A DNA stretch of 43,647 nucleotides. It comes from Synechococcales cyanobacterium GL140_1_metabat_312 (lineage in GTDB: Bacteria; Cyanobacteriota; Cyanobacteriia; Leptolyngbyales; Leptolyngbyaceae). The position numbers and the translations under genes were made by a program. The first letter of the stretch is position 1, and each line of letters opens with the position of its first letter. The stretch spans positions 1 through 43,647 of the forward strand of contig JANXWB010000057.1 of the NCBI GenBank assembly GCA_025351345.1, given 5' to 3'. Below are positions 1 through 43,647 of this stretch, one piece after another. A model generated the notes under the pieces. The model was given only the letters and a program-made list of their open reading frames with translations, had not been told where the DNA came from and ran no database searches.

Positions 1-72
1 TCGTTGCGAGACATCACCTTTCTCATAAGCATCAACAATTTTCTGACGTAAGTCTAATGAATAAGGCTGCAT
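1..72 (-). CDS. IS630-family transposase, N-terminal fragment (cut by window edge)
   Basis: Only the first 24 codons are present, starting at the ATG complementary to 70-72 and running off the left edge. The peptide begins MQPYSLDLRQKIVDAYEKGD, the characteristic start of the helix-turn-helix DNA-binding domain of IS630-family transposases (usual pattern M-x-P-Y-S-x-D-L-R-x-K-I-V). This domain recognises the element ends, and the missing C-terminal DDE domain would do the cutting. The fragment is too short to show up in a standard ORF scan. Whether the full gene is intact cannot be judged here. Confidence 0.8.
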   Translation of the reverse strand, partial: MQPYSLDLRQKIVDAYEKGDVSQR

Positions 73-140
73 TAACTGTTTATAAACTGAAACTATGATT
101 TTGATTAATAGCGTACCTCACTAGACCAGTAATGGCTATA
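1..140 (-). mobile_element. IS630-family insertion sequence, partial (transposase-start end)
   Basis: The inner end of an IS copy that runs off the left edge. Positions 45-140 are the perfect reverse complement of 43552-43647, so the same element end occurs at both window edges in opposite orientation. The shared sequence stops at a TATA next to unrelated flanks, which fits the TA target duplication known for IS630/Tc1-type elements. About 68 bp of untranslated end separate the boundary from the transposase start codon. The remainder of the element is not in the window. Confidence 0.85.
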
Positions 141-241
141 ACAATGTTTGACAGCACTGAATAATCTAAGTTTCTCTACGACGATCGGTCCTGAGGATGT
201 TCTATACTTTTTAGTCTAGTTCTTGCGTAACCGAGCCTGCC

Positions 242-1555
242 ATGACCGCCGCCCCCAATCTCATTGCCCCTAATCTGGTTACTCTCGCCCAGAAGACTCG
301 TGCCAGTGCCCGATCGTTAGCCCTAGAGCCAATTGAACTTCGTGATGAAGCCCTTGAATCTATTGCAAACGCATTACTAAGCCATGCCGATGAGATTGTG
401 GCGGCAAATGAGGCAGACTGCAAGGCAGCAGTTGAAGATCAGATTTCATCAGCACTGTATGCAAGACTAAAACTCGATCGGACTAAGCTGAACGGGGCGA
501 TCGCAGGCGTGTGGGATGTGGTGAAACTGGCGGACCCGATCGGGGAATTGCAAATCCACCGCGAACTGGATACTGGGCTAGTCATGAAACGCGTCAGTTG
601 TCCGATGGGCGTATTGGGGATAATTTTTGAGGCGCGGCCTGATGCAGTAATGCAGATTTCTAGCTTGGCAATAAAATCAGGAAATGGTTTGATTTTGAAA
701 GGGGGCAAGGAAGCGGTGCGATCGTGTGTGGCGTTAGTAAAAGCAATTCATGCAGGACTCGAGGCAGTTGGGCTTGATGCTAGCCTAGTTCAGCTTTTGA
801 CCACACGAGAAGAAACCTTTGAATTGTTGAAACTCGATACCTATGTAGATTTGATTATTCCCCGTGGTTCAAATTCATTTGTACAATTTGTTCAAAACAA
901 TACCCGAATTCCGGTGCTGGGTCATGCAGATGGAATTTGTCATTTGTATGTTGATAAAGCCGCCGATTTCGTGAAAGCAATTCCGATCGTGATTGATTCT
1001 AAAACTCAATATCCAGCCGCCTGCAATGCGATCGAAACTTTATTAGTCCATGAATCAATTGCAGCGACATTTTTGCCAGAAGTGGCGATCGCACTCAATA
1101 ACTGTGGCGTTGAATTACGCGGAGATGAACCGACTTGTAAAATTTTACCAAATGCGACTCCGGCAACGGATGAAGACTGGGTAACTGAATATGGTGAATT
1201 GATCTTATCCATTCGGATTGTCAAAAATATAGACGAAGCAATTGAACATATTACGCGTTATGGATCTCGCCATACAGAGGCGATCGCCACAGAAGATGCT
1301 CAAGCTGCCGCCCAATTTTTAGCCGAAGTCGATGCGGCGGGGGTCTATCACAATTGCTCTACCCGATTTGCAGATGGATTCCGCTATGGATTTGGGGCAG
1401 AAGTTGGCATTAGTACTCAAAAAATGCCGCCGCGTGGTCCTGTTGGACTAGAAGGATTAGTGACCTACAAATATCAAATGATTGGCAACGGCCACATCGC
1501 TACAACCTACGTCGGAGATCATGCAAAACCCTTCACTCATCGAGATTTAAACTAA
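242..1555 (+). CDS. proA: Gamma-glutamyl phosphate reductase (glutamate-5-semialdehyde dehydrogenase)
   Basis: ProA catalyses the NADPH-dependent reduction of gamma-glutamyl phosphate to glutamate-5-semialdehyde, the second step of proline synthesis in the cytoplasm. The 437-aa protein has the aldehyde-dehydrogenase-type fold. The catalytic cysteine is Cys261 in [14 protein letters not shown], and the family stretch [17 protein letters not shown] lies near residue 125. Length matches the family (about 420-440 aa). The ATG at 242 gives a normal N-terminus starting just before the conserved [14 protein letters not shown] segment. No proB lies nearby, so the gene stands alone between the left IS end and a convergent hypothetical gene. 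The IS end is only about 100 bp upstream, so the insertion may sit in or near the promoter. A TTGACA at 148-153 just inside the flank is a possible -35 element, but I see no matching -10. Confidence 0.96.
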
Positions 1556-1697
1556 CTTTTAGAATGATTTTTAGTTAGCGGTCAACCAAACAGTACCTAA
1601 AGCAAATGAGTACGTAATAGTAAGTGAGTAGATGATAGTAGGTGATCAAATTTTCAGGACGTCATAGAGTATGGATTCATCATCGTTTAAATCGCAA

Positions 1698-2054
1698 TTA
1701 GGGTGCGATCGGGGTGAATCCTTCATGAATGCTATGGAGCAAATTATGGGTTTCTTCAGGATTGAGAGTTCCCGATTTACAGAAATCCTCTAGAACTGGA
1801 GAAAGGGCTTGGGTCACTGACAGTCGAATAATGAGCCACCGAGCAGACAGTAATGCTCGCGATCGGTTGGGATAGACTGCGCCAGATTCAAAATAACTAT
1901 TACCGAACTCTGGTGGTTCAACAATTTCCCAAACCCAGCCGTCACTCTCAGGACAGGCCCGAATTTGCCAGCCGTGGTAATCGATAAAAGGAATGGCTTC
2001 AAGCCAATGATGGAGTAGTCGGGACTGTTGGATGAGAGCTTCACAAGTAGTCAT
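1698..2054 (-). CDS. Small conserved hypothetical protein
   Basis: I do not recognise a named family. The product is 118 aa, soluble, without signal peptide or membrane segment. It is mildly acidic and rich in Trp and aromatic residues in the first half (YHGWQIRACPESDGWVWEIV), followed by a segment SGAVYPNRSRALLSARWLI that looks like a short beta-hairpin plus helix. Codon use resembles the neighbours and the reading frame is closed by normal start and stop codons, so it is probably a real gene. It is convergent with proA. The ATG at 2054 has no clear Shine-Dalgarno sequence, which is common in cyanobacteria. Confidence 0.65.
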   Translation of the reverse strand: MTTCEALIQQSRLLHHWLEAIPFIDYHGWQIRACPESDGWVWEIVEPPEFGNSYFESGAVYPNRSRALLSARWLIIRLSVTQALSPVLEDFCKSGTLNPEETHNLLHSIHEGFTPIAP

Positions 2055-2473
2055 GGGTGAAGAGTTGGAGTAGAGGTTAATAGAGTAGAAGCTGCTGCAT
2101 TGTTTTAGGTGCAGGAATTTATGAGTTAAATCTAGGATCTTAGTTTATGGAAGTGTTAGCAAAACTTATAGAGCTAATGTGTCGAGATAAAAATAATGCA
2201 TAACTTAATGCTATCCATCTCCGTAATCATTGCATAATTTTGCTTTTGATTTGTAGTACAAAATCATGCCTTTATATGAAAATACTGAGATTATGCGGTT
2301 TAGGTCTACGATAGATGATATTCTTTATGAAAAAATTACAACTCTGCTTAAATCCTTACAGGCGATCGCTTTGAGAAGATTTTAAGTTGGTAACGATTGA
2401 TCAGAAAAATATTAAAGCCTTGGATTACGATCGCAGCAAAAAATGATACCTACATCAAATATCAATCTAATTA
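2055..2473. other. Intergenic region, 419 bp
   Basis: AT-rich stretch between the start of the 118-aa gene and the stop of the CPBP protease gene, both on the minus strand. It must hold the promoter of the 118-aa gene. I see no tRNA, no strong hairpin terminator and no convincing ORF, only scattered AT-rich motifs and one GCGATCGC site near 2362. Confidence 0.5.
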
Positions 2474-3037
2474 TTAAGCAGCGGGATTGAACTGACGAAT
2501 TTTCCAGACGATCGCAGAAATTAGATTTGTGAGGACATGGGCCACGATCGGGACCAGCAAATTACCGCTGATCAGAGCGCTCCAAGCAAAAACTCCACCG
2601 ATGAAAGCGGCCCACATTACATAGGACCATTGTTTCAAACTGCTCAGGTGCATCCCCCCAAAACACAGACTCGACAGCAAAACACCCCCCCAATCCAAGC
2701 CAAATTGCGGCAACATCACCCCACGAAACAGAAGTTCTTCACTGAGTCCCGGCAACAGTCCAATCCAGATCAAATCCGGGAGTGCGAGAGGTCTTAAGAT
2801 CAAATCCAAGTAGTAGTCGGCACTTTTACGATAATCATCCCAAAAGGTATAAATCACGGTGCTAGCGATCGTAATAGCCACCGCAAGCCCCACGCCCCAA
2901 AGTGCATCGACTGGATTCCAAAAGACTCTGAGAACTTGGACCGCACCAAAATAGGTCCAGGTTTTAGCAATGCCCAACAGGACGATCGCGGTAACTCCTA
3001 AAACTAACAAAATTTGCGATCGGGTCATGGGTTGCAT
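2474..3037 (-). CDS. CPBP-family (CAAX/Rce1-like) intramembrane glutamic endopeptidase
   Basis: Predicted integral-membrane protease or protease-like protein of the CPBP (ABI, Rce1-related) family. The 187-aa protein shows the family motifs in order: EELLFR with Glu100, Glu101 and Arg105 (motif EExxxR); FGGMH with His130 (motif FxxxH); and HVLTN with His167 and Asn171 (motif HxxxN/B). Hydrophobic helices cover about residues 8-24, 44-64, 90-108, 117-135, 139-157 and 161-178. In cyanobacteria such proteins occur in many copies of unknown substrate; in other bacteria relatives process membrane or secreted peptides. Two starts are possible, Met1 and Met4. It is transcribed on the minus strand after the DUF3326 gene with about 107 bp between them. 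Confidence 0.88.
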   Translation of the reverse strand: MQPMTRSQILLVLGVTAIVLLGIAKTWTYFGAVQVLRVFWNPVDALWGVGLAVAITIASTVIYTFWDDYRKSADYYLDLILRPLALPDLIWIGLLPGLSEELLFRGVMLPQFGLDWGGVLLSSLCFGGMHLSSLKQWSYVMWAAFIGGVFAWSALISGNLLVPIVAHVLTNLISAIVWKIRQFNPAA

Positions 3038-3144
3038 AGAGGATTCACAGGATAGAACGGTTGTTACGGCTTATTCTTTAATTATTGTAGTGGAGTCGGC
3101 GGTCATGAGGTCACGGAAAAGGTTCATAAAAGAACTGAACAGCT

Positions 3145-4215
3145 CTAGAGACGGCGAATTCGATCGATTTTGGGACTGAGAGAATCTGGAGAAATACCGC
3201 AGCGGTGGGCAACGAGAACTCCGATCGCTTCAAGGTATGAATTAACAGAGATCGATCGGATTCCCAGATCTACAGGCGAGACTTGCATCCGACTTGTATT
3301 TTCTCGAACCGTAATGATTTGAGTCGAGGTTTGGCTTAAGTGCAAGAGCGCGCTTCCCCCACAGGCACTTTCGGGTAAGACCAAGGCGTTGACTTGACTG
3401 CGGTGAATGTCTGTAGATCGAGGACGATCGAATGAATTAGCCGCCATAGAATCGACCAGGGCAAACTGCGGAGCACGGCTGAGACCGACTAAGACGCACG
3501 GTAAAAAGGTATGACCAAGTTCTTCAGCGGCGGATTTTGGCGAGATGGAAATATCGAGTTCTAGCGGCGAGAGAGCTGGGGCATGGGCACAGGGGATCTT
3601 AAAATGGCGGACAATCAAATGACTAATGACGGCTTCAGCTCCAGCCAACGGGTCAACGCCCTGGCCATGTCGGTAGTCGTGGAGCGCATTTTCCGGCAGA
3701 TCTTCTGGAAATCTAGCAATGACCGCGATCGCCGTGGCTCCAGCTTGATTAATCAATTTATCAGCAGCGCGCAGCAGACTGTCGGGGTTGCCGATCGTGC
3801 CCCAAGTTGCCCCCGACTCAGCGCTTTGAATCCCGACATTCAGCGGCTCATCTGTCAAAACATAATCGGTGAGAGTCAGGCCCAGAGTGGCACGGGCGGC
3901 ATCGGCGGCTTGGAGATGGCGGGCAATCAGGTCGGGTTCGGTACCGCTGTCTATTAATAGTCCAATTTTGTTTTGGTGGACGGGGCGTAGGTTCCAGTGG
4001 CCCGCGGCAAATTGGTCCAAGGCATAGCCTTCGGTATACAGAGTATTCGGCAAGTTCGAATAGAGTTGTGCACCATTCATAACATTTGGGTGCGTAATCA
4101 GCCGATCGCACACCTGAGAAATAGCTTTAGCGGTAGGTAATGCGTCTCCGGCATACCCGCCGATGGCTGCCCCAATTCCTGTGGGGACGATGAGCATGAC
4201 AGTGTAAGGAAGCAT
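3145..4215 (-). CDS. DUF3326 family protein
   Basis: This 356-aa protein matches the uncharacterised DUF3326 family, found in cyanobacteria and plants. It starts MLPYTVMLIVPTGIGAAIGG, has a Gly/Ala-rich loop (GIGAAIGGYAGDALP), a segment NKIGLLIDSGTEPD and a late Cys/Gly motif ESACGGSALL. No signal peptide is evident; the hydrophobic start is probably a buried beta strand of a Rossmann-like fold rather than a membrane helix. Family function is unknown. It is the first gene of a minus-strand pair with the CPBP protease. A 13-bp tandem duplication (4223-4246) lies directly in front of its start codon. Confidence 0.8.
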   Translation of the reverse strand: MLPYTVMLIVPTGIGAAIGGYAGDALPTAKAISQVCDRLITHPNVMNGAQLYSNLPNTLYTEGYALDQFAAGHWNLRPVHQNKIGLLIDSGTEPDLIARHLQAADAARATLGLTLTDYVLTDEPLNVGIQSAESGATWGTIGNPDSLLRAADKLINQAGATAIAVIARFPEDLPENALHDYRHGQGVDPLAGAEAVISHLIVRHFKIPCAHAPALSPLELDISISPKSAAEELGHTFLPCVLVGLSRAPQFALVDSMAANSFDRPRSTDIHRSQVNALVLPESACGGSALLHLSQTSTQIITVRENTSRMQVSPVDLGIRSISVNSYLEAIGVLVAHRCGISPDSLSPKIDRIRRL

Positions 4216-4793
4216 GGAGAATAGTGAATTTAGAGAGTGAATTTAGCGTTTCAGAAGACATTTAAGAAGTTCTTTCGTTGGTGTCAAAAGACTCGATCTC
4301 CCAGATCTCTCGTTTTAAGGAGGACTAAGAGTTGAAGTCTGGTTCCCTCTTTTTAACTGCCGCGTACAGACCAGTCATTCTAAGCTATGGAAGCGTCCTG
4401 AACTCACTTCTGGCCCTGAATAATCCAATCCTAATTCCCCCTCAGAAAAATCAAACAACTGTCTTTAGAGAGACTTGGCTGGTCAAAAAGGGATTGGCTT
4501 TACGACTCAATTGGGGATTAAGTTTCAAGGGTTACAACCTTCGACGTTTAAAACAGCCTCTACCGTTGGCTAACAGTACCTATATCGACGCAGTTTTTTG
4601 GGCGCTAGTCCCTCTTTTGAGAGTTTACTTCACTTAGATAAATTCGGTATTTTAAATGGGCTTATCTCACTAAGATTCAAGGTATATGTTGCAGGACTCA
4701 TGCAAAATTGGAGAATAACTAATCAAGACTAATGTGAAAAAGTCTGTGGGACGTAATATGCCTTGTTCTAATTAAAAATAAGGAGAAACAATT
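4216..4793. other. Intergenic region, 578 bp, with hairpin repeat and psaK leader
   Basis: Non-coding stretch between the divergently oriented DUF3326 and psaK-like genes. It holds a 13-bp tandem duplication at 4223-4246, a degenerate copy of the MITE-like hairpin at 4313-4355 followed by a tail (to about 4383) that resembles the sequence after the 8409-8491 copy, and AT-rich leader DNA before psaK. A TTG-initiated open frame at 4332-4637 overlaps the hairpin and does not look like a protein. Confidence 0.55.
4313..4355. repeat. MITE-like hairpin repeat, degenerate copy A
   Basis: An imperfect inverted repeat built around GGAGGACTAAGAGTT and AAGTCTGGTTCCCTC. It shares the ACTAAGA...TCTGGTTCCC core with the copies at 8409-8491 and 30519-30598. 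The sequence that follows (TTTTTAACTGCCGCGTACAG) also resembles the tail after the 8409-8491 copy (TTTAATAGCTGCGTATAAAC), so homology extends past the hairpin itself. Such ACTAAGAATT/GTTCCCC palindromes are familiar as non-autonomous repeats in cyanobacterial genomes. Confidence 0.6.
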
Positions 4794-5069
4794 ATGAATC
4801 AGTTATCACTATTAGGCTTAGCTCAAACGGCTCTCACTAATCCTATTGAAGCTTGGTATTGGACGCGTTCTTTAGTGATGATCGGATCCTGTTTGTTGAT
4901 TTTGTTTATTGCAAGTCGCACCATCAATCAGCCCCATGTCGGACCAAAAATGCTGCTAGGTCCGTTTGGAGCGCTCTTTAAAAATATCAGCTTGGCGGGC
5001 TTTTTAGCTTCAATGAGCTTGGGCCATATAGTAGGTGCGTTTTTAATCATAAAGTTTTTTAATTCTTAA
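4794..5069 (+). CDS. psaK: Photosystem I subunit PsaK-like protein
   Basis: A 91-aa protein with two membrane helices (about residues 26-43 and 66-86) joined by a basic, Gly/Pro-rich loop (RTINQPHVGPKMLLGP), the topology of PsaK/PsaG. The second helix carries LAGFLASMSLGHIVGA, matching the PsaK signature LPELLATTSFGHILG in spacing and the conserved S-x-GHI-G. PsaK sits at the periphery of photosystem I in the thylakoid membrane and takes part in light-harvesting and antenna contacts; cyanobacteria often have two versions, one induced under strong light. The start is well supported by AGGAGA at 4781-4786, 7 nt before the ATG. The large repeat protein follows after 49 bp on the same strand and may be co-transcribed. 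The sequence is divergent, so it could be an alternative PsaK isoform. Confidence 0.78.
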   Translation: MNQLSLLGLAQTALTNPIEAWYWTRSLVMIGSCLLILFIASRTINQPHVGPKMLLGPFGALFKNISLAGFLASMSLGHIVGAFLIIKFFNS

Positions 5070-5093
5070 GCTGGCATCAAGCTGGCATCAAGC
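5068..5093 (+). repeat. 11-bp tandem duplication between psaK and the repeat protein
   Basis: AAGCTGGCATC occurs twice back to back (5068-5078, 5079-5089) plus the first four bases of a third copy. The first copy overlaps the psaK stop codon (5067-5069). Its effect is unknown; it fits the slippage-like pattern seen throughout the window. Confidence 0.8.
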
Positions 5094-5118
5094 AAAACTT
5101 ACATTTAGAGTCGAAGAA

Positions 5119-8100
5119 ATGCAAATATCACACAAAATTCGTAGCTTCATTCTCACCATGGGTTTAGCCTCTGTGCTAGTCACAACAGGCGCATTTCTTT
5201 TAGATCCTTCTGGTAGTAGTGCCGCCGCGCTACCTGGTAATTCGATCGTTGGACAATTACCGATCGATAACTCCGTACTCATATTTCCCGGAGATAAATT
5301 TGCATTAGCAGTGGTGGCTGGGGTGATTATGGCCTTTGCCTTCCAACTGCTCTTCGCCAATTTAGCGATCGCGGTGATTGCCGGACCTGATAGTTCCACG
5401 GACAGAAACGAATCTGACGAAAGTTTGGGGGACACCATTCGCGGAATTGAGACGAAGGTCGGGGTAGGACTACTGGTCAGCGTTAGCATTGCCCTATTCC
5501 TCGCTTCATTCTTGGCGGTCAAGCTAAGTTTGGTGGGAAGTTCTATGATTGGGGCTATTATCGGCGTCATTATTTGGGCTATTTTCTTTACCTTGTTGAC
5601 TTGGTTTGGATCGACGGCTGTGGGTTCGTTGATGGGATCAATTATCAGCACCGCCACCACAGGAATTCAGAGTTTGTTGGGCACGGGTAGCGCTGTTCTT
5701 GGTGCAAACTTGGCGAAGAGCCAAATCGTTTCGACAGCTGAAGAAATTACTGCCGCCGTGCGCCGTGAGTTAACCTCTGGCTTTGACCCGGATAGCATTC
5801 GGACGACCTTGCAACGTTCCTTGGACCAAGTACAGCTGCCTCAGTTGAATGTAGATCAATTGGGAGGACAGTTTGAGCGGTTGCTTAAGGATGTGGACCT
5901 TAGCGCTATTGGCAATAGTGATCTACTTAAAAGCGTCAATCGTGATACGTTGGCCAAATTAGTCAGCAGTCGCACCGATCTTTCAAAGCAAGATGTTAAC
6001 CGCATCACAGATCAGCTAGAAGCTGCTTGGAAAAAATTGGTTAATTCTAAAGATGCGATCGATCCACAAGAATTAATTCAGCAATTGAAGTCAGCCGCAC
6101 CACAAGATCTGAAATCAGGTAAGCTTAGCAATCAACTTAGTGAACTCGTTAAATCGGCATCTAAACAAGAGAGTTCCGACGGCAATATAACCACCAGAGC
6201 CTTGCAACTTGGCGCGACTGCGATACTAAGTCAAGTTTTGAAAAATGTTGATCTCTCCGATGTGGATGTGGAGAAGATTGGATCACAACTACGGACGTTG
6301 AGCAGTAGTGTATTGAATCCCCAAGGTAATGCCAATGCTTCTTCGGAGCGTAGTCTTGCTAAGAACGACGGAAAAGCTAACGGGAAGTCTAACTTCAAAG
6401 CGTTTAGTATCATCCAGGCTGATTTAGAAGATTATTTGTTGTTTTCACCGTCCTGGAGGTTCAACCAAGAGAATTCTAAGGAAGAATTTCGCGATGTAAT
6501 TTACGATACTGCTGCTGAAGCAAGTCTAATCCAGCAAGAATTGACGGCGATCGATCGGGACTACTTTGTCCAAGTACTAAGCTTACGAGATGACTTAACG
6601 CCCCCCAGGATTCAAGATTTAGCAGGTAAGTTTGATGGGATTCGGGTTGATGTGCTGACGACAGCTCAGACCGCAGTTACCCAAAAACGATCGCAAGATC
6701 TTCGCCAGAACGTTGAAAATTATTTGCGGTCTACCAATAAAGCCGACCTGAATCCAGATGCGATCGCCCGTGACTTTGGACCGTTGCTAACCGATTCGGA
6801 AGTGGGGTTTGATATCTTGGGTCAGCGTCTGGGGCAGTTCGATCGCCCGACTTTAGAGCAGTTGCTGAGTCAGCGTCAAGACTTGAATAATGAGGAATCG
6901 AGTCAAATTATTAATCACCTCGAAAATACGCGCGATCGGATCCTATCGCAAGGCCAAGAATCACACAATCAGCTTCAAGGACAAGCGCAAGAACTTCGTC
7001 AGAAAGTATCAGACTATCTCCGCGACACTCACAAAGAAGAACTTAATCCCGAAGGCATTCAACGAGATTTTAAACTGCTATTCGATGACCGGGAAGCCGG
7101 AGCAAATGCGTTACGAAATCGGCTTTCACAGTTCGATCGCGATACACTGGTCCAGCTTTTGAGCCAACGCCAAGATCTGAGCGAAGAACAGGTGAATCAA
7201 GTACTCGATCAAGTGGAGTCGGTGCGCGATACCGTTGTTCAAGCCCCACGAGAGCTGGCTGGCAAGGCTAAAGAGCAGTATGAACAGACGACTCAAGCGC
7301 TGGCGGATTATCTCCGAAAAACCAAGCTTGAAGAACTCAACCCTGAAGGAATTCAACGGGATTTGGAGACGTTGTTCAATGATCCGAAAGCGGGTACTCA
7401 GGCATTGCAGGAGCGGTTGTCCCATGTCGATCGTGAAACCCTCGTCAAGCTCTTAAGTCAGCGCGACGATCTGACCGAAGAACAAGTCAATCGAACGATC
7501 GACCAAGTGCAATCAGCCCTGCGTAGTGTGATCAAAGCCCCAAGACGATTGGCGAATCGGGTTCAGAAAAAGGCCATTGACTTTGAATCGAATCTGGAAA
7601 GTTATCTGCAACAGACCCAAAAAGAAGAGTTAAATCCAGAAGGAATTAAGCGCGATCTACAACTGTTGCTCCAGGATCCGAAAGCGGGACTCTCTAGCCT
7701 AGGCGATCGGGCAGCTCAATTTGATCGCAGTACTTTCGTAGCGCTGTTGGCCCAACGGAAAGACATGACGGAGGAAGAAGCCAATCATATTGCCGATCAG
7801 GTGGAGTCCAATTTCAAGGCTGTTAAAGATCAGATTCAGCAAGTGCAGCAGGCGGTTCAATCCACCATTGATGGAGCCTTTGACAGTGTGCGAACCTACT
7901 TAAATAATTTAGAACGCCCTGAGCTTAACTATGACGGAATAAAACAGGACTTTGGCCAACTGTTTAATGATCCACAGCTCGGATTAGAAGCTCTAAACGA
8001 TCGCCTAGCCCACTTCGATCGAGATACCTTAGTAGCACTATTGAGTTCGCGAGACGATATCTCCGAAGCCGATGCAAACCGAATTATTGGCCAGGTTGAA

Positions 8101-8313
8101 TCAGCTCGCAATGGGGTGATTCATCAGGTCGAACGAGTTCAGCAAGAAACGCAAAGACGCCTTGAAGCTATCAAATATGCAACCCAAAAGCAAGTACGCG
8201 AAACCCGGAAAGTTGCTGCTAGTGCTGCTTGGTGGGTATTCAGTTCAGCATTAGTTTCCCTAGGGGCATCCGCTCTAGCAGGCTCTATCGCTGTGACTCG
8301 CTATGTAATCTAA
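5119..8313 (+). CDS. Large membrane protein with five exact-length 98-residue repeats
   Basis: I do not recognise a named family. The 1064-aa protein starts with a hydrophobic segment (residues 9-29, possible signal anchor), then three further membrane helices (about 60-88, 115-135, 142-164). A long, charged, helix-rich part follows. Its second half has five head-to-tail repeats beginning at residues 532, 630, 728, 826 and 924, each exactly 98 residues. Each unit begins with YL-x-x-T, then ELNPEGI-x-RD, then DP-x-AG, then FDRDTLVQLLSQR-x-DL and ends in a Q-VES-like helix. Two more divergent relatives of the second half of the unit lie near residues 255-310 and 435-510. A final membrane helix (about 1033-1058, AAWWVFSSALVSLGASALAG) closes the protein. 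The likely picture is a membrane-tethered helical rod or scaffold. It follows psaK by 49 bp. Function unknown; a role at the thylakoid or cell envelope is only inference from the neighbour. Confidence 0.85.
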   Translation: MQISHKIRSFILTMGLASVLVTTGAFLLDPSGSSAAALPGNSIVGQLPIDNSVLIFPGDKFALAVVAGVIMAFAFQLLFANLAIAVIAGPDSSTDRNESDESLGDTIRGIETKVGVGLLVSVSIALFLASFLAVKLSLVGSSMIGAIIGVIIWAIFFTLLTWFGSTAVGSLMGSIISTATTGIQSLLGTGSAVLGANLAKSQIVSTAEEITAAVRRELTSGFDPDSIRTTLQRSLDQVQLPQLNVDQLGGQFERLLKDVDLSAIGNSDLLKSVNRDTLAKLVSSRTDLSKQDVNRITDQLEAAWKKLVNSKDAIDPQELIQQLKSAAPQDLKSGKLSNQLSELVKSASKQESSDGNITTRALQLGATAILSQVLKNVDLSDVDVEKIGSQLRTLSSSVLNPQGNANASSERSLAKNDGKANGKSNFKAFSIIQADLEDYLLFSPSWRFNQENSKEEFRDVIYDTAAEASLIQQELTAIDRDYFVQVLSLRDDLTPPRIQDLAGKFDGIRVDVLTTAQTAVTQKRSQDLRQNVENYLRSTNKADLNPDAIARDFGPLLTDSEVGFDILGQRLGQFDRPTLEQLLSQRQDLNNEESSQIINHLENTRDRILSQGQESHNQLQGQAQELRQKVSDYLRDTHKEELNPEGIQRDFKLLFDDREAGANALRNRLSQFDRDTLVQLLSQRQDLSEEQVNQVLDQVESVRDTVVQAPRELAGKAKEQYEQTTQALADYLRKTKLEELNPEGIQRDLETLFNDPKAGTQALQERLSHVDRETLVKLLSQRDDLTEEQVNRTIDQVQSALRSVIKAPRRLANRVQKKAIDFESNLESYLQQTQKEELNPEGIKRDLQLLLQDPKAGLSSLGDRAAQFDRSTFVALLAQRKDMTEEEANHIADQVESNFKAVKDQIQQVQQAVQSTIDGAFDSVRTYLNNLERPELNYDGIKQDFGQLFNDPQLGLEALNDRLAHFDRDTLVALLSSRDDISEADANRIIGQVESARNGVIHQVERVQQETQRRLEAIKYATQKQVRETRKVAASAAWWVFSSALVSLGASALAGSIAVTRYVI

Positions 8314-8408
8314 TCATTTAGTCACATAGGTTTCAGTCACATAGATTGGCTTGGACAACTTCTTAAGAAGATAGTTTGGAAGGCGAAGGTTGTAATCCAT
8401 TAACACCT

Positions 8409-8491
8409 GATCCCCCTCAACGCCCGACCCTTCGGGAAGTCTTAAGCCTATAAAAAGGGGAACTAAGAATTGAATTCTGGTTCCCCTTTTT
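8409..8491. repeat. MITE-like hairpin repeat, best-preserved copy B
   Basis: The core 8452-8491 is an almost perfect palindrome: AAAAAGGGGAACTAAGAATT pairs with AATTCTGGTTCCCCTTTTT across a one-base centre. It is preceded by GATCCCCCTCAA at 8409, as in the copy at 30519. Being about 140 bp after the stop of the 1064-aa gene and ending in TTTTT on the plus strand, it could also act as that gene's transcription terminator. A 16-bp imperfect duplication (TTTAATGGCCGCATAG / TTTAATAGCTGCGTAT) follows at about 8503-8534. Confidence 0.75.
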
Positions 8492-8561
8492 CATGTCCAC
8501 GTTTAATGGCCGCATAGTTTAATAGCTGCGTATAAACAAACCGTTCTACCCTAGAGCCGCA

Positions 8562-8729
8562 TTAGGCTGTGGTGACGATCGCTTCGATGTGGGCGGTGTC
8601 GTTTTCAATGCGGGTGATGGCCCAGCGTAGAGGTTCGCCGTGATGATTGAGGGCAGTTTCGATCGCGGCGTGGAGTTCTGCGATCGTGGACGGAATAGGA
8701 AGAGCAAGGGTAATGAAGGCAGTTTTCAT
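8562..8729 (-). CDS. Small 55-aa hypothetical protein
   Basis: This ORF is shorter than usual reporting limits but looks coding. It reads from ATG (complement of 8727-8729) to TAA and gives MKTAFITLALPIPSTIAELH, continuing with an amphipathic helix and a segment RWAITRIENDTAHIEAIVT that would form a beta hairpin. The composition is balanced, with GC-rich third positions as expected for a real gene and two CGATCG sites in frame. It stands divergently opposite scpA. No known function; the short alpha-beta layout would suit a small regulatory or adaptor protein, but that is a guess. Finding the same ORF conserved in other cyanobacteria would confirm it. Confidence 0.6.
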   Translation of the reverse strand: MKTAFITLALPIPSTIAELHAAIETALNHHGEPLRWAITRIENDTAHIEAIVTTA

Positions 8730-8830
8730 GGTCAGAAAATAATAAAAACTTGATTGATCTCTAGTTTCCCATATCCAGAATTCCTATGGCCCATGAATCA
8801 CCCAGAAAAACCTCTGCTAGAATGCATAAA

Positions 8831-8884
8831 CTAGAAAGTCTGAACTAGAAAGTTTGAACTAAAAAGTTTGAACTAGAAAATTGC
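8831..8884 (+). repeat. 14-bp tandem repeat upstream of scpA
   Basis: Units CTAGAAAGTCTGAA (8831-8844), CTAGAAAGTTTGAA (8845-8858) and CTAAAAAGTTTGAA (8859-8872) are followed by a partial fourth unit CTAGAAAATTG. The array ends about 27 bp before the scpA start codon, so it lies in the leader or promoter. A periodic array of this kind could change spacing between promoter parts or bind a protein, but no such role is known. Confidence 0.85.
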
Positions 8885-8910
8885 ATTATTTTGGGTAATC
8901 CTGCGGTTCT

Positions 8911-9768
8911 ATGCCCCAATCCCTTGCGCGTGATGCGGTTTCTTTTTTAATAGACTTGGCTGAAAAGGGCGAAGTTGATCCTTGGGATGTCAAAGTGATC
9001 GATGTGATCGATCGCTTTTTGGCGCAGCTAAATCCCTTCACAGCAACCCAACGAACTCAATACGAAGCGAATCTTTCTCAGTCGGGACAGGCATTTTTAT
9101 ATGCGTCAATGTTGATTTTGTTAAAGGCGGATAGTTTAAGCAATCACGATCGCCCTGCACCTGTTGAAGATTTTTTAGAGGAAGATTTTGCAGATAATGA
9201 CCCAATGGGACCGGGATCGTTGCCGCGCAATCTCGAAAAACAACTCCGTCGTCGGGCCGTAGCACAACCTCCCCAACGTCGTCGCGTGACCTTGGAAGAG
9301 TTGATTAGTCAGCTTGAGGTGATTGCATCGGCTTTAGAAGACAACGGTAACCGATCGCGAGTGAAAGTCCGTCGGCCCAAACCCCAAAGCCGCGCTCAAG
9401 CTATTCGGGCGATCGCACAGTTGGCTCACCAAGAAAACCTGACTGAAATGGCAGTGATGCTAGAAGAGTTTTTTGTGAGTCACTGGGATGAACTATCGGT
9501 GGGGAATGATTGGATTGATTTTGACCTACTGTTGGAATTTTGGCTCACGACCCGCGCTCAAGACTCTCCCGGACTCGATCGGCACATTGTCACGGATGAG
9601 AGGACTCATGAAAAAGTCGGGGTTTTTTGGGCGTTGCTGTTGTTGAGTGCTCAAAACAAAGTCGAACTGTCCCAAGACGTTTTTTATCAAGACCTGCGAG
9701 TCAAAACCCTTTTCCAGATCGAAGATCTTAACTTAGATGAACTCAGTGCCATGGTGTTGGCCGATTGA
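8911..9768 (+). CDS. scpA: Segregation and condensation protein A (ScpA kleisin)
   Basis: ScpA is the kleisin subunit that bridges SMC heads with ScpB in the bacterial condensin complex and helps chromosome compaction and segregation. The 285-aa product shows the typical N-terminal helical domain (AVSFLIDLAEKGEVDPWDVKVIDVID), an acidic middle linker (DFLEEDFADNDP), a basic stretch (QLRRRAVAQPPQRRR) and a C-terminal winged-helix-like region (ERTHEKVGVFWALLLLSAQNKVELSQD). The family signature PWDVxV is present near residue 23. Cyanobacterial ScpA proteins are of this length. The ATG at 8911 starts right at the conserved domain and has no strong ribosome-binding site. No scpB or smc is adjacent. 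Confidence 0.9.
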   Translation: MPQSLARDAVSFLIDLAEKGEVDPWDVKVIDVIDRFLAQLNPFTATQRTQYEANLSQSGQAFLYASMLILLKADSLSNHDRPAPVEDFLEEDFADNDPMGPGSLPRNLEKQLRRRAVAQPPQRRRVTLEELISQLEVIASALEDNGNRSRVKVRRPKPQSRAQAIRAIAQLAHQENLTEMAVMLEEFFVSHWDELSVGNDWIDFDLLLEFWLTTRAQDSPGLDRHIVTDERTHEKVGVFWALLLLSAQNKVELSQDVFYQDLRVKTLFQIEDLNLDELSAMVLAD

Positions 9769-9976
9769 ATTTGGAGAGATTCTCCTAATTGTTCTTCTCA
9801 GAATGACGGAGATTAGGTGAATTTCTCAGTGGATTGATTTTACTCTAGAAAAAAATAGGTAAGTCTAGGTATTGTAGAATAGAGGTTCGCTTAGGAAGAG
9901 GTGTGAACTTTTCCTTGAGAGTTGCCTGACTATAGTTAACTATTACTGATTGAACCTACGGTTAGAGAGAATTTCT

Positions 9977-11143
9977 ATGAAAGCCATGATCCTGGCGGCA
10001 GGTAAAGGGACTCGTGTTCGTCCTATTACGTATACGATTCCTAAGCCAATGATTCCGATTTTGCAAAAGCCCGTCATGGAGTTCTTGCTGGAATTGTTAA
10101 AGCAGCACGGCTTTGACGAAATTATGGTTAATGTGAGCCATTTAGCCAAGGAAATCGAAGATTATTTCCGGGACGGTCAGCGCTTTGGTGTACAGATTGG
10201 CTATTCCTTTGAAGGCCGGATTGCCGATGGAGAACTGCTGGGTGAGGCCGTTGGATCGGCGGGCGGTATGAAGCGGATTCAGGACTTTAATCCATTTTTT
10301 GATGATACGTTTGTGGTGTTGTGCGGCGATGCGTTGATTGATCTAGACCTAACGGAAGCGGTGAAATGGCACCGAGAAAAAGGGGCGATCGCAACCATCA
10401 TTATGAAAACGGTACCGCGCGAGGAGGTATCAAGCTATGGTGTGGTAGTAACCGACGAAAGCGGACGGATTCAGACCTTCCAAGAAAAACCGTCGGTGGA
10501 AGAAGCGCTGAGCAATACCATTAATACTGGAATTTATATCTTCGAGCCGGAAATCCTAAACTACATTCCATCAGGTCAAGAGTTTGATATTGGTGGGGAT
10601 TTATTTCCAAAATTAGTCGAAATGGGTGCGCCATTCTATGGATTACCCATGGAATTTGAATGGGTTGATATTGGCAAAGTGCCCGACTATTGGCACGCAA
10701 TTCGATCGGTTTTGAAAGGGGAAGTTAAAAATGTCTCGGTGCCTGGTAAAGAAGTAAAACCGGGCATTTATACAGGACTAAATGTTTCTGTGAATTGGGA
10801 CAAGGTAAACATTACGGGTCCGGTGTATATCGGGTCTATGACTTGTATTGAAGATGGGGCGACGATTATTGGGCCGTCAATGATTGGACAAAATTGTCAT
10901 GTGTGCAGTGGAGCGACGGTCGATAACAGCGTGATTTTTGATTATTCACGGCTGGGGGCTGGGGCTAGGCTCGCCGATAAGCTAGTATTTGGTCGCTATT
11001 GTGTTGATAAAACGGGGGCTACAATAGACGTTCAGGCCGCGTCATTAGACTGGTTGATTACAGATACCCGATCGGCAATTCCCACCACTCCCTCGCCTGA
11101 GCGTAAAGCGATCGCACAGCTTCTAAATAATCAAGAGAAGTAA
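9977..11143 (+). CDS. NDP-sugar pyrophosphorylase / mannose-1-phosphate guanylyltransferase-like
   Basis: Predicted cytoplasmic nucleotidyltransferase that makes an activated sugar (GDP-mannose or dTDP/UDP-glucose type) for cell-surface polysaccharides. The N-terminus MKAMILAAGKGTRVRPITYT carries the nucleotide-binding signature GxGTRxRP, followed by the catalytic Lys of PKPMIPI. The metal-binding Asp lies in LCGDALIDLD, and the sugar-binding part includes NTGIYIFEPE and EFEWVDIGK. The last third (from about residue 265) has hexapeptide-type turns (GPVYIGSMTCIEDGATIIGP), a left-handed beta-helix seen in this family. An upstream in-frame ATG at 9950 would add nine residues in front of the conserved start; the ATG at 9977 is preferred because the fold begins there and GAGAGA lies just upstream. 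The exact sugar cannot be told from sequence alone. Confidence 0.88.
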   Translation: MKAMILAAGKGTRVRPITYTIPKPMIPILQKPVMEFLLELLKQHGFDEIMVNVSHLAKEIEDYFRDGQRFGVQIGYSFEGRIADGELLGEAVGSAGGMKRIQDFNPFFDDTFVVLCGDALIDLDLTEAVKWHREKGAIATIIMKTVPREEVSSYGVVVTDESGRIQTFQEKPSVEEALSNTINTGIYIFEPEILNYIPSGQEFDIGGDLFPKLVEMGAPFYGLPMEFEWVDIGKVPDYWHAIRSVLKGEVKNVSVPGKEVKPGIYTGLNVSVNWDKVNITGPVYIGSMTCIEDGATIIGPSMIGQNCHVCSGATVDNSVIFDYSRLGAGARLADKLVFGRYCVDKTGATIDVQAASLDWLITDTRSAIPTTPSPERKAIAQLLNNQEK

Positions 11144-11200
11144 TCAGGACATTGTTTCTATATCGATCTGACCAAATCAATTTTATTCACTTTGATTGAT

Positions 11201-11230
11201 CCTCTTTCACCATTAAGAGGGTTTTTTTTT
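11201..11230 (+). terminator. Rho-independent terminator after the nucleotidyltransferase gene
   Basis: CCTCTT (11201-11206) pairs with AAGAGG (11215-11220) across an 8-nt loop and is followed by a run of nine T after one G. It lies about 57 bp after the stop codon. Confidence 0.85.
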
Positions 11231-11656
11231 GAAATTCCTAATGTTTCAATGAACAAAAATTTTAATCCATACTTTGATTTTGATGTATTTATAAACTACT
11301 TAACACAAACGCCACATTTTAGGAGTATTGTCAAATCAGAGTAGCTAAATTGAGATCAGGAATCAAATCAGAGTAGCTAAATTATAAGTCAGCTATCTAG
11401 TTTTATATCTCCAATTTATTAATATTTTGACTGCATCAAACAACACGATCGGGTTTCAGACGTAGTTGTTATTTCTGAGACATTCCATAGCCTCATAGAC
11501 TATTTGCCTCATAGACTATTTTTAGATCTGGAAAATTTAAATTGGTTTAGAAGAGTTGTAAAGCAGGGTAGCGTTATTGAAGGAGTGCCACTGATGTTTT
11601 ATTAAGTTGAATTCACTTCATAAACCACTTTTAAAATAATAGGCGGCAATAAATTC
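11231..11656. other. Intergenic region with two short duplications, upstream of the response regulator
   Basis: AT-rich DNA without a convincing ORF. It contains two identical 21-bp direct copies at 11331-11351 and 11363-11383 (11-bp spacer) and an exact 16-bp tandem duplication GCCTCATAGACTATTT at 11490-11505 and 11506-11521. The promoter of the downstream regulator gene should be here; repeated 21-bp sites would be possible binding sites. Confidence 0.6.
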
Positions 11657-12853
11657 ATGGTTAAAATATTATCGATCGAAAACGATCACATAGTAGCCGC
11701 AGCTTTGATGGATCTGACGACTCAGCATCACTATATTGTGGAATCAGTCCACGATATTAACTGGGCTTGGAGATTATTGAAACAGTCTCAATATGACTTA
11801 ATTGTTATGGATGTGACATTGCCCGAGCTTAATGGGATTACCCTCTGTCGTCGTATCCGATCGTATTCTATTAAAACCCCGATCGTCATCCTTGCAAATC
11901 AAGGCCCAATGTCAGAAAAGACCGTTGGGTTGGATGCTGGAGCTGATGATTACTTAGTCAAACCGTTCCATCCAGAGGAATTGGGCGCCCGTATTCGTGC
12001 TCTTTTAAGACGGAATGTTCCAGCGACAGATAGGTTCGGGTTTGATTGGGGAGATCTTCACCTCAATACTGTTTCCGCAGAAGTCCGGCATGGCTCAGAG
12101 GTCTTGCCCCTCACTCCCAAGGAATTTGCCCTCTTGGAGCTGTTTCTGCATCATCCTCACCAGGTTTTTAGTTGCAGCGCAATCTTAGACAGACTCTGGC
12201 CGTATCCTGAAGCCCCTAGCGAAGATGCGGTCCGCACTCACATTAAGGGACTGCGCCAAAAACTCAAGGCGAGTGGTCTTCAGCATGATCCTATAGAAAC
12301 CGTCTATGGCATAGGCTATCGATTAGGAGAATTTCCACCCGATCAGCCCTACCCCAGCGTTACTTCGTCTGTGAATTCGTCTGTGAATTCGCCTAAAGTC
12401 CCGTCTGAGACTGCGCCTGAAACTACCGATATTTCTACTGCTCCATCGTCTTTTGAGAACAGCGACATTGTGGCTATCCGAAGAACTGATCCAGAACCGA
12501 GTCTAGCAATGATTCGACAAGTCTGGATACAGTCGTACGATCGAATTCAATTACAAATCAAAACGGTCCAGGTCGGCATTAACAATTTGCTTAACCCAGA
12601 ATTTCAGGCCACTGCCGAAAGTCATTGCTTAATCGCCGCCCAACGGGAAGCCCACACGCTATCAGGGTCGCTAGAAATATTTGGGTTTATGAAAGCCTCC
12701 AAGATTGCTAAACATATTGAATTGGGACTTCTAAATCCTGCCGTACTTAATGCAGAGGATGGAGAACAATTTCAGGCACTTTTAAAAGATTTACAAAAAG
12801 AAATATCACCCTCTAAATTTGTCTTTGAAGACGATAGAACGCAAAATGAATAG
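11657..12853 (+). CDS. OmpR/PhoB-type response regulator with C-terminal HPt domain
   Basis: A 398-aa three-part regulator. Residues 1-118 form a receiver with phospho-acceptor Asp52 (LIVMDVTLPELNG) and Lys102 (LVKPF). Residues about 125-228 form an OmpR-type winged-helix DNA-binding domain (LTPKEFALLELFLHHPHQVF ... DAVRTHIKGLRQKLK ... VYGIGYRLG). After a Ser/Thr/Pro-rich linker with a 12-bp in-frame duplication (SSVN SSVN), residues about 285-390 form an HPt-like helical domain with a candidate phospho-histidine at His333 (AHTLSGSLEIFGF). Two receiver positions are unusual: the second acidic residue of the Mg site is Asn9 (IEND), and the conserved Thr/Ser switch is Ala80 (VILANQG). No histidine kinase lies adjacent. 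The HPt part suggests a place in a multi-step phosphorelay. Confidence 0.88.
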   Translation: MVKILSIENDHIVAAALMDLTTQHHYIVESVHDINWAWRLLKQSQYDLIVMDVTLPELNGITLCRRIRSYSIKTPIVILANQGPMSEKTVGLDAGADDYLVKPFHPEELGARIRALLRRNVPATDRFGFDWGDLHLNTVSAEVRHGSEVLPLTPKEFALLELFLHHPHQVFSCSAILDRLWPYPEAPSEDAVRTHIKGLRQKLKASGLQHDPIETVYGIGYRLGEFPPDQPYPSVTSSVNSSVNSPKVPSETAPETTDISTAPSSFENSDIVAIRRTDPEPSLAMIRQVWIQSYDRIQLQIKTVQVGINNLLNPEFQATAESHCLIAAQREAHTLSGSLEIFGFMKASKIAKHIELGLLNPAVLNAEDGEQFQALLKDLQKEISPSKFVFEDDRTQNE

Positions 12854-13218
12854 ACTAATTCATATGATCTAGCCATCTAAATTCAGATTATAAATTTACT
12901 CAATTTGTTTTCATCCTCACAAGTTCCTCACATTTACTTGATACCTTGAGTTGAGATTCAAAGTTCTAATGCGAGATGAACCTATTCGATTTATTCCTAC
13001 GATCGTTAGAGTTCAAGAACCTTGGATTAATTGGGTTCCTTGTCGTCCAATGTAGCTATGAATATAGGATCGAATTGTAGGATTTAGAAATTCGATCCCA
13101 TAGCTATCAAAAGTATTAGACACTATTAGACAAATATTTGATTGTCGATCGCATGATAATCAAAAGTGTGAGGAAGCTAGATTAAATCACTCCCTTTTAC
13201 TACACTTTAGGCATCTTA
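12854..13218. other. Intergenic region, 365 bp, with a long hairpin
   Basis: Between the response-regulator gene and the ComFB-like gene, both on the plus strand. Besides the hairpin at 13054-13105 it holds a 10-bp tandem duplication TATTAGACAC/TATTAGACAA (13114-13133). No ORF or RNA gene of known type was recognised. Confidence 0.5.
13054..13105. repeat. Two-part inverted repeat (candidate structured RNA or operator)
   Basis: GGATCGAATT (13067-13076) pairs perfectly with AATTCGATCC (13089-13098) across a 12-nt loop, and the outer AGCTATG (13054-13060) pairs with CATAGCT (13099-13105). On the left side the two stems are separated by a 6-nt bulge; on the right they are contiguous. No T-run follows, so it is not a standard terminator. 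Confidence 0.75.
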
Positions 13219-13554
13219 ATGAACACTTTAATTAACCAAACCCAAAGCATTATCGAGCGAGAAATTAGTGAAGTCTTAGAAACCTACCCAAACCATCCCT
13301 ATCAGCAAATCTTCGCGCACCCAGATCATCGTCAAGAACTCGTTGCTTACGTTCTGAACCGTGTTCCCAGCCTTTATACCAGTGTCGATATTACCAGCCC
13401 TGAATTCACCCTTCCATCGCCAACCGCCATTCTGATGAATGTTGAAACGACCATTCATCAAGGGATTAGTCAGCTCTTAAGAGGTCAGTCTCTTAAACAG
13501 GAAGTTCCCAGCATTAGCGACCCTAGCCTCATGGCCTCAAATTGGTTTGGTTAA
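13219..13554 (+). CDS. ComFB-like (late competence) domain protein
   Basis: A 111-aa soluble protein whose middle region (EISEVLETYPNHPYQQIFAH ... RQELVAYVLNRVPSLYTS) resembles the ComFB family: an N-terminal helix followed by the ALNxLPPxYVTS-type motif, here VLNRVPSLYTS. In cyanobacteria several such small proteins exist; members have been linked to cyclic-nucleotide binding and to motility or competence control. This copy has an extra C-terminal tail ending in NWFG. The family call rests on motif similarity only. The stop codon falls inside an 18-bp tandem repeat. It is tail-to-tail with the ABC ATPase gene and follows the response regulator after about 365 bp. Confidence 0.6.
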   Translation: MNTLINQTQSIIEREISEVLETYPNHPYQQIFAHPDHRQELVAYVLNRVPSLYTSVDITSPEFTLPSPTAILMNVETTIHQGISQLLRGQSLKQEVPSISDPSLMASNWFG

Positions 13555-13594
13555 TTAAATTGGTCTGGTTAATTAAATTAGTCTGTTTAGTTAG
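13541..13594 (+). repeat. 18-bp tandem repeat across the ComFB-like stop codon
   Basis: Three units, ATTGGTTTGGTTAATTAA (13541-13558), ATTGGTCTGGTTAATTAA (13559-13576) and a decayed third (13577-13594), cover the 3' end of the ComFB-like gene. The third unit touches the stop of the convergent ABC ATPase gene (13591). Confidence 0.85.
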
Positions 13595-14895
13595 CAAATG
13601 GCCAATCCCGTTCCTGGATCGAACAGATGTAGCTTATCAGGTGCGATCGATAACCATACTATCTCTCCCACTCGAATATCCCGATCGGCACTCATTCTCG
13701 CGACGATCGGGATATTGGTATTACTATTTATATTAGTGCTATTAATCGTTTCTGAACTATTAATCAAACGTCCATAGATATAAGTTTCACTGCCCAACGC
13801 CTCCGTCATTTCCACATGAATCGAGATATTTTTTGGAGCTGGAACACCATAACTAAAATGTTCCGGTCGCACTCCTAAATGAACATCCTGTCCATCATAT
13901 CCAGCTAACAACGGTTCATATTTTTCCATTAACGTCATCCGAAATTCATTTCCCGGTTCATTCCCTAAGCCTTGAATCAAAAGGGGAGTCTTGACTTGTA
14001 CTGGAATAAAGTTCATGGGCGGCGATCCGATGAATTCGGCAACAAACCGATTAATGGGGCGATTGTAAAGTTCTAATGGAGTCGCGAGCTGCTGGATTTG
14101 GCCATTATTTAACACCGCAATCCGATCGCCCATGGTCATCGCCTCGGTTTGATCGTGGGTAACGTAGAGGGTAGTAGTGCCGAGTTTTCGCTGAAGTTGA
14201 ACAATTTCCGATCGGGTCTCAGCCCGAAGTTTTGCATCCAAATTTGATAATGGCTCATCCATCAGAAAAACCTGAGGATTCCGCGCCATAGCTCGACCTA
14301 ACGCGACTCGCTGCATTTGACCGCCAGAAAGCTGCTTGGGGAACCGCGTAAGTAAGCCTTCGATTTGCAACGACTGCGCCACAAGTCTGACCTGTCGATC
14401 GATTTCCCGTTCGCGATCGGTGACGTATTGCCAGCCTTTTGGTAATTTACGACTAAATTCAACCAAGAATGTCTCAATGGCCGGGTGAAGAGTTGGCTTA
14501 GATTTACCCTTCGCTGATTGACCAGTTATGGCCTGCGTTGTCCGATCGCCCGGATTTGCAGCACGCCGAAGTCCAAACGCCAAATTGTCATACACCGTCA
14601 TGTGGGGATAGAGCGCGTAACTTTGAAATACCATCGCAATATCACGATCTTTCGGCGGCAAAGTATTCACTACCCGATCGCCCACCGAAATTGTCCCACC
14701 CGTAATGTCTTCAAGTCCCGCAATCATCCGCAGCAGCGTACTTTTCCCGCACCCCGACGGACCCACCAACACCATAAATTCGCCATCATGAATCCGAAGA
14801 TTAATGGCTCGTAACACAGCCCCGCCCGGTTCGCTGTCACTATTTCCATTCTTCTGATAGCTTTTATAAACATTCTCAAAAACAACCTGTGCCAC
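13591..14895 (-). CDS. UgpC/MalK-type sugar ABC transporter ATP-binding protein with insertion
   Basis: ATPase subunit of a carbohydrate-import ABC transporter (MalK/UgpC/MsmK class), acting at the inner face of the plasma membrane. The 434-aa protein has Walker A GPSGCGKST (45-53), Q-loop near 91, signature LSGGQ (189-193), Walker B VFLMDEPLSNLD and the switch His in YVTHDQTEAMTMGDRI. The C-terminal regulatory OB domain contains VHLGVRPEHFSY. Compared with MalK, about 45-50 residues are inserted at roughly 112-162, between FGLRR and the helix VRLVAQSL. This segment contains a helical stretch HPAIETFLVEFSRKLPKGW. No permease or binding-protein genes are adjacent, as is common for shared ATPases in cyanobacteria. 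The transported sugar cannot be told; compatible-solute or glycerol-phosphate transporters are candidates. Confidence 0.88.
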   Translation of the reverse strand: MAQVVFENVYKSYQKNGNSDSEPGGAVLRAINLRIHDGEFMVLVGPSGCGKSTLLRMIAGLEDITGGTISVGDRVVNTLPPKDRDIAMVFQSYALYPHMTVYDNLAFGLRRAANPGDRTTQAITGQSAKGKSKPTLHPAIETFLVEFSRKLPKGWQYVTDREREIDRQVRLVAQSLQIEGLLTRFPKQLSGGQMQRVALGRAMARNPQVFLMDEPLSNLDAKLRAETRSEIVQLQRKLGTTTLYVTHDQTEAMTMGDRIAVLNNGQIQQLATPLELYNRPINRFVAEFIGSPPMNFIPVQVKTPLLIQGLGNEPGNEFRMTLMEKYEPLLAGYDGQDVHLGVRPEHFSYGVPAPKNISIHVEMTEALGSETYIYGRLINSSETINSTNINSNTNIPIVARMSADRDIRVGEIVWLSIAPDKLHLFDPGTGLAIC

Positions 14896-15035
14896 GGCGA
14901 TTTGGACTCTCTTGTTTTGACGGATAAACCAAGTGCTAGTCTATCAGCCGATCGTCGTTACGTTGTACCCATTGGCTTCAGAATTTCATTAACCGATTCC
15001 GTCCGATATCTATTCTGATAGCGGTTAGTCATTCC

Positions 15036-15512
15036 TTAATCAACAGACCGGGCCGAGACATCGATCGCATCCACGTCCATCACCTTCATGTTCATCCGAT
15101 CAACCTCCATCCGATCAACCTCCATCACATCCACGGCCATCACATCTATTGTTCCCTCGGTTGCGACCCGAATAAATTGAAGATTTTCAACTCGCAATCC
15201 TTCCCCACAATTAGGACATCCAATTTGGCTTCCATTCACGCCATTTACGGGATATCCACAAGCTGGACAGTCTCCTACGGCAATATTTTTTCGGATCCAC
15301 CAAAACCCAAATATCACGCCTACGATCGGGAGCGCAATCAATAGCACCACCAACACGCCCACCGCCTTCAACAGCCAGCCCAACCCCAAAGACCCCAATA
15401 TCCAAACAAAAAGCCCAATCCAAAGCAACCTCCGCAGACCCGCCCCCAGCAAAGGAAGTGCAGAAGTCGTCCGATAGGTGGAGGTTGGCTCTGTGGGAGG
15501 AAGAGAATTCAT
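15036..15512 (-). CDS. Membrane protein with zinc ribbon and pentapeptide-repeat tail
   Basis: A 158-aa protein of unknown function. Two membrane helices (about residues 27-49 and 50-73, LLWIGLFVWILGSLGLGWLL and VLVVLLIALPIVGVIFGF) are followed by a zinc ribbon with Cys82-x-x-Cys85 and Cys99-x-x-Cys102 (CPACG ... CPNCG). After a short beta-rich part (ENLQFIRVATEGTIDV) comes a low-complexity tail of Met/Asp/Val pentapeptides such as EVDRM EVDRM, caused at DNA level by a 15-bp tandem repeat (15093-15122). The zinc ribbon should face the cytoplasm. The repeat tail looks like recent slippage and may be dispensable. Confidence 0.75.
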   Translation of the reverse strand: MNSLPPTEPTSTYRTTSALPLLGAGLRRLLWIGLFVWILGSLGLGWLLKAVGVLVVLLIALPIVGVIFGFWWIRKNIAVGDCPACGYPVNGVNGSQIGCPNCGEGLRVENLQFIRVATEGTIDVMAVDVMEVDRMEVDRMNMKVMDVDAIDVSARSVD

Positions 15513-15681
15513 AAGTCAAATCCTAAGCAGTTTAAACAATTTATTTACACCAAACGATCGGACAACAACGCATCAGGCGATCGTTTCTTAAGCATAGAAG
15601 ATTCTTCTGACATCGGAAAACGGCAATCCCATCTAAAGAAGTACGCTTCTCCCGCTTCCAGGAAACATGTACAGTTAGTTT

Positions 15682-15984
15682 GTGAAGCAAATTCCATGGG
15701 ATTCCCCTCAAATCAGTTGCATGATGGAACCCACTCCTCTAACGAATCCTTGGCGATCCTATCTACATCAAACGGCTGCAACCCGATTATCCGTTATTAA
15801 GTGGTCGTCATTATCAGATTCAACCTTGGCGGATCCTCTCATGCCCTTGAGGGATAGGGATTTACAGGAACTCGCAGACTGGTTTGGGGGCGCAGACATG
15901 CCAGATGTCGAGGAAGACATTAATAAAACCCTGGTTTATCTTTTCCCAGAACCTTGTTGGGATGAAAATTGGGTTTTTATTTAG
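15682..15984 (+). CDS. Hypothetical protein, about 100 aa
   Basis: No family recognised. The frame opens with GTG at 15682; an ATG pair at 15721 would give an 87-aa product instead, and neither has a good ribosome-binding site. The N-terminal half is Ser/Thr-rich and probably disordered, while the C-terminal half (RDRDLQELADWFGGADMPDV ... NKTLVYLFPEPCWDENW) is acidic and helical and looks like a real folded segment. It lies alone between the divergent zinc-ribbon gene and the convergent NYN gene. Spurious coding is possible. Confidence 0.42.
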   Translation: MKQIPWDSPQISCMMEPTPLTNPWRSYLHQTAATRLSVIKWSSLSDSTLADPLMPLRDRDLQELADWFGGADMPDVEEDINKTLVYLFPEPCWDENWVFI

Positions 15985-16029
15985 ACGATCGGTTAAGCGT
16001 TATGGTCTCTAAGTGATGGCTGAACATTC

Positions 16030-16058
16030 TAGAGCACTAATTTAGAGCACTAATTTAG
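16030..16058 (+). repeat. 13-bp tandem duplication
   Basis: TAGAGCACTAATT occurs twice back to back (16030-16042, 16043-16055) with the start of a third copy, in the gap between the 100-aa ORF and the NYN gene. Confidence 0.8.
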
Positions 16059-16153
16059 ATTGTCCGTCGTATTGGTTTTGCAATGGGTCCTGTCGGCGGA
16101 ACAACACTAGTCAGGCTGGGCGGAACTTCCGTCGCGTCCGGGGAAGGGTGCTC

Positions 16154-16675
16154 TCAGTAATCAGCCTTTTCGATGTAACTCCGAATCGCATTCAAATCGA
16201 TGTAACGATCGGTAACATTTCGCAGTTCCCGAGCAATCATTCCCTCGGTTGAAACCACCGTAATATGGGTGTTTTTAGCCCGCAATAACTCGATCGCCCG
16301 TTCAAAATCTCCATCACCACTGAACAAAATCACCCGATCGTACTGATCGACCGTACTGAACATATCCACGACAATTTCAATATCCAAGTTCGCTTTTTGA
16401 GAATAGCGGCCCGAAGTATCGTCATAATACTCTTTCAAAATTTTAGTGCGTACCGTGTAGCCCAGACTAATCAACGCATCTCTAAACCCACGCTGGTCCT
16501 GAGGATCCTTAAGTCCGGTGTACCAAAACGCATTTACCAAGTCTAAATTTGTTTTCTCCCCTGCAAAATATTCAAGAACACGCTTAGGGTCAAAAAACCA
16601 CCCATTCTTCTGTTGGGCATAAAACATATTGTTGCCGTCCACAAAGATGGACAGTCGATTTAAAGGATAAGGCAT
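16154..16675 (-). CDS. NYN-domain protein, LabA/DUF88 family
   Basis: A 173-aa PIN-like NYN domain protein, a fold of putative metal-dependent ribonucleases. Acidic residues expected for the active site are visible: Asp13 in FVDGNN, Asp98 and Asp104 in NLDIEIVVDM, and Asp121/Asp123 in FSGDGDF, with Lys94 preceding. Length and the segment FRDALISLGYTVRTKILKEY match the LabA-like subgroup. LabA of Synechococcus elongatus takes part in feedback control of circadian gene expression, but many paralogues exist and this one need not have the same role. The gene has about 340 bp of leader DNA and no operon partner. Confidence 0.85.
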   Translation of the reverse strand: MPYPLNRLSIFVDGNNMFYAQQKNGWFFDPKRVLEYFAGEKTNLDLVNAFWYTGLKDPQDQRGFRDALISLGYTVRTKILKEYYDDTSGRYSQKANLDIEIVVDMFSTVDQYDRVILFSGDGDFERAIELLRAKNTHITVVSTEGMIARELRNVTDRYIDLNAIRSYIEKADY

Positions 16676-17014
16676 GTAAGTTATGGACCTAAAAATTAAG
16701 CAATAAAGAAATCGAAGGGAAAAGAAAAAATAACGTCAGAATACTAAGTTCAACACACAGGGAATGGATCTAGAGTAACGAATTAGGGAAAATAACTCAT
16801 CTATATCTGTAGGTATATTTCTTAAAATACCCACATCCATAGATTTCTATTGAATGAACCATGATTTGTGATTATCAACGAAATAATAGTTTTGTGGCGA
16901 TAGCAAATAATTCTTTCGAGATTAGAATAACCAATCGAATCTACTGAATAGCAAGCCTTAAGCATCAAGTTTCAATCCTTAAGGCTGTAATTATAGCATC
17001 TCTCTATCGATCGC
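16676..17014. other. Intergenic region, 339 bp, with hairpin
   Basis: AT-rich DNA between two minus-strand genes. It must contain the NYN gene promoter. A perfect inverted repeat AGCCTTAAG (16954-16962) / CTTAAGGCT (16978-16986), 15-nt loop, lies 28 bp after the stop of the peptidoglycan-binding gene and may end its transcript, although no T-run follows on the minus strand. I see no other gene here. Confidence 0.55.
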
Positions 17015-17656
17015 TTAAAGCCCGATCGCGTTCCAGGTCGCACCGCCCACAACGCCATCCGCTTCAAGTTTATATTTTTGCTGGGCCGCTTTGACGGCTT
17101 TTTCAGTCAACTCCCCAAAGTCTCCATCCGGGCCGATCGCCAAAAAGCCCAAGCTTCCTAGCCGTTGTTGGAGGCGGTATACAGCATTGCCTTTTGCTCC
17201 ACGGCGGAGAATTGGGGTGAGGCTTTCCTCACTTTTGGGGTTGGATTTCAGCTCGGGCTTTTTGGAGTCAGATTTCACGGGTTGGGGGGCAGCCTTGGTG
17301 GGCGTATTGGATTTTACGATCGTCGTTGAATCCCCCGATTGGGGCACAACGGGCAATAATTTACTCCAAGTTGAGGTGCCTAAAATGCCATCTTGGCCTA
17401 ATCCTGCGCTTTTTTGAAACTCGCTCACCGCCCGTTCGGTGGAGTTTGTGTAAGTACCATCTAGCTCCCCGTTGTAGTAGCCCAATAATTGAAGTAATGC
17501 TTGAACTTCCAACACATCAACCCCTTGACTCCCCAATTTAAGTACCGGGCGACTGGCTTGGGCGGGCAACCCTCCGGATAACACTCCGGGCAACACAGAG
17601 ACAACGGTCAATAAGATGGTAAAAAATAGGGATAAGTATGGGGGTTTCCAAGACAT
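17015..17656 (-). CDS. Secreted protein with two peptidoglycan-binding (PG_binding_1) domains
   Basis: A 213-aa exported protein. A signal peptide covers about residues 1-34 (SLFFTILLTVVSVLPGVLSG ... AQA). The first PG_binding_1 domain (about 37-105) has LKLGSQGVDVLEVQALLQLL ... GYYNGELDGTYTNSTERAV and the typical DGILGTSTWSKL end. A Lys/Ser/Pro-rich linker follows, then a second domain (about 146-213) with LRRGAKGNAVYRLQQRLGSL ... DGDFGELTEKAV and DGVVGGATWNAI. Such domains hold enzymes or anchors on the cell wall, but no catalytic domain is present, so this is a binding protein on its own. It is divergent from the ADP-ribosylglycohydrolase-like gene, with about 75 bp between starts. Confidence 0.9.
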   Translation of the reverse strand: MSWKPPYLSLFFTILLTVVSVLPGVLSGGLPAQASRPVLKLGSQGVDVLEVQALLQLLGYYNGELDGTYTNSTERAVSEFQKSAGLGQDGILGTSTWSKLLPVVPQSGDSTTIVKSNTPTKAAPQPVKSDSKKPELKSNPKSEESLTPILRRGAKGNAVYRLQQRLGSLGFLAIGPDGDFGELTEKAVKAAQQKYKLEADGVVGGATWNAIGL

Positions 17657-17731
17657 TGGAGGATCCTTAAGATTTAAGATTATTATCTGGTCAAACTCAA
17701 CAGGCTAGTTTTGGGCCTGCGACATTTTCGC

Positions 17732-18421
17732 ATGTATTCATTGCTCGATCGATTTCATGGTGGACTTTTGGGGATGACGATCGCAATTAGGCTTGATTCA
17801 TTCTCCAAAAACAACAACGGAATTATGCTAAGAATTCCTGATGTGATGTTGGGTCACGTTAGCGGTAGGGATGTTATGACCTGCCTTGAAAAGAGAACTG
17901 ACAAGCCTGTTGCAGTAACATCTGCGGAGTGGAGTTTTTATGCGGCCTTGAGTCTATCGATCGCAGGTATCTTAACTCCCACGCCTCAAGACTATGCAAG
18001 TTGGACTCAGACAGAGAACGGGGTTCACCAAGAGATTCTAGACTGGGTTACACAATGTGTGCAGCACCGAGAAAGTCTAGCGGCTGTTCAGGATTCGTTG
18101 CGATTGCTTTCCCTGAGTTCAGTTGAACAATCGATCGCGCTGGCCATATATGGTAGCCAAAGTACGCCGGGAAACTGGATGCTAGCCTTTAATCGAATCT
18201 TACCCATTAGTCCTCAACCAGAGTTAACAGCTCCACTCCTAGGCTGTCTTTTAGGGGTTCAGTTTGGCCAACTCAAGATTCCAGCTTCCCTTAGGGTTCA
18301 ATATCAAGCTGAGGGGGAAACTTGCCTAGAGAAGTCGCGAAGATTGGTGAAATTATGGTCAGGTGGACAGGACGAAACTCTTGTAGTGTCGCCCCGGCGA
18401 TCGCATCTAAGCTCACGCTAA
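17732..18421 (+). CDS. Degenerate ADP-ribosylglycohydrolase-like protein
   Basis: A 229-aa protein whose start MYSLLDRFHGGLLGM and late segment ELTAPLLGCLLGVQFGQLKI resemble the first and last helices of ADP-ribosylglycohydrolase (DraG) family proteins. In that family the last motif is D-x-DT-x-A-x-x-x-G-x-x-x-G with metal-binding aspartates; here the equivalent is QPELTAPLLGCLLG and the aspartates are missing. The early GDxxG-type motif is also absent. It is therefore probably catalytically inactive or has another role. The ATG at 17732 is chosen over an upstream TTG because the family N-terminus begins there. The gene ends 5 bp before the stop of the convergent aar gene. The family call is moderate. 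Confidence 0.6.
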   Translation: MYSLLDRFHGGLLGMTIAIRLDSFSKNNNGIMLRIPDVMLGHVSGRDVMTCLEKRTDKPVAVTSAEWSFYAALSLSIAGILTPTPQDYASWTQTENGVHQEILDWVTQCVQHRESLAAVQDSLRLLSLSSVEQSIALAIYGSQSTPGNWMLAFNRILPISPQPELTAPLLGCLLGVQFGQLKIPASLRVQYQAEGETCLEKSRRLVKLWSGGQDETLVVSPRRSHLSSR

Positions 18422-18426
18422 ATTGT

Positions 18427-19455
18427 CTAGATTGTTTCAAGTAGTAATGGTCTAAACCCGTGGCGGACAGAGGCTTCACCGATTTGATCCATTTTTTCCA
18501 CGGTAATCATGTTACGTCCCCAAGAAAAATTGGTGTGCCATTTCTCAAATTCCAATAGCATCGCCTCAGCAAAACAGGCGAATAACTGACGCCCTGGAAC
18601 ATCCATGTTCACAATACCCATGATTTTCCAGTCAATGTCTAGGGAATGCTCCACAATGCCGCCATTCAAAACATGAATACCGGGATGTTGGACTTTAGTG
18701 GCGAGATTTTTCGGATAGCCGCCATCAATTAACAGACAAGGCTGCTTTAATGTTGTCGGATCGATCTCTACGCCCTTTGGCATACTGGCGACCCAAACCA
18801 CGATGTCAGCCTGCGGTAAAGATTCATCCAAACTCATCACTTTTCCACGGCCAAGTTCGTCTTGGAGCGCTTGAAGACGTTCGGGATTTCGAGCAATCAG
18901 AAGTAATTCTTTTACGTCCAGACGCTTATTAATCCAACGGCACACAGCACTGCCAATGTCGCCCGTGGCCCCACAGACCGCGATCGTGCAGTCAGAAAGA
19001 TTCATGCCCAATTGCTTGGAGGCTTGTTCGACTTGGCGGGCAATGATGTAGGCCGTGTGAGTATTGCCTGTAGTAAATTTCTCGAAGTTCAACGTGACGT
19101 TGCGAACTTGTTTGAGTTGAGACAAGTCAAAATTTTCAAAAATGATTGAGGAGAATCCGCCTAGGGCCGTAATATCCAAGCCATTTTTCTGGGCATGGAC
19201 CATAGCATTAATGATTTTCCGTGTGGCAGCTTTAAATCGGCGAGTGGCGAGCATTTCCGGCAGAAAACAGGATTCTACGTAACGCCCTTCAATCACTTGT
19301 CCCGTGGCACTCGTGACTGTAATTTCGTCCACGATTTGGGGCGGAGCACTACACCAGAATTCCAAGTCTTGGTCCGCATATTCGGGATAACCTAAATCGC
19401 GTGCGACAGATTGGGCGTGCTTTAAGCTCGTGAGATGACCGATTAAACCAAACAT
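18427..19455 (-). CDS. aar: Long-chain acyl-[acyl-carrier-protein] reductase (AAR)
   Basis: AAR reduces fatty acyl-ACP to fatty aldehyde with NADPH through a cysteine thioester, the first step of cyanobacterial alkane synthesis. The 342-aa protein matches the Synechococcus enzyme almost throughout: N-terminus [17 protein letters not shown], Rossmann motif [14 protein letters not shown] (161-174), and catalytic Cys294 in [15 protein letters not shown], the same number as in Synechococcus elongatus. Length is normal (about 340 aa). It lies downstream of ado on the same strand, but the 137-bp gap contains a strong stem-loop and a palindrome close to the aar start, so aar may have its own promoter. 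Confidence 0.97.
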
Positions 19456-19487
19456 GATTGCGGCGAGATAGGGGATGATGGACAGAA

Positions 19488-19509
19488 CTGATCAGAATAT
19501 TATGATCAG
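19488..19509. promoter_or_regulatory. Palindrome upstream of aar (candidate operator)
   Basis: CTGATCA (19488-19494) and TGATCAG (19503-19509) form a perfect 7-bp inverted repeat with an 8-bp AT-only-like centre (GAATATTA), 33 bp before the aar start codon. Read on the minus strand the centre contains TAATATT, which could overlap a -10 element. A symmetric site in this position could be bound by a regulator; no known protein is assigned. Confidence 0.5.
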
Positions 19510-19529
19510 GGACAAAGCCGATGCCCTAT

Positions 19530-19576
19530 CCAAAAAATAATGAGTCTGATGCTCAGGATTAGCTAGGCATCAGACT
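19530..19576 (-). terminator. Stem-loop between ado and aar (terminator or attenuator)
   Basis: AGTCTGATGC (19543-19552) pairs perfectly with GCATCAGACT (19567-19576) over a 14-nt loop. On the minus strand the stem is followed by CATTATTTTTT. It starts 17 bp after the ado stop, so it can stop or reduce read-through from ado into aar. Confidence 0.75.
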
Positions 19577-19592
19577 TTTAGAATAGCCTCTT

Positions 19593-20288
19593 CTAGACAG
19601 CGGCCAACCCGTAGGCTGACATCCGCATGATGTCGCGAGTGGCAAACCCGATGTTCGCTAGGGCTTCGCCATACGCAATCATAAAGTCTTCAATTAATGC
19701 TTCACGTTCCATGCCGAGTTCAATCGCATCTTTAGCGACCTGGTTCAGCATTGTCCACACTAAGGGAAGATTTTGCTTGTTGGCTGTTTCTAATTCCTCG
19801 CGAGCGGTCGCAAAGTTAGCTTTGAGCCATTCTTCACCGTAGTTAAGATGCAAGTACTCGTCTTTAACCACGCCTTCAGTAATTTTGCGGGCAAAATCAT
19901 CGGCAACGGGGATGTAGATATTGTAGGCCGCGATCGCAAAGCATTCAATAATCAGGGATTGAATCAACAGACAAGTGACGATGTTTCCCGTGGCTGCGGC
20001 TGCTTGGAAGTTTCCATGTAGACTGGAAAAGAAGTCCTTTGCAAACGCAATGTCAGGCGTTACCCCAAGATTTCTGCCACAAGCCTCGAATCCTTTTTTG
20101 TGTTTGAACTCCATTTTAGCGAGTTTTTGTAGCTCTTCTGCATCCGTTGGCATCAAACCAGCCAATTGGTTGTAGTTGCAGTAGGCTTCCTCTTCACCTT
20201 CGATGACGATCGCATTGATGCGACTGTAAGCGTCCTTATAGACGTCACTTTGGTAATCGAGTGCTGACATCATCTCAAGCTGCGGCAT
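19593..20288 (-). CDS. ado: Aldehyde-deformylating oxygenase (aldehyde decarbonylase, ADO)
   Basis: ADO converts fatty aldehydes to alkanes or alkenes one carbon shorter plus formate, using a ferritin-like di-iron centre. The iron ligands known from cyanobacterial ADO are all present: Glu32, Glu60, His63, Glu115, Glu144 and His147, as is Cys70 in FEACGRNL. The start at 20288 (MPQLE) gives 231 aa, exactly the family length; an upstream in-frame ATG would add 28 residues ([14 protein letters not shown]) with no counterpart in the family. The C-terminus [16 protein letters not shown] is nearly invariant. It is followed on the same strand by aar, the usual partner and order. The products are C15-C17 hydrocarbons found in cyanobacterial membranes. 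Confidence 0.97.
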
Positions 20289-20507
20289 AGATTCGGTTGC
20301 TCCTCTTGTGAACAGTCTGGCGAAGTGCCAGGGATTAAGCCATCTGACTCTAAATTGAATAGGAATAATCAAAAAGATTTGTTAATTCCGATCTCCACTG
20401 TACCTCGTCTCATCGAGCATTGTGATGTTATCTATGACGAAAGTGTCTAGGATGAAAGTCTGTCACAGACAATGGTGCGGCAAGGGATAGGATAGGGTCT
20501 CGTTTTC

Positions 20508-22259
20508 TTATCTTGATTTTGATGAACCATCGGCTAAAATTTGCTCTGCGATCGAGCACCAATCTTGCCGCAGCCCTGCATCTTCGGGATCTGGAGTGAG
20601 GGTACGACCATTCAGTTCTGGGTGTTGACGGGTAAAACGGGCGTTGACCTGTTGATAGAATTGAGCCTTGGTTAAGCCCGCCTCTTCATAGCGACTAATG
20701 GTGTCCGCACAGCGTTCAGGTTTTGCGCTGGCCCAATTGGGGAGTTTTACGTTAGGAAGGGTCGGGATGTTGAATTCGGGAATTTTTACATCGGGAAGTT
20801 TTACTTCGGGCAATTTAATCTGTGGAAGCTTCGGCATCTGCCAGTCGGGTTGAGGGGTATCGGATTGGGCCGCATCAGGTTCAGCCGATCGGGTCTGTTC
20901 TGGTCCATTTGCTTGGAGTTGCGGGCGGTTGGTCCAAAAGAACGAGGCCATGGCTCCACCTGCTATCAATCCCCCAATCAAAATTGCTCGCCAGACCCAG
21001 GTCAGCACCCAGTCGATCGCCCGAATTCCTATCCAAAGTCCTTTGAGGAACCAGAGTAGAAGTTTCCATGGCAATTGAAGAATGTTGATTGAGATGTCTT
21101 CGTTCAGGCGATCGTCATGGGGACGGTACAAACGATCGTCTTCCAAGACGCGATTATCTTGCTTGAGTCGATTATTCTTGACTTGACTATTGTTGTTAAG
21201 CCGATCGTCTTGTCTATCGCTTTGCCTGGGGATTCGGGCGGGGTAGGTGGTGGGAAAGCTTGAATTAGCTGGGGCGACGGCGACGGTTCGCATTTGGGAT
21301 ACGGGAGGACGTCTAGCATCAGGTTGAACGGATTGAACGGGCGCAGGAATATAAGGGTCGGGAATATAAGGGGCTAAGGTTCCGGGGGGAATAACAGAAA
21401 ATACGATCGCATTTAGAAGTTGGCTTGCATTCTTGGCGCTTGCGGGACGATCGGTCGTTTGGTAGGCGAGGAACCGATCGAGTAGGTCGGCAAATTCAGG
21501 ATTGAGGTGCAAGTAATTACGCCAATGCCAAGTTCCGAGTTGACTGTCGTAGAGTTCTAACGGCGATCGTCCCGTCATTAGGACTAAGGTTGTGACAGCG
21601 AGGGAATAAAGATCTGTACTTGGGGTGATGTTTCCGTAGAGTTGTTCTGGCGGTGAAAAGCCGGGTTTATGGATTTGGGTTGCAGATTTTAGACTAGTGC
21701 CAGATTGACCACTGGCGATTTGTATGGCAGTCGTGGCGATTTGTTTAACGCTGCCAAAATCGATGAGAAAGGGTTTTCCGGTGGTGGCTTCGCGAATCAA
21801 ATTATCTGGAGAAATATCTCGATGGATAACGCCCCGATCGTGGACATAGCTCAACACTGGGAGTATGGCTTTTAAAAACTGTACCGCTCCAATTTCGTCT
21901 AGGCGGTTTCCAGCTTCAACCCATTGTTCGTAGGTTTCGCCTGAAATATATTGTTCAACAATTAACAAAACATCATTAGTGTCAATTGTGGCTTGGAGAA
22001 TAGCTCGGAATTCTGGGATTTGTTGGTGCCGAAGCTGATAGAGGGTTCCGGCTTCACGCTGAAATAGTTCGGCGGCTTTACGCAAGATTTCCGGTGAGCT
22101 GATTTGGGGTGCAAATTCTTTGAGAACACATAATTCATTAAACCGTTGCCGATCGCGCGCCAAATAGGTTCTTCCAAATCCGCCGTAGCCCAGAAAATGA
22201 ACCACTTCATAGCGATTGTCTAAGACGAAGCCAGCAGAAATCGGGGTAAGTAATGGCAT
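20508..22259 (-). CDS. Membrane-bound Ser/Thr protein kinase
   Basis: A 583-aa Hanks-type kinase. The kinase domain (about residues 15-290) has the glycine loop GYGGFG (24-29), ATP-anchoring Lys47 (CVLKEF), catalytic loop HRDISPDN with Asp148 and Asn153, and metal-binding Asp167 in DFGS, so it should be active. A Pro/Asn/Asp-rich linker with repeated DDRL tetrapeptides follows, then a membrane helix (about 425-445, ILIGGLIAGGAMASFFW). The extracytoplasmic part contains a run of KLPEVKLPDVKIPE-type Pro repeats and a Cys-containing C-terminal domain (ERCADTISRYEEAGLTKAQF ... QDWCSIAEQIL) with two cysteines that could form a disulfide. This suggests an envelope sensor with a stiff spacer. The gene lies upstream of ado on the same strand with about 220 bp between. 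Confidence 0.92.
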   Translation of the reverse strand: MPLLTPISAGFVLDNRYEVVHFLGYGGFGRTYLARDRQRFNELCVLKEFAPQISSPEILRKAAELFQREAGTLYQLRHQQIPEFRAILQATIDTNDVLLIVEQYISGETYEQWVEAGNRLDEIGAVQFLKAILPVLSYVHDRGVIHRDISPDNLIREATTGKPFLIDFGSVKQIATTAIQIASGQSGTSLKSATQIHKPGFSPPEQLYGNITPSTDLYSLAVTTLVLMTGRSPLELYDSQLGTWHWRNYLHLNPEFADLLDRFLAYQTTDRPASAKNASQLLNAIVFSVIPPGTLAPYIPDPYIPAPVQSVQPDARRPPVSQMRTVAVAPANSSFPTTYPARIPRQSDRQDDRLNNNSQVKNNRLKQDNRVLEDDRLYRPHDDRLNEDISINILQLPWKLLLWFLKGLWIGIRAIDWVLTWVWRAILIGGLIAGGAMASFFWTNRPQLQANGPEQTRSAEPDAAQSDTPQPDWQMPKLPQIKLPEVKLPDVKIPEFNIPTLPNVKLPNWASAKPERCADTISRYEEAGLTKAQFYQQVNARFTRQHPELNGRTLTPDPEDAGLRQDWCSIAEQILADGSSKSR

Positions 22260-22522
22260 GGATAGTGAGGACGATTGACGACTAGATACGGTTAGATGCG
22301 TACAGGATATGGATACATGCCGGGTTCATCGCATTCCGAGCTGTGTTTCAAAATATATTCCGAGGCAGATAAAATGATCTTAGTGGCGATCGTGTGTCTC
22401 GAATCTTGAACTGATCCTTGTTGGGGATTATATCCTTTGGGCGACGTGAGATTAAGAATTTTCCACAAAATTAGAAGGACTGATATTGATATTCACGATG
22501 GGCAATAAGAATTAAAAAGAAG
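22260..22522. other. Intergenic region upstream of the kinase
   Basis: Part of a 374-bp gap between two minus-strand genes. It should contain the kinase promoter. No ORF or RNA gene is recognised; the terminator of the exported-protein gene lies at its right end. Confidence 0.5.
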
Positions 22523-22574
22523 TTAAAAAATAGATTTGACAAATTTGATTATTATCAAGCCTGTCAAATCTATT
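22523..22574 (-). terminator. Terminator after the exported-protein gene
   Basis: AATAGATTTGACA (22529-22541) and TGTCAAATCTATT (22562-22574) form a perfect 13-bp stem with a 20-nt loop. On the minus strand it is followed directly by TTTTTTAAC, so it should end the transcript of the gene stopping at 22634 and of the minus-strand series before it. Confidence 0.85.
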
Positions 22575-22633
22575 CAAGTAAATGTTAAGTGGGAATTTTA
22601 AGCGAGTGACTTTAAGCAAATGATCTTCGATCG

Positions 22634-23092
22634 TTATTCTTGACTCACTTTCAAGACATAATTTACAGATTGATTTCGTCCCTGGGTTCCAATCCATACT
22701 TGATATTCCCCAGCTTGCCACTGACCATCAAGACCAGGATTTTTTCCCTGAAAATCATCATTACACCAAGTTCCGCCTGGACCTTTGACCACGATCGTAG
22801 TATCCGTATTACTATTCACCACCACCGTCAAATCCCGAAATCCCGAATTGAGCCGCAGGATTTGATCCGGCTGTCCTTTACCAAATCCTAGACAGCTTCC
22901 AGTCGCTGTTTCATCTTTTCCAGCGACATCTCTCAAGGAGGTACCCCCGCCAGCTGTTCCTGAAATAGACGTTTGGCCAAATCCCGAATTGAGGGAAATA
23001 TCAGCCCGAGCTGGAGTAGCGCTCAAACCAGTACCTAACACCAATGCAACAGCAGCAGTAGACCAAATAGAGAAACAGCGATTTAATAGCAT
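22634..23092 (-). CDS. Exported beta-rich hypothetical protein
   Basis: A 152-aa secreted or periplasmic protein. A clear signal peptide (residues 1-30, hydrophobic TAAVALVLGTGL, cleavage after ARA) is followed by a Gly/Ser-rich segment and then a beta-sandwich-like domain: LTVVVNSNTDTTIVVKGPGG, WCNDDFQGKNPGLDGQWQAG and EYQVWIGTQ ... YVLKVSQE. This spacing (nucleotide-free DD loop, L/W-x-x-G-x-Y-x-V-x-IG strand) resembles bacterial pre-peptidase C-terminal type domains. Cys67 and Cys110 could form a disulfide. Function unknown. It follows gltX with about 168 bp between and has its own strong terminator. Confidence 0.78.
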   Translation of the reverse strand: MLLNRCFSIWSTAAVALVLGTGLSATPARADISLNSGFGQTSISGTAGGGTSLRDVAGKDETATGSCLGFGKGQPDQILRLNSGFRDLTVVVNSNTDTTIVVKGPGGTWCNDDFQGKNPGLDGQWQAGEYQVWIGTQGRNQSVNYVLKVSQE

Positions 23093-23260
23093 AGAAATTT
23101 GTTAAGACTCAACTTGAATGATTAGGACTTCAATGACCGATCGAATATCAGAAAGTTCCCGAAAGCCCCGGCCCCATTTCTGGGGGAGTAAGAGATTCCG
23201 AAGCCATCAGAATTGGGAGTTGGGGGCCTCCGACAGGCTTATTCTTGGGAGTCGCCTAAG

Positions 23261-24697
23261 TCATCCGATCGCACCCGCCAATCGTGTTTTATCCCAACCT
23301 TTTGCATTCAATAACAACCAAGATTGTGTTAAATCAGGCCCATGTAATGATCCCGTTAATCCGGCTCGTAATGACTTCATGACCAATCCTTTTTTAACGC
23401 CATTCTGTTTCACAACCAGATCAATGATTGCTTTAGCAGATTCTTCAGTTAAAGGTTCTGCTGGAATTGCAGCTAATACCGCCGTTAGCGCTCCCGTTAC
23501 GCCGTCAAGACCCAACTGTTTTAGGGCTTCATCTGTAGGCATGACCGTTGGATTAAATAAATAAGCCGCCATTTCGACCGCATCAGTTAATTTTGCCAAA
23601 CTTGCACCAATGACCGCTACCAATTGTTCTAACCAAGCCCGATCATTTACAGGATCAAAAACATAGCCCGCTTCTTGCCAATAGGGAATGAGTAAGTCTG
23701 TCAATTGTGGAATAGGCATTGCATGGAGATATTGACCATTAATCCAATTGAGTTTATCCCAATCAAACTTTGCCCCCGCTTTGTTCACCCGATCGAAACT
23801 AAATACTTTTCCAGCGTCTTCAAGGGAAAAGATTTCATTCATTCCTTCGATCGGCGACCAACCCAAAAGACTCATATAGTTTGCGATCGCTTCTGGGACA
23901 TAACCCATTTTTTGGAAGTCAAAAATCGAGGTAACACCATCGCGTTTTGAAAGCTTTGCGCCTTTTTCATTCAAAATTAATGGCGTATGGCCAAACGTTG
24001 GAACCGTTGCCCCTAATGCTTCGTAGAGCAAAATTTGTTTGGGTGTATTAGCAATATGATCCTCGCCGCGAATGACTTGGGAAATCGCCATATCAATGTC
24101 ATCAACAACAACGACAAAGTTATATAATGGCGCACCGATCGTCTTCGCATCAGCAGCCCGTGCAATTACCATATCGCCGCCTAAATCGCGACCTTTCCAG
24201 GAGACTTGACCCCGAACTAAATCAGTCCAGATGATTTCCCGATCGTCTTCAATTTTAAATCGAATCACCGCCGGACGACCTTCGGCTTCAAATGCAGCAA
24301 TTTGGTCTGGCGTTAGGTTACGGTGGCGGTTATCGTAGCGGGGAGCTTCGTTGCGGGCTTTCTGACGGGCGCGCATGGTTTCTAGTTCTTCTGGCAAATC
24401 GTAGGCACGATAGACTAAGCCTTTGTCGAGTAGTTCTTGGATTTTGGCTTGGTAAAGATCCGTCCGATCGGTCTGAAAGACTGGGCCTTCATCCCAATTT
24501 AAACCTAGCCATTTCAAACCATCAAGAATATTTTGAGTAAATCCAGGTTTCGATCGTTCGAGGTCGGTGTCTTCGATCCGCAGAATGAACGTCCCGCCAT
24601 TATTTTTGGCATAGAGCCAATTAAAGACCGCTGTGCGAGCGGTGCCGATGTGGAGGTTTCCCGTAGGACTCGGAGCAATACGAACTCGAACTGACAT
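23261..24697 (-). CDS. gltX: Glutamyl-tRNA synthetase
   Basis: Class I aminoacyl-tRNA synthetase that charges tRNA-Glu. In cyanobacteria this also feeds chlorophyll, haem and bilin synthesis through glutamyl-tRNA reductase, and the enzyme is usually non-discriminating towards tRNA-Gln. The 478-aa protein has the HIGH-type motif [15 protein letters not shown] (8-22) and the KMSKS-type motif KLSKR (248-252). The Zn-type region shows [20 protein letters not shown], and the anticodon-binding domain is at the C-terminus. Length fits the family. It lies between cofH and the exported-protein gene on the minus strand. Confidence 0.97.
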
Positions 24698-24804
24698 AAA
24701 ACTACTGAAGATAAAGGAATTAAGTGAATCCTAATTCTATCGTAGGCTGCGATTTCCCGATGGAGATCTCTTTATTTAAGATAAGCCCAATGCCTCAAAC
24801 TCTG

Positions 24805-25926
24805 TTATGCCAACTTATACAGTGTTGTCCGTTCTGCAAAGGGGCGACCGATTGATCCGATCGCTGCCTGCAACGCATCCACCGTCTGACAGGTTCCGCC
24901 CATCGCCCCCGCCATACTGGTGATATGTTCCTCCATTAATGTTCCTCCAATGTCATTACAACCCCACCGTAAGGCTTCCGTCGCACCGGACAGGCCGAGT
25001 TTGACCCAGCTGGGTTGATGATTTGGGATCCAATTTCCCAAGTAAATCCGCGCAACAGCCATCAAGCGCAATGCATCATTTAGATCAGGTTGATCGCGGC
25101 CCACCCGACTTCTTAGGGGCTTTGGTGCATCTTGACCGACGAAGGGTAACAAAATAAATTCGGTGATGCCTGTTGTGCTTTGGGCGTGCGATCGTTTTTG
25201 GAGTTCTCGGAGTTGATCTAAATGCTGGATTTGGTGCAGTGGCGTTTCAATATGACCCGACATCATGGTGCTGGTAGTGGGCAGGTTTTCACGATGGGCC
25301 AGTTCTACAATCTCTCGCCAAGTTTGTGAATTAATCTTTTCGGGGCAAATGATATTTCGGATTCGATCGTCCAATACCTCTGCTGCGGTTCCTGGAAGCG
25401 ATCCAACTCCGGCAGCCTGCAATTCACGGATCACCTCAACATAGCTCAAGCCATCTTCACGAGCAATAAACTGAACTTCTTGGGGTGAAAAGGCATGAAT
25501 GTGTAGCTGTGGATAGTTTGAAACAATTGTATTCACTAACTGAATGTAATAATCAAGAGATTTTCCATTCTGCTTTGCGGCTAAATTCAAACCGCCCTGC
25601 ATACAGATTTCAGTTGCGTTTTGCGAGACTGCGATCGTGGCTTTTTCCAAGATTTTCCCAAAGTCTAGCCAGTATGCCCCGTCGTCCCCTTCATCTCGTC
25701 GAAATGCGCAAAAGCTACAATGCTGCTCACAAATATTTGTGTAATTAATATTTCGATTGACGATATAAGTCACCGTGTCGCCAGATTGCTCGCGGCGCAG
25801 GGCATCGGCGGTGTCACGAATTTGAGAAATTGCATCAGGGTCCGTCGTTAGCAATAATTCTAAGCCCTGTTCAAGAGTAAGATCATCGCCATGACGGGCA
25901 GCGGCTAAGGTATTAAGCATTGACAT
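24805..25926 (-). CDS. cofH: FO synthase subunit 2 (radical SAM, CofH)
   Basis: CofH is a radical-SAM enzyme that joins a tyrosine-derived radical to the ribityl-uracil substrate in making 7,8-didemethyl-8-hydroxy-5-deazariboflavin (FO), the deazaflavin chromophore; CofG completes the ring closure. The 373-aa protein has the 4Fe-4S motif Cys66-x3-Cys70-x2-Cys73 ([17 protein letters not shown]), family stretches such as [10 protein letters not shown] and HAFSPQEV, and a C-terminal [15 protein letters not shown]. CofG is not in the window. In cyanobacteria FO serves as antenna pigment of some DNA photolyases. The gene lies 51 bp after the KaiB-domain gene on the same strand, so they may be co-transcribed. 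Confidence 0.94.
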
Positions 25927-25977
25927 GATCGGCTATCCATATTAATGCCAGCACCTTCTATTTTACCAGATCAATTC

Positions 25978-26796
25978 TTAACCATAATTTTCCAAATCGA
26001 ATTGGGCGAGTAAATGGAGCAAGTGATCATCATTTTCCAAATGTCCAACAATACGTCGGAGTGGCAAGGGATGAACTCGCAATAATGTCGGGGTTGCAGT
26101 GACTTGATCATATTCGGCTTGTTCGGGATGTTTGGAAATATCGACCACCTGTAGCGTGTAGGGCTGCAATAACGATCGTTCCAAAGCTCGATGAAGATTA
26201 CGCAAGGCGAGTTCGGTGGACGAGTGGCGACAGGAAACAAAAAGTCGTAACACATAGCGGTTGGCTTGGGAAATTGGGGAAATTGGGGCCAAAGTTGAGG
26301 ATTCGATCGGCGGGGACTCTTCAATTATCGATCGTTGCAGGGTTGACATGTCGGACTCCAGTAGGGTCTGTCGAGAATCGGGTGGAGATTGGGTCACGGG
26401 CAAGATGAGATCGTGAAACTCCCAAAGCTCTGGAAAATCTTGTTTATATTGACGTAGTAATTGAGCTTCACATAGCTCTGATTGAATTCTATCGAGTTGC
26501 CAAGAGGTTCCTGGAATTTGAAACAAATGATTTAACAAAGCTCGATATTGAATGACTGGTGGCATGGCTATAGCGGTAATCTGTAGGTTTCCCTGTTCGA
26601 CACCCCACCAGACATCCACGGTGGCCTTGTAGTAATGAAGCAAAAAATGAGGCGGTTCTGAGAGCTTTAGTGCCTGCTGCAATTCGCCACAAAGATGGAC
26701 GTGCCAGTGCTTTTGCTTGTTGGCATCAATGCAATAGGCTACATCTCCACCGGGCGTAAAGAGTGCGATCGCTTTAAAAGGAGAGAGCAGTTGCAT
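25978..26796 (-). CDS. KaiB-domain protein with unknown N-terminal domain
   Basis: The C-terminal part (about residues 180-268) is a KaiB/SasA-type thioredoxin-like domain: RYVLRLFVSCRHSSTELALR, then a helix, then YTLQVVDISKHPEQAEYDQV and the cis-Pro loop TATPTLLRV, ending with RRIVGHLENDDHLLHLL. This matches the order of KaiB strands and helices. The first 130 residues (FKAIALFTPGGDVAYCIDAN ... HLCGELQQALKLSEPPHFLL) form a separate domain that I cannot assign, joined by a Ser/Pro-rich linker with a 9-bp in-frame duplication (SPISPIS). It is not the clock KaiB itself, which is about 100 aa and next to kaiC. It is also not SasA, since no histidine-kinase domain follows. A sensor or clock-linked role is only inference. 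Neighbours are fetB-like upstream and cofH downstream. Confidence 0.82.
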   Translation of the reverse strand: MQLLSPFKAIALFTPGGDVAYCIDANKQKHWHVHLCGELQQALKLSEPPHFLLHYYKATVDVWWGVEQGNLQITAIAMPPVIQYRALLNHLFQIPGTSWQLDRIQSELCEAQLLRQYKQDFPELWEFHDLILPVTQSPPDSRQTLLESDMSTLQRSIIEESPPIESSTLAPISPISQANRYVLRLFVSCRHSSTELALRNLHRALERSLLQPYTLQVVDISKHPEQAEYDQVTATPTLLRVHPLPLRRIVGHLENDDHLLHLLAQFDLENYG

Positions 26797-26955
26797 AACA
26801 CTTTCAATGCCTATGTCATCACACCCAGATGATCATCTAAGCCAGAGGGTCATCAAACCCACAAAACCACTACTTTAAATATAAAATAGATATAAAATTT
26901 ACGTAGCCAAATGCAATTATTTAAGTCAGGCTATTTAATATTTCTCTACTGTGCC

Positions 26956-27717
26956 TTACCAAGTGATTAATTGGGCATCATTCGTCAGAAATTGCCGTGA
27001 AATCGTTAGGGTTAGTAATATTGTTGTTAACAATGTTGCGAATAATGACATAAATAGTACTAAAAGTTGATAGGCTCCGGCCTGTAATGGATCCAAGCCA
27101 GAGATCAACTCGCCAGACATAAAGGTCGGCAAGATTCCTAATCCTAAAATTGTCAGGGCACTAAGTTGTGGCATGACTGCACTGCGAACTGCATCCCGTT
27201 GATATTGGGCTATGGCTTGTTTGGGGGTTGCGCCAAGGCTTAGGTGGGTTTCGATTTCGAGGCGATGACTATTGAAGCTTTTAACTAGTTGAGTGACGGC
27301 ACTAGTACTAGCACTCATACTGGCAAGAATTATTCCTAAAAAAGGTAACATCGATCGGGCTTCAAACCAGCTCCAATTGGGCGTTACGAATAGATGGGTA
27401 TAGCTTAAGGTAATTACGCTACTAAACAGTAGAGTTCCGGTCAACATTGGGAATAAAAATGCAATCCTATGGTTGATTTGATTTTTAGAAAGCAGACTAG
27501 AAATCACAATTAGAGTTAGGACTGCGATCGCGGTTGCCCAAGGTGAATGTAATGCAAAGACTATTGCGAGTAGATAACAAAAAACAATCATTTGTAAAAT
27601 CGATCGGCCCACGGCGACCAAAATCGGCATCTCAAGATCAAGCCGTTGCCATACTGAAAGCCCAATGGCTCCGACGACTAATCCTAGGCTCCCTAATAAT
27701 TGTTCTGGAGTATCCAT
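26956..27717 (-). CDS. FetB-like ABC permease (UPF0014 family)
   Basis: A 253-aa membrane protein with about six to seven helices. It carries the family core EMPILVAVGRSILQMIVFCY and LSLGATPKQAIAQYQRDAVR, then GLGILPTFMSGELISGLDPL in the last third. In Escherichia coli FetB pairs with the ATPase FetA and has been linked to iron export or oxidative-stress tolerance. No fetA-like ATPase is next to it here, so the partner is encoded elsewhere. The start ATG at 27717 gives the normal N-terminus. The substrate in cyanobacteria is uncertain. Confidence 0.88.
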   Translation of the reverse strand: MDTPEQLLGSLGLVVGAIGLSVWQRLDLEMPILVAVGRSILQMIVFCYLLAIVFALHSPWATAIAVLTLIVISSLLSKNQINHRIAFLFPMLTGTLLFSSVITLSYTHLFVTPNWSWFEARSMLPFLGIILASMSASTSAVTQLVKSFNSHRLEIETHLSLGATPKQAIAQYQRDAVRSAVMPQLSALTILGLGILPTFMSGELISGLDPLQAGAYQLLVLFMSLFATLLTTILLTLTISRQFLTNDAQLITW

Positions 27718-27817
27718 AAATCAAATCTCTGAGTTAGTCTAAAATTCTAATTGTTCGCTCTCTATCCTAGAGTAAAATCAAATTAATTATTCATTGCTGG
27801 TGTGGAGTGATTTAGGT

Positions 27818-28261
27818 ATGAATATTGCAATCGTGTCGGCATCCCGTGCAATTTTGGCGGTTGGATTATCTATTGGATCATATTTTGGGCTGATGGGCGG
27901 TGCTGCTGTGCCGACAGCTAGGCTCGATATGACGACCGATCGATCGTCCTTCTCCTCGACTGCTGGAATGAGAACGATTCCCCTAACACAGCTTCCCCCT
28001 GAGGCCAAGACTACAATTAATCTAATTCAGCGCGGCGGGCCATTTCCTTATCCGCAAAAAGATGGCACTGTTTTTAGTAATTTTGAAAAGCGATTGCCTG
28101 TTGCAGCACGAGGTTACTATCGAGAATATACTGTTCCAACACCCGGTGCCCGGAATCGCGGGGCAAGACGAATTATTGCTAGTCAACGACGCGAGTACTA
28201 TTACACGGGCGATCACTATGCCACTTTTGCAAAGATTCAGCTTCCTATTCTTAAGCGATAA
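27818..28261 (+). CDS. Secreted guanyl-specific ribonuclease, RNase Sa/barnase (N1) family
   Basis: A 147-aa exported ribonuclease cutting single-stranded RNA after G. The ATG at 27818 (GGAG at 27804-27807) starts a signal peptide or anchor (AILAVGLSIGSYFGLMGGAA, about residues 11-34). The mature domain (about 54-147) follows RNase Sa of Streptomyces closely: LPPEAKTTINLIQRGGPFPY, then YYREYTV, GARNRGARRII and YYTGDHYATF. Catalytic residues by alignment are Glu103 (Glu54 of RNase Sa), Arg114 (Arg65), Arg118 (Arg69) and His133 (His85), all conserved. The two cysteines that form the disulfide in RNase Sa are absent. A barstar-family gene follows after 71 bp on the same strand, so the pair forms a toxin/inhibitor module. 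Two 13-bp tandem copies lie just after the stop. Confidence 0.93.
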   Translation: MNIAIVSASRAILAVGLSIGSYFGLMGGAAVPTARLDMTTDRSSFSSTAGMRTIPLTQLPPEAKTTINLIQRGGPFPYPQKDGTVFSNFEKRLPVAARGYYREYTVPTPGARNRGARRIIASQRREYYYTGDHYATFAKIQLPILKR

Positions 28262-28289
28262 TCCCAAACAGAAATCCCAAACAGAAATC
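28261..28289 (+). repeat. 13-bp tandem duplication in the RNase-barstar gap
   Basis: ATCCCAAACAGAA is present twice (28261-28273, 28274-28286), followed by the first three bases of a third copy. It starts at the last base of the RNase stop codon. Confidence 0.85.
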
Positions 28290-28332
28290 AATTAAGTTCT
28301 CTTATCCTAGCTAACTTCAGGAGCTATTTCAA

Positions 28333-28758
28333 ATGACTATTTCTTCGCATCTACCGACTCAGGAATTCTCTCTAGATGCTATGGAGCAACTTCCGGGGTT
28401 TTATTCAATTGACAGTGAGATCGATCGTCCAACGTTCATTCGAGATTGTACGGAATGGGGATTTGATATCGTTGAACTCAATGGTCGCAAGGCACAAGGC
28501 GAAGCGAGTTACTTTACTGAGTTGGCTAAGGCTTTGGAATTTCCAGATTATTTTGGTAGAAATTGGGACGCAGTTGCGGATTGTTTGACTGATTTGGAGT
28601 GGGAGGAAGGCGATTGTATTATGGTGTTGTATTCCGCTGCCGATCGGTTTGCTAAGGCTGAACCAGTTGGCTGGAAAACCATGATGGAAATTTGGCAACC
28701 TGTAGTTGATCATTGGAGCGATCTTGGTGTTTCACTGTATTTAGTATTCCAAGATTAA
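28333..28758 (+). CDS. Barstar-family ribonuclease inhibitor
   Basis: A 141-aa cytoplasmic immunity protein expected to bind and block the upstream RNase before export. The barstar core FPDYFGRNWDAVADCLTDLE (70-89) aligns with PEYYGENLDALWDCLTGW of barstar: Tyr73, Asp79 and Asp83 correspond to Tyr29, Asp35 and Asp39, the residues that fill the RNase active site. The protein is about 50 residues longer than barstar, with an N-terminal extension (residues 1-45, which includes RPTFIRDCTEWGFDIVELNG as the first strand and helix). An AGGAGC at about 28319 supports the ATG at 28333. Acidic composition fits an RNA-mimicking inhibitor. Confidence 0.92.
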   Translation: MTISSHLPTQEFSLDAMEQLPGFYSIDSEIDRPTFIRDCTEWGFDIVELNGRKAQGEASYFTELAKALEFPDYFGRNWDAVADCLTDLEWEEGDCIMVLYSAADRFAKAEPVGWKTMMEIWQPVVDHWSDLGVSLYLVFQD

Positions 28759-28997
28759 GCGTTGCTAGTCTAAGATTAGAACTTGATATTCTAAACTTCG
28801 CGATCGCCCGACTATTTTATCGCATTATTTTGCCGTAGTTATAGCGGGCGAATTCACCTTCATTGATAGTGTTCTAGGCATAAAATTAGATAGAAAACTA
28901 GTGATAAATCTTCGATAATAGTGCAATTTTTGGGCCTAATTTCCGGTATTTTAAAGATGATGCGGGGAAATCCCCAGACTATTTTGAGGAATACCCC
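28759..28997. other. Intergenic region with inverted repeat
   Basis: A 239-bp gap after the barstar gene. TCGCCCG (28804-28810) and CGGGCGA (28845-28851) form a 7-bp GC-rich inverted repeat with a 34-nt loop that may end the RNase-barstar transcript. The remainder is AT-rich leader DNA of the next gene. Confidence 0.5.
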
Positions 28998-30509
28998 ATG
29001 ACTGATACTGCTCTGCCCGCTGTGATTCAGGCGATGCTTAAGCCAGATTTTTATTCCCATGCTGTGACTGAACCCATTGAGTTGATTCAAACGCATATCT
29101 CCTACGTGTTTCTAACTGGAGACTATGTTTACAAACTTAAAAAGCCTGTTAACTACGGATTTCTAGACTTCTCAACCCTTGAAAAACGCCAACATTTTGC
29201 CGAAGAAGAAGTACGGCTCAATCAGCGCGGGGCGGGGAAACTATACCTCGGGGTGGAATCCATAACTCAAGTTGGCGATCGGTTCCAAATCGGGGGAGAT
29301 GGCGTGGTAGTTGAGCCTGCGGTAAAAATGCAGCAGTTTCCACAAACAGCACTACTAAGTGAAATGTTTGATAAGGGTGAACTCACCGACGAATTGATCG
29401 TCACCTTGGCTAAAGAACTGGCCACATTCCACGCGAAGTCCGAAAGCAACGATCATATTCGTAGTTTTGGAACTGTTGAAGCAATTCGTCAAGCGTATGA
29501 TGAGAACTATGCTCAAAGTATTGGGTATATCGATCGTGCTCAAACCCAAATTCAGTGGGACAAAACTAAAGCCTATAGCGATCGTTTTTTTGTTGAGAAA
29601 GCGGCTGTATTTGAATCTCGCGTGAGTGCCGACAAAATTCGGGAATGCCATGGAGATATCCATTTACGAAACATTGCCTATTGGCAGGGCGAAATGTTGT
29701 TGTTTGATTGTATTGAATTCAACGAGCCATTTCGGTTTGTGGATACGATGTATGATTTAGCATTTGTATGTATGGATTTGGATGCGCGGGGCCGATCGGA
29801 CTTTGCAAATCTATTGCTAAATACCTATTTAGAACAAACTGGAGATTATGAAGGCGTGCAGGTTTTGCCGCTGTACCTCAGCCGTCAAGCCTATGTCCGG
29901 GCAAAAGTTACGTCATTTCTATTAGACGATTCAACCATTCCAGCTGATGTCAAAGAATCGTCGGCTAAAACAGCGGCGGACTACTATCGTTTGGCCTATA
30001 ACTATACTGCTGTCAAGAAGGGTCGATTGATTCTAATGTCGGGGCTTTCGGGTTCAGGCAAAAGCACAACTGCCAAAGCAATCGCTCGTCGCCAGAATGC
30101 AATTCATTTACGATCGGATGCAGTGCGTAAACATCTAGCAAATATTCCAATTGAGCAAACGGGAACGGCTGATATTTATAGTCCTGAAATGACTCAGAGA
30201 ACCTACGATCGGTTGCTTAAGCTTGGCGTATTACTCGCATCTCAAGGTCATACGGTGATATTGGATGCTAAATACGATCGGATTGCATTACGAACTCCGG
30301 TATTAGCGACGGGAATTCCAGTAACTATTGTTCATTGTGATGCGCCGATAGAGGTCTTGATGGCACGGGTTGCAGCACGGACGGGAGATATTGCGGACGC
30401 AGATATTGGGGTTTTGCAACAGCAGAGTTTTGAAGAGTTTAGTGAGGCGGAAAAAGGCTTTGTAAAAGTAGTGGATACGACGGGTGTGGTGGAAGTGAGT
30501 TCAATTTAA
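28998..30509 (+). CDS. Fused aminoglycoside-phosphotransferase-like / P-loop kinase protein
   Basis: A 503-aa two-domain protein of a widespread bacterial family with unknown substrate. Residues about 1-330 form a kinase-like (APH) domain: YVFLTGDYVYKLKKPVNYGF with a likely ATP-binding Lys, and the catalytic loop CHGDIHLRNI followed by LFDCIEFNEP. Residues about 340-500 form a P-loop kinase domain with GLSGSGKST (349-357) and a lid-like region RSDAVRKHLANI; DAKYDRIALR resembles the adenylylsulfate or gluconate-kinase type. The start has GAGGA about 8 nt before the ATG. The protein may phosphorylate a small metabolite or nucleotide; no substrate can be named. Confidence 0.88.
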   Translation: MTDTALPAVIQAMLKPDFYSHAVTEPIELIQTHISYVFLTGDYVYKLKKPVNYGFLDFSTLEKRQHFAEEEVRLNQRGAGKLYLGVESITQVGDRFQIGGDGVVVEPAVKMQQFPQTALLSEMFDKGELTDELIVTLAKELATFHAKSESNDHIRSFGTVEAIRQAYDENYAQSIGYIDRAQTQIQWDKTKAYSDRFFVEKAAVFESRVSADKIRECHGDIHLRNIAYWQGEMLLFDCIEFNEPFRFVDTMYDLAFVCMDLDARGRSDFANLLLNTYLEQTGDYEGVQVLPLYLSRQAYVRAKVTSFLLDDSTIPADVKESSAKTAADYYRLAYNYTAVKKGRLILMSGLSGSGKSTTAKAIARRQNAIHLRSDAVRKHLANIPIEQTGTADIYSPEMTQRTYDRLLKLGVLLASQGHTVILDAKYDRIALRTPVLATGIPVTIVHCDAPIEVLMARVAARTGDIADADIGVLQQQSFEEFSEAEKGFVKVVDTTGVVEVSSI

Positions 30510-30518
30510 ATATTGACA

Positions 30519-30598
30519 GATCCCCTTCAATCTTTCTTGTGAGGCGAGACTAAGAAGTTCAATTCTAGTTCCTCCTTCACAAGGGAGATCAGGGGATC
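30519..30598. repeat. MITE-like hairpin repeat, copy C
   Basis: Outer arms GATCCCC (30519-30525) and GGGGATC (30592-30598), inner arms CTTGTG (30536-30541) and CACAAG (30578-30583), and the core ACTAAGAA / TTCTAGTTCCTCC. The core is shared with the copies near 4313 and 8409. It lies between convergent genes and may act as a two-way terminator. Confidence 0.7.
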
Positions 30599-30644
30599 GG
30601 GTCTTTTGATGCTAGCGAGAGGACGATCGCAGTTAGCTGCTAAT

Positions 30645-31652
30645 TCATGCAAAATGCTGAAATCCTTGATTTAAAGAAAGCGATCGTATTCCCTCCCTAT
30701 CGTCTTTTAATAGGACATCTGTTGTATTTGTAATAGTCCCGATCGGAATGCTTTTTGTTATTTCACAGAATTCATCTGCTTGGTCTGGCGGCATACACAA
30801 AATCAATTCAAAATCCTCACCCCCATATAAAACCCAATCCAAAGCTTGTTGTAATCCGACAACCGTACTCAATTCTTCAATTTCGGGATAATTCAAAATA
30901 CTAGCTTGATCAAGAACTGCTCCCACACCGCTTGCCCGACAAATCTGTATCACCGCATCCGCTAAACCATCACTCGAATCCATACCCGCAGGGGTTGGAT
31001 CTGGTAATTGCGAAACTAAATCTAATCGAGGTTGAGGATATTGATGGGCCTTAATCCACGCTGCCCGATCGGAGAAGGACAAATCACGGCCCAACAGCAA
31101 CTCCAAACCAACTCGCGATCGTCCATGAACTCCCGTCATCACAATCCGATCGCCTAATTTTGCACCATTGCGTCGAATAATTTTCGCAGAATCAACCCAA
31201 CCGATTGCCGTAATCGCCAAAGACAACTGCCGCGATCGCACCACATCGCCTCCCACAATAGACACCTGCCACGGGTTCAAACAATCCGCAATCCCTTGAT
31301 AAATCTCCTCAATCCATTGCACCGGAATCTCTGAGGGCACACTCAACCCGATCGTAATACTCTCTGCCGTTGCCCCCATAGCCGCCAGATCCGAAAGATT
31401 CGCCGCCGCCGATCGCCAACCTGCCGCATGAGGGGGCGTAGTGACAATCGGATTCTCTAGCCCAACGCTAAAATGGACACCATCGACCAACACATCCGTC
31501 GTCACCACCAAGCGCCCCGGTCCGCACTGCCCCCCAATCTCAAGAACGGCACCATCGTCACCAATAACCTCCGCCGGACAAAAGCGCTGGAGACGTTTTA
31601 ATAATTCCTGCTCACCAATATCTTGAAGTTGTAAACCGGAATCAATCGACAT
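30645..31652 (-). CDS. thiL: Thiamine-monophosphate kinase
   Basis: ThiL phosphorylates thiamine monophosphate to the active cofactor thiamine diphosphate with ATP. The 335-aa product has the PurM-like fold signatures: GDDGAVLEI near residue 31, VVTTDVLVDGVHF, GGDVVRS, GMDSSDGLADAV and YGGEDFELIL. The ATG at 31652 (MSIDSGLQL) is preferred over an upstream start that would add nine residues, because the next residues already enter the conserved IGEQELLKRL segment. The gene is convergent with the phosphotransferase/kinase gene and divergent from the ABC exporter. Confidence 0.95.
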   Translation of the reverse strand: MSIDSGLQLQDIGEQELLKRLQRFCPAEVIGDDGAVLEIGGQCGPGRLVVTTDVLVDGVHFSVGLENPIVTTPPHAAGWRSAAANLSDLAAMGATAESITIGLSVPSEIPVQWIEEIYQGIADCLNPWQVSIVGGDVVRSRQLSLAITAIGWVDSAKIIRRNGAKLGDRIVMTGVHGRSRVGLELLLGRDLSFSDRAAWIKAHQYPQPRLDLVSQLPDPTPAGMDSSDGLADAVIQICRASGVGAVLDQASILNYPEIEELSTVVGLQQALDWVLYGGEDFELILCMPPDQADEFCEITKSIPIGTITNTTDVLLKDDREGIRSLSLNQGFQHFA

Positions 31653-31766
31653 GATGTAAACCCAATACTCTAGACCCAATGCCTAATTCACTCTCTATGA
31701 TAAATGTAGAGTCCCGACATGGGATAGAATCATAATTCTTGAATCTTGATAGGAAATCCCAACGTC

Positions 31767-33530
31767 ATGGCACGATCGTCGCAATTTCAACGGTTGATCA
31801 GTTATTTGCGGCCTCATTCATCGATGGCTCTGCAAGGGGTTTTTGCATTAATGCTCGTGAATGCACTCGCGATCGCCATTCCCTTGGAAATTCGCAAGGC
31901 ACTTAAAGAATTACAAACGACATTCACTATGAATAGTTTGCTCTATCATGCTGGATTTGTGGTTCTCATGGCCAGTGTTATGTGGGCGATCCGCTTGTTT
32001 TCACGTATGCGGCTATTCGGCGTAGGTCGGTTTGTAGAATTTGATTTAAAACAAAAAATATTTGAACATTTACTACGGCTCGAACCTTCTTATTTTGCCA
32101 GCAATACTATAGGTGATTTAATTAACCGTGCCACCAGTGATGTCGATAGCATTCGTCGGTTAATGGGCTTTGCCTTACTCAGTACGGCGAATATTGTCTT
32201 TGCTTACGCGTTCACGCTTCCAGCCATGTTCTCATTAAATATAAGATTAAGTTTACTGGCGCTTAGTGTTTATCCGTTGATGTTACTCGTCGTGAATTTG
32301 TTTAGTAATAAACTGCGAACTCAACAACAGGAAGTTCAGGAATCTCTTTCTGATTTAAGTGAATTAATTCAAGAAGATCTCAGCGGCATTGCATTGATTA
32401 AGATATATGCCCAAGAGGAGAATGAACGTCGCGCATTTGATGAGATGAATGAAACATTGTTTGATGTGAGTTTACGATCGGCCCAAACCCGCACATTCCT
32501 ATTTCCACTTTTATCCGTCTTGGCCTATGGCAGCACCTTGATTATTTTGTGGTTTGGTGGCCCAGCCATTCAGAACGGTGAGATTGGGATTGAAGATTTA
32601 ATTCCCCTATTGATTTTTGTAGGCCAATTAGCATTCCCTACTGCACTAATGGGATTCACAATTACAGCCTATCAACGCGGCACAGTCAGCCTCGATCGGA
32701 TTGAAGCTATTCTGTCCGTTGAACCCAAAATCAAAGATGCTGATGATGCAGTTATGGTGCTTTCTGAACATATTAAAGGTGAACTTCGCGCTCAAAATCT
32801 TACCTATCATCATTCTGGAACTACAATTGAAACTCCACCTGCATTAAAAGATATCACCTTTACAATTGCACCGGGCGAAACGGTTGCGATCGTGGGCGAA
32901 GTGGGTTCGGGTAAATCGACATTGGCCAATAGCATTCCGCGTTTACTAGATATTGCTCCCGGTCAATTGTTTTTAGATGGCATTGATTTGACCCAGATTC
33001 GATTACAAGATTTGCGAGGTGCGATCGCTTACGTTCCCCAAGAGAGCTTTTTGTTTAGCACCTCAATTCGAGCCAACATTGCCTATGGAATGCCAACCGC
33101 GACTCAAACTCAAATCGAACTAGCAGCCAAAGAAGCTCAAATCCATCCTGAAATTTTGAATTTTCCGCAGCATTACGATACGTTAGTAGGAGAACGAGGA
33201 ATTACGCTTTCCGGGGGCCAACGTCAGCGCACCGCCTTGGCTCGGGCCTTGTTGGTCGAAAGTCAAATTTTGATTTTAGACGATGCACTTTCTAGTGTAG
33301 ACAATCAAACAGCAACACAGATTTTAAATAATTTATCCGAAGGCACCGATCGTAAAACCGTAATATTTATCTCACACCAACTCTCTGCCGCCGCAATGGC
33401 CGATCGTATTTTTGTCATGAGCCATGGCAGCATTGTACAATCGGGTTCCCATGCTGAGCTATTGAATCAATCGGGCATTTACCGAGATCTTTGGAAACAA
33501 CAAGAACTAGTCGCTGCAATAGAAGCCTAA
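31767..33530 (+). CDS. ABC exporter half-transporter (fused membrane and ATPase domains)
   Basis: A 587-aa half-transporter of the MsbA/YheI-MdlA type. Six membrane helices lie within residues 1-315, including EFDLKQKIFEHLLRLEPSYF before the first coupling region. The ATPase domain follows, with Walker A GEVGSGKST, signature ITLSGGQRQR, Walker B ILILDD at 501-506 and the switch His in FISHQLSAAAMADRI. The usual catalytic Glu after Walker B is Asp506, as in the degenerate half of heterodimeric exporters such as TM287/288, so a second half-transporter may pair with it. Substrate unknown (lipid or drug efflux in relatives). The ATG at 31767 has AGGAA upstream; an earlier TTG would add seven residues. 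The DUF790 gene follows after 38 bp. Confidence 0.92.
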   Translation: MARSSQFQRLISYLRPHSSMALQGVFALMLVNALAIAIPLEIRKALKELQTTFTMNSLLYHAGFVVLMASVMWAIRLFSRMRLFGVGRFVEFDLKQKIFEHLLRLEPSYFASNTIGDLINRATSDVDSIRRLMGFALLSTANIVFAYAFTLPAMFSLNIRLSLLALSVYPLMLLVVNLFSNKLRTQQQEVQESLSDLSELIQEDLSGIALIKIYAQEENERRAFDEMNETLFDVSLRSAQTRTFLFPLLSVLAYGSTLIILWFGGPAIQNGEIGIEDLIPLLIFVGQLAFPTALMGFTITAYQRGTVSLDRIEAILSVEPKIKDADDAVMVLSEHIKGELRAQNLTYHHSGTTIETPPALKDITFTIAPGETVAIVGEVGSGKSTLANSIPRLLDIAPGQLFLDGIDLTQIRLQDLRGAIAYVPQESFLFSTSIRANIAYGMPTATQTQIELAAKEAQIHPEILNFPQHYDTLVGERGITLSGGQRQRTALARALLVESQILILDDALSSVDNQTATQILNNLSEGTDRKTVIFISHQLSAAAMADRIFVMSHGSIVQSGSHAELLNQSGIYRDLWKQQELVAAIEA

Positions 33531-33531
33531 C

Positions 33532-33553
33532 TATAATCCACTTATAATCCACT
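33532..33553 (+). repeat. 11-bp tandem duplication
   Basis: TATAATCCACT occurs twice (33532-33542, 33543-33553) in the 38-bp gap between the ABC exporter and DUF790 genes. Confidence 0.8.
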
Positions 33554-33568
33554 CACTCAGACAACTTT

Positions 33569-34783
33569 ATGCTCCCCACCGACCTTTTAATGAATCGTGT
33601 GAATGGTGAAACAGTTGTGCCTAAGCGAGTGGAATTAGATCAGGCTATGGTTGCGATCGCATCTGAATTAATTAATATCTTCACTCTTTCCAAAGGTAGT
33701 ACCCGCACTGAATTAAATCGTCATTTACTAGAACTCGAAGGCGAGGAAACTGATTATCGATTTAAACGTGGATTAGCCCATTTACTATCCAGTTCATTTA
33801 GTGAATTTGAAACCGTATCGCCACTTGAACCACCGATGCTCCGAGAACGGGTCTTTGCCGCGTCCGCAATGGTTGTGGCGAGTTCTCAAAGTACGATCGA
33901 CACCCTAAAAATAGTTGCCGACCAACTCAGTCAAGAACTGGAAAAAGAAGTTCTCCCTGACCAAATCAAACAGGGACTTTATGCTGATTTACCAGACAAC
34001 CAAATCCTAACTGACTTTAAAGCGCCAACGCCCGAAGCCTTACTCCACCGATACAATCTCTCTCAAGTCCAAGGCATTTTTTACAGGGCCAGCCATGTCC
34101 GCATTGACGCGCACCGCAATGATCCAGGTGAATATAAGTTACTTTTCCGATATACCAAACTTTTTCAATTAATGACCTATATTGAAGGTGACGCGGACCA
34201 TGGATTTACGTTAACAATGGATGGTCCCACTAGCTTATTTAATGCGTCAACTCGATATGGTTTGGCGTTAGCTAAAATGCTTCCAGCACTTCTGCATGTC
34301 ACAAAATGGACATTGACCGCAGATTTACAAATGAAAGACTTCTATTCTGGTGAGATTCGTAAAACGCGATTTGCAATAGATTCTGATTGTGGTTTGGTGA
34401 GCCATTATCCGCCAGGAAAAACCTACGACAGTATGCTTGAAGAGGGCTTTGTCGATCGGTGGAATAAAACTAAAACTGAATGGAAACTAGAACGAGAAGT
34501 AGATTTAATCCCGATTCCTGGAAGTGTAATGATTCCTGATTTTCGATTAGTTCATCCTGATGGGCGAACATTCCTATTCGAGATTGTAGGCTATTGGCGA
34601 CCGGAGTATTTACGTAAGAAGTTTTATCAAGTCAAAATGGCCGATCGCACAGATTTGATTTTAGCGGTATCCGAGCGATTGAATTTAGAAAAAGCAGGCG
34701 TGAAAATGCAGGACATTCCCGATCGGGTCATTTGGTTTAAAGACAAACTTCTACCAAAGTCAGTATTAGCACTTTTAGATTAA
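33569..34783 (+). CDS. DUF790 family protein (Bax1-type nuclease)
   Basis: A 404-aa protein of the DUF790 family; the archaeal member Bax1 is a structure-specific endonuclease that works with the helicase XPB in DNA repair. The C-terminal nuclease-like part has the PD-(D/E)xK-style pattern MIPDFRLVHPDGRTFLFEIV followed by GYWRPEYLRKK, with Asp, Glu and Lys at the expected spacing. The N-terminal part (LPTDLLMNRVNGETVVPKRV) matches the family start. No XPB-like helicase gene is adjacent, unlike the archaeal arrangement. It probably shares a transcript with the upstream ABC exporter gene. Confidence 0.88.
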   Translation: MLPTDLLMNRVNGETVVPKRVELDQAMVAIASELINIFTLSKGSTRTELNRHLLELEGEETDYRFKRGLAHLLSSSFSEFETVSPLEPPMLRERVFAASAMVVASSQSTIDTLKIVADQLSQELEKEVLPDQIKQGLYADLPDNQILTDFKAPTPEALLHRYNLSQVQGIFYRASHVRIDAHRNDPGEYKLLFRYTKLFQLMTYIEGDADHGFTLTMDGPTSLFNASTRYGLALAKMLPALLHVTKWTLTADLQMKDFYSGEIRKTRFAIDSDCGLVSHYPPGKTYDSMLEEGFVDRWNKTKTEWKLEREVDLIPIPGSVMIPDFRLVHPDGRTFLFEIVGYWRPEYLRKKFYQVKMADRTDLILAVSERLNLEKAGVKMQDIPDRVIWFKDKLLPKSVLALLD

Positions 34784-34802
34784 GAATAGTCCTGCATATT
34801 TT

Positions 34803-37214
34803 CTACGCTTTCAAATACAAATCACACCAGCGCACCATTTCCCAGAGTGCATGACCCACTGCTTCCCGCGATCGGTAGCCATGGTCTTCTAGTGGCAAAG
34901 AAACATAGCGAACCTGTGCTCCCAGTCCTTTTAATGCCTCAAACAGTCGCTCAGTTTGAACTGGATAGGTTCCAGGATTACTATCGCCTGCGCCATGAAT
35001 GAGTAATAATGGGGATTTAATTTTCGCAGAATGGGTGAAGGGTGACATATGAATATAAGTTTCCGTTGCTTCCCAGAAATCCCGCTGTTCGCCTTGAAAG
35101 CCAAAGGGCGTAAGGGTTCGGTTGTAGGCTCCGCTGCGGGCAATGCCGAGTTTGAATAAATCCGTATGGGCCAAAAGATTTGCTGTGGTAAATGCTCCGT
35201 AGGAATGACCACCAATGCCAATTCGATCGCGAGATGCAATACCCCGATTCACAACATAATCAATAGCTGAATTCGCGCTGGAAATCAATTGTTCAACATA
35301 AGAATCATTTGGTTCTGCATCGCCTTCGCCCACGATCGGCATACTAGGATTATCCAAAACAGCATAGCCCTGCGTGAGTAAAAACAATACTGAAGTAAAG
35401 TGCGGACGGCTAAAACTATGGTGAGAGCTAGTAATTTGTCCAGCTAACTTTGCATCTTTGAATTCTTCAGGATAGACCCAAAAAACGATCGGTAATGGTC
35501 CATCCCGATCGGCAACATACCCGAATGGTAAATACAACTGAGCTGAAAGATTCACGCCATCCGATCGTTCATAGGTAACGAGTTCTTTTTGAATTCCGGA
35601 GAATTGTGGAGCAGGATCCCCATAATGAGTAATCTGGGTCAGAGTTTGGTCATTGAGCCAGAAGTAATTGCTTGGTTCTGTTTTGGATTGACGACTCAAA
35701 ATTAGTTGAGAAGCATCTGGGGTTAGAATTCTCGAAATTCCCGAATAATAAGGATCTTGGCATTCCCAAATCCGACGTGCTTTTTGATTTTCTGCCAAAT
35801 CTTGAGTATCTCGAATATCTAAAAATGGATGAACACCTGCATCAGATGCGCCTTTTCCAGCATAGTAAATGCCACTATTGTCAGGAGTAAAATGTAATAG
35901 TTGCCAATGGTAAGGACCAGGAGTTAGGCAGGGACCGCCTGGATCATTGTAATGATCTTCAAGACTACGATCGAAAATCAATTTAGGCTTATTAGTCGGC
36001 TCACTCGGATTGATCTGCCATACTCGTTTGCGCCGATCGTCATACCAGCGTTCGGTCACAAGTGCGAGATTTTCATTCCCCCAACGCACTTGACGGAACC
36101 GAAATTCAGATTCCCAAAGCTTCGTCGGTTCGGTATTGAATGGGGCTGCTAGACAAGAAAGCCGATCGCGTAAAGTGGACTCTTCTTTCGGATCGCCATT
36201 GTCTAGGGCTTCAACCCAATACAATGTGGCAGGCTGATCTCCTCGCCAGGAAATATTGCGCCGTCCCACTCGTACGGAATCAAATTTTGTTGAAAGCCGA
36301 TCGATTAGTGGAACTTCTGCAACGGTATAAACAGGATCTCCAGCTATAGTAATCACTTGAATTAATCGTGGAAAATATCCCGAAGGCAATTGATAGGAAT
36401 AGGGCTTTTGAACAGTAGTGAGCAGAATATATTCATTATCGGGTGAGGGAATAGCTTCATCAATGATTTCTGCATTCCAAATACATTTTCGCGATCCCAA
36501 TTCAGAGTCATTTAATTCAATGATCTCTAAGGACGATCGGGTATAGTAATCAAACAGATTTTCATCGTGAGAATTTTTGAGAAGATGAGTATAAGTTCGG
36601 CTTGGAGTCTTAGTTCCAAGGTTTTCTTGAACGATCGGTCCAATCGGAATGTGGGGGGCGATCGGGACTGAACCTTGGGTTTCATCAATCACTTTGCAAA
36701 GCAGACGTTTCTCATCAATCCAGCGATAAGGCGTTCCATAGGCAGCATTTAAAATAGGAGCAGTAACTTGTCTGGCCTGTTTGGTTTCAGCATTCAAAAC
36801 CCATAGTTCTAATCCATTAGCTTTAATCCAAGTAAAAGCCAAAAGATTTCCAGAATCAGACCATTTAAAATTAGTTAACTTCGCATCATCCGGCAAATCT
36901 ATCGTAGTTCTATTTTCTCTATCATTCAGTAATTCCCCAACTGCAATTTTAGTACAAGGATTATTGCGGGCACTCGTTCGAGTTTTAGGATTAATCCGAA
37001 AGCCACCAATACCCAGCTCAGGTTCGGCCAATGACGCGATCGAAACGAGTTCAGTTCTCCAGAATTCTACAAGCCAGCGGTGATTTGGAGAGATGGAGAC
37101 GACTGGAGATCCCGGAGTATCTAGAATTTCAGCGATCGGGCTAGGTGGGTTTTGCCAAGTGGTCGGGTTAGAGATATTCTGGGGGCGATCGGAGGCCATC
37201 GGGTGATGCTGCAT
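34803..37214 (-). CDS. S9-family serine peptidase, glutamyl-endopeptidase-like
   Basis: An 803-aa prolyl-oligopeptidase-family enzyme with an N-terminal beta-propeller (about residues 20-540) and a C-terminal alpha/beta-hydrolase domain. The catalytic triad is visible: Ser671 in GGHSYGAFTTANLLAH, Asp744 in HGAGDSNPG, and His778 in LEDHGYRSREAVGHALWEMV. The GxSYGxxxT form matches plant chloroplast glutamyl endopeptidase (CGEP) and its cyanobacterial relatives, which cut after Glu. No signal peptide is seen, so it should be cytoplasmic. Two starts are possible (37214 or 37199); neither has a clear ribosome-binding site. It is convergent with the DUF790 gene and divergent from the DHH gene. Confidence 0.92.
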   Translation of the reverse strand: MQHHPMASDRPQNISNPTTWQNPPSPIAEILDTPGSPVVSISPNHRWLVEFWRTELVSIASLAEPELGIGGFRINPKTRTSARNNPCTKIAVGELLNDRENRTTIDLPDDAKLTNFKWSDSGNLLAFTWIKANGLELWVLNAETKQARQVTAPILNAAYGTPYRWIDEKRLLCKVIDETQGSVPIAPHIPIGPIVQENLGTKTPSRTYTHLLKNSHDENLFDYYTRSSLEIIELNDSELGSRKCIWNAEIIDEAIPSPDNEYILLTTVQKPYSYQLPSGYFPRLIQVITIAGDPVYTVAEVPLIDRLSTKFDSVRVGRRNISWRGDQPATLYWVEALDNGDPKEESTLRDRLSCLAAPFNTEPTKLWESEFRFRQVRWGNENLALVTERWYDDRRKRVWQINPSEPTNKPKLIFDRSLEDHYNDPGGPCLTPGPYHWQLLHFTPDNSGIYYAGKGASDAGVHPFLDIRDTQDLAENQKARRIWECQDPYYSGISRILTPDASQLILSRQSKTEPSNYFWLNDQTLTQITHYGDPAPQFSGIQKELVTYERSDGVNLSAQLYLPFGYVADRDGPLPIVFWVYPEEFKDAKLAGQITSSHHSFSRPHFTSVLFLLTQGYAVLDNPSMPIVGEGDAEPNDSYVEQLISSANSAIDYVVNRGIASRDRIGIGGHSYGAFTTANLLAHTDLFKLGIARSGAYNRTLTPFGFQGEQRDFWEATETYIHMSPFTHSAKIKSPLLLIHGAGDSNPGTYPVQTERLFEALKGLGAQVRYVSLPLEDHGYRSREAVGHALWEMVRWCDLYLKA

Positions 37215-37467
37215 AGGAAATGATTACGTTAGAAAAATGCTTTCTCTAGCGTAACTCAGATCAATTATAAATTTATAATTTCTCAGCTAATCGTATTGAC
37301 ATATTCCTACGACAACTACTGTCCAGTTGCTCACTAATCTCTAGCACAGATGCCCTATTTGACTAAGACAAAAATCAAACTACTGGAAACCGTAGAAACG
37401 GGATCTTTTAGCATCATTATCAATTGAGGAATCACCGATCATTTCCAGAAGACGGTAAACTAGTAAA

Positions 37468-39669
37468 ATGATGCCACCTGCTGACTTTACAAAAGCGATC
37501 GCAGCGATCGATCCAAATCCCTATCTTGCTCCATTACTTTGGCAGCGAGGACATCGTGATATTGCAGCATTACCGAGATTTTTGAACATCGATCGATCGC
37601 AAAGTGGGGATACCCAAGCCTTTGGATGCGAGATGGAAAAGGCCGTTAAACGAATCAAACAGGCGATGGCGAATGATGAACTCGTGGCATTATGGAGTGA
37701 CCCGGCACCCGATGGAATTGCGACGACAGCATTGCTTTGGCACGGCTTACAATTGGGCGATCGCTTCTCGATCATTCAACCAAACCATAAAAATTGTTTG
37801 AGGGGATTGTCGATTGAAGAACTCGATCGGTTGAAAATACAAGGCGTTACGTTAGTGGTTGCTTGTGATATGGGAAGCCACAATGCAATTGAACTCCACT
37901 ACGCTAAATCAATAGAATTAGATGTAATTATCATTGACCACCATACCGACGATCGGCCCAACGTCATCCATTTAAATTCGCGACATCTCGATCGAAATCA
38001 TACCTGTGCCACATTACCTAGTGTGGCGATCGCTTACAAGTTGATTGAAGCAATTCAGGGAGAAGAGCCAACTAATCTACTTGATATTGTTGCGATCGGA
38101 ATGCTAGCAGATTTAGTCGAATACAAAGGCGAAGCGCGTTCTCTATTTCAAAATAGTATTCCACAACTGCAATTACAAGCCAATCCTAAAACAGCCACAA
38201 GACCAGGCATTCATCGACTTTTAAAACATTGTCGAGACCACGGCGATCGGGCAACAGAATTCAATTCAGGACTAGGCGCACGCATACAAACATTGAGTCA
38301 AATTCAGCCCGAGCGTTGTATCAAATTGCTCACCACCGACGACGCCACAGAAGCTACGGCAATAGCAGACCAAGCTGAACTTAGCTATACCCGGTCACTG
38401 GGATTACACAAAGAAATACTCGATCAAGTTTTGACCGCCCTTCAGACTATTGATTTATCGACCACTGAAGCGATCGTTCTGGCCAATCCACAATGGAATT
38501 TCAATACCTTGACTAGTGTTAGCAAAACGATCGAAGAAATCTTTCAAAAACCTACGTTTTTATTCAGTACAGAAGACCCTGAAATTGTACGAGGAGTGGG
38601 GCGATCATCCCAGGATTTATATGACTTACTGAAACCACAAATGCATTTACTTCATCGGCTAGGCGGACACCCTAATTCCGTGAGCTTGAGTTTACAGGGT
38701 GAAAATTTAGCTCTCTTTACCCAAGCTATTGATCATCATTTACGACTACACAAGCCCAATGCAATCCTTCCACCACCCGATCTCTGCGTCACCGTTGCAG
38801 AACTTGGAGAAAAACTCTACAAAGCACTTCGATACCTAGAGCCCTGTGGAATCGGAAATCTGGTACCGCGTTTACTATTAAAAAATGTACAGTTTGACGA
38901 TCTAGTTACTAGAAATATTAAAGACAGCAAACAGCAGCGAATTGTTTACTTGCAAACAGAATTCAAATTACACAGTAATACAAGACAAAATAGTATTCCA
39001 GGAAGCTGGTGGGGACATTCCAAAGACGAAGTGCCGAAAGGTCTCTGTGATGCGATCGTATATCTCGAAAATAATGTTCATAAGCAACGCTATGAAGTGC
39101 GATTAATCGAATGCTATCCTGTCAATCCGATCGTCATTAAACCGAATACTATTCCAAATACCATTCCAATTCTCGACTGGCGAGCTGAATCCGTCCAATC
39201 AACTGAAAAAGTAGTACGATTGACTCAATGTCCTAGCGATTGGAATACATTAAAAATTGCATTCAGACACGCGATCGCCGCTCAACAACCTCTTGCACTA
39301 GACTACTGTTTACCCACCCAGAACAATTGGTCTCAACTCATTGGTATTGCCAAATATCTCGCCCGCACCGGAGAACACATCTCACCACAATACTATTGCG
39401 ATCGGCTCGTTGTGAGTGCTACAACATTCCAAGTTGGTCTCGAAATATTACGAGGTTTGGGATTTAAAATTACTAATCAACAGAACGGATTACAAATTTC
39501 TCGGGCTACAGACAATCCGCCCAAAATATCAGAACTAACCGCCGCAGAGTCGTCTTGGGGTATCCGAGTGCGAGAAGAGCGATTTCGCCAACGCTATTTT
39601 GCACAGGTGAGTTTACCGACTATACAAGCATTTCTAAATCAAGATTCATCCAGCTTTGCGACTCTATGA
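37468..39669 (+). CDS. RecJ-like DHH-family protein with altered motif I
   Basis: A 733-aa protein built like RecJ single-strand exonuclease: DHH domain (about 65-240), DHHA1-like domain (about 340-420, GVGRSSQDLYDLL ... HRLGGHPNSVSLSLQ), and an OB-like and extended C-terminal part. Motif II (VVACDMGSHN), motif III (IIIDHHTDD) and motif IV (IGMLADLVEY) are present. Motif I, normally DYDADG, reads DPAPDG (78-83), so one metal-binding Asp is replaced by Ala80. Cyanobacteria usually have a second, normal RecJ, and this one may be a diverged paralogue. It begins a plus-strand series with nblB and the arsenosugar genes. nblB follows after 48 bp. Confidence 0.85.
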   Translation: MMPPADFTKAIAAIDPNPYLAPLLWQRGHRDIAALPRFLNIDRSQSGDTQAFGCEMEKAVKRIKQAMANDELVALWSDPAPDGIATTALLWHGLQLGDRFSIIQPNHKNCLRGLSIEELDRLKIQGVTLVVACDMGSHNAIELHYAKSIELDVIIIDHHTDDRPNVIHLNSRHLDRNHTCATLPSVAIAYKLIEAIQGEEPTNLLDIVAIGMLADLVEYKGEARSLFQNSIPQLQLQANPKTATRPGIHRLLKHCRDHGDRATEFNSGLGARIQTLSQIQPERCIKLLTTDDATEATAIADQAELSYTRSLGLHKEILDQVLTALQTIDLSTTEAIVLANPQWNFNTLTSVSKTIEEIFQKPTFLFSTEDPEIVRGVGRSSQDLYDLLKPQMHLLHRLGGHPNSVSLSLQGENLALFTQAIDHHLRLHKPNAILPPPDLCVTVAELGEKLYKALRYLEPCGIGNLVPRLLLKNVQFDDLVTRNIKDSKQQRIVYLQTEFKLHSNTRQNSIPGSWWGHSKDEVPKGLCDAIVYLENNVHKQRYEVRLIECYPVNPIVIKPNTIPNTIPILDWRAESVQSTEKVVRLTQCPSDWNTLKIAFRHAIAAQQPLALDYCLPTQNNWSQLIGIAKYLARTGEHISPQYYCDRLVVSATTFQVGLEILRGLGFKITNQQNGLQISRATDNPPKISELTAAESSWGIRVREERFRQRYFAQVSLPTIQAFLNQDSSSFATL

Positions 39670-39717
39670 GAGAATGGATAGAATATCTTCAAGCCCTAAC
39701 AAAATTATTCATCCGCC

Positions 39718-40374
39718 ATGAGTATTACTAAAGAATCCGTTCAAACCCTGCTCAGTTCAACTGATTTTGGCGATCGTCTTCGGGGAGTCAATCAATTAAG
39801 AGAACTCGATCGTGCTGTTTCATTTGAAATGGTTCAGCCCATAGTTCAAGATTCTAATGTGCGGGTACGTTATGCGGCCATGTCACAGCTTTCAAGTTTA
39901 GGCCACGAAAATCCAACCCGCACTCTAGAGATGCTCCGCGTTGGCATCAAAGATCCAGAAGCGGATGTTCAAGCAGCAGCAGCAGATTGCATTGGCGCAT
40001 TGCATTTAGTGGAAGCCTATCCAGAACTTAAACAGCTCTATATTTCAACATCGGATTGGATTGTCCAAATGAGCATTGTGGCAACTCTTGGTGAATTAGG
40101 GGAACCGTTAGCCATAGAGATATTAGAAAGTGCAATCAATTCGGGTACAGAACTATTAATAGTCTCTGCGATCGGTGCTCTGGGTGAATTAAAAGACGAA
40201 CGTGCAATCGCGATTTTAGAACCATTTGCCAAAAATCCCGACTCCCAAATCCGCTACCGTGTTGCACAAGCATTAGCCTACTTCCCAGATTCAATTGAAG
40301 CAAAAGCAATATTGAGTACTATGGTCAACGATTCTGAAGCATTAGTTTCAGACTATGCAAAGGAATTAGTATAA
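39718..40374 (+). CDS. nblB: HEAT-repeat protein, phycobilisome degradation protein NblB
   Basis: A 218-aa protein of five to six HEAT/PBS-lyase repeats (for example DSNVRVRYAAMSQLSSLG, DPEADVQAAAADCIGALH, STSDWIVQMSIVATLGELGE, NPDSQIRYRVAQALAYF). NblB is needed for removal of chromophores and phycobilisome breakdown during nutrient starvation in Synechococcus; its fold is related to CpcE-type bilin lyases. Length (about 219 aa) and the start SVQTLLSSTDFGDRLRGVNQ fit NblB rather than a lyase subunit. Assignment to NblB rather than another HEAT protein rests on overall resemblance. It sits between the DHH gene and the arsenosugar pair, 24 bp before the next start. Confidence 0.82.
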   Translation: MSITKESVQTLLSSTDFGDRLRGVNQLRELDRAVSFEMVQPIVQDSNVRVRYAAMSQLSSLGHENPTRTLEMLRVGIKDPEADVQAAAADCIGALHLVEAYPELKQLYISTSDWIVQMSIVATLGELGEPLAIEILESAINSGTELLIVSAIGALGELKDERAIAILEPFAKNPDSQIRYRVAQALAYFPDSIEAKAILSTMVNDSEALVSDYAKELV

Positions 40375-40398
40375 GGATCTCCTAGCCCCCAAAAACGA

Positions 40399-40731
40399 AT
40401 GCCCGACTACTACGATCGTTCCCATCTTCCAAACTTTGGCAATATTGGTGAAGGCAATCCAGAACTAGCCGAAAAGTTTTTCTCGTACTATGGTGCAGTC
40501 TTTGATGAAGGAGCATTATCAAAACGTGAAAAAGCCTTGATTGCGCTAGCCGTTGCCCATGCGATTCAATGTCCCTATTGTATTGATGCCTATTCAAAAG
40601 AATCACTTCAACAGGGATCGGACTTAGAACAAATGACCGAAGCCGTTCATGTTGCCACCGCAATTCGGGGCGGAGCTTCGTTAATTCATGGCTTACAAAT
40701 GCTAGATCGGACCAATCAACTTTCAATGTAG
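40399..40731 (+). CDS. Arsenosugar biosynthesis-associated AhpD-like protein
   Basis: A 110-aa carboxymuconolactone-decarboxylase/AhpD-type protein. The redox motif is Cys58-Pro-Tyr-Cys61 with His54 (AHAIQCPYCIDAYSK). The N-terminus PDYYDRSHLPNFGNIGEGNP is typical of the subgroup encoded beside arsS. Its biochemical role in arsenosugar formation is not established. It lies 24 bp after nblB and 15 bp before arsS, so all three are very probably one transcript. Confidence 0.92.
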   Translation: MPDYYDRSHLPNFGNIGEGNPELAEKFFSYYGAVFDEGALSKREKALIALAVAHAIQCPYCIDAYSKESLQQGSDLEQMTEAVHVATAIRGGASLIHGLQMLDRTNQLSM

Positions 40732-40746
40732 TTCTTAATCTAATCC

Positions 40747-41775
40747 ATGAAGACTCAAACCCTATCGCGCCAAAATTTACCACTCTCCAATCCACTCAAT
40801 CAGATCACACTTCTCAATAGTCTCAATTTACCCAACGGCAACTTCGATCGCGTCACATCAAAACCCATCATTCCAACCAATCTCGACATTTTCCAAATCA
40901 ATCTTGGCAAGCTTTGCAATATGACCTGCAAACATTGTCATGTTGACGCCGGACCCGATCGGACTATCGAAAATATGGACCGAGCCACGATCGATGCCTG
41001 CTTAGCTACATTAGATCAAACCCCTGCTCATACCGTTGATCTCACGGGCGGGGCACCAGAATTGAATCGACATTTTGAATACTTAGTCGATCAATGTATT
41101 CAACGCGGCAAACATATCATCGATCGCTGCAATCTAACAGTATTGCTCCTTCCAAGCAAAACTCATTTACCTGAATGGCTTGCCGATCGTAAAGTCGAAA
41201 TCGTTTGTTCATTGCCCCACTATTGCAAACGTAATACCGATCTTCAGCGCGGCGACGGGACCTTTGAACAATCCATTGAAGCATTACGACGACTCAACAT
41301 CGCTGGGTACGGCCAAGGCGATCCCGATCGGGTTCTGACCTTGATGAGCAATCCTGTAGGAGCCTTTTTATCTGGCGATCAAACGCGACTTGAACATGAA
41401 TGGAAAATAGGGCTGAAAAAAAACTTTGGCATTCAATTCGATCGGCTAATCACGCTAAATAATATGCCTATTTCTCGATATTTAGAATGGCTAGAAAGCT
41501 CTGGGAACCTGCAAGCCTATATGGAACAACTCATTAATGCGTTCAATCCAGCCACCTTAAATGGCTTAATGTGTCGCAATACGTTATCCGTAAGCTGGGA
41601 TGGAAAACTCTATGACTGCGACTTTAATCAAATGCTTGATCTGCCTATTGAAAATTCAGTTCATAGCTTTAATTTACAGGATTGGAATACAAGAACGATC
41701 GTCACCGGAAGACATTGCTTTGGTTGCACAGCAGGGGCGGGGAGTTCTTGTGGCGGTGCCTTGACGGATAGTTAA
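40747..41775 (+). CDS. arsS: Arsenosugar biosynthesis radical SAM protein ArsS
   Basis: ArsS is a radical-SAM enzyme proposed to attach the adenosyl-derived sugar to methylated arsenic, making arsenosugars, a detoxified storage form. The 342-aa protein has the 4Fe-4S motif Cys57-x3-Cys61-x2-Cys64 (LCNMTCKHCHVDAGP) and TGGAPELN in the SAM-binding part. The C-terminal DUF3641 domain carries further conserved cysteines (LMCRNTLSVSWDGKLYDCDF and HCFGCTAGAGSSCGG). The methyltransferase ArsM is not in the window. It is immediately downstream of the AhpD-like gene. In-frame ATG at 40747 gives a normal start. rsmH is convergent. Confidence 0.95.
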   Translation: MKTQTLSRQNLPLSNPLNQITLLNSLNLPNGNFDRVTSKPIIPTNLDIFQINLGKLCNMTCKHCHVDAGPDRTIENMDRATIDACLATLDQTPAHTVDLTGGAPELNRHFEYLVDQCIQRGKHIIDRCNLTVLLLPSKTHLPEWLADRKVEIVCSLPHYCKRNTDLQRGDGTFEQSIEALRRLNIAGYGQGDPDRVLTLMSNPVGAFLSGDQTRLEHEWKIGLKKNFGIQFDRLITLNNMPISRYLEWLESSGNLQAYMEQLINAFNPATLNGLMCRNTLSVSWDGKLYDCDFNQMLDLPIENSVHSFNLQDWNTRTIVTGRHCFGCTAGAGSSCGGALTDS

Positions 41776-41803
41776 TCCAATTCATTTCCACGACTCTTAC
41801 ATT

Positions 41804-42727
41804 CTATTCCAGTCCCTTTAACTCTGCAATCCGTAATTTAGCCGATCGCGATCGAAAATTAGTATCCACCTCATCCTCCTGCGGCAAGATTGGTTTTTTG
41901 GTTAAAACTCTAAGCAATTCAGATTCTCGCAAACGATGTTTTACAATCCGATCTTCCAAACTATGAAAACTAATCATTGCAACACGACCACCCGAATTTA
42001 GCCAAAGTGGTATTTTTTTAATCAACGTTTCCAATACCTCTAATTCTCGATTCACCGCAATTCGTAATGCCTGAAACGTCCTAGTCGCAGGATGAATTCG
42101 GCCCCGACGCGCACTGGCCGGAAAGCATCCAGCAATCGCATAGGCCAATTCCGTCGTTGTTTCAAATGGCCGCTCCTCCACAATCTTGCGAGCAATCCGC
42201 CGAGACAATCGCTCCTCACCATACTTATAAAAGATGTCCGCCATCTCTTTTTCATCCCAAGTATTAATGATCTCCGCCGCATCAAGATCCTGACTTTGAT
42301 CCATTCGCATATCCAAGGGAGCCGAGTTGCGAAAACTAAAGCCTCGTTCCGCAATATCAAACTGCGCTGAACTAACTCCCAAATCCACGAGTATTCCATC
42401 AAACTTTTGTTTACCCGGCTTAAAGTCCGCAAAGTTTAATTTCTTAATGGTTACCCGATCGCCAAACTCCTCTAAATTAGCCGCTGCCGCTCCGATCGCC
42501 ATTGCATCTTGATCAATTCCAATCACCTTCACATCAGGATTTGCTTCTAGAATTAATCGACTATGACCACCACCACCCAAAGTTAGATCGAGATATACTC
42601 CACCCGCCTTCACCTGCAACTGTTCCACCACTTCCCGATACAATACCGGGATATGTACAAACTCCTGAATTGTGTCACTCACCACAGGCTCACTCACTAC
42701 AGGCTCACTGATTAGAGGCTCATTCAT
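41804..42727 (-). CDS. rsmH: 16S rRNA (cytosine(1402)-N4)-methyltransferase
   Basis: RsmH (MraW) methylates C1402 of 16S rRNA in the ribosomal P site, using SAM. The 307-aa protein shows [13 protein letters not shown] near the start, the SAM-binding loop [16 protein letters not shown], then [30 protein letters not shown] and the C-terminal [11 protein letters not shown]. The first 20 residues are an added extension made of EPVVS pentapeptides, encoded by a 15-bp tandem repeat (42676-42720). The start ATG overlaps the hisB stop by one base (TAATG), so translation is probably coupled. Confidence 0.96.
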
Positions 42728-43356
42728 TACAACACGCCCTTTGAACTAGGAATCTCATGGGCACGACGCACATCCACTTCTGTCGCCATTCGCATCGCCC
42801 TCGCAAAGGCTTTAAATGTCGCTTCAATAATATGATGGGAATTAATGCCATCCAATTGACGAATATGCAATGTCATTTGGGCGTGATTAATGATTGCTAC
42901 AAAAAACTCGCGGACCAATTGAGTATCATAAGTACCCACACGCTGCGTCGGGATTTGCAACCCATAACTCAAACTAGGACGACCCGAAAAATCTAGCGCA
43001 ACCTGTACTAATGACTCATCAAGTGGTGCCACAAAATGACCAAATCGGACAATCCCTTTACGATCGCCCAAAGCTTTTGCCAGTGCCATCCCTAAGGTAA
43101 TTCCGACATCTTCATTAGTATGATGATCATCAATGTGAATATCACCCGTTGCTTCAATATCAAGATCAAAAAGACCATGGGATGCGATTTGATGCAGCAT
43201 ATGATCTAGGAACGGAATTCCGGTATTCACCTTACATTTTCCCGTACCATCTAAGCCGATCGTCACCAATACATTAGTTTCCCCAGTCGTACGCGAAACC
43301 GTCGCCGTACGCGACAAACTACCATCAATCTCCTTAATCGTATCTTTCGACATCAT
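42727..43356 (-). CDS. hisB: Imidazoleglycerol-phosphate dehydratase
   Basis: HisB dehydrates imidazoleglycerol phosphate to imidazole-acetol phosphate in histidine synthesis, using Mn ions. The 209-aa protein is the monofunctional form, with the metal-binding motifs [32 protein letters not shown] and, near the end, [19 protein letters not shown]. The length is typical. The start has two adjacent ATG codons (43356 and 43353). It is the upstream partner of rsmH, and the right IS end lies about 195 bp upstream of its start. Confidence 0.97.
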
Positions 43357-43551
43357 GGTAAATCCTTTCGTTTTAAATAGGCTTATTATTCTACTACGTA
43401 GACGATCGCACTATTCAATCCATGGATGACAATTTCACTGATTACAGACGGAGCTTATGAGGAAGTAGCAATGCCGCCAACAAGGACTAATTTTGCACCA
43501 AAAAAGTATTTCCTAGCTCTATATTCAGATCGATCGTCTCATCAAACATCA

Positions 43552-43647
43552 TATAGCCATTACTGGTCTAGTGAGGTACGCTATTAATCAAAATCATAGT
43601 TTCAGTTTATAAACAGTTAATGCAGCCTTATTCATTAGACTTACGTC
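43552..43647 (+). mobile_element. IS630-family insertion sequence, partial (second copy)
   Basis: Perfect 96-bp reverse complement of 45-140. The boundary is again TATA next to unrelated DNA (ATCATATAGCC). The element continues beyond the right edge. Confidence 0.85.
43620..43647 (+). CDS. IS630-family transposase, N-terminal fragment (cut by window edge)
   Basis: The ATG at 43620 starts MQPYSLDLR, identical at DNA level to the copy at the left edge, and leaves the window after nine codons. The two transposase genes point away from each other. Confidence 0.78.

Follow-up and report, generated by a model that had tools for sequence, protein, structure and literature searches.

What does a long, regularly repeating protein do next to a photosystem I gene in a cyanobacterium? 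The window analysed here, 43,647 nucleotides of contig JANXWB010000057.1 from Synechococcales cyanobacterium GL140_1_metabat_312, carries a gene downstream of psaK whose product was originally predicted to be a 1064-residue membrane protein with membrane helices at both termini, five repeats of exactly 98 residues and no named family. Below, we describe the architecture of this protein, the constancy of its repeats, its distribution and gene neighbours, and the functions that these features favour or disfavour.

Architecture of the protein

The open reading frame was recovered as predicted, and hydropathy places membrane segments at both of its ends (Table 1). The N-terminal membrane domain has no Pfam match. 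The hydrophobic segment preceding it in the window protein is not general in the family, as 6 of 77 proteins have one equally hydrophobic ahead of this domain. The start of the linker (residues 166-190) is moderately hydrophobic and represents a candidate fourth membrane helix. At the opposite end, the C-terminal membrane helix contains a Trp-Trp pair that is invariant in both alignments. Profiles locate the N-terminal domain of the window protein (P0001) at residues 50-189, followed by eight units and a C-terminal helix at 1012-1061, so that all three parts of the family layout are present and in order. Pfam searches returned no described domain covering the repeat unit, in keeping with the absence of a named family, and we found no paper describing the protein in the open-access literature (preprints excluded), where mentions by locus tag only would escape. 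This is apparently an undescribed cyanobacterial membrane protein, hydrophobic at both ends, with eight helical modules of near-fixed length in between.

Table 1. Features of the gene and its product, in window coordinates with product residues in brackets
Feature	Position	Strand	Basis
Whole gene, helical-repeat membrane protein, 1064 aa	5119..8313	+	ORF; relatives found
N-terminal hydrophobic segment (7-28), signal peptide or extra membrane helix	5137..5202	+	hydropathy
Conserved N-terminal membrane domain (56-165), about three membrane helices (56-88, 114-137, 140-162)	5284..5613	+	mean hydropathy of 43 sequences; 29-member family alignment
Linker (166-231)	5614..5811	+	66 residues in 77/77 proteins
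Repeat unit A (232-329), diverged; 274-314 match HU N-terminal half	5812..6105	+	
Repeat unit B (323-409), weakest copy, 13.2 bits	6085..6345	+	unit profile
Repeat unit C (436-531), 96 residues	6424..6711	+	unit profile
Repeat unit 1 (532-629), 98 residues	6712..7005	+	unit profile; AF2
Repeat unit 2 (630-727), 98 residues	7006..7299	+	unit profile; AF2
Repeat unit 3 (728-825), 98 residues	7300..7593	+	unit profile; AF2
Repeat unit 4 (826-923), 98 residues	7594..7887	+	unit profile
Repeat unit 5 (924-1021), 98 residues	7888..8181	+	unit profile
Basic stretch (1010-1035) ahead of last membrane helix	8146..8223	+	net positive in 77/77 proteins
C-terminal membrane helix (1036-1060)	8224..8298	+	hydropathy; alignments

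Tandem units of near-constant length

Comparison of the protein with itself gives peaks at offsets of 98, 196, 294 and 392 residues, with best 80-residue BLOSUM62 sums of 258, 217, 196 and 164, respectively; the highest sum in a shuffle control (200 block shuffles, 680 offsets) was 60. The five units starting at residues 532, 630, 728, 826 and 924 are 33-54% identical in pairs, and their predicted period survives formal alignment. The two older-looking relatives that had been noticed upstream are likewise diverged copies of the unit, but they number three: a unit profile detects them at residues 232-317 (77.8 bits), 323-409 (a weak match here) and 436-526 (67.6 bits), the last starting 96 residues ahead of 532. 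The protein consequently has eight units, not five plus two.

Length statistics were compiled for 77 proteins, comprising the window protein and 76 of the best 80 of 479 relatives; L031, L036, L037 and L038, which are cut short or split, were left out. The final unit profile, built from the units of these 77 proteins, detects eight units in 62 of them, seven in 11 and nine in 4, while the first profile, built from the window protein's five units only, gave seven units in 64 and eight in 13. Units 1 to 5 are exactly 98 residues long in 75, 55, 72, 77 and 77 of the 77 proteins, or 356 of 385 units in total. Unit 2 accounts for 22 departures, 21 of which lack four residues, and in the three cases printed this gap falls in the predicted long helix. 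The complete five-unit block measures exactly 490 residues in 49 of the 77 proteins, not in all. Elsewhere, unit C has 96 residues in 76 of 77 proteins, and residues 166-231 and 1022-1058 each have a single length in all 77; length variants number 22 in the unit B region, 7 in unit A and 11 in the membrane domain. Sequence conservation is among the lowest at positions 86-98 of the unit, yet their length is fixed.

The units also keep their places. Across 26 proteins, identity between species is 65-76% for units in equivalent positions and 38-50% for units in different positions, the latter close to the 38-51% seen inside one protein. Divergence of the units therefore predates the split of these species, with no homogenisation afterwards; judged by such identities, the order of the units is old and fixed.

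Distribution and unit number

The gene is present in 33 of 58 genomes near that of the window and in 58 of 386 genomes drawn evenly across the phylum (the window's own genome included in both), the latter spanning 41 of 143 genera. Searching with the N-terminal domain gives a match at E <= 1e-5 in 59 of the 386 genomes. This domain yields 96 matches above 80 bits, 89 of them in open reading frames 1000 to 1131 residues long and the remaining seven in frames of 279, 371, 375, 390, 922, 955 and 1231 residues. Many genomes carry two copies, and Leptolyngbya sp. PCC 6406 is among the strains with an orthologue. Two of three congeners, with completeness of 99% and 95%, are without a match, so the gene is dispensable at that level. 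Its distribution is patchy. Searches of plasmids and phages (tblastn) found no relatives, and none was confirmed in viral contigs.

Family members share a layout of N-terminal domain, n units and C-terminal helix, with n ranging from 1 to 10 as detected. One unit was detected in L183, L184 and L187 (L187 partial), two in L182 and four in L181, these low counts being minima because diverged copies can escape detection; at the higher end are five or six in L186, six in L188 (one partial), seven in L189 and ten in L191.

Gene neighbours suggest a possible link to membrane shaping and stress

Synteny was assessed at 120 loci, 76 of which are flanked by 6 kb in each direction; 74 of these are distinct, as L039/L143 and L100/L144 are the same loci. 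Within 6 kb of the gene, CAAD occurs at 27, YflT at 24 and BON at 21 of the 74 distinct loci (28, 25 and 22 of 76 with duplicates kept), counts obtained with neighbour profiles from Nostocales seeds, which distant neighbours may escape. The Pfam identity of the neighbours was checked on examples from L070, L039, L035 and L037. The cluster is found mainly in Nostocales, according to record titles, and is divergent from the gene; the window's own locus is without this neighbourhood, and one subset of 40 loci has CAAD nearby in three. Arrangements vary. A CAAD frame starts 70 bp downstream on the same strand in G005, a YflT frame lies 36 bp downstream in L035, and the arrangement in G007 differs from the Nostocales cluster. 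In G033, the only CAAD match lies 1.9 kb away from a distant (33% identical) paralogue. In G182, the gene is followed by a YflT-DUF2382 gene, a DUF2382 gene, an unnamed gene, a catalase gene and a hemerythrin gene. With one to six CAAD matches per genome in the nine genomes checked, their closeness to the gene goes beyond chance expectation, by an informal comparison among related and thus non-independent strains.

Each of these neighbours carries a functional hint. CAAD/CURT1-type proteins are reported to reside in the thylakoid membrane and to shape thylakoids (PMC4893482), and CurT has a thylakoid-shaping role together with a reported, likely physical, interaction with FtsZ (PMC12462475). 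YflT is named in Pfam as a heat-induced stress domain, and DUF2382 is another stress-type neighbour. BON is a putative membrane-binding domain, according to the title of a reference in PMC7660261, and the frequent BON neighbour looks by eye like a secreted lipoprotein. The window protein itself has no CAAD domain (PF14159) listed up to E 10, and its connection with the CURT1/CurT/CAAD proteins, although they are frequent gene neighbours, is one of genomic context only.

Three further observations concern the cluster. The first half of the Psb34 profile matches its fourth gene in Nostocales below the cut-off, a lead only. A proposed identity of the stress cluster with the all0457-all0459 operon of Anabaena found no support, as PMC4915528 and PMC4390845 describe that operon as low-temperature/Dps genes. 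No link to Npun_F3787, a BON gene of Nostoc punctiforme (PMC7660261), could be established, and none is claimed.

A proposed membrane-anchored helical rod

Two membrane ends, repeats of fixed length and a variable number of units fit a structural rod better than an enzyme or a transporter. The thylakoid shaping of CAAD, the stress association of YflT and the putative membrane binding of BON suggest, in turn, a stress-linked membrane scaffold or spacer. Our preferred reading, with a probability of roughly 0.45, is a membrane-anchored structural helical rod of eight units that scaffolds or spaces membranes under stress. The N-terminal membrane domain and C-terminal helix would hold an acidic, all-helical domain of ~800 residues, more likely on the cytoplasmic face. 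Each unit would consist of three short helices packed against long helices that run on into the next unit, such that unit length would set the geometry and unit number the reach. The rod would scaffold or space membranes, perhaps thylakoids, alongside CAAD/CURT1-type curvature proteins, and its two ends may sit in one membrane or in two. The number of units, their conserved length, the two hydrophobic ends and the gene neighbours are observed, and the helices are predicted; we infer the rod shape, the membrane side, the thylakoid location and the role in stress from the features above and from the models and charges discussed below.

Predicted fold and comparison with EzrA

The AF2 model of the whole protein is of poor quality (mean pLDDT 54.2, pTM 0.32), with ten-residue blocks from 431 to 640 reaching 69-89. 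A model of units 1-3 based on 77 sequences is better (mean pLDDT 78.7, pTM 0.51) and all helical, each unit containing three short helices (11-12, 8-9 and 9 residues) followed by a long one. Two of the long helices are complete, with 46 residues each (model positions 66-111 and 164-209), and extend from one unit into another; the third is broken and of low confidence. The helices are amphipathic, and Asp, Arg, Pro and Gly positions are strongly kept. In this prediction the long helices are continuous across repeat junctions, as in spectrin and EzrA, and together with the 98-residue length of 356 of 385 units, the model bears out the fixed structural register that had been proposed from the period.

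Fold searches returned no convincing match. Foldseek gave nothing at E <= 0.001 for either model, with spectrin rows at E 0.5-0.7 only, and searching solved structures by sequence yielded no match with an E below 0.06. The best VIA-align match listed is the designed repeat DHR4 (PDB 5cwb; Z 7.3, 93 residues, rmsd 3.6), which, being below the Z of ~13 under which VIA-align notes that helical repeats may share just a common arrangement, is a likeness in general helical-repeat packing. EzrA and HU are not among the 50 VIA-align matches listed, which is evidence neither way.

The alternative that fares best is an arch resembling EzrA, in which both ends sit in one membrane and a curved repeat scaffold recruits soluble partners without spacing membranes. 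EzrA, a spectrin-like division regulator of Firmicutes, is described in PMC4243239 as having five helical repeats of ~100 residues, continuous junction helices and an N-terminal membrane helix, and as forming a semicircle of 120 A diameter. By layout alone, it is the nearest bacterial analogue of the window protein: both have a membrane anchor, helical repeats of ~100 residues in a row and, here by prediction, junction-spanning helices. The reported CurT-FtsZ interaction (PMC12462475) adds some appeal to an arch, as CAAD genes adjoin the gene discussed here. EzrA has a single N-terminal membrane helix and five triple-helical bundles, whereas the window protein has a multi-helix N-terminal membrane domain, a C-terminal helix and eight units with inter-unit motifs kept. 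Its predicted unit of three short helices and one of 46 residues would depart from three long antiparallel helices, the spectrin rows are weak, and neither a sequence match nor a convincing fold match to EzrA was found. We regard an arch as unlikely.

Charge and membrane topology

The side of the membrane on which the repeats lie bears on a second alternative, a rod facing the periplasm or the thylakoid lumen that braces or spaces the envelope. The repeat region is acidic, with a mean net charge of -38, which would suit such a location. The loop at residues 89-112 is also net negative in all 77 proteins (mean -3.9), which places it outside by the usual charge rule and, with three N-terminal membrane helices, would place the repeats outside as well. 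The secreted-lipoprotein appearance of the BON neighbour points the same way. Against this, the stretch at residues 1010-1035 is basic throughout the 77 proteins, which is unusual for an outer side and favours the cytoplasm for the end of the repeats, and the CAAD/CURT1-type neighbours are thylakoid membrane proteins (PMC4893482). With three N-terminal helices only, the two charge clues are contradictory; a fourth, for which residues 166-190 are the candidate, would reconcile them and leave the repeats cytoplasmic. The repeats are more likely cytoplasmic than outward-facing, and a periplasmic or luminal rod seems less probable than an arch.

Matches to apolipoprotein and HU profiles

Less probable again is a lipid-binding coat, in which amphipathic helices would lie on the membrane surface in the manner of apolipoproteins and protect it during drying or cold. 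In alignment A2 (43 members, 42 of them drawn from the 76 relatives), 35 members match the Pfam Apolipoprotein A1/A4/E profile (PF01442) at E <= 0.01, with a best value of 1.1e-8. The amphipathic helices and the stress-type neighbours YflT, BON and DUF2382 are compatible with a coat. Apolipoprotein-type matches are, however, common for long amphipathic helices, and the match of the window protein has an E of 1.2 and 9.2 bits against a cut-off of 90. The kept Asp, Arg, Pro and Gly positions and the fixed length argue instead for a folded unit.

The only Pfam match of the window protein above cut-off is to Bac_DNA_binding (HU, PF00216), at 23.3 bits against a gathering score of 22.4, and 42 of the 43 A2 members match at E <= 0.01 (best 1.6e-9). 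Taken at face value, this would suggest an HU-related tether holding the nucleoid to the membrane. The match in the window protein, however, covers profile positions 2-42 of 90, a helical hairpin only. The ~40 residues shared are presumably the first two helices of HU. A whole-domain match is absent, and neither AF2 model contains a strand, hence no DNA-binding arm; in contrast to HU, the protein is membrane anchored and built of tandem units, and its repeats are acidic. The match is real but should not be read as DNA binding, and we consider a DNA tether highly improbable. As the score exceeds the cut-off, automatic annotation may mislabel the window protein. Similarities to DUF2267, TerB and DUF6781 are weak only.

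The psaK neighbour

The adjacency to psaK that raised the question of function is genuine: a PF01241 match (E 2e-8) occupies 4794-5069, upstream of the gene on its own strand and separated from it by 49 bp, an interval in which no terminator-like site was found. A role in photosystem I biogenesis or regulation, to which possible co-transcription in this strain would lend itself, is the least probable reading of all, as psaK was detected at none of the orthologue loci (0/80, the best 80 of 479 relatives, many with short flanks) and lies on contigs other than the gene's in G005 and G007, both with strong psaK matches, and as 328 of 386 genomes gave no match to the gene. The psaK query itself has limited reach, matching 5 of 7 genomes, three of them weakly. 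The original prediction is thus partly supported: the fixed register and the absence of a named family stand, psaK is disfavoured as a functional partner and does not serve as a pointer to function, and a thylakoid link is suggested instead by the CAAD/CURT1-type neighbours.

Implications for cyanobacterial membranes

To our knowledge, the spacing of cyanobacterial membranes, and how they hold through drying, salt and cold, is poorly understood. We know of no fixed-length spacer of such a kind in cyanobacteria; AncM, presumably 'anchor of convergence membranes', we take to be a different named factor. A protein with two membrane ends and a variable count of fixed-length modules is a natural candidate for membrane spacing. 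In its most specific form, the rod would act as a ruler, with anchors in two facing membranes (thylakoid and thylakoid, or thylakoid and plasma membrane) and the repeats fixing the gap. We rank this version between the arch and the periplasmic or luminal rod, and thus as unlikely, its odds slightly lowered because the charge clues make the membrane side less certain. If it were true, family members would differ in the gap they set according to their 1 to 10 units, and eight would be a standard spacing kept by selection. More broadly, few helical-repeat rods with a membrane anchor are known in bacteria, and this family may be another.

Variation across the family and its neighbourhood

The unit profile detects ten of the ~98-residue units in one relative (L191), two more than the standard eight. 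At the other extreme, the frame with one partial unit (L187), a count from which diverged copies may be missing, comes from a genome (G090) of the same phylum as the window but a different class, and is possibly an early or reduced form of the family. The three stand-alone membrane proteins are 211–237 aa long and have no significant match in the Pfam profile search; a hemerythrin gene lies in the same cluster as that of L228.

Features in the window and in the loci of relatives (L-numbers; local coordinates)
Feature	Location	Strand	Evidence
Ten-unit member, 1231-residue open frame	L191 3434-7127	+	Unit profile
390-residue frame, both membrane ends, one partial unit	L187 3718-4888	+	Unit profile
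Stand-alone membrane protein	L224 834-1547	+	Weak N-terminal membrane domain likeness, E 7e-9
Stand-alone membrane protein	L226 830-1465	-	Same, E 5e-7
Stand-alone membrane protein	L228 417-1118	-	Same, E 9e-6
503-aa protein with AAA_33 domain	Window 28998-30509	+	Pfam profile search
DUF3326 protein (family without assigned function)	Window 3145-4215	-	E 1e-163
Small protein gene, Nostocales cluster	L070 4025-4432	-	Partial Psb34 profile match

The 503-aa protein also matches zeta toxin weakly, and the phosphotransferase (APH) profile at a score below its threshold. In the small Nostocales protein, residues 72-99 align with the Psb34 (photosystem II assembly) profile over its first half, at E 5e-10 but below the cut-off, and a similar gene lies within 6 kb in 26 of the best 80 loci among 479 relatives.

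An HU-like match in the repeat region

In the Pfam profile search, residues 274-314 (window 5938-6060) exceed the gathering score of Bac_DNA_binding (HU), which is matched at E <= 0.01 by 42 of the 43 aligned members. A DNA-binding label given to these proteins by automatic annotation may be wrong.
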